Part shown: positions 1 to 23,506 of the stretch, in pieces | Position numbering within the stretch: position 1 is the stretch's first letter | Layout: every line of letters starts with the position of its first letter | Source: a virus | Virus record (IMG/VR): IMGVR_UViG_3300046642_000421 | Location: 1-23,506 of that record | Strand: one strand, 5' to 3' | DNA length: 23,506 nt | The notes under the pieces: generated by a model | Told to the model about the DNA's origin: nothing | What the model saw: the letters and a program-made list of their open reading frames with translations, nothing else | Databases searched by the model: none | Position numbers and translations under genes: made by a program

Positions 1-5
1 CTCCG

Positions 6-14
6 CCTCCCCCC
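6..14 (-). promoter_or_regulatory. Strong ribosome binding site for a gene beyond the left edge
   Basis: On the minus strand this reads GGGGGGAGG, the same Shine-Dalgarno form seen in front of most genes in the window. It lies after the stop of the last visible early gene, so another leftward gene should start just outside the window. Confidence 0.6.
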
Positions 15-50
15 TATAGCCCTTCGCCTTGCTCGACCGGCCGTTAGAGG

Positions 51-302
51 TCAAAGGGCACCCGCCGCTGCATCGCGCTTCAGGCACTTTGTCTCTTGGA
101 AGTCATTCCGGACCGCCACCTCAAGGAAGCCGTCCGACAGGAGGTCTTCGGTAATGACCATTTCTGCGAAGGGCCAGAGGCTCCGGATTGTGACCGTGTG
201 GGTTGCCTCATCCACCTCTGTGACAAGCCCGAAGGATTGCCCAGTGAGGCCGTTGACGAGGCGCTGACCGGCCCTGAGCGGGGTTCCCCGCCAGTCCTTC
301 AT
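51..302 (-). CDS. Hypothetical early protein, 83 aa
   Basis: I do not recognise the family. The start is the ATG at 302-300, which overlaps the stop of the upstream RNA ligase gene as ATGA, the coupling pattern used throughout this operon. A longer reading to 383 would run deep into the ligase gene and has no reason to be preferred. The protein begins MKDWRGTPLRAGQRLVNGLTG. Its middle alternates hydrophobic and charged residues (VTEVDEATHTVTIRSL), which suggests a small beta-rich fold. No membrane segment, signal peptide or metal-binding cluster is visible. It is probably co-translated with the ligase and nuclease genes. Confidence 0.7.
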   Translation of the reverse strand: MKDWRGTPLRAGQRLVNGLTGQSFGLVTEVDEATHTVTIRSLWPFAEMVITEDLLSDGFLEVAVRNDFQETKCLKRDAAAGAL

Positions 303-865
303 GCCGCCTGCCACGTCTTGCCGCCTTCGCGGTCGAACTTGTCGAAGGTGCTCTTGAACTTCGCACCCGCCGCCGGGTGCCACACGATGACGCCCTCAGG
401 GTCCATGAAGCCGGGGTTAGCCATGGAGCCGAAGACCTTCAGATCGTCTTTCTTGTCTTCGATGACCTCGGTACTGAACTCGCCCCGGAACAGCGTGGGA
501 ACGACGTCGAGCCCGTCAGGGCGTGATTCCCAGTCGGGGCGCTTCGGCCCCCAGCGGTGCGAGTTGAAGAGGGAGAACCGCCTCTCCTCCATGCCGTATC
601 CGCGCTGAATGCCCTTGCCCCACCACTCGCCGAAGTGGCAACCGGGACCGAGGAACGCCGTCAGCGCCTCCCGCTGGCCATAGGCCCACGCGGCGAAGCC
701 GTGATTATCGTCGTCGGGGGTTATCAGCCGCTTCCGCGACTGACACGCGAAGTCGCCATCTTCGGTGATGACGACGGCGGCATTCGTGCCGTCGATTTTC
801 TCCGTGATGACCATGCCCCGATAGAGCCGGGGCGTGGAAGGCCACGCCTCAAACTGGATCGTCAT
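299..865 (-). CDS. Minimal RNA ligase (nucleotidyltransferase superfamily)
   Basis: The 188-aa product shows the covalent nucleotidyltransferase motifs in order: motif I EKIDGTN with the candidate AMP-accepting Lys23, FGEWWG around Glu80 (motif III region), EGVIVW with Glu157 (motif IV), and KFK at 169-171 (motif V). This matches the RNA_ligase/Rnl2-like family, which seals RNA nicks after adenylation of the lysine. The start is the ATG at 865, overlapping the upstream stop as ATGA; an upstream in-frame GTG near 922 would run through the preceding gene. The protein stops soon after motif V, so it lacks the C-terminal domain of longer phage ligases. It sits in the early replication/recombination operon. 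Its substrate is unknown; phage RNA ligases often repair tRNAs cut by host defences, but that role is inference here. Confidence 0.85.
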   Translation of the reverse strand: MTIQFEAWPSTPRLYRGMVITEKIDGTNAAVVITEDGDFACQSRKRLITPDDDNHGFAAWAYGQREALTAFLGPGCHFGEWWGKGIQRGYGMEERRFSLFNSHRWGPKRPDWESRPDGLDVVPTLFRGEFSTEVIEDKKDDLKVFGSMANPGFMDPEGVIVWHPAAGAKFKSTFDKFDREGGKTWQAA

Positions 866-1071
866 ACGCCGTACCTCGCTTTCCTGATTCGTTCCTCGAC
901 CTCTTCCCACGACCCCACCCATTCGCCGAGAACCAGATAGACCGTGTTGTCGTCGTAGTCCCAGCTCTGAATGACCTCGTATTCGGCCTTTTCGGGGTCG
1001 TCGGTCAGGTGGATGGCGTAGGGCACGCTGTAGGCGCTACCGCCGTGCTTCTCGTAGCCGGAAAGGTTCAC
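862..1071 (-). CDS. Hypothetical small acidic protein, 69 aa
   Basis: I do not recognise the family. The start is a GTG at 1071-1069 that overlaps the stop of the upstream ATPase gene as GTGA, and its own stop overlaps the ATG of the RNA ligase gene, so three genes are translationally coupled. The product is rich in Asp, Glu, Tyr and Trp (for example LTDDPEKAEYEVIQSWDYDD) and ends in a basic helix (EERIRKARYGV). There is no membrane segment or cysteine motif. Such proteins are common fillers in early phage operons. Confidence 0.75.
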   Translation of the reverse strand: MNLSGYEKHGGSAYSVPYAIHLTDDPEKAEYEVIQSWDYDDNTVYLVLGEWVGSWEEVEERIRKARYGV

Positions 1072-1865
1072 CCGGTCACCGCCATTCGTTCGAGGTCAAC
1101 AGACAGCGGCATAAACCAGCCGCCGGAAGGGTCAGATCTGCCGGTCCGGTTCTTGACCGGGCTCACGCCGATACTGCGTGCACCCTCAAGCGAGTCACCG
1201 CCGACACGGTGAAGCGCTAAGACAAGCTCCGGAACCTTCGAGATCTTTCCGCGTAGAGAAGACAGAGACGGGGGCTTAGTGCCGTCGTCAAAGTCGCCGG
1301 TGACGTGATGCAGACCAACCACACAAGCGCCGGTTTCCCGGGCAAGCTCATGAAGAAAGTCACACGTCGCTTCAAGGCTTTGGAAGCCGTCTGTGTTCAG
1401 CTCGTTGTCTAGGTTCGTGATGTTGTCCATCACGATCAGCGAAGGCCAGTCGCCGTAAACCATCCGGAACGCCTTGAGTTCCTGCTCAACGTCCGTCGCC
1501 GTGGGCGACGCCTTGAAGTCAAACTGAATGTGACTCCACTTGTGCAGAAGCACGTCAAGGTGCTCTGTCCTGCCCGCGTTCAGGGCCCGCTCAATGTCGT
1601 CTGTCGTCCACCCGGAGACCATCGCGGAAGCGCGAATAGTCATGGTGGCCTGGTCGGTGTCCGCCGAGAAGTACAGGCACGGCAGACCGGCCCGGATGGC
1701 GAGCGTGAGAGACAGGAGAGACTTACCTACGCCGGGGGCAGCCGCGATGAGTGCTAGCTGCCCCTGGCGGAAGTGGACGCCTTGAGAGGAGAGCGCCCGG
1801 AAGACGGGCGGGAGTGGTTCACCGGCTGACCCTCGCGTGAATCGTGCGCGCGAGAGCGAGAGCAT
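1068..1865 (-). CDS. RecA/DnaB-like ATPase, putative replicative helicase or recombinase
   Basis: The 265-aa protein has a Walker A motif AAPGVGKS at residues 42-49, a FSADTD segment at the expected end of strand 2, and a Walker B-like SLIVMDN near residue 145. These are followed by GLHHVTG and a loop containing SLSSLRGKISKVPELVL. The arrangement matches the RecA-fold DnaB C-terminal/AAA_25 group of phage ATPases. There is no DnaB N-terminal domain, so this is a one-domain form. The ATG at 1865 begins two bases after the upstream stop codon. With the neighbouring RecB-like nuclease and zinc-ribbon protein it probably forms the phage replication/recombination module. Helicase and RecA-like recombinase functions cannot be separated from the motifs alone. 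Confidence 0.85.
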   Translation of the reverse strand: MLSLSRARFTRGSAGEPLPPVFRALSSQGVHFRQGQLALIAAAPGVGKSLLSLTLAIRAGLPCLYFSADTDQATMTIRASAMVSGWTTDDIERALNAGRTEHLDVLLHKWSHIQFDFKASPTATDVEQELKAFRMVYGDWPSLIVMDNITNLDNELNTDGFQSLEATCDFLHELARETGACVVGLHHVTGDFDDGTKPPSLSSLRGKISKVPELVLALHRVGGDSLEGARSIGVSPVKNRTGRSDPSGGWFMPLSVDLERMAVTG

Positions 1866-1868
1866 CGG

Positions 1869-2294
1869 TTAGCGGCTGTTTCCCCACTCGGCCGCGCAAA
1901 CGCGGCTCGGGCAGTCGTACCGCGTGTAAGGCGAACCGTTCTTGCCGATGCCGGTCTTCAGCACGCGCATGCCGTGCTCGCAGTACTTCGCTTCACCCGG
2001 CGCGGCCGCGGGGGGTGCTGTAAAGCCTCCGGCCGGCTGAGACGGACCGGCCGCCCACGCCGGGGGGCCTGCCTGACTCGGTGGCACGGCCTGAGCGCCG
2101 AGGACTTCCCCCAGGAGAGAGCCGGTCTTGAACGCGCCGATGGCGCGGCCGAGCGCAGCGAAGAAACCGGAGTCAGGGGCGGCCAACGATTCCAGGGCCG
2201 CGTGCAACTCCTCCTCGTTGTCGGACTCGACAGTCAGCCACGGGGCGTCATGCGCCGCCCCGTACTTCAGGGACGTGTTGTACTTCAGCGTCAA
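1869..2294 (-). CDS. Zinc-ribbon early protein, possible ssDNA-binding accessory
   Basis: I prefer the TTG at 2294-2292 because GGAGG lies eight bases upstream (2307-2303); the longer reading from 2375 lacks a comparable signal and lies largely in the nuclease gene. The 141-aa product starts MTLKYNTSLKYGAAHDAPWL, followed by an acidic helix (ESDNEEELHAALESL). A Pro/Ala/Gly-rich linker follows. The C-terminus carries a Cys-His/Cys-Cys cluster (YCEHGM ... YDCPSRVC) that looks like a zinc ribbon. The N-terminal domain plus linker plus zinc ribbon, placed between nuclease and ATPase, suggests a DNA-binding partner, but I do not recognise the family firmly. The linker contains one GCTTTACAG motif, read as Gly-Phe-Thr. 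It overlaps the 3' end of the nuclease gene. Confidence 0.75.
   Translation of the reverse strand: MTLKYNTSLKYGAAHDAPWLTVESDNEEELHAALESLAAPDSGFFAALGRAIGAFKTGSLLGEVLGAQAVPPSQAGPPAWAAGPSQPAGGFTAPPAAAPGEAKYCEHGMRVLKTGIGKNGSPYTRYDCPSRVCAAEWGNSR
2018..2026 (-). repeat. Dispersed motif GCTTTACAG, copy 1
   Basis: Read on the coding strand as GGC TTT ACA G (Gly-Phe-Thr). The copy is the start of a 24-bp stretch (2018-2041) identical to 12164-12187 in the tape measure gene. Confidence 0.85.
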
Positions 2295-3102
2295 GGTCTG
2301 AACCTCCGTAGGTTTCTCGATCGGAACCGACCGCATCGCAGTACTGCGACACGGAGCAGACACGGCAGGCGTCACCCGGATTCGGAATGAAGACGCCCGC
2401 GTTGACTGCGCGGTCTAGCCGCGCGAACCAGCGGCCCAGACGGGCCGCCGTGTAGCCGTCCAGATCGAACGGCTTGGTTGGTGCGTTGTTCTTGCACATG
2501 AAGTAGTCGCCCCAGCGGGGGCGAATCCCGTACGTCTGCTCAACGGCTTCGGCGTAGACGCCGAGCTGTAGCGGACTGTTCGGGAGCTTGGAGCCGGTCT
2601 TGATGTCTCTGACCCACAGGTCACCGTCCGGCAGCTCTAGAACCTGGTCGATGAAGCCGACGACCTTGACGCCGCCTAGGACGATGGAGAACTGAAGCTC
2701 GACGGCCGGGCCGTCAGGGGACTGCCAGATGTCGAACGGATTCGACTGGGAGAACTCCAGGTAGGCCCTGACCTGATCGGCGCCCCGGTCCCGGCGCCGG
2801 CCAACGTCTTTAAAGCCGCTGATCGTCTTCGAGCCAGTGAGCCACTTCGACCTGTCGGGTTCGGCGGCCGTGAGAGCCGCTATGCCGCTGTCCCACGCGT
2901 TGAAGTAGACCGCCAGGGCTTGAGTCAGGCTGAGCGTCCTACCGGACAGCTCGAAGGCTTCCACGGCCGCGTGAACGGCCGTGCCCTGGAGTGTCCATGC
3001 GGCGGGGGTCTGTGGTGCCTTAGCGATTCGTTCGAGCCTGTAGGACTCGCCGCAGCGCGCCCACGTCGTGAGTTGTGAGACGGACCGGTGTCCGGCGCTC
3101 AG
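2248..3102 (-). CDS. Cas4/RecB-like PD-(D/E)XK nuclease with Fe-S cluster, CTG start
   Basis: The first standard start codon in frame is the GTG at 2964, but the frame is open upstream and encodes family features: VSQLTTWARCGESYRLERI followed by GTAVH. I therefore place the start at CTG 3102-3100, which overlaps the upstream TGA as CTGA, the same 4-bp coupling seen as ATGA/GTGA elsewhere; AAGGA lies six bases before it. The 284-aa product has GxxVH (residues 40-44), a GFID aspartate, the catalytic DIKTGS (D-x-K) and a QLGVYAEA helix. One N-terminal cysteine (Cys17) joins a C-terminal C-x2-C-x5-C cluster, the four-cysteine pattern of Fe-S Cas4/AddB-type exonucleases. It probably processes DNA ends in phage recombination or replication. 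The family call is strong; the CTG start is inference. Confidence 0.85.
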   Translation of the reverse strand: MSAGHRSVSQLTTWARCGESYRLERIAKAPQTPAAWTLQGTAVHAAVEAFELSGRTLSLTQALAVYFNAWDSGIAALTAAEPDRSKWLTGSKTISGFKDVGRRRDRGADQVRAYLEFSQSNPFDIWQSPDGPAVELQFSIVLGGVKVVGFIDQVLELPDGDLWVRDIKTGSKLPNSPLQLGVYAEAVEQTYGIRPRWGDYFMCKNNAPTKPFDLDGYTAARLGRWFARLDRAVNAGVFIPNPGDACRVCSVSQYCDAVGSDRETYGGSDLDAEVQHVPEVRGGA

Positions 3103-3407
3103 TCGCCGTCCTTGCCCTTGGCGGGGTGCTCGGCGATGCCGGACCGGATGAGGCCGAGCAGTCGGCGGGTGTGCTGGTCGGCTGCGATGGCTGAGACCTG
3201 GTTGAGCGCGGCGTACATGGCGTTCGAGAACTCGGCGAGCTGTTCGAGCGTGAGGGTCACCGCACAGGAAGTGTCCTCTTCGCTGGCCTCGATCGTGAGG
3301 CCCACCGTGTTGCCGAGGTCAACGGCCTGGAACCGCAGCTTGTCACCGTGGTACAGGCCCGAAACGAACCTGTAGCGGGCGCCGTGCGTGGGCGTGTCGT
3401 CGGTCAA
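3099..3407 (-). CDS. Hypothetical early protein, 102 aa
   Basis: I do not recognise the family. The chosen start is the TTG at 3407-3405, seven bases after GGAGG (3419-3415); the longer GTG reading from 3461 would begin inside a terminator hairpin. The product has a beta-rich first half (RYRFVSGLYHGDKLRFQAVD), an alpha-helical second half (LEQLAEFSNAMYAALNQ) and a charged C-terminus. The preceding gene ends in a terminator, so this gene may have its own promoter and may lead the nuclease-ATPase-ligase operon, with which it overlaps by CTGA. Confidence 0.75.
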   Translation of the reverse strand: MTDDTPTHGARYRFVSGLYHGDKLRFQAVDLGNTVGLTIEASEEDTSCAVTLTLEQLAEFSNAMYAALNQVSAIAADQHTRRLLGLIRSGIAEHPAKGKDGD

Positions 3408-3421
3408 GAGTCCACCTCCGT

Positions 3422-3439
3422 GTGTCAAGGGAGTAACAC
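3422..3439. promoter_or_regulatory. 18-bp element with short inverted arms, shared with 6511-6528
   Basis: The plus strand reads GTGT-CAAGGGAGTA-ACAC. The copy after the integrase reads GCGT-CAAGGGCGTA-ACGC. They match at 15 of 18 positions, and two of the three differences preserve the inverted arms. Here it lies between a terminator and the ribosome binding site of the 3099-3407 gene. A regulatory role is inferred. Confidence 0.45.
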
Positions 3440-3453
3440 CGAGGGATGACAAA

Positions 3454-3479
3454 AGGGCCACCGCTTAGCGGGTGGCCCT
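3454..3479 (-). terminator. Rho-independent terminator after the 3488-3871 gene
   Basis: A stem AGGGCCACC/GGTGGCCCT with a further short GC stem, one bulge and a 3-nt loop. On the minus strand it is followed by TTTTGT. It lies nine bases after the upstream gene's stop. Confidence 0.8.
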
Positions 3480-3487
3480 GAGACTTG

Positions 3488-3871
3488 TCAGGAGGAGAAC
3501 ACGGTTATTCGCGTTCTCGGGGGTAGCCCTCGGTCCGACGTGGCTTCGTCGGTGCATGTTGAACAGTAGGGCATCCGGTCGCTTGCGTCAAGCGAGTAAC
3601 GCGAGTAGCTTTCCGCGCTCGCCTCCTCACCTCGGGTGTCTGCAATGAACACCAGGGTTCGCCGCTCCAACTCCCATTCCCAAACCAGAATCTCAGGGCC
3701 CAGATCTAGCGTGTACTCGCCCAGAAAGGCACCCAGGGCCACCCCGGAGCCCGTTCCGCACACGGTGCATGGCTCATCCGCTTCGCCGCTCGCTGGCTCA
3801 ATCGCCACCTGCGCCAAGGTCTTAATTTCTCGGCTCCGTTCCTCGAACTCGCGTTCGAATCCATACCACAC
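3488..3871 (-). CDS. Hypothetical protein with two CxxC pairs, single-gene cassette
   Basis: I do not recognise the family. The 127-aa product contains PCTVCGTG near residue 35 and PYCSTCTD near residue 102, enough for one zinc site, with a Trp/Glu-rich strand-forming region between (ILVWEWELERRTLVF). The start used is GTG 3871-3869; no strong Shine-Dalgarno sequence is seen, so the start is uncertain. The gene is bracketed by terminators (3981-4013 upstream, 3454-3479 downstream). That makes it look like an independently transcribed moron that might be expressed in the lysogen. Confidence 0.65.
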   Translation of the reverse strand: MWYGFEREFEERSREIKTLAQVAIEPASGEADEPCTVCGTGSGVALGAFLGEYTLDLGPEILVWEWELERRTLVFIADTRGEEASAESYSRYSLDASDRMPYCSTCTDEATSDRGLPPRTRITVFSS

Positions 3872-3980
3872 ACTACCGAGCCGCTACCCGTGGTGCAACG
3901 CAGGTGAGAGGGGGTAACGCCGGGGATTCTCAGACGATATGGCCTCGGACTGCAACGCTGCAAGGTTTGCCTCGCGGCAG

Positions 3981-4013
3981 AAAAAGAAAAGGGGGCCCGC
4001 TCCGCAGGCACCC
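3981..4013 (-). terminator. Rho-independent terminator after the HTH gene
   Basis: On the minus strand an imperfect GC-rich stem (GGGTGCCTGC pairing with GCGGGCCCCC, loop GGA) is followed by TTTTCTTTTT. It lies about 25 bases after the stop of the 4038-4475 gene. Confidence 0.8.
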
Positions 4014-4037
4014 TCACTTGCTACAAAACCAACGTGG

Positions 4038-4475
4038 TTACAGCTGGTAGTACTGGTCTTCCGGCGTGTCTTTTCTACGCGGTGCGTAATAGAGGCCACC
4101 GTGCTCCGGCGACGCCGGGTTAGGACCCCTGCCCTTGTCATACATGACAACCGTGTTGGTCCGGTCGCGCTCCGCCAGCCAGTTGCGGAAAGTCACCTCG
4201 TTGCGCGGCGTCAGCGTCTCCCCGGCGCGGACGCGGGCAAGGGCACGGAGGCCACGGGCCGCAGGCGAGTGCGCCGCAGGGCCCAGTCCGAGCCACGGCA
4301 GGACCGCAACGGCGGAGTTCCCGGGCGTCCAACCCGCCAGCCGCGCCACGCGGCGCACGGCATGAGCACCGACGCCCCACTTCTCGGCCAGTTCCTTCGG
4401 AGACTTGCCGGAGCGCAGCAGCGCGGCAACCTCGGAATTGGAAGCCGGGATCTGCCTGTCGCCTTTCACAGTCAC
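4038..4475 (-). CDS. Helix-turn-helix protein, candidate immunity repressor
   Basis: The 145-aa protein has one N-terminal helix-turn-helix at about residues 12-45 (SNSEVAALLRSGKSPKELAE, then KWGVGAHAVRRVARLAGW). The rest is not recognised and ends in a Tyr-rich tail (DTPEDQYYQL). The start is GTG 4475-4473 with GGGG five bases upstream; an out-of-frame ATG four bases earlier opens a shorter reading without recognisable features. It is divergent from the integrase across a 430-bp region holding dyads and repeats, and is followed by its own terminator, the usual setting of a phage repressor. A single-HTH repressor would suit binding to the dispersed asymmetric GCTTTACAG sites, as in cluster A mycobacteriophages. 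It could instead be an excisionase or a Cro-like regulator. Confidence 0.7.
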   Translation of the reverse strand: MTVKGDRQIPASNSEVAALLRSGKSPKELAEKWGVGAHAVRRVARLAGWTPGNSAVAVLPWLGLGPAAHSPAARGLRALARVRAGETLTPRNEVTFRNWLAERDRTNTVVMYDKGRGPNPASPEHGGLYYAPRRKDTPEDQYYQL

Positions 4476-4520
4476 GCATACCCCATCCGGTATATGTCGC
4501 TAAGAGCGTCGGGCATTCCT

Positions 4521-4534
4521 TGTGCCCGGGAACA
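4521..4534. promoter_or_regulatory. Near-palindrome TGTGCCCGGGAACA
   Basis: Twelve of fourteen bases are symmetric around CCCGGG. It lies about 45 bp upstream of the HTH gene start, a natural place for an autoregulatory operator. The function is inferred. Confidence 0.35.
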
Positions 4535-4574
4535 CTTTAGGCAGAGCGTGCCTCCCTTGACAAGCTGGATCATG

Positions 4575-4618
4575 CTTTACCAACCCTTTACTCCCCAGCT
4601 CAGGGCCAACGTTTTACA
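4575..4618 (+). repeat. Phased TTTAC repeats in the control region
   Basis: CTTTAC occurs at 4575-4580 and 4586-4591, exactly 11 bp apart, and TTTTACA at 4612-4618. The first is preceded by G (GCTTTAC) and the last lies in GTTTTACAAC, both close to the dispersed GCTTTACAGC motif. They may be operator variants of it. Confidence 0.4.
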
Positions 4619-4654
4619 ACTCTCACGGAATCCTTACGGGATGTTCAGGGTTGC

Positions 4655-4678
4655 GCTGTTACATCTTGTAGTAACAGC
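4655..4678. promoter_or_regulatory. Operator-like 8+8 bp inverted repeat
   Basis: GCTGTTAC at 4655-4662 is matched perfectly by GTAACAGC at 4671-4678, with an 8-bp spacer. A second, offset dyad TACA-TCT-TGTA (4660-4670) lies inside. There is no T-run, so a protein-binding site is likelier than a terminator. The half-site GTAAC recurs at 3433, 3914 and 6522. Confidence 0.55.
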
Positions 4679-4766
4679 ATCCACGGGGGCGCCAGGCCGG
4701 ATCTTCCCATGTCAGCGGGGTTGACGATCTAGTAGCCACGCTAACCAGTAGCGACTCGCGGGGGCA

Positions 4767-4816
4767 GCGGTGGTTACTGACGGGTACCGAACCGGTTGCC
4801 CGTGCGTAAGCCCCCT
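4767..4816. other. attP: Candidate attP site for the serine integrase
   Basis: An imperfect dyad is centred at 4791/4792. The left arm GGTTACTGACGGG (4772-4784) mirrors the right arm CCCGTGCGTAAGCC (4799-4812); TTAC and ACGGG align symmetrically without gaps, and 10 of 14 arm positions match. The 14-bp centre is not symmetric and has AC at its middle, as expected for a directional dinucleotide core. Large serine integrases use attP sites of about 50 bp, usually next to the integrase start. The exact ends and crossover bases are inferred. Confidence 0.55.
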
Positions 4817-4905
4817 GCTACGGTCTGCCCCGACCAATCACCCGTTTAACGGATCTGCTGGTCGCAGCGGAATCGTTAAGCATGAACAAGAACGTAGGGG
4901 CTAGC

Positions 4906-6444
4906 ATGCACCTCGTGAGACTGCTCAAGCCTGTCGGAATTTACGCCCGCATATCCGATGACCAGGAAGAAGAGGGTAAAGGCGTTGCCCGTCAGGTCAA
5001 GGACTGTACTATCCTGCTCGGCCTCCGGGACTGGTTCGGCGCCGAGGAACACGTCTACATAGACAACGACGTTAGCGCGTACAAGCGCGGAGTCTTCCGC
5101 CCCGAGTGGGAGCGGATGATGAAGGACCTCGAAGAGGGCCGCATAGGCGGCATCGTCGTCTACGACCTGGACCGCTTCGCCAGGCAGCCCAAGGACCTCG
5201 AACGGGCGATCGAGATCTACGCGACCAGGCCAAACCTGGTGTTCGCCACTGTCCAAGGTGACATCAACCTGATGACCCCGGACGGGATCACCATGGCCCG
5301 CGTCATGGTGGCATTCGCCAATAAGGCCAGCATGGACACGGCGCGGCGGATGGCGCGCAAGCACCTTGAGCAGGCACAGAACGGCGTACCCGTGGGCGGC
5401 ACGCGGCCCGCCGGTTGGCTCGACGACAAACGGACGCTAGACCCGTTCGAGGCGGAGCTGATCAAGGGTGCAGCGGCTCAGATCTTGGCCGGGGTGCCAC
5501 TCGCCACGATCTTTAGGGAGTGGAACGACGCGGGGTTCTTGACTCCCGTTGGCAACCGCTGGTCGCGAGGCCCGTTCCGGCACCTGATGATGAGCGCCCG
5601 CCTTGCCGGGTGGCGCGACCTCAAAGGCGACCCCGTGTATGACGACGCCGGGAACCGCGTACGCGGACAGTGGGAAGCAATCCTGTCGGACGCAACGCAT
5701 AAGGCCCTGGTGAAGACCCTCAAGGCCGAAGGCCGGGGCGGCGGGTACCACGAACGGCCCGGCAAAAAGAAGTATCTCCTTGCCGGGATCGTTCAGTGTG
5801 GCGTGTGCTTCAGCCCCATGCATGGGCACTCTGGCGGGAAGAAACTGCCGGGGCGCCACTACTACGCCTGCCCGTCGCCGACGAACAGCGCAAAGAGCTG
5901 CGGAGGGCCTTCCGCGTCGGGGATCGAGGTTGACCGACTCATAACCGACCTGTTCCACGCGCAAGGCGCGCGGGGACGGGCGAAGCCCGTAGACAACGCC
6001 GCCCGTATGGCGGCGCTCACGGCAGAACTTGAAGAGGTCATGAGCCAAATAAGGCAGCTCGGCGCCGACTTCGGCGCTAGGAAGATTCCCGCCGAGTTCG
6101 TGAATGCGGCATTGGGGCCGCTCAACGAGTCCCGAGAGAAGATTGCCGAAGAACTCGACGCCCTCAATGCGGCTCAGATGGTGGGTGACCTTGTTCAACA
6201 CCTCGGGGCTAAGCCCTGGGACGAGCTTGAGATGGACGAGAAGCGGGCATTGATCGCATCCCAGTTCCCCTCCGTACTGATCATGCCTCGGGAGACGAAC
6301 ACCGGCCGGAACTTCGACCCTGCGAGGGTCGTCCCATCTCGGACCAGAGTTGTTCGGTCCGGCGAAGTGACTCCGGTGACGGCGGCCCCAGCCGCTTCAT
6401 CTGCGTCTGAACCCAAGCCTGGCGCTGAGCATCCGACAACCTAG
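4906..6444 (+). CDS. int: Large serine integrase
   Basis: This site-specific recombinase should integrate and excise the phage by joining attP to a host attB. I prefer the ATG at 4906 (512 aa) because AGGGG lies five bases upstream; an ATG at 4882 would add eight residues and has a weaker signal. The resolvase domain covers about residues 8-155, with the nucleophile Ser17 in GIYARISDD and the YDLDRFAR motif. It is followed by the recombinase domain (RHLMMSARLAGWR region) and a zinc ribbon with Cys298, Cys301, Cys322 and Cys332. A coiled coil then runs from about 365 to 430, and the tail is low-complexity and Ala/Pro-rich. It is the only rightward gene here, convergent with the late operon and separated from it by a strong terminator. 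Directionality would need a separate factor that I cannot identify. Confidence 0.97.
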   Translation: MHLVRLLKPVGIYARISDDQEEEGKGVARQVKDCTILLGLRDWFGAEEHVYIDNDVSAYKRGVFRPEWERMMKDLEEGRIGGIVVYDLDRFARQPKDLERAIEIYATRPNLVFATVQGDINLMTPDGITMARVMVAFANKASMDTARRMARKHLEQAQNGVPVGGTRPAGWLDDKRTLDPFEAELIKGAAAQILAGVPLATIFREWNDAGFLTPVGNRWSRGPFRHLMMSARLAGWRDLKGDPVYDDAGNRVRGQWEAILSDATHKALVKTLKAEGRGGGYHERPGKKKYLLAGIVQCGVCFSPMHGHSGGKKLPGRHYYACPSPTNSAKSCGGPSASGIEVDRLITDLFHAQGARGRAKPVDNAARMAALTAELEEVMSQIRQLGADFGARKIPAEFVNAALGPLNESREKIAEELDALNAAQMVGDLVQHLGAKPWDELEMDEKRALIASQFPSVLIMPRETNTGRNFDPARVVPSRTRVVRSGEVTPVTAAPAASSASEPKPGAEHPTT

Positions 6445-6486
6445 CCACAACTGCCTCCCTACGCCCGACCTGCAAGAACAGGCACG

Positions 6487-6517
6487 ATCATAACTCCCTT
6501 GATGCAAGTCGCGTCAA
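6487..6517 (-). promoter_or_regulatory. Possible antisense promoter at the integrase 3' end
   Basis: On the minus strand TTGACG (6517-6512) is followed after 19 bases by TATGAT (6492-6487). The spacing is slightly long. Transcription would run antisense into the integrase gene, just beyond the terminator that stops the late operon. This is a weak, sequence-only call. Confidence 0.25.
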
Positions 6518-6528
6518 GGGCGTAACGC
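6511..6528. promoter_or_regulatory. 18-bp element with short inverted arms, shared with 3422-3439
   Basis: The plus strand reads GCGT-CAAGGGCGTA-ACGC. The partner element carries GTGT and ACAC arms, so the arms differ by compensating changes. It directly abuts the terminator stem. CCCTTGA (6496-6502) and TCAAGGG (6514-6520) also form a 7-bp inverted repeat. Confidence 0.4.
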
Positions 6529-6529
6529 A

Positions 6530-6563
6530 AAGAAACCCCCCGCCTTCGGGCGGGGGGTTTCTT
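6530..6563. terminator. Strong bidirectional terminator between integrase and late operon
   Basis: A perfect 15-bp stem (AAGAAACCCCCCGCC and its complement) closes on a TTCG tetraloop. An A-rich left arm and T-rich right arm allow termination of both the rightward integrase and the leftward late operon. Confidence 0.93.
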
Positions 6564-6583
6564 GCTCTCCATGCCGGCTGAGC

Positions 6584-6592
6584 GCTTTACAG
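6584..6592 (+). repeat. Dispersed motif GCTTTACAG, plus-strand copy
   Basis: The only exact copy in the plus orientation, in the non-coding gap between the terminator and the last late gene. It lies on the sense strand of the integrase, the only rightward gene, so it still follows local transcription direction. It is flanked by GCCGGCTGAG, the same flank seen reversed at other copies. Confidence 0.8.
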
Positions 6593-6603
6593 CGCCCCGC
6601 GGT

Positions 6604-6984
6604 TCAGTGCTGCGGCGGCAGAACGGTCGGACCGGCCGGAGCCGAAGGCGTGGTTACGGTGACCAGTCCAGCGGCCTGAGCCGCCGCCTTCACGTCCTTG
6701 ATGATGGCCTCCGCGTCCTGAACGGTCTGAGCGATGTTCGGCTTCGGGCCGCCGCCCGGCGCCGGAGTGTGCAGAGCCACGTTCACCAGATCCGCGACCT
6801 TCTGAACGGGCATGACCCGAGACCGCAGCAGCGGCGCCGAGAGCGCCGTCAGGACGGCCGGGATGTAGGAACGCCAGTCGCCGCCGCTGGCGACAGCAGC
6901 GGACAGGCCAGCGAGGGCGCTCACGCCCTGAACCAGCCAGACCGGCTCACGCGACACGTTGAACTTGAACAGAGACAGGTTCAT
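6604..6984 (-). CDS. Putative holin
   Basis: The 126-aa protein begins MNLSLFKFNVSREPVWLVQG. A moderately hydrophobic stretch at about residues 15-55 (LVQGVSALAGLSAAVASGGD, then SYIPAVLTALSAPLL) could form one or two membrane passes. An Ala/Pro-rich C-terminus follows. AAGGGGG precedes the ATG by seven bases. Its position directly after the endolysin gene and before the terminator is typical for a holin, but hydrophobicity is only moderate and no family motif is recognised. The small protein at 7946-8236 is an alternative holin candidate. Confidence 0.55.
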   Translation of the reverse strand: MNLSLFKFNVSREPVWLVQGVSALAGLSAAVASGGDWRSYIPAVLTALSAPLLRSRVMPVQKVADLVNVALHTPAPGGGPKPNIAQTVQDAEAIIKDVKAAAQAAGLVTVTTPSAPAGPTVLPPQH

Positions 6985-6999
6985 CAGATTCCCCCTTGG

Positions 7000-7959
7000 T
7001 TAGAACTTGCAGACAGCGGCCTGCGTCATCGGCCCGGCAGTGTCGTCCGGGCCGCCCGTGTTCCACAGCCACGAACGCAGAGACAGGAAGTAGTGGATGT
7101 TCGAAGACGTGATAGGGCCGTACCAGCCCGTCACGGGCTGCCGGTATCCCCGATCGGCTAGGCACTGCTGAAGGTGCCGCACGTCGTCACCAGACATGCC
7201 GTACGCGAGCACACGCGTGTGGGCCGGGCTGGTCGGCGGGACCGGCGCCGGAGGCTTGCTCACGGGGCCGTCCGGGGTCTGCGGGACCTTGACCCGTCCA
7301 GGCGGAGGCTTCACGGTCGGGCCTGGAGTGACCGGAGCCGACACCTTCGGAACCTGAAGCACGGTCCCCGGCTGAAGCGCGGTCGGGTGAGCCGCCGGGC
7401 CCGGGTTCGCCGCAAGCAGAGCCGACAGGGACACGCCGAGAGCCGTCGCGATACCAAACAGGGTGTCGCCCTTGCGAACCCGGTAGGTCTTGGCCCCGCC
7501 AACGGTGACGTTGCCCACGGCGTCATAGGCCGGGTAGCCGTAGCCAAGGATGTACTTCGGCCACTCCGTGTGTCGGAACACGCCGAACCGGCCGCCGCTC
7601 GGGTTCGTGCTGTTGCCCTCGATCGTGCCCACGCTGCCGTCAGGGTTGACCTTCTCCACGATGCCGACGTGATCGGCCTCGCCGTCCCCGTTCCAGTCGA
7701 AGAACACCACCGCGCCGACGCGCGGGACAGCCCCCCACTGGCCCCGGTTCTTGAACCAGTCCACATGGCTCGGGCAGTAAGCGAAGTGGCCGATGATGTC
7801 AGCCGCTCCGGCAGTCGCGCCCACCCACGACACGAACATGTCGCACCAGGACTCGTCAGGCAGCCCGTACCAGTCGCTGTAAAGCGTGTCGCCGGCCGAA
7901 TTCTCGATCGTGCCAAGCTGCCCCCTAGCGACGTTGAGAACAGTCTCAGTCGTCGTCAT
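7000..7959 (-). CDS. Endolysin: CHAP/NlpC-type peptidase, LysM and peptidoglycan-binding domains
   Basis: The 319-aa protein is modular. The N-terminal cysteine amidohydrolase/peptidase domain (about 5-145) has Cys39 in ESWCDMFVSW, His97 in ADHVGIVEK and the TIEGN motif at 112-116 as a probable triad. A LysM repeat follows at about 158-205 (YRVRKGDTLFGIATALGV), then a Pro-rich linker and a C-terminal peptidoglycan-binding domain (about 250-319, GDDVRHLQQCLADRGY). It should cut peptide bridges of the cell wall at lysis. No signal peptide is visible, so release should need a holin. The ATG at 7959 follows GGGGGAG; an in-frame TTG lies one codon earlier. A GCTTTACAG motif falls in the catalytic domain as Leu-Tyr-Ser. 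Confidence 0.93.
   Translation of the reverse strand: MTTTETVLNVARGQLGTIENSAGDTLYSDWYGLPDESWCDMFVSWVGATAGAADIIGHFAYCPSHVDWFKNRGQWGAVPRVGAVVFFDWNGDGEADHVGIVEKVNPDGSVGTIEGNSTNPSGGRFGVFRHTEWPKYILGYGYPAYDAVGNVTVGGAKTYRVRKGDTLFGIATALGVSLSALLAANPGPAAHPTALQPGTVLQVPKVSAPVTPGPTVKPPPGRVKVPQTPDGPVSKPPAPVPPTSPAHTRVLAYGMSGDDVRHLQQCLADRGYRQPVTGWYGPITSSNIHYFLSLRSWLWNTGGPDDTAGPMTQAAVCKF
7877..7885 (-). repeat. Dispersed motif GCTTTACAG, in the endolysin gene
   Basis: Read as (A)CG CTT TAC AGC, giving Thr-Leu-Tyr-Ser, the third reading frame of the motif. Confidence 0.8.
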
Positions 7960-8236
7960 CAAACTCCCCCTCGTTGGAAATCAGCTCCGGAGCAACAGCC
8001 CGGAGCAGGCGGGTAAAGCGCCGGATCTCGGCGCGCAGCGAAGTGACCTCCGCCGTAAGTTCCTGCACAGCCGCCTCAAGGCGGTCACCCCGCGCCTTCT
8101 GTGCCTGCGCCTCGTCACGCCACACATTCGTGGTTTCGACCTGCGCAGCGGCCTTCATGCGGGCGCGTGCGCCCGACCCGATGCCGAGACCGGCCGCTAG
8201 AACAGCGGCAGTTGAAATCATTGCCTCGTAAGACAA
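7946..8236 (-). CDS. Small membrane protein with coiled coil, lysis-associated
   Basis: The 96-aa product starts at TTG 8236 behind AAGGGGGG, or possibly at an ATG five codons later. Residues 5-22 are hydrophobic (AMISTAAVLAAGLGIGSGA) and can form one membrane span. A long amphipathic helix follows (KARGDRLEAAVQELTAEV and onwards) and the C-terminus is acidic (EFDDDD). It overlaps the endolysin start by 14 bp. The layout fits a holin-like or spanin-like lysis partner; no family motif decides between them. Confidence 0.65.
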   Translation of the reverse strand: MSYEAMISTAAVLAAGLGIGSGARARMKAAAQVETTNVWRDEAQAQKARGDRLEAAVQELTAEVTSLRAEIRRFTRLLRAVAPELISNEGEFDDDD

Positions 8237-8245
8237 GGCCCCCCC

Positions 8246-11200
8246 TTACATGATCGGTACATAGGTGAAGTCGGGGGAAAGAGTGATCTGCACCGTTGGC
8301 ACAATCAAGCCGCCGTCCGACTTCGCCGAGACCTTCACCGACTCCACCCAACACAGGTAGGCCCCGTAAGGGCCGTCGCCCGGCGCGTTATCGGGAAGGT
8401 TGGTGAATTGCACATGCGCGCCGATATCCACCAGTAGGGCAGATGCCGCCGTTGCATTGTTAATGACTTGGAACGTCGCCGAGTCGATACGCGATGTCGG
8501 CTGTAGGTAGTCCGACAGGAACGCTTCCGCGTTACCTATCTGCTGGTTCCCCGCCGTAGGCGCAGACTGCTGCACCTGGTGATAGCCGTACTGTGTCCAT
8601 CCGGCGAAGGAAGTCAGCTCGGCAACGTTGCCCCCATAGGTGAGCTGGACATTGGTCCAAGTCCTGTCGATGTCGTTGACCCACAGCAACGTCATGCCGG
8701 GCGCCGTAGGGCCCAAACAGTCGAAGCTATAGATGTCGTTGGCTGCGGTCCTGAACGACTGGTCATGAAGCATCAGCGCGCCATAGCGCGAGAACGCCAC
8801 AAGACCGCCGGTCATCTTCACCTGAGCCTTAACGGCGTCAAGACCGGTCCCCCCAGTGAACGCGGGAATGTCAACGTTGGACCCCGACGAGCCGACCGTG
8901 ATAGGGAACGGCATCCCCGACGCGGCGACAATCCACTCAGCTTGAGTTTCCGCCGCAAGGTCACTTGCCGTGTAGTTGAACGTGTGGAACTTGCTCAGCC
9001 GGTCAGACCACGGAAGACCCACCGCGCCATAGAACGCAGGCGCGTAGATCATCCCGACATACGGTGCCGACGCGACATGCGTGATGCCGTCCGTAACGTT
9101 TGCCGTGCCGCTCCACCCGAACGCGTAGCCAGGGCTTGAGATGCCGTCACGGTACGGGGTGGGCGTAAACGACTCCCCCGAGCCGGACGCCATAAGGACC
9201 CCGTTGTAATAGCACTTCATCGCCACCGTGGGCGAAGTGCCCCCGGTCGTAGTGATCTCGAACGCCAGATGCCCGCCCCGGCTCACATCGTCAGAACCAC
9301 CTAGCGCCCGCTGAGTAGCGGAGGTAGATCGACCGTTCCACCCAAAGGAAATCTGCGAAACCGTGGACGAAGCATAGATGTTGACGAACGGCCCGAAGGC
9401 GCACAGGAAATGGTCCCCGCTGTCCATCTGGCCCGCTGCGCCCGCAGCCGTATAGGGCAGGTACCAAACCTCAAGCGACGCCGACGCCGGAAGCTTCCCG
9501 TACGAGAACAGGTATTGAGGCAGCGACGGGTTAACCAGCAAGTCGTTCCCGCCGATATTGGAACCAAGCAGCTTCACGCCCGGCAGGGCCGGGCCCGTCG
9601 AGGTTGCCGTATAGAACATGTTCGACGTTACCGGCACGCTGTTAGCGTTGCCCCAACGCATAGGGCCAACCAACTGGTTAGGGGACACCCCGCCGAGTTG
9701 GGTCATATCCCACGAGCCCAGACAGTTCCAGTCCGGACGGAACCCGAACGACTGCGGGGCGTACGTCAATTGGGACTCGCCGAGAGCCCGCATCATGTCG
9801 GAGCACGACAGCACCATTTGAGCGGTGTCGCTGTACTCCGTCGTGGATTCCCACTTGTCCGCGACGCCGACGAAAACCGGCATTGTGGCGTCGCCAGCCT
9901 GATAGGCCGGGATTGCCTGCCCATTGGTCACATCGACCAGTTGAAAATTCCGAAGAGCGGTTTGCCACGCGTACGTGGAACCCGACGAGACGGTTTCGGT
10001 GGTGTAGACCGTGAACAGAAACTCGGGCTGGACGTAGGTACTCGGAATGGTGAACGTCCAAGACACCGTCTTCCAGGAGTAGTCACCGGGGCTAACCGTT
10101 TGCGGGGTAACCGACCCGTTGAAGTACGTCGAAGAACCAGGCTGAGAGTTTACGGACGTGTTAATGCCTACGGTTACGCCCGTCGAGTTAGCAGCGAACC
10201 GCCAGACGCCAACCTGCGCCTTGAACGTGTAGGTGTTCCCCGGAAGCAGCATCCACGGGACCGAAATGCCGTTCCCTGACGGGCCATAGAGCGAGAGCCC
10301 TGAAGTCGAAGACGAGTTAGCGGCATACGTCGTCACGCCGCTCGACGGGTCAAAGGAAAGGTTCGTTCCGTTCGCGAGAATCCACGTCCCGGTTTCGTTG
10401 TCGTCCACCCCCGCCGGGATGCCGCTGTACGTCTGATAGCCGAGGTTCAACCCTGGAGGCATGAGGTTCCGCCCAGTCGTGGCGAACACGCGGACGCGCC
10501 TGCGCGGCCGTATCCGGCCGTAGTAGGGCGAGATCTGCCGCAGAGAGAACGAGTCGAAGAACACCGTTGCCGCCGTCGCGGCAGTCAGGTACGCCACTTC
10601 AACGGCAGCCTTCGCGGCCCCCGCCGGGGCAACAGCCGCAGCCGTCAACAGCCCCCACGGCTGAGGGAAGCCCGCGCCGGCCGCAGACTGTAAAGCCTTC
10701 GGCCCAGTCGAGCCGTGCCGGTAGTGGTCGGCAACAACCCGCGCTGACACGGCGTGGCGGTACAGAGCCACATCCGCAACGCTGCCGGTGAACCAGTTCG
10801 TTGCCGGTTTCGCTGGCCAGCTCCCGTAATAGGTCGCCGGGGTCGTGAAGCTGCAATACCCGATGATCGGGCGCGACAGCGGTGACCAGCCGCTACCCGA
10901 AAAGAACTGAACCCCGTCGAGATAGCAGTACCCCATAGCCCCCGTGTGGGCTATCACAAGGTGGTGCCAGTCCCCGTCATTAACCTGGTATGCGCTCTTG
11001 CCAGGGGCCAGGCCGCTAATGGTGTATCCGGGCGTGGCATACAGATAGCCGTCCGTGCCCACATACGCCACAGGGGTCATAACAGCCGCCACGGGAGCCC
11101 CGGACGCGCTGATAGCGACCTGCTGTTGAGTAGTGAAGGTGGTTCCCGCATCGGCGAGGAGACACCCCGCCGTGGTCGCCTTGAACCACAGCTCGACCGT

Positions 11201-11974
11201 TGTTGCCGTCTGCAACGCAAGCGGGATGCCGCAAGGCTCCGCGATGGAGCTGGTTCCGTTGAACACGCCCGCCGTGCCAGTCCCGCCAGGAGACCACGAA
11301 CCGCCCGCAGAGCTGGCAGCAACGTTGTACGTCACCATCGGGTCGCGGCCGACGCTCGGCGCGCAAGAGTTACCGCCCGCATCGTTCATCCGGTGGTATG
11401 CCACCGGCATAGAGCCGCGCACAACATCGGCGTACTGCCGCCAGGCCGGGTCAACGTCAGACCCGTTCCCCAGGCTGTTGCCGTTCGCGTCGTAGAACCG
11501 GATGTAGGCCTGAGCCGGAGCCGTCCCCGAAGCCGTGCACGCCATGACCGCACCCCGGTAGGACAGCCCCGGAGTCACCGGAACCGCCGACGTGGTAACG
11601 ATCCTCTCGCCACTCGCGACAGAGGCAGACACCACGGCCTGAAGGCTGTTCGACCACGAAAGCGTGGTCGAGGTGGCCGAACTCAACGTCGTGTGTGCGC
11701 TGGCGGTGAAGCCGGTTGTGTTGCCGTTCTGCCCGGTCGAAGTCCGGACGTTATCGGGAAGTAGCTCGACGCCGTAGGCCCGGCCCGGAGTGAACCGGCC
11801 GTCGCTGTTGTCGAGCACGATCGAGGCGGTACCGGTCTGAACGTCGTCCAGCTCGGTCGAACGGCCCCGCTGCGTGTCGATAGACGACACGTAGCTAGAC
11901 ACGTCGGAATACTTCACATACTGGTCCGCCAAATTCGCATCCCAGCCGACATGAACGCCCAGAGTTGTAGACAT
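8246..11974 (-). CDS. Giant minor tail / receptor-binding protein with two LamG-like regions
   Basis: The protein is 1242 aa from ATG 11974; a TTG at 12010 would add 12 residues encoded by the hairpin, which seems less likely. The N-terminus (GVHVGWDANL and SSIDTQRGRSTELDDVQTG) is the distal-tail-like domain seen in actinophage minor tail proteins. A LamG/concanavalin-like region lies at about 185-423 (TVELWFKATT ... GDWHHLVIAHTG). A carbohydrate-binding-like segment follows near 505-690, and a second LamG-like region at about 820-940 (ASLEVWYLPYT). The C-terminal part resembles hub/fibre domains. It is the only tail gene between tape measure and lysis genes, so it probably provides both tip and host recognition. 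One GCTTTACAG copy forces a TTA leucine codon. Confidence 0.88.
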   Translation of the reverse strand: MSTTLGVHVGWDANLADQYVKYSDVSSYVSSIDTQRGRSTELDDVQTGTASIVLDNSDGRFTPGRAYGVELLPDNVRTSTGQNGNTTGFTASAHTTLSSATSTTLSWSNSLQAVVSASVASGERIVTTSAVPVTPGLSYRGAVMACTASGTAPAQAYIRFYDANGNSLGNGSDVDPAWRQYADVVRGSMPVAYHRMNDAGGNSCAPSVGRDPMVTYNVAASSAGGSWSPGGTGTAGVFNGTSSIAEPCGIPLALQTATTVELWFKATTAGCLLADAGTTFTTQQQVAISASGAPVAAVMTPVAYVGTDGYLYATPGYTISGLAPGKSAYQVNDGDWHHLVIAHTGAMGYCYLDGVQFFSGSGWSPLSRPIIGYCSFTTPATYYGSWPAKPATNWFTGSVADVALYRHAVSARVVADHYRHGSTGPKALQSAAGAGFPQPWGLLTAAAVAPAGAAKAAVEVAYLTAATAATVFFDSFSLRQISPYYGRIRPRRRVRVFATTGRNLMPPGLNLGYQTYSGIPAGVDDNETGTWILANGTNLSFDPSSGVTTYAANSSSTSGLSLYGPSGNGISVPWMLLPGNTYTFKAQVGVWRFAANSTGVTVGINTSVNSQPGSSTYFNGSVTPQTVSPGDYSWKTVSWTFTIPSTYVQPEFLFTVYTTETVSSGSTYAWQTALRNFQLVDVTNGQAIPAYQAGDATMPVFVGVADKWESTTEYSDTAQMVLSCSDMMRALGESQLTYAPQSFGFRPDWNCLGSWDMTQLGGVSPNQLVGPMRWGNANSVPVTSNMFYTATSTGPALPGVKLLGSNIGGNDLLVNPSLPQYLFSYGKLPASASLEVWYLPYTAAGAAGQMDSGDHFLCAFGPFVNIYASSTVSQISFGWNGRSTSATQRALGGSDDVSRGGHLAFEITTTGGTSPTVAMKCYYNGVLMASGSGESFTPTPYRDGISSPGYAFGWSGTANVTDGITHVASAPYVGMIYAPAFYGAVGLPWSDRLSKFHTFNYTASDLAAETQAEWIVAASGMPFPITVGSSGSNVDIPAFTGGTGLDAVKAQVKMTGGLVAFSRYGALMLHDQSFRTAANDIYSFDCLGPTAPGMTLLWVNDIDRTWTNVQLTYGGNVAELTSFAGWTQYGYHQVQQSAPTAGNQQIGNAEAFLSDYLQPTSRIDSATFQVINNATAASALLVDIGAHVQFTNLPDNAPGDGPYGAYLCWVESVKVSAKSDGGLIVPTVQITLSPDFTYVPIM
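10688..10696 (-). repeat. Dispersed motif GCTTTACAG, in the tail-tip gene
   Basis: Read in frame as GCT TTA CAG (Ala-Leu-Gln), using the rare TTA leucine codon, in the context KALQSAAG. Confidence 0.8.
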
Positions 11975-11982
11975 GCGAGAAA

Positions 11983-12007
11983 GGGCCCCGCGCGTAGCGC
12001 GGAGCCC
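11983..12007 (-). terminator. Hairpin between tape measure and tail-tip genes
   Basis: An 11-bp GC-rich stem (GGGCCCCGCGC and its partner, with one G-T pair in RNA) has a 3-nt loop and is followed on the minus strand by TTTC. The short T-run makes it an attenuator or mRNA-stabilising element rather than a full stop. GGGGGGAGG lies just before it. Confidence 0.6.
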
Positions 12008-12023
12008 CAACCTCCCCCCGTTG

Positions 12024-14945
12024 CTAGAAGGCCCCCGTAAGGCCCGTCTGACCGCCGTTGCGGCGGCCTATCTGCCTGATCTCGTCCCGGATGGCCTGAG
12101 ACATCGTGCGGGCAAAGTCCCGCTCAGCCTGGATCGACCCAGCCACGTTGATAGTGACGGGCACTGTAAAGCCTCCGGCCGGCTGAGCCCCCACGGCTCC
12201 CGCCGTCGCCCAGACCTGACCAGCCGACCTGGCGGCCATCGCCGCCGCAGTTGAAGCGGTTTGCTGCTGCTGACGGAAGGCCGCTGTAAAGCGGCTGGCT
12301 GGCACAGTCACCATGCCCACCACGGCGTCATGGACTGCCCTTGTCTTCGCCACGACGCCATTGACGAATCCCTCGCCGGTGCCGCTGCCAAGGCCCATGT
12401 AAAGGCGCGAAGGGCTGTTAATACCTAGGAAGTCCTTCACGCCGTTATAGGCGTCCTTGACGACGCCCACGGCCGAATCCTTGACCTGCCCCGCCATGTC
12501 TTCGACGCCCTTAATGAATCCCTTCATCATGTTCAAACCGGCGTCCTCAAGCCAGGTCGCAACATCCTTGAAATAGCCCTTGGCTGTCCCCGGCAGGTCC
12601 GTGAACCACTTCCAAAGGGCCTTAGCCCCGTCCCCGATGCCCTTCAGCAGGCCGGAGACGATATCGCCGCCGGTCTTAAGCAGCCACGAGGCCGCCGAAG
12701 ACAGGAGGCGGCCCAGATTCCCGGGAAGGTCCTGGAACCACTTGAGCACCCCCGCCCCGAGACGGACGATATCGTCACGGAGCGACTTCATGGCGTTGGT
12801 AAGCATCGAGATTGTGTCGTCCCAAAGCGTCTTCCAAAGCGCGCTAGCAACCTGCTTTATCCGGGTAAAGCCGTAGGTGATGTCTGAACCGAGCGAGGTG
12901 ACCCGTTCGGCTATCCACTTGAACGGCGCCTCTACGGCATCCATGAGAAGCTTTCCGCCCTCGACAAACAGCTTCACGATCTTGCCGAAGAGTACCGCCT
13001 TCAGGAATCCATAGATGAAGTCCCAGGCGCCCGCGATAATCTTGCAAAGGCCGTCCCAGATGGCATGCCAGTTGCCGGTAAACACGCCCTTCAGGAACTC
13101 TATGAGGCCCCGAAGGAACTCGATCGCGCCTCGAACTGCAATGAACACGCCGGACAGGAATCCCTTAACCGCGTCGATCAGGGGACCGCCGAACACGTCG
13201 ATGATCCACTTAATGACCGGCGCCAGGAACGAGTACAGGCCAGCCAGCGCGTCAAGCGCCTCCGAGATCAGAGACTGAAAATCCTTGAAGATCGGCTGAA
13301 GCTGCTTCCAAGCCCAATCCAGAAGAGGAATAACCTTCTTCTCGATGAAATCGGCCAGCGTCTTCAGGATCGGCTGAATCTTGGTCCAAAGGGTTTCCAT
13401 CTTCGGAATGACCACGGCCGATATGAACTCGCCCCACTGCTTCAGCGAGGGAAGAACATCCGTCTTGATGAACCGGCCGATATCCTTAATGATCGGCAGC
13501 AACAGGCGGCCAATGTCCGACGCAGCGCGAGCCACAAACGGCACGATCTGAGTGACGAACACCTTCCCGAAGCGCTCGACCACCGGAACAACGTCCTTGA
13601 CGATGACCTGGCCGACTTCCTTCAGGGCGGGCAGGACGACCCCGTGAACGACCTTCCCGACTTCGGCCATGCCCTTCAGCATGCCGCCGCCGTTCTTGTT
13701 GCCCTGGCTGGCCGCCTTGCCGGGATCGGACAGCGCCAACCACAACTCGGAGCCGAACTTGTGCGCCTTCGACAGGTAACCCGGAAGGGCATCCACGAAC
13801 GGGTTCAGGAAGTTCGCCACCTTCGGCGCCACCTGCATATAGAGGTGCTGTGCCGCTGATTCCATCGTGGCGCTCAGCCGGTTGAACGTACCGGAAAGCC
13901 CCTTCGACTTGGCATCGGCAATCGCCGTCGCCTCGCCCTGCCGACCCATCAATTCGATGTAGTGCTGAAGGCCGGGGCCGCCCTGCTTGATGGCAACCAA
14001 TGCCGACTCCATGCCACGGGCACCAAAAATGTCCTTCAGCGCCGGGGCAATCTTCTCAAGCTGGTTGGCGTCAATGGCCTTGCCCCACTTGTCGTGGAAC
14101 TCCTGGAACAAGGCAGGAAGCGGAAGCATCTTCCCGTGAAGGTCCCAGACCTGAATGCCCGCAGCCTCAAGTTCCTTCGCCGCCGACTTGGTCGGGTCAG
14201 AAAGCCTCTGGAACATGTTCCGCACGGCCGTACCGGCGCTAGACGCGGAGACACCGGCATTCGACAGCTCCGCCATCAAGGCGGCCGTGGTGTCGAGACT
14301 CGCGCCGTAGTCGTGGGCCGCCTGAGCGGTGTACTTCATGGCATCCGAGATGTCCTGAAGGGAAGCCGTTGACGTGTGGGTGGCGTTCGTCAGAACGTCC
14401 GCGACATGCGAAGCCTTGTCCGCCGAGAGCCCGAAGGTGTTCAGCATCGTCACGGTTTCTGACGCCGCCGTGGCGTAGTCGGTGTTACCGGCCTTCGCCA
14501 AGGCCATGACGGACGTGAGAGCGCCCATCGCGTCGTTCAGCGACATTCCAGCCTTGGTCATCGCTGCAAGCGCCTCAGCGGCGTTCTCCGAGGTCTGGCC
14601 CATCTTCGCGAACTCGCCAGACATGGAGTAGAGGCGTTCCTCAAGCGCCTTCATCTGGTCGGCGCTGGAATGGGTGAAAGCCTGGATCTGGTTTAGCTGC
14701 TGCTCATAGCCGGAGCCGATCTTGTATAGCTCCGCCGCTATGCCCCCGGCCGCCGCGACGGTGCCGAGCGCGAAAAGCCCGACGCCCTTAGCAATACCGC
14801 CGAGCGACGACATGATGCCGCCGCCGTGCGCGTCGGCCGAAGTGTGCGCCCTCTCAAGGCCATGGGACAACTCGTCAAGGGCGCTCACAGCGCCCAACGC
14901 GTCACCCGCGATGATTACGCGGAGAATCCGCTCACCAGCCGCCAC
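12024..14945 (-). CDS. Tape measure protein
   Basis: At 973 aa this is a phage tail tape measure protein, which sets tail length and helps DNA entry. A TP901-type core covers about residues 78-270 (GYEQQLNQIQAF ... EALAAMTKAGMSLNDAMGAL ... LMAELSNAGVSASSAGTAVR). Hydrophobic stretches occur near 50-72 and 560-640. The C-terminal third repeats Trp-rich units (VLKWFQDLPGNLGRLL, then ALWKWFTDLPGTAKGYF) and ends with the common FLGINSPSR motif. The start is GTG 14945 behind GGGGGG, four bases after the stop of the frameshifted chaperone. Using the usual 0.15 nm per residue, the tail would be roughly 145 nm. It contains two GCTTTACAG copies near its C-terminus. Confidence 0.96.
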   Translation of the reverse strand: MAAGERILRVIIAGDALGAVSALDELSHGLERAHTSADAHGGGIMSSLGGIAKGVGLFALGTVAAAGGIAAELYKIGSGYEQQLNQIQAFTHSSADQMKALEERLYSMSGEFAKMGQTSENAAEALAAMTKAGMSLNDAMGALTSVMALAKAGNTDYATAASETVTMLNTFGLSADKASHVADVLTNATHTSTASLQDISDAMKYTAQAAHDYGASLDTTAALMAELSNAGVSASSAGTAVRNMFQRLSDPTKSAAKELEAAGIQVWDLHGKMLPLPALFQEFHDKWGKAIDANQLEKIAPALKDIFGARGMESALVAIKQGGPGLQHYIELMGRQGEATAIADAKSKGLSGTFNRLSATMESAAQHLYMQVAPKVANFLNPFVDALPGYLSKAHKFGSELWLALSDPGKAASQGNKNGGGMLKGMAEVGKVVHGVVLPALKEVGQVIVKDVVPVVERFGKVFVTQIVPFVARAASDIGRLLLPIIKDIGRFIKTDVLPSLKQWGEFISAVVIPKMETLWTKIQPILKTLADFIEKKVIPLLDWAWKQLQPIFKDFQSLISEALDALAGLYSFLAPVIKWIIDVFGGPLIDAVKGFLSGVFIAVRGAIEFLRGLIEFLKGVFTGNWHAIWDGLCKIIAGAWDFIYGFLKAVLFGKIVKLFVEGGKLLMDAVEAPFKWIAERVTSLGSDITYGFTRIKQVASALWKTLWDDTISMLTNAMKSLRDDIVRLGAGVLKWFQDLPGNLGRLLSSAASWLLKTGGDIVSGLLKGIGDGAKALWKWFTDLPGTAKGYFKDVATWLEDAGLNMMKGFIKGVEDMAGQVKDSAVGVVKDAYNGVKDFLGINSPSRLYMGLGSGTGEGFVNGVVAKTRAVHDAVVGMVTVPASRFTAAFRQQQQTASTAAAMAARSAGQVWATAGAVGAQPAGGFTVPVTINVAGSIQAERDFARTMSQAIRDEIRQIGRRNGGQTGLTGAF
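12164..12172 (-). repeat. Dispersed motif GCTTTACAG, tape measure copy a
   Basis: Read as GGC TTT ACA G (Gly-Phe-Thr). Together with its flank, 24 bp (12164-12187) are identical to 2018-2041. Confidence 0.8.
12284..12292 (-). repeat. Dispersed motif GCTTTACAG, tape measure copy b
   Basis: Read as CGC TTT ACA G (Arg-Phe-Thr), 120 bp from copy a. Confidence 0.8.
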
Positions 14946-14948
14946 GGT

Positions 14949-15394
14949 TTATCCCCCCGAATCCCGTAGCGCTTCCGCGTACCCATAGAACATGCGGTAT
15001 TCGGACAGCGTCAGTTGCCTAATTTCGGCTGGCGTCCAACCGAAGAAACGGGCCAGCAAAGCCCATTCCTTCAGCCGTTCCAGCCTTAGCCGTTTCCCTC
15101 CGGGTCGCTCTCCGCGAACTTCAGCTCAGAGAGGCGAACATGCCGGGCGTCTTCGAGGGTGAAAGCCGGGTTCTCCCGGCGCTTGGTCACGAAGACCAGG
15201 GCCTTGATGACCTTCGCCGTGAGGTGGGTTTCCGACAGCGGACGGCCCTTCTCGTCAAACTGCCGCCTGCCCTCCGCGTCCAGAACGGGACGCGCCTTCA
15301 GGGCCTCCGTGAGGGACTGGCCGGTGATCTCCTCGAAGTCCTCAAGGTCGCCGATCGACAGGTCTTCGGGGTCAAGGTGCAGAACTTCAGACAT
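14949..15394 (-). CDS. Tail assembly chaperone, -1 frameshift fusion product (gpGT-like)
   Basis: Ribosomes that slip back one base at GGGAAAC (15098-15092) continue past the zero-frame stop and add 47 residues, giving about 148 aa and ending four bases before the tape measure start. The added part begins RLRLERLKEWALLARF and contains FFGWTPAEIRQLTLSEYR, the Trp-plus-aromatic pattern usual for the T domain of lambda-like chaperones. The extension has no start codon and no ribosome binding site of its own. The fusion binds the tape measure and recruits tail tube subunits in this family. Confidence 0.88.
15086..15394 (-). CDS. Tail assembly chaperone, unshifted product (gpG-like)
   Basis: The 102-aa acidic protein (MSEVLHLDPEDLSIGDLEDF) matches the short chaperone that actinophages encode between the tail tube genes and the tape measure. 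The ATG at 15394 has GGAG about nine bases upstream. It is released when ribosomes do not slip at GGGAAAC two codons before the stop. It probably keeps the tape measure soluble during tail assembly. Confidence 0.9.
   Translation of the reverse strand: MSEVLHLDPEDLSIGDLEDFEEITGQSLTEALKARPVLDAEGRRQFDEKGRPLSETHLTAKVIKALVFVTKRRENPAFTLEDARHVRLSELKFAESDPEGNG
15092..15098 (-). promoter_or_regulatory. -1 frameshift slippery site GGGAAAC
   Basis: In the zero frame it is G GGA AAC, a classic X-XXY-YYZ heptamer. The zero-frame stop lies one codon further on, and the -1 frame is then open to 14949. No strong downstream pseudoknot is obvious by eye. Confidence 0.9.
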
Positions 15395-15418
15395 AGGGGG
15401 ACTCCATTCAAGTAGGAA

Positions 15419-15445
15419 GCCCCGCCGACACTTGGCCGGCGGGGC
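15419..15445 (-). terminator. Hairpin upstream of the chaperone gene
   Basis: A 9-bp perfect stem (GCCCCGCCG and complement) with a 9-nt loop, without a T-run. It may stabilise the major tail protein message or attenuate. A GCTTTACAG motif lies two bases beyond it. Confidence 0.5.
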
Positions 15446-15446
15446 G

Positions 15447-15455
15447 CTGTAAAGC
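15447..15455 (-). repeat. Dispersed motif GCTTTACAG, intergenic copy
   Basis: Non-coding copy between the stop of the 171-aa tail gene and the hairpin before the chaperone. Together with the copy at 6584 it shows that the motif is not explained by protein sequence. Confidence 0.8.
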
Positions 15456-15466
15456 GAACCGCGGAA

Positions 15467-15982
15467 CTACTCGCCCAGGTCCGAAACGTGGAACCCGGCT
15501 TCCCGCATAAGGCGCATCATGTTCGCCATGTAGATGGCTTCGACCTTCGCGCGCTGTTCGCGAACGGCAGGGTTCAGGAAGTAGCCGACGCCATCCGCCG
15601 GGCCGCTACCGGCAACCCACTGGTTGCCGCGCCACGGCTCGAACTGGTGGTACTTCAATGCGCCGAATTCCGCGCCGAACGCGAACGGCATACCACGACC
15701 TAGGCGGACAGACGCCATGCGAGTCGCCTTCGACGTGGCCAGGCTTCCGGCCGCCTTGTTGGCGACGCCGCCGAGCCCAGACGCTTTGGCCTTCGCCGCG
15801 TCCTTCACGATGTCAGCGGCCATTTTGTTCGTGGTGGCGACTTCCCCGGCAACCGCCGGGGTCGTCTCTTTCACCGAGCGAAGGAACTCGTACAAGCCCT
15901 CAACCTGAATTTTCTGGCTGAAGTCGTTCGAGTAGCCGCTAGTGAACTGACGGCCCCGGCCCTGGCCCGGCTGGTACGGCAT
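15467..15982 (-). CDS. Putative neck/tail-completion protein, 171 aa
   Basis: The start ATG at 15982 overlaps the major tail protein stop by one base (TAATG). The sequence has a helical N-terminal part (LYEFLRSVKETTPAVAGEVA), a basic middle and an aromatic segment (FGALKYHQFEPWRGNQWVAG), and resembles HK97 gp10-type or other tail completion proteins. Its position between tail tube and chaperone is common in Streptomyces phages. The family assignment is tentative; a structural role in the tail is likely from context. Confidence 0.65.
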   Translation of the reverse strand: MPYQPGQGRGRQFTSGYSNDFSQKIQVEGLYEFLRSVKETTPAVAGEVATTNKMAADIVKDAAKAKASGLGGVANKAAGSLATSKATRMASVRLGRGMPFAFGAEFGALKYHQFEPWRGNQWVAGSGPADGVGYFLNPAVREQRAKVEAIYMANMMRLMREAGFHVSDLGE

Positions 15983-16962
15983 TAGGGCGCCGCGTCCTTG
16001 GTCTTGTAGGCGATCGAGATCGGCGGCAGCGTGCCGTCGTCAAGGGCAAGGCCCGTGAACGTGATCTCGGGAATCTTCGCCCCGTCCACATGCGGCGCCC
16101 CCGCGTCGAAACGCGCGTTCGGGATCGTCACCTGAAGACTTCCGCCCTGCGGAGTCGCCCAGTTGAGGACGATTGCGGCGGTAGCGCCCGCAGAGGTCAG
16201 AGAGCTGACCCGGTTGTACTGAGCCAGACCGTCAAACTCGCCCTTCAACTCCCAGTTGATCGTGCGCATGTCCGACTCAAGCGGTTCCTTCTTGACGTTG
16301 TTGTTCGCCATGAAATACCGGTCAACCTTCAACTTGTTGTCGCCCTTGACCGTGATGTCATGGACAGCGAAGGTCGTAGACGCAACGGTGGCCGTGCCAC
16401 CGATGTAAGTGAAAAGCTGCGAACTGATCGGGTACGTCGGAACTGCCAGGGCGAACGCCCCGGTGCCTGTGCTGGCCTCCGCAGCGAAGTCGAGGCCGAG
16501 AGACATGCCGAGCACGCCGTCAACGGCGGAGGTCAGCTCCCAGTTGTGAATCTTCCCGCCGGAGTAGGTGAACGGCGTCAGGTTGCCGTCCGTCGAGTAC
16601 CGGCCCACCTGCCACGTAGACGACAGACCCGTCAGGGTGCCGATCGTGAACGTATAGGTGGTGTAGCCGCCCGTAGGTGTACCGGCAGAGAACGCCCCTA
16701 GGGCGTGCTGAAAGAGCAGGCCAAAGTTCGTGTCCTGGACTTCGAGCTTGACCGTGCCGTCCGCACCCTTCGGGTTCGGCGCCCACCGGTCAGTGCGGAG
16801 CACGCGGTTACCCGCGCGGACGCCCTTCGCGTCGATGCGGGCGTACTTGCCTGCGATGGTCTCGTTTTCGATCTCGAAGAACCTCGCCGGGGCGACGGCC
16901 GTCGCATACACGGTCTCGGCCACCATCCCCAGATAGGAATCGTGAACGGTGTAGTTGGGCAT
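15982..16962 (-). CDS. Major tail (tube) protein
   Basis: The 326-aa protein starts MPNYTVHDSYLGMVAETVYA and is rich in beta-strand and Gly/Thr/Ala segments. Features such as RFFEIENETI, TVKLEVQDTNFGLLF and the C-terminal PEITFTGLALDDG are typical of phage tail tube proteins of the phage_tail_tube/TTP group. The start overlaps the upstream stop as TGATG. It precedes the chaperone and tape measure genes as expected. At 326 residues it is longer than a minimal tube protein, so an extra surface domain is possible. Confidence 0.85.
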   Translation of the reverse strand: MPNYTVHDSYLGMVAETVYATAVAPARFFEIENETIAGKYARIDAKGVRAGNRVLRTDRWAPNPKGADGTVKLEVQDTNFGLLFQHALGAFSAGTPTGGYTTYTFTIGTLTGLSSTWQVGRYSTDGNLTPFTYSGGKIHNWELTSAVDGVLGMSLGLDFAAEASTGTGAFALAVPTYPISSQLFTYIGGTATVASTTFAVHDITVKGDNKLKVDRYFMANNNVKKEPLESDMRTINWELKGEFDGLAQYNRVSSLTSAGATAAIVLNWATPQGGSLQVTIPNARFDAGAPHVDGAKIPEITFTGLALDDGTLPPISIAYKTKDAAP

Positions 16963-17324
16963 CAGCCGGTCACCCCGCTAACCGGGGCAAGGACGATCGG
17001 AGCCGGAGCCGGAGCCGGAGCCGGGTCAACCGCGGGGACCGCTGTAAAGACAGTGGCCGGCTGAGCCACCACGGCCGGGGCGGAGTCCGGGGCCACAGCG
17101 GGCACCTCGGGGACCGGAACCACGGGAGCCACGACCGGGGCCGGAGCAGGCGCAGCGACGGGCGGGGGCGCGACCTCGGAGGCCACCTCCGCGAAGCTCT
17201 GAAGCAGCAGCCGGGCCGCCAGCTCGGCCGAGACGGTGACCGGAACGCCCTTGGTGAATCGGGTGCCATCCGGCGTCTCAACCGCCGCCAATGGACCCGT
17301 GTAGACAATGTTCTGAGTAGACAA
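16962..17324 (-). CDS. Small protein with Pro/Ala-rich tail, head-tail region
   Basis: The 120-aa product starts at TTG 17324 with GGGGGG six bases upstream. Residues 1-50 form a compact domain (VYTGPLAAVETPDGTRFTKG, then VPVTVSAELAARLLLQSF). The rest is an extended Pro/Ala/Val stretch with AP repeats, probably disordered, and could decorate the virion. A four-fold GGAGCC repeat encodes part of it. It is coupled to the major tail protein gene. I do not recognise a named family with confidence. A motif copy with one change (GCTTTACAG to TCTTTACAG) lies in the tail. Confidence 0.7.
   Translation of the reverse strand: MSTQNIVYTGPLAAVETPDGTRFTKGVPVTVSAELAARLLLQSFAEVASEVAPPPVAAPAPAPVVAPVVPVPEVPAVAPDSAPAVVAQPATVFTAVPAVDPAPAPAPAPIVLAPVSGVTG
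16999..17022. repeat. Hexanucleotide tandem repeat, four units
   Basis: GGAGCC is repeated four times in a row, encoding alternating Ala-Pro on the minus strand. Slippage could change the length of the disordered tail without frameshift. Confidence 0.85.
17042..17050 (-). repeat. Variant of the dispersed motif (TCTTTACAG)
   Basis: Eight of nine bases match. The flank GGCCGGCTGAGCC lies at the same distance as in the 12164 copy, so it belongs to the set. Read as GTC TTT ACA G (Val-Phe-Thr). Confidence 0.7.
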
Positions 17325-17337
17325 GAGAAACCCCCCG

Positions 17338-17760
17338 TTAGGTGCGCGCTATAACCTTGAGTTCGCCATGCATTTGGCCAACCCACCGGTTATCAGCGGG
17401 AAAAGAGAGCAGCCGCCCAGGGCTGTAGGTAGATGAGACAACGCCCGGCAGGCCGAACCCCGGAGACGCCTTAAACACGTCCTCAGCAATGCCGGAAAGC
17501 TGAGCGGCCTGAGTCTCCGCGTCGAACGCGGATGCCGCCGTGAGCATGACCTCACAGATAATGTCGAGCGTAAACGTCTCTTCCTTGGTCCTGTTCGTCG
17601 CCCAACGTTCGTGATCCCAGTGGATTTGACCAAGCAGAATCCACTCAGTCGGCTGGTTCCGGGGGTCTGGCCCCCATGCGATCGTCACGCCCGACAAGCC
17701 GGCCGCCGACTGTAAAGCGGTCTGAACCGCCGCCTTGACGACAAGCGCGTTAGTGCTCAT
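17338..17760 (-). CDS. Tail-completion / tail-terminator-like protein
   Basis: The 140-aa product (MSTNALVVKAAVQTALQSAA) has a helical start, a central WGPDPRNQPTEWILLGQI segment and conserved-looking FTLDIICEVML strands. This fits the small tail terminator/completion proteins placed between the head-tail connector and the tail tube. The ATG at 17760 overlaps the connector stop as ATGA. The class is inferred mainly from position, length and predicted mixed alpha/beta pattern. The GCTTTACAG motif near the N-terminus uses a TTA leucine codon. Confidence 0.7.
   Translation of the reverse strand: MSTNALVVKAAVQTALQSAAGLSGVTIAWGPDPRNQPTEWILLGQIHWDHERWATNRTKEETFTLDIICEVMLTAASAFDAETQAAQLSGIAEDVFKASPGFGLPGVVSSTYSPGRLLSFPADNRWVGQMHGELKVIART
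17710..17718 (-). repeat. Dispersed motif GCTTTACAG, in the tail-completion gene
   Basis: Read as GCT TTA CAG (Ala-Leu-Gln) with a TTA codon, in the context TALQSAAG, close to the KALQSAAG of the tail-tip copy. Confidence 0.8.
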
Positions 17761-18629
17761 GCCACGACCACGCCCTTAGGCGCGATGGTGTATCGGGCTA
17801 GCACCGCGTCAACATCCGGAATGCCGGTCTGCCATACGCCGCTGCCCGGCGTGGCAAGCGTGAACGACCCGCCCTCGGTTGCTACGAAAGACGTAGCGCG
17901 GTCGGGGATGCCCGACGCGATAGCCGCGAGGATGAAACGCCCGCGCTGGATAGCCGCGCGGTAAAGGTCGTTCGGGACGGTTAGCCAGCCGTACTCATAG
18001 GAGACGACGGTTAGGCCAGGGCCGGGCGAGCCGGAACCTATCGAGCCGTTCCACAGCTCTTGCAGCGTCATCACCTGCAAGGTGGGAAGACCGTTGACCT
18101 TGCCAATTGGATCGATGGTTAGGCCGGTTTGGCTTACGCCGTCAACCGTCGCGCTAACCACCTTGTATAGGTCGGCATCCGGCAGGAGTACGCTTCCCGT
18201 GTTATCGAGGTAAGTCGTGTAGGTATTGCCGCGTGGGATGAAAGAGCGCCCGCAGATGCGCGCGAACTCATCCGTGACCGCATCCCTCGCGGCGCCCAGG
18301 GCAGCCGTAGGGAACTTGGTTGTGTTCGAGAACGCGGGATCGGAAGCTCGCAGGTCAGGCAACGCGAACAGCAACCCGCCGACCACTTCGGCGGTAGTCG
18401 TCTGGCTTAGCGACGCACCGGCCCACGTAACCGTCAGCGGGCCTAGCGCGGTTTGCGGGCTAAGCGCGAACGTGTAGACGCCGGAAGACGGCTCGGAAGC
18501 CGCGCCAGTGGCAACAGTTGTCCCCGCCGCATTAGTGACGGTAACCGTAACCGGTCCCGCCTCAATCGGCGTCTCATCCGTCATGAACGTTGTGGTAAGC
18601 GTGCCCGCATAGCCACGTATAAGCCTCAC
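17757..18629 (-). CDS. Head-tail connector protein with N-terminal Ig-like domain
   Basis: The 290-aa protein starts at GTG 18629 behind GGAGGGGGG. Residues 1-85 look like an immunoglobulin-like beta-sandwich (ETPIEAGPVTVTVTNAAGTT and SGVYTFALSPQTAL). The remainder (LPDLRASDPAFSN ... EFARICGRSFIPR ... DLYRAAIQRGRFILAAI) resembles head-tail connector (gp6-like adaptor) proteins. It sits directly after the capsid gene, the usual place. The fusion of an Ig-like domain to the connector is somewhat unusual and may decorate the neck. Confidence 0.75.
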   Translation of the reverse strand: MRLIRGYAGTLTTTFMTDETPIEAGPVTVTVTNAAGTTVATGAASEPSSGVYTFALSPQTALGPLTVTWAGASLSQTTTAEVVGGLLFALPDLRASDPAFSNTTKFPTAALGAARDAVTDEFARICGRSFIPRGNTYTTYLDNTGSVLLPDADLYKVVSATVDGVSQTGLTIDPIGKVNGLPTLQVMTLQELWNGSIGSGSPGPGLTVVSYEYGWLTVPNDLYRAAIQRGRFILAAIASGIPDRATSFVATEGGSFTLATPGSGVWQTGIPDVDAVLARYTIAPKGVVVA

Positions 18630-18651
18630 TCAACCCCCCTCCGGGCATGGG

Positions 18652-18683
18652 GAAAGGGGCAGGCGTAAGAGCCTGCCCCTTTC
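18652..18683. terminator. Hairpin after the major capsid gene
   Basis: A perfect 13-bp stem (GAAAGGGGCAGGC and complement) with a 6-nt loop lies 13 bases past the capsid stop. The leftward arm ends in TTTC, so partial termination or message stabilisation is likely, giving more capsid than downstream products. Confidence 0.75.
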
Positions 18684-18696
18684 TTAACCAGTCGGA

Positions 18697-19965
18697 TTAC
18701 TTGCCGACCAGAGTCTTCAGCGAACCCGTGGTGTCGGACAGGTTGCCGTCACCGCGCCAGGTGACCTTGTACGAAACCAGGTCGGAACCCCAGCCGTACT
18801 CGAAAGACTTCTCGACCTGGACGCCGTTGACCTGGCGCACGTAGTACGTGGAGAAGTCGCCGAACAGAACAGCGTTGTTGCCGGTCGCCACGGTCGGCAT
18901 GTTGATATCGGTCACGACCGGCTTCCCGAGAAGCATGTCCGGAGCGCCGGAGACCAAGCCGGGCTGCCAAAGGTACTGACCATAGTTGTCCTTCACGCCG
19001 CGCAGCTTGCCCACGGTGGTATCCGCCATCATGAACTTCGCGCCGCCACGGTAGGCGTCGATCACGCTGTAATACAGGTTGATCACGTCGTCACCGGAAA
19101 TGGCGCCGATGGTGCCCATGGTGGTGCCCACGTTGGCCGCGACAGCGGCGGTCAGAATGCCGGTCGGAGTGCCGCCGGTACCCGAGCCGATCAGAAGGTC
19201 ATGCGCGACCTGACGGCCCGCCATGATGCCCGCCTGCTGAGCGATGAAACCAGCGATGTCAATACCGCTGTCCTCAACCATCTCCTTCGACACCTGGACG
19301 ATCACACCGTACTTCTTGGCGTTCAGGGTGAAGTTGTTGAACGCCGCGTCGCTCGTCGGGAAAGCGGTGTTCTCAGCGACCGGCGCGACGGTCGGCCGAC
19401 CGGTCAGGCGCGGGAACGTCATCGGGTTGCCCGACTGAGTGGTGATGATGGTCGGCTGAGCCTGCCACACGCCGATGTTCGGCAGCATGTACTCAAGGAC
19501 CCGAGCAACGAACGTGGTCGGGACGGTGGCGCCCGCGTTCGCGGCAACGCCGGTCGTGGCAACGCGGGTCTCAGCCGCAGCCAGCACCGCGCGGGCCTCC
19601 TGGCCCGGCTTCATGTAGAGGTCCGAACCGATCGTCAGAGTCTCGCCGTAGTTCAGCGCCCGGATCTCGTCCGACAGGGACGGGCCGGTCTGCGGCTGCT
19701 GGTCGCCGGTGAAAACACCCGGCTTCGCGCCCAGAGCGATAGCGCGCTGACGCAGCTCCGCCGCATCCCGCTCCCGCTCGCCCTCCTCCACCATGGAACG
19801 GGCCTCCGCGCCGAGCCGGTTCAGGTCCGTGTCCATCTGGTCAAGCTGGCTCCGCTGCTCCGCGCTCGGCTCGCCGGTCAGCGCGTCCGTCAGCGCCTTG
19901 CGCTGCTCCCAGACCTGCGCCCGCTGAGTCAGCAGGGCTTCAGCCTGCGCCCCGTAGTTAGTCAA
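18697..19965 (-). CDS. Major capsid protein, HK97 fold
   Basis: The start is TTG 19965-19963 with GGGGGAGG eight bases upstream; a TTG at 19983 would precede that ribosome binding site. The 422-aa protein has an N-terminal coiled-coil scaffolding (delta) domain over about residues 1-95, which the neighbouring protease would remove. The HK97-type core follows (VPTTFVARVLEYMLPNIGVW, YGVIVQVSKEMVEDS, ADTTVGKLRGVKDNYGQYLW, VLFGDFSTYYVRQVNGVQVE). The gene is flanked by hairpins on both sides. No separate scaffold gene is seen, consistent with the built-in delta domain. Confidence 0.95.
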   Translation of the reverse strand: MTNYGAQAEALLTQRAQVWEQRKALTDALTGEPSAEQRSQLDQMDTDLNRLGAEARSMVEEGERERDAAELRQRAIALGAKPGVFTGDQQPQTGPSLSDEIRALNYGETLTIGSDLYMKPGQEARAVLAAAETRVATTGVAANAGATVPTTFVARVLEYMLPNIGVWQAQPTIITTQSGNPMTFPRLTGRPTVAPVAENTAFPTSDAAFNNFTLNAKKYGVIVQVSKEMVEDSGIDIAGFIAQQAGIMAGRQVAHDLLIGSGTGGTPTGILTAAVAANVGTTMGTIGAISGDDVINLYYSVIDAYRGGAKFMMADTTVGKLRGVKDNYGQYLWQPGLVSGAPDMLLGKPVVTDINMPTVATGNNAVLFGDFSTYYVRQVNGVQVEKSFEYGWGSDLVSYKVTWRGDGNLSDTTGSLKTLVGK

Positions 19966-19985
19966 AGTGGATACCTCCCCCAAGG

Positions 19986-20038
19986 GGCCGCCTTAAGCGG
20001 CCAAACGAAAGAGGCCCACCCGTCCGGGGTGAGCCTCT
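19986..20038 (-). terminator. Two hairpins between protease and capsid genes
   Basis: A 12-bp stem with one mismatch (20010-20021 with 20027-20038) is followed on the minus strand by TTTCGTTT. A second stem GGCCGC/GCGGCC (19986-20002) lies close to the capsid ribosome binding site. They may terminate upstream transcripts or protect the capsid message; no promoter is evident between them and the capsid start. Confidence 0.65.
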
Positions 20039-20057
20039 GTGTGTGTTTGGAGCTGGC

Positions 20058-20708
20058 CTAGAAGGCACGGCCCCTAAGCCGAATCGCGCGAAGCGCGGTC
20101 CGAAGTACGTCGTCGTCTTCCGGCGGCAGCGGGTTCCACGAACCCGTCATGTCCCGGTCGTGCAGCTCGGCCGACAAGTCCCAGCCGTGCGCGCCGGCCG
20201 CGAGCTGTAAAGCACGCCCCGCGGTAACTCCGCTCTCGGTGTCCTCATAGGCCGGGTAGGTCACCGGGGACACGTCGAGAAGGTCAACGTCGATCAGGGT
20301 CCGCAGTCGGCCCCGTCCCTCGCGCTGCCAGTCGTCCTCCCGGACGCGGAAGCCGAACGAGGATTGAGTCACGTCGCCCCGCTTCATCGACTCGGCGAGG
20401 TCCCGCGCATAGGACGTGTCCGGCGCGTCCACCTCATAGTGGAGACCGGTTGTGTCCTCAGCGAGCTTCAGCGTTCCCGATGCCGTGCGCCCCAGGATGA
20501 ACGCCGGGTCGTGATTGATAAGCGCCCTCACGTCCTGGCCCTCGCTGATGGCGCGACCAAACGCGCCGCTGCGGATCGTCTCCACGAAACCCCCGAGGTC
20601 GTGTGACCTCGTGGCGAACTTCGCGGCGTAGCCGGTGAAGCGGAATCCGCTCCCGGAGCTGGTGATGTCAAACTCGGTCGCTACCGACCGCCGTTCGAGC
20701 AACGTCAC
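20058..20708 (-). CDS. HK97-type prohead maturation protease
   Basis: The 216-aa protein matches the prohead protease (peptidase U35/S78-like) family: FTGYAAKFATRS, ETIRSGAFGRAI, ALINHDP with the catalytic His66, QSSFGF with the catalytic Ser at 116 or 117, and a DLLDVSPVTYPAYEDT motif. It should cleave the delta domain of the capsid protein. The GTG at 20708 overlaps the portal stop as GTGA. A GCTTTACAG copy is read as Ala-Leu-Gln with a TTA codon, near the C-terminus and outside the conserved core. Confidence 0.95.
   Translation of the reverse strand: MTLLERRSVATEFDITSSGSGFRFTGYAAKFATRSHDLGGFVETIRSGAFGRAISEGQDVRALINHDPAFILGRTASGTLKLAEDTTGLHYEVDAPDTSYARDLAESMKRGDVTQSSFGFRVREDDWQREGRGRLRTLIDVDLLDVSPVTYPAYEDTESGVTAGRALQLAAGAHGWDLSAELHDRDMTGSWNPLPPEDDDVLRTALRAIRLRGRAF
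20205..20213 (-). repeat. Dispersed motif GCTTTACAG, in the protease gene
   Basis: Read as GCT TTA CAG (Ala-Leu-Gln, rare TTA codon), followed by a GCGGCCGG-containing flank similar to the 10688 and 17710 copies. Confidence 0.8.
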
Positions 20709-22027
20709 GACTTCTTTCCCCCGTTCTCGTCGTCCGCGTCTGGCTCTGTCGGTGCTGCTGTTGGGTCCGGAGCCGGCGGGGGGCTGTAAAGCTCGCCCCC
20801 ATCCACCTGGCCCGGAATCTTCTTCCAGTCGCCCACAGTCGGCAGATCCTCATCAATGCCGATGATGTTCGCCGGGCGGTACCACTGATTGCCTTCGCCG
20901 TTCGGAATCGGCGACATGCCCTCTTCAGCGCGAACCTCATCAGGCGACTTCATGCCGTTCTGAATGGCCAGCGCGTGAGCCTGGTAGCGCTCACTCAGCT
21001 TCGCCCGCAGTCGCGCGTCCATGTTGAAACGCATCTGTTGGAAGCCGGGCAGCAGGAAAGTCGAAATGGCCTGCTCGACGCGGGCCGCCCACGGGTGCAA
21101 GGTGTCTTGCGCCATCGCATAGTTCTGTTCCTCAACGCCACGGCCCCAGGACGACGTAACCGCCGGGTCAACCCGATAGGCAGGCACCCGATAGAACAGC
21201 GCGATATCGGCCTTCGTGTAGTTCCGGGTCTGTAGGAACTGGGATTGCTCGGGCGTGATGGTAATCGGGTGCCACGAGGCACCACCCGTCAGAACGCCGA
21301 CCGCGTGGCTATTGGCCACGCCCTGATGCTTCTTAACGAAATCTTCCTTGAGGCGCAAAGCCTCTTCCTTCGTGGCCTTGCCGGGGTGCTGAATGATGCC
21401 CGACATGTAGGCGCCTTGCGAGAAGAACCGCGCCCCGAACTCCTCAGTGACCATGCCGATTCCGATAGCCTGCCGGGCCGCCTCAAGCGGGCTAAGGCCA
21501 GTCAGGTAGCCAGGCATCGACATAGCGGGGATATGAAGAATTTCGGTCTGGTCCATGTCTACGCCGTTGACGGAGTAAACAATGTCCGTCGAACCTTCCT
21601 TCGGGAAGGGGTACACCCACGACGGATGAATCGGCCACAGCTCGACCACGTCACCGGCGCCATTGCGCAGGGTGTAGATGTAGGCGTTACCGGCGACAAG
21701 CAGCGACATAAACACCCGCTGCCAGAAGTCAAACGGCGTCATCCTGTAATTGGGCTTGCGCAGCCACGTCGGGGCGCGCACAAAGGCCGTGGTGCCGTCC
21801 GGGTATTCCTTGAACACCTCGATAGGCAGGGACGAAAGAGCGTCCGTGATCAGGCCAACACAGTAGTAAACCGCCGAGACCTGCATGGCGGTCTGCTCGT
21901 TGACGCTCTTGCCGGAGAAGATCGGGTCATTGGCCAGGAACGCGTTTCGTACCCAGTCAACCGGGGGTTGAGACGACAGCCACCCGAGCCCCCCGGTTCG
22001 CTTTTCGATCCGAGAGAGAAGGCTCAC
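20705..22027 (-). CDS. Portal protein, HK97 family
   Basis: The 440-aa protein has the features of HK97-type portals: VNEQTAMQVSAVYYCVGLIT near residue 45, PIEVFKEYPDG, a FWQRVFMSLLVAGNAYIY segment, SPLEAARQAIG, and YRVPAYRVDP near residue 295. It forms the ring through which DNA enters the head. GTG 22027 overlaps the stop of the small membrane protein gene as GTGA. The C-terminus is Pro/Ala/Asp-rich and contains the motif copy as Glu-Leu-Tyr-Ser. Size and position next to terminase and protease are as expected. Confidence 0.95.
   Translation of the reverse strand: MSLLSRIEKRTGGLGWLSSQPPVDWVRNAFLANDPIFSGKSVNEQTAMQVSAVYYCVGLITDALSSLPIEVFKEYPDGTTAFVRAPTWLRKPNYRMTPFDFWQRVFMSLLVAGNAYIYTLRNGAGDVVELWPIHPSWVYPFPKEGSTDIVYSVNGVDMDQTEILHIPAMSMPGYLTGLSPLEAARQAIGIGMVTEEFGARFFSQGAYMSGIIQHPGKATKEEALRLKEDFVKKHQGVANSHAVGVLTGGASWHPITITPEQSQFLQTRNYTKADIALFYRVPAYRVDPAVTSSWGRGVEEQNYAMAQDTLHPWAARVEQAISTFLLPGFQQMRFNMDARLRAKLSERYQAHALAIQNGMKSPDEVRAEEGMSPIPNGEGNQWYRPANIIGIDEDLPTVGDWKKIPGQVDGGELYSPPPAPDPTAAPTEPDADDENGGKKS
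20784..20792 (-). repeat. Dispersed motif GCTTTACAG, in the portal gene
   Basis: Read as (G)AG CTT TAC AGC, giving Glu-Leu-Tyr-Ser in the variable C-terminal tail of the portal. Confidence 0.8.
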
Positions 22028-22230
22028 CGGTACTCAGGCCCCCGCTCCGCGTCGCTCATCGCGCCCTGCCCCTTCGGGGACAGCGCCCAGCCCCACAGGG
22101 CCAGCAGCGAGCCCAACAGCAGCAGGCCAAGGGGCAAGTAGATGAGGCTCGCGCCGTAAGTAATCACGCCGAGTCCGGCAGACTCGATCAGAGCGGCAAC
22201 CCATTCCGCCGTGCGGTTACGCTTCGGCAT
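22024..22230 (-). CDS. Small membrane protein between terminase and portal
   Basis: The 68-aa product starts at ATG 22230 with GGGGG seven bases upstream; in-frame CTG and GTG codons precede it. Two hydrophobic segments (WVAALIESAGLGVITYGASL and IYLPLGLLLLGSLLALWGWA) probably form membrane spans, followed by a charged C-terminus (SPKGQGAMSDAERGPEYR). Small membrane proteins in this position occur in several Streptomyces phages, but the role is unknown. Confidence 0.75.
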   Translation of the reverse strand: MPKRNRTAEWVAALIESAGLGVITYGASLIYLPLGLLLLGSLLALWGWALSPKGQGAMSDAERGPEYR

Positions 22231-22241
22231 CAGCACACCCC

Positions 22242-23506
22242 CTAGTCATCGGAGAGGCTGATAAAGCCCACGTCCGCATCATCCTCAGTGAAAGCAACGA
22301 AAAGCGCGTTCAAAAGCGCAGAAATCCCGTCGATTTTGTCGCCAGACTTGGCCTTTGACGGCTTAAACAGGCCATCCGCCGTGTATTGAACCTCGACGTT
22401 GTCCGCCATCCAGCGGAGAACCGGATTACCGCCGTGCCGTAGCGTCCCCTCCGCTAGAAGGGTTTCCATCCACTTGCACGGGTCGGTCATTCGCGCCGAC
22501 GTTTGCGGCGCCTTAACGCCCTCTAACCCGCCGTCTTCAAGCTCGGTAACCAGGTTGGTCGCGTTCCACGGGTCATAGCCGAACAGGTCTATACAGAAAT
22601 CCTCGGCGTCCTGGCTGATCTCTTCCCGGACAACGCGATAGTCCGTCACGTCACCATCGGTGATAGTCAGCCAGCCCATATCGCGCCAGTACTCAAGCGT
22701 CGCGCGCTGAACGCCACGGGCCTTAAGCGCCTTCGACGGCAGCCAGAAACGCGGCAGCACCGTGAAACCCTCGGCCTCCGGGTCCTCCGGCGAGCCGGGG
22801 AACAACAGAACCCACGCCGTGAAGTCGGAAACGCTCGCCAGGTCCAGACCGGCATAGCAGCAACGGCCTAGCAAGTCCTCCCGCAAGACCGGTTCCCCGC
22901 CGTTGCGGTCCCACGTCTGCATGTCAATCCAGCGCTCAGCCTGGCTCGTCCACTGATTCAGACGGAAGACGCGGAAAGCGTTCTCGGCGGACGGCTTCGC
23001 CTCAGCCTCAACGGCTTCGGCCCGCAGGTTGCTGATGTTCAGGAAGGAACCGAGAGCGGGGTTTGCTGCGTACCATCCGGTTGCGGGGATTCCCCGCTCG
23101 GGGTCGGCGGGCTGGCCTTCATCTCGCCAATTCCAATCGCGCGGTGTATTTCGCAGGTACACGAACCGGGCGGGGTCGGCGGCAGGGCTGTTGAGGAGAT
23201 TTTCTCCATACTCGTGCTCCTCCAATGCGAAGCGGGCCGACGTGTACGCGGCCGTCGTAGTGGCAATAAGAATCGGCTGACGCCGAGTACCGAAGCCCTG
23301 ACGCATCGCATCCCACAGGTGGCGATCTTTCTGCGTCAGCACCTCGTCAAAGAGGACCATCGAGGGGTTAGTACCAAGGGCGCCGGAAGCGTCGCCGGGA
23401 AGCACCGCGTAAAAGCTGTTCGTAGACGGGTCAATGATGCGTTTCTTAGACGCAACAATCGTCAGCCGCTTAGACAGGATGGGAGAAAGCTCGACCATCC
23501 GCTTAG
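22242..23506 (-). CDS. Terminase large subunit, 5' end missing
   Basis: The frame is open through the right edge, so the N-terminus with the Walker A motif lies outside the window. The visible 420 residues include the Walker B segment (PSMVLFDEVLTQKDRHLWDA) and an ATT coupling motif-like IATTTAAY. They also include the C-terminal RNase H-like nuclease with AGLDLASVSDFTAWVL, FGYDPWNATN and the final KSGDKIDGISALLNA aspartate. The enzyme cuts and pumps DNA into the prohead through the portal. The small subunit is expected further right. The Met at 23498 is internal, not the start. Confidence 0.95.
   Translation of the reverse strand, partial: KRMVELSPILSKRLTIVASKKRIIDPSTNSFYAVLPGDASGALGTNPSMVLFDEVLTQKDRHLWDAMRQGFGTRRQPILIATTTAAYTSARFALEEHEYGENLLNSPAADPARFVYLRNTPRDWNWRDEGQPADPERGIPATGWYAANPALGSFLNISNLRAEAVEAEAKPSAENAFRVFRLNQWTSQAERWIDMQTWDRNGGEPVLREDLLGRCCYAGLDLASVSDFTAWVLLFPGSPEDPEAEGFTVLPRFWLPSKALKARGVQRATLEYWRDMGWLTITDGDVTDYRVVREEISQDAEDFCIDLFGYDPWNATNLVTELEDGGLEGVKAPQTSARMTDPCKWMETLLAEGTLRHGGNPVLRWMADNVEVQYTADGLFKPSKAKSGDKIDGISALLNALFVAFTEDDADVGFISLSDD

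Follow-up and report, generated by a model that had tools for sequence, protein, structure and literature searches.

Among annotated bacterial genes, about 0.024% are reported to start with CUG, whose output in E. coli is 0.86% of that of AUG (PMC11497404). When leadered start codons were selected in M. smegmatis, CTG accounted for 0.03% and was unenriched (PMC4633059); this figure and the low output in E. coli count against the CTG start proposed here. Switches from AUG to CUG are likewise very rare (2 of 61,358; PMC5622118). Among coupled gene arrangements in prokaryotes, the 4-nt ATGA or GTGA overlap is the most frequent (PMC10666635), and a phage annotation guide lists CTG among the possible starts that gene callers may miss (PMC8785237). 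We found no report of a CTGA coupling in the literature that we searched, which does not itself prove its absence. A precedent is the rep gene of plasmid FIB, whose CTG start was shown by N-terminal analysis and by a CTG-to-CTC mutation (PMC11983097). The same study judges the codon to have been selected for low output and describes wide mis-annotation from a downstream GTG (PMC11983097).

Here we analyze a 23.5-kb virus contig of IMG/VR (the window) in which a gene for a Cas4/RecB-like nuclease appears to start with CTG. Like FIB rep, this gene keeps its CTG start among its close relatives and has a downstream GTG as the next standard start, and it shares with FIB rep the liability to mis-annotation and a proposed low-output role; unlike the nuclease, FIB rep is experimentally proven, belongs to plasmid replication, and is not described there with a stop-start overlap. 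At the protein level the nearest described relatives are the mycobacteriophage Cas4 exonucleases (for example, Miramae gp67 and SoilDragon gp76; phrog_1870/phrog_69), which share the HRSVSQL start region, the motifs and the cysteines, and several of which also have a 4-nt overlap onto the upstream gene. These proteins are about 45% identical to the window nuclease and start with ATG, GTG or TTG, whereas the window gene has CTG. The interest of the locus lies in this fixed CTG start within an NTGA overlap and not in the nuclease itself.

The nuclease and its neighbors

The nuclease gene occupies positions 2248..3102 on the minus strand, encodes 284 residues counted from the CTG, and ends with the TGA at 2250-2248. 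Its product passes the curated Pfam cut-off for PDDEXK_1 (77.6 bits against 22; E=1.8e-21) and matches two PHROGs families, phrog_1870 and phrog_69, both exonucleases. Matches were found in 1,260 GenBank phage records at identities of up to about 47%, and among the matches listed the majority are named exonuclease or Cas4 exonuclease. The protein is not a CRISPR Cas4 proper, since its score for PF01930 (Cas_Cas4) is 13.9 bits, below the cut-off of 22.7; we note that the label "Cas4" for such nucleases is the usage of phage annotators. A well-known family gains a new member in this nuclease, which is ordinary in itself. The catalytic residues of the PD-(D/E)XK fold, namely His44 in the GTAVH motif (motif I), Asp152, Asp166-x-Lys168 and Gln179-x3-Tyr183, corresponding to the catalytic His, Asp, (D/E)xK and QxxxY, are invariant in the 11 distinct sequences described below.

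The original prediction also held that Cys17 and a C-x2-C-x5-C group would form the four-cysteine pattern of Fe-S nucleases. The pattern is present (Cys17, Cys246, Cys249 and Cys255) and invariant, including in a relative of 46% identity (L041); the cluster itself we infer from the motif. In an AlphaFold model built with the 11-sequence alignment, only the nuclease core is predicted with confidence (mean pLDDT 71), and pLDDT falls below 50 at residues 1-33 and 238-254. Because the cysteine region is modeled with low confidence, the predicted Fe-S staple rests on motif conservation together with the known Fe-S binding of Cas4 and AddB (PMC3466216). The best PDB matches of the model are ACE1 (an Argonaute-associated Cas4-family nuclease, PDB 9iab), AdnA, AddB and Dna2; ACE1 and the AdnA/AddB nuclease domains are 15-18% identical to the window nuclease and have another genetic context.

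The nuclease gene sits within a minus-strand series of DNA-metabolism genes. Overall the genes are those of an actinobacterial siphovirus: a serine integrase, an L5/D29 gp49-like gene and a DnaB-like helicase were identified by Pfam and PHROG matches, and an endolysin and tail genes were assigned by eye in the list of open reading frames. Downstream lies the gene similar to gp49 of mycobacteriophages L5 and D29 (1869..2294, minus strand; PF25690, E=2.7e-13), whose 5' end, with a probable TTG start at 2294 preceded by GGAGG, overlaps the 3' end of the nuclease gene; the DnaB-like helicase follows (1068..1865, minus strand; phrog_243, E=9.8e-78). Upstream lies a gene of about 102 codons (3099..3407, minus strand) with a probable TTG start at 3407, also preceded by GGAGG. 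Homologous in all relatives, it ends in the TGA that it shares with the nuclease start, and it evolves fast, with identities among relatives down to about 30%; its product matched nothing in Pfam, PHROGs or GenBank phages. This gene is always paired with the CTG-started nuclease, and its product is a possible functional partner. Among GenBank phages searched at the DNA level none is close to the window, and no relatives turned up in the bacterial genome contigs that we scanned.

The CTGA junction

What marks the CTG as the start? On the minus strand the CTG (3102-3100) shares two bases with the TGA that ends the upstream gene (3101-3099), so that the two genes overlap by 4 nt, as CTGA, in the -1 sense. 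Within the upstream gene a Shine-Dalgarno-like AAGGA (3113-3109) precedes the CTG with a 6-nt spacer. The first standard start codon of the frame, GTG at 2964-2962, is residue 47. As the original prediction stated, the 46 codons before it (3102-2965) contain no ATG, GTG or TTG, and a start at this GTG would lose both Cys17 and GTAVH, which lie upstream of residue 47; Cys17 and His44 of GTAVH are invariant. Upstream of the CTG the window frame has no stop for about 216 nt, and from the window sequence alone other non-standard starts are conceivable.

Comparison with relatives narrows the choice. We scanned IMG/VR with the nuclease protein, with an alignment and with degenerate DNA patterns; the patterns represented protein motifs past the start, not the CTG, and thus did not select for it. 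Besides the window, 15 places in 14 contigs were recovered, giving with the window 11 distinct 5'-end sequences that span subclades 67-95% identical in amino acids. CTGA stands at the same place in all 11. Sequencing error as the source of the CTG was rejected because the identical CTGA is found in the 14 other contigs. One of these contigs (IMGVR_UViG_3300046678_000420; 89,947 b) carries two differing copies of the nuclease locus about 45 kb apart (L008/L033 and L009/L034), and may represent joined related phages or prophages, or a chimeric assembly.

In three relatives an in-frame stop lies just upstream of the CTG, at 3 codons in L028 and at 5 codons in L035 and L037. This stop excludes other upstream non-standard starts and leaves the CTG as the only credible start there. 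From the in-frame upstream stop to His44, the near-cognate codons common to all sequences are the CTG and one ACG, the latter being codon +40, within the GTAVH motif. The Shine-Dalgarno GGA is likewise invariant in the 11 sequences, and pairing with the anti-Shine-Dalgarno is predicted in all of them at about -4 to -8 kcal/mol, L038 having a weak Shine-Dalgarno.

Could the protein instead start at GTG 2964 or at another downstream codon, with the upstream segment untranslated? Gene callers choose such a start by default, and curators picked the same kind of start for mycobacteriophage Zetzy. However, substitutions in the N-terminal segment fall at the three codon positions as 192/162/858; with 858 of 1,212 at third positions, the segment is coding in the nuclease frame, and it holds the invariant Cys17 and His44. 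The first standard codon moves between residues 15, 47, 52, 56, 77 and 202 depending on the relative, so that no downstream start is conserved. When the relative is L028 or L030 (loci L016 and L026), this codon is residue 202, past the catalytic Asp166 and Lys168 and the other active-site motifs. GTG 2964 is itself unconserved, and it lies inside a confidently predicted helix (residues 35-52) that carries GTAVH and spans the start of the short form, which counts against it further. We regard a downstream start as extremely unlikely.

Alternatively, a -1 ribosomal frameshift could fuse the nuclease to the upstream protein, so that it would need no start of its own. The two frames do overlap in the -1 sense, and the open 216 nt in the window would accommodate such a fusion. 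Yet a slippery heptamer of the form X XXY YYZ, sought in the last 40 codons of the upstream gene, is absent from every relative; any slip in L028 would be confined to the last 3-4 codons; and distant homologues carry their own ATG, GTG or TTG at the same place. Furthermore, where this phage does frameshift, it has a textbook site: in the same window a genuine GGGAAAC (15098-15092, minus strand), the classic -1 heptamer, stands where the tail assembly chaperone gene ends (15394-15086, with the second frame at about 15125-14949, minus strand). The frameshift fusion is therefore very improbable. We note that the -1 extension of the tail chaperone, RLRLERLKEWALLARFFGWTPAEIRQLTLSEYRMFYGYAEALRDSGG, is conserved in L018, in a typical G/GT arrangement.

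We propose that the nuclease is translated from the CTG at 3102, most likely by termination-reinitiation, and we put the probability of this reading at roughly 0.87. The support is comparative: a coding segment, no standard start that fits the conserved protein, an invariant CTGA with a Shine-Dalgarno at a matching distance, and no frameshift site. The 4-nt stop-start overlap and the Shine-Dalgarno (AAGGA in the window, AAGGA or GGAG among the relatives) are those of termination-reinitiation pairs, and the comparison argues well for a conserved CTG start in a stop-start overlap as a rare variant of gene starts. Ribosomes ending the upstream gene would halt over the CTG with the Shine-Dalgarno just upstream, and re-initiation would most likely use the initiator tRNA. 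Initiation would then really occur at the CTG and would depend on upstream translation, and the weak codon may be kept so that nuclease levels stay low. A conserved RNA structure at the junction is unsupported (RNAalifold, -1.4 kcal/mol with a net unfavorable covariation term), and the 11 loci scanned for a phage-borne initiator tRNA, which are partial, contain no tRNA genes.

Fixation of the CTG

Is the C of the CTG held by selection? The last codon of the upstream gene is GAC, GCC, TCC or ACC, always with C in the third position. Among the 55 columns of the upstream gene that contain at least three amino acids, this is the only one in which a third-position C is fixed. When the codon is GCC, TCC or ACC, then a silent change would yield ATG, GTG or TTG at the nuclease start, and when it is GAC, as in the window, then it would yield TTG; no such change was seen. 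Similarly, of the 12 invariant leucine columns of the nuclease, only two, Leu1 (CTG) and one more, are encoded by the same codon throughout. The helicase serves as a control: its start in the same contigs varies among ATG, TTG and GTG, and the junction at its end is GTGA or ATGA in most of them. Because the 11 sequences share ancestry, these conservation counts are indications and not independent trials.

The same data can be read as neutral fixation, in which the CTG is the start but has simply stayed unchanged in a lineage with C-rich third positions, with no selection for a weak start. This reading agrees with the scheme proposed above in all but its last step. In its favor, the upstream gene has C at 54% of its third positions, the relatives share ancestry, and the DNA of the nuclease 5' end is strongly conserved, which fits recombination; against it, C is fixed in none of the other columns of the upstream gene in which the amino acid varies, the silent routes to ATG, GTG and TTG lie open and are never taken, and the helicase starts do change in the same contigs. 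We give neutral fixation a substantial chance, though one below even. Our preferred reading, as yet unproven, is that the CTG has been kept by selection for a weak start. Nuclease codons 5-8 (CAC CGG TCC GTC; 3090-3079, minus strand) are identical in DNA in all relatives, third positions included, which may reflect chance, recombination or a translation-related constraint.

More tentatively, CUG in such an overlap may be a coupling-only start, too weak for a free 30S subunit and usable after termination, that selection has fixed so that a potentially harmful nuclease is made in step with its upstream partner and at a low ratio to it. If so, CTG-started phage genes missed by annotation might lie hidden in NTGA overlaps quite generally. 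We hold this wider proposal to be possible but somewhat doubtful. The phage subclade that keeps CTGA, together with Zetzy, offers a direct test of whether a codon rejected by free ribosomes is accepted by terminating ones.

The wider family and mycobacteriophage Zetzy

From the wider family we examined 48 loci that carry the HRSVSQL motif followed by Tyr; Thermobifida phage P318 and RhynO were left out as start controls because of their longer annotated N-termini. Nearly all of the 48 have an ATG, GTG or TTG no more than about 20 codons before HRSVSQL, and so these homologues do cover the N-terminal segment, the check by alignment that the original prediction had called for. There are two exceptions, Zetzy (L091) and L056.

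Zetzy, which was isolated on M. smegmatis, has CTGA at the homologous site with a strong Shine-Dalgarno, AAGGAGGTG. In its sisters the same site is GTGA (Wooldri, Jobu08 and SoilDragon) or TTGA (Tiffany and PurpleHaze). GenBank annotates Zetzy gp74, "Cas4 exonuclease," from an internal ATG as 210 residues, against 271 in the sisters; counted from the CTGA start it also has 271. The truncated form leaves an unannotated gap of 179 nt and loses the motif-I histidine and the first cysteine, and the stretch left out, 61 residues from the CTG to the annotated ATG, includes PAAWLPQGSAVHTVLEEYR. Zetzy gp74 is thus probably annotated 61 residues short, its real start being the CTG in the CTGA overlap with gp75 (L106 926-1108; GenBank NC_054761.1 / MK279903.1 43612-43430). 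The truncation that had been foreseen for the window gene has in this way already befallen a relative, a concrete error in which gene callers limited to ATG, GTG and TTG deprive a nuclease of its active-site histidine and a putative cluster cysteine. By this comparison Zetzy is a second, independent CTGA in the nuclease family. It resembles the window gene in the homologous overlap and strong Shine-Dalgarno, but it is a single genome, and its GTGA and TTGA sisters point to a recent switch and not to a conserved state.

Finally, we note that L056 (IMGVR_UViG_2563366534_000004; HRSVSQL at reverse-strand index about 3495) has no ATG, GTG or TTG before HRSVSQL and has an in-frame stop 7 codons upstream, which leaves ATC or ACG as the sole candidates for a possible non-standard start.
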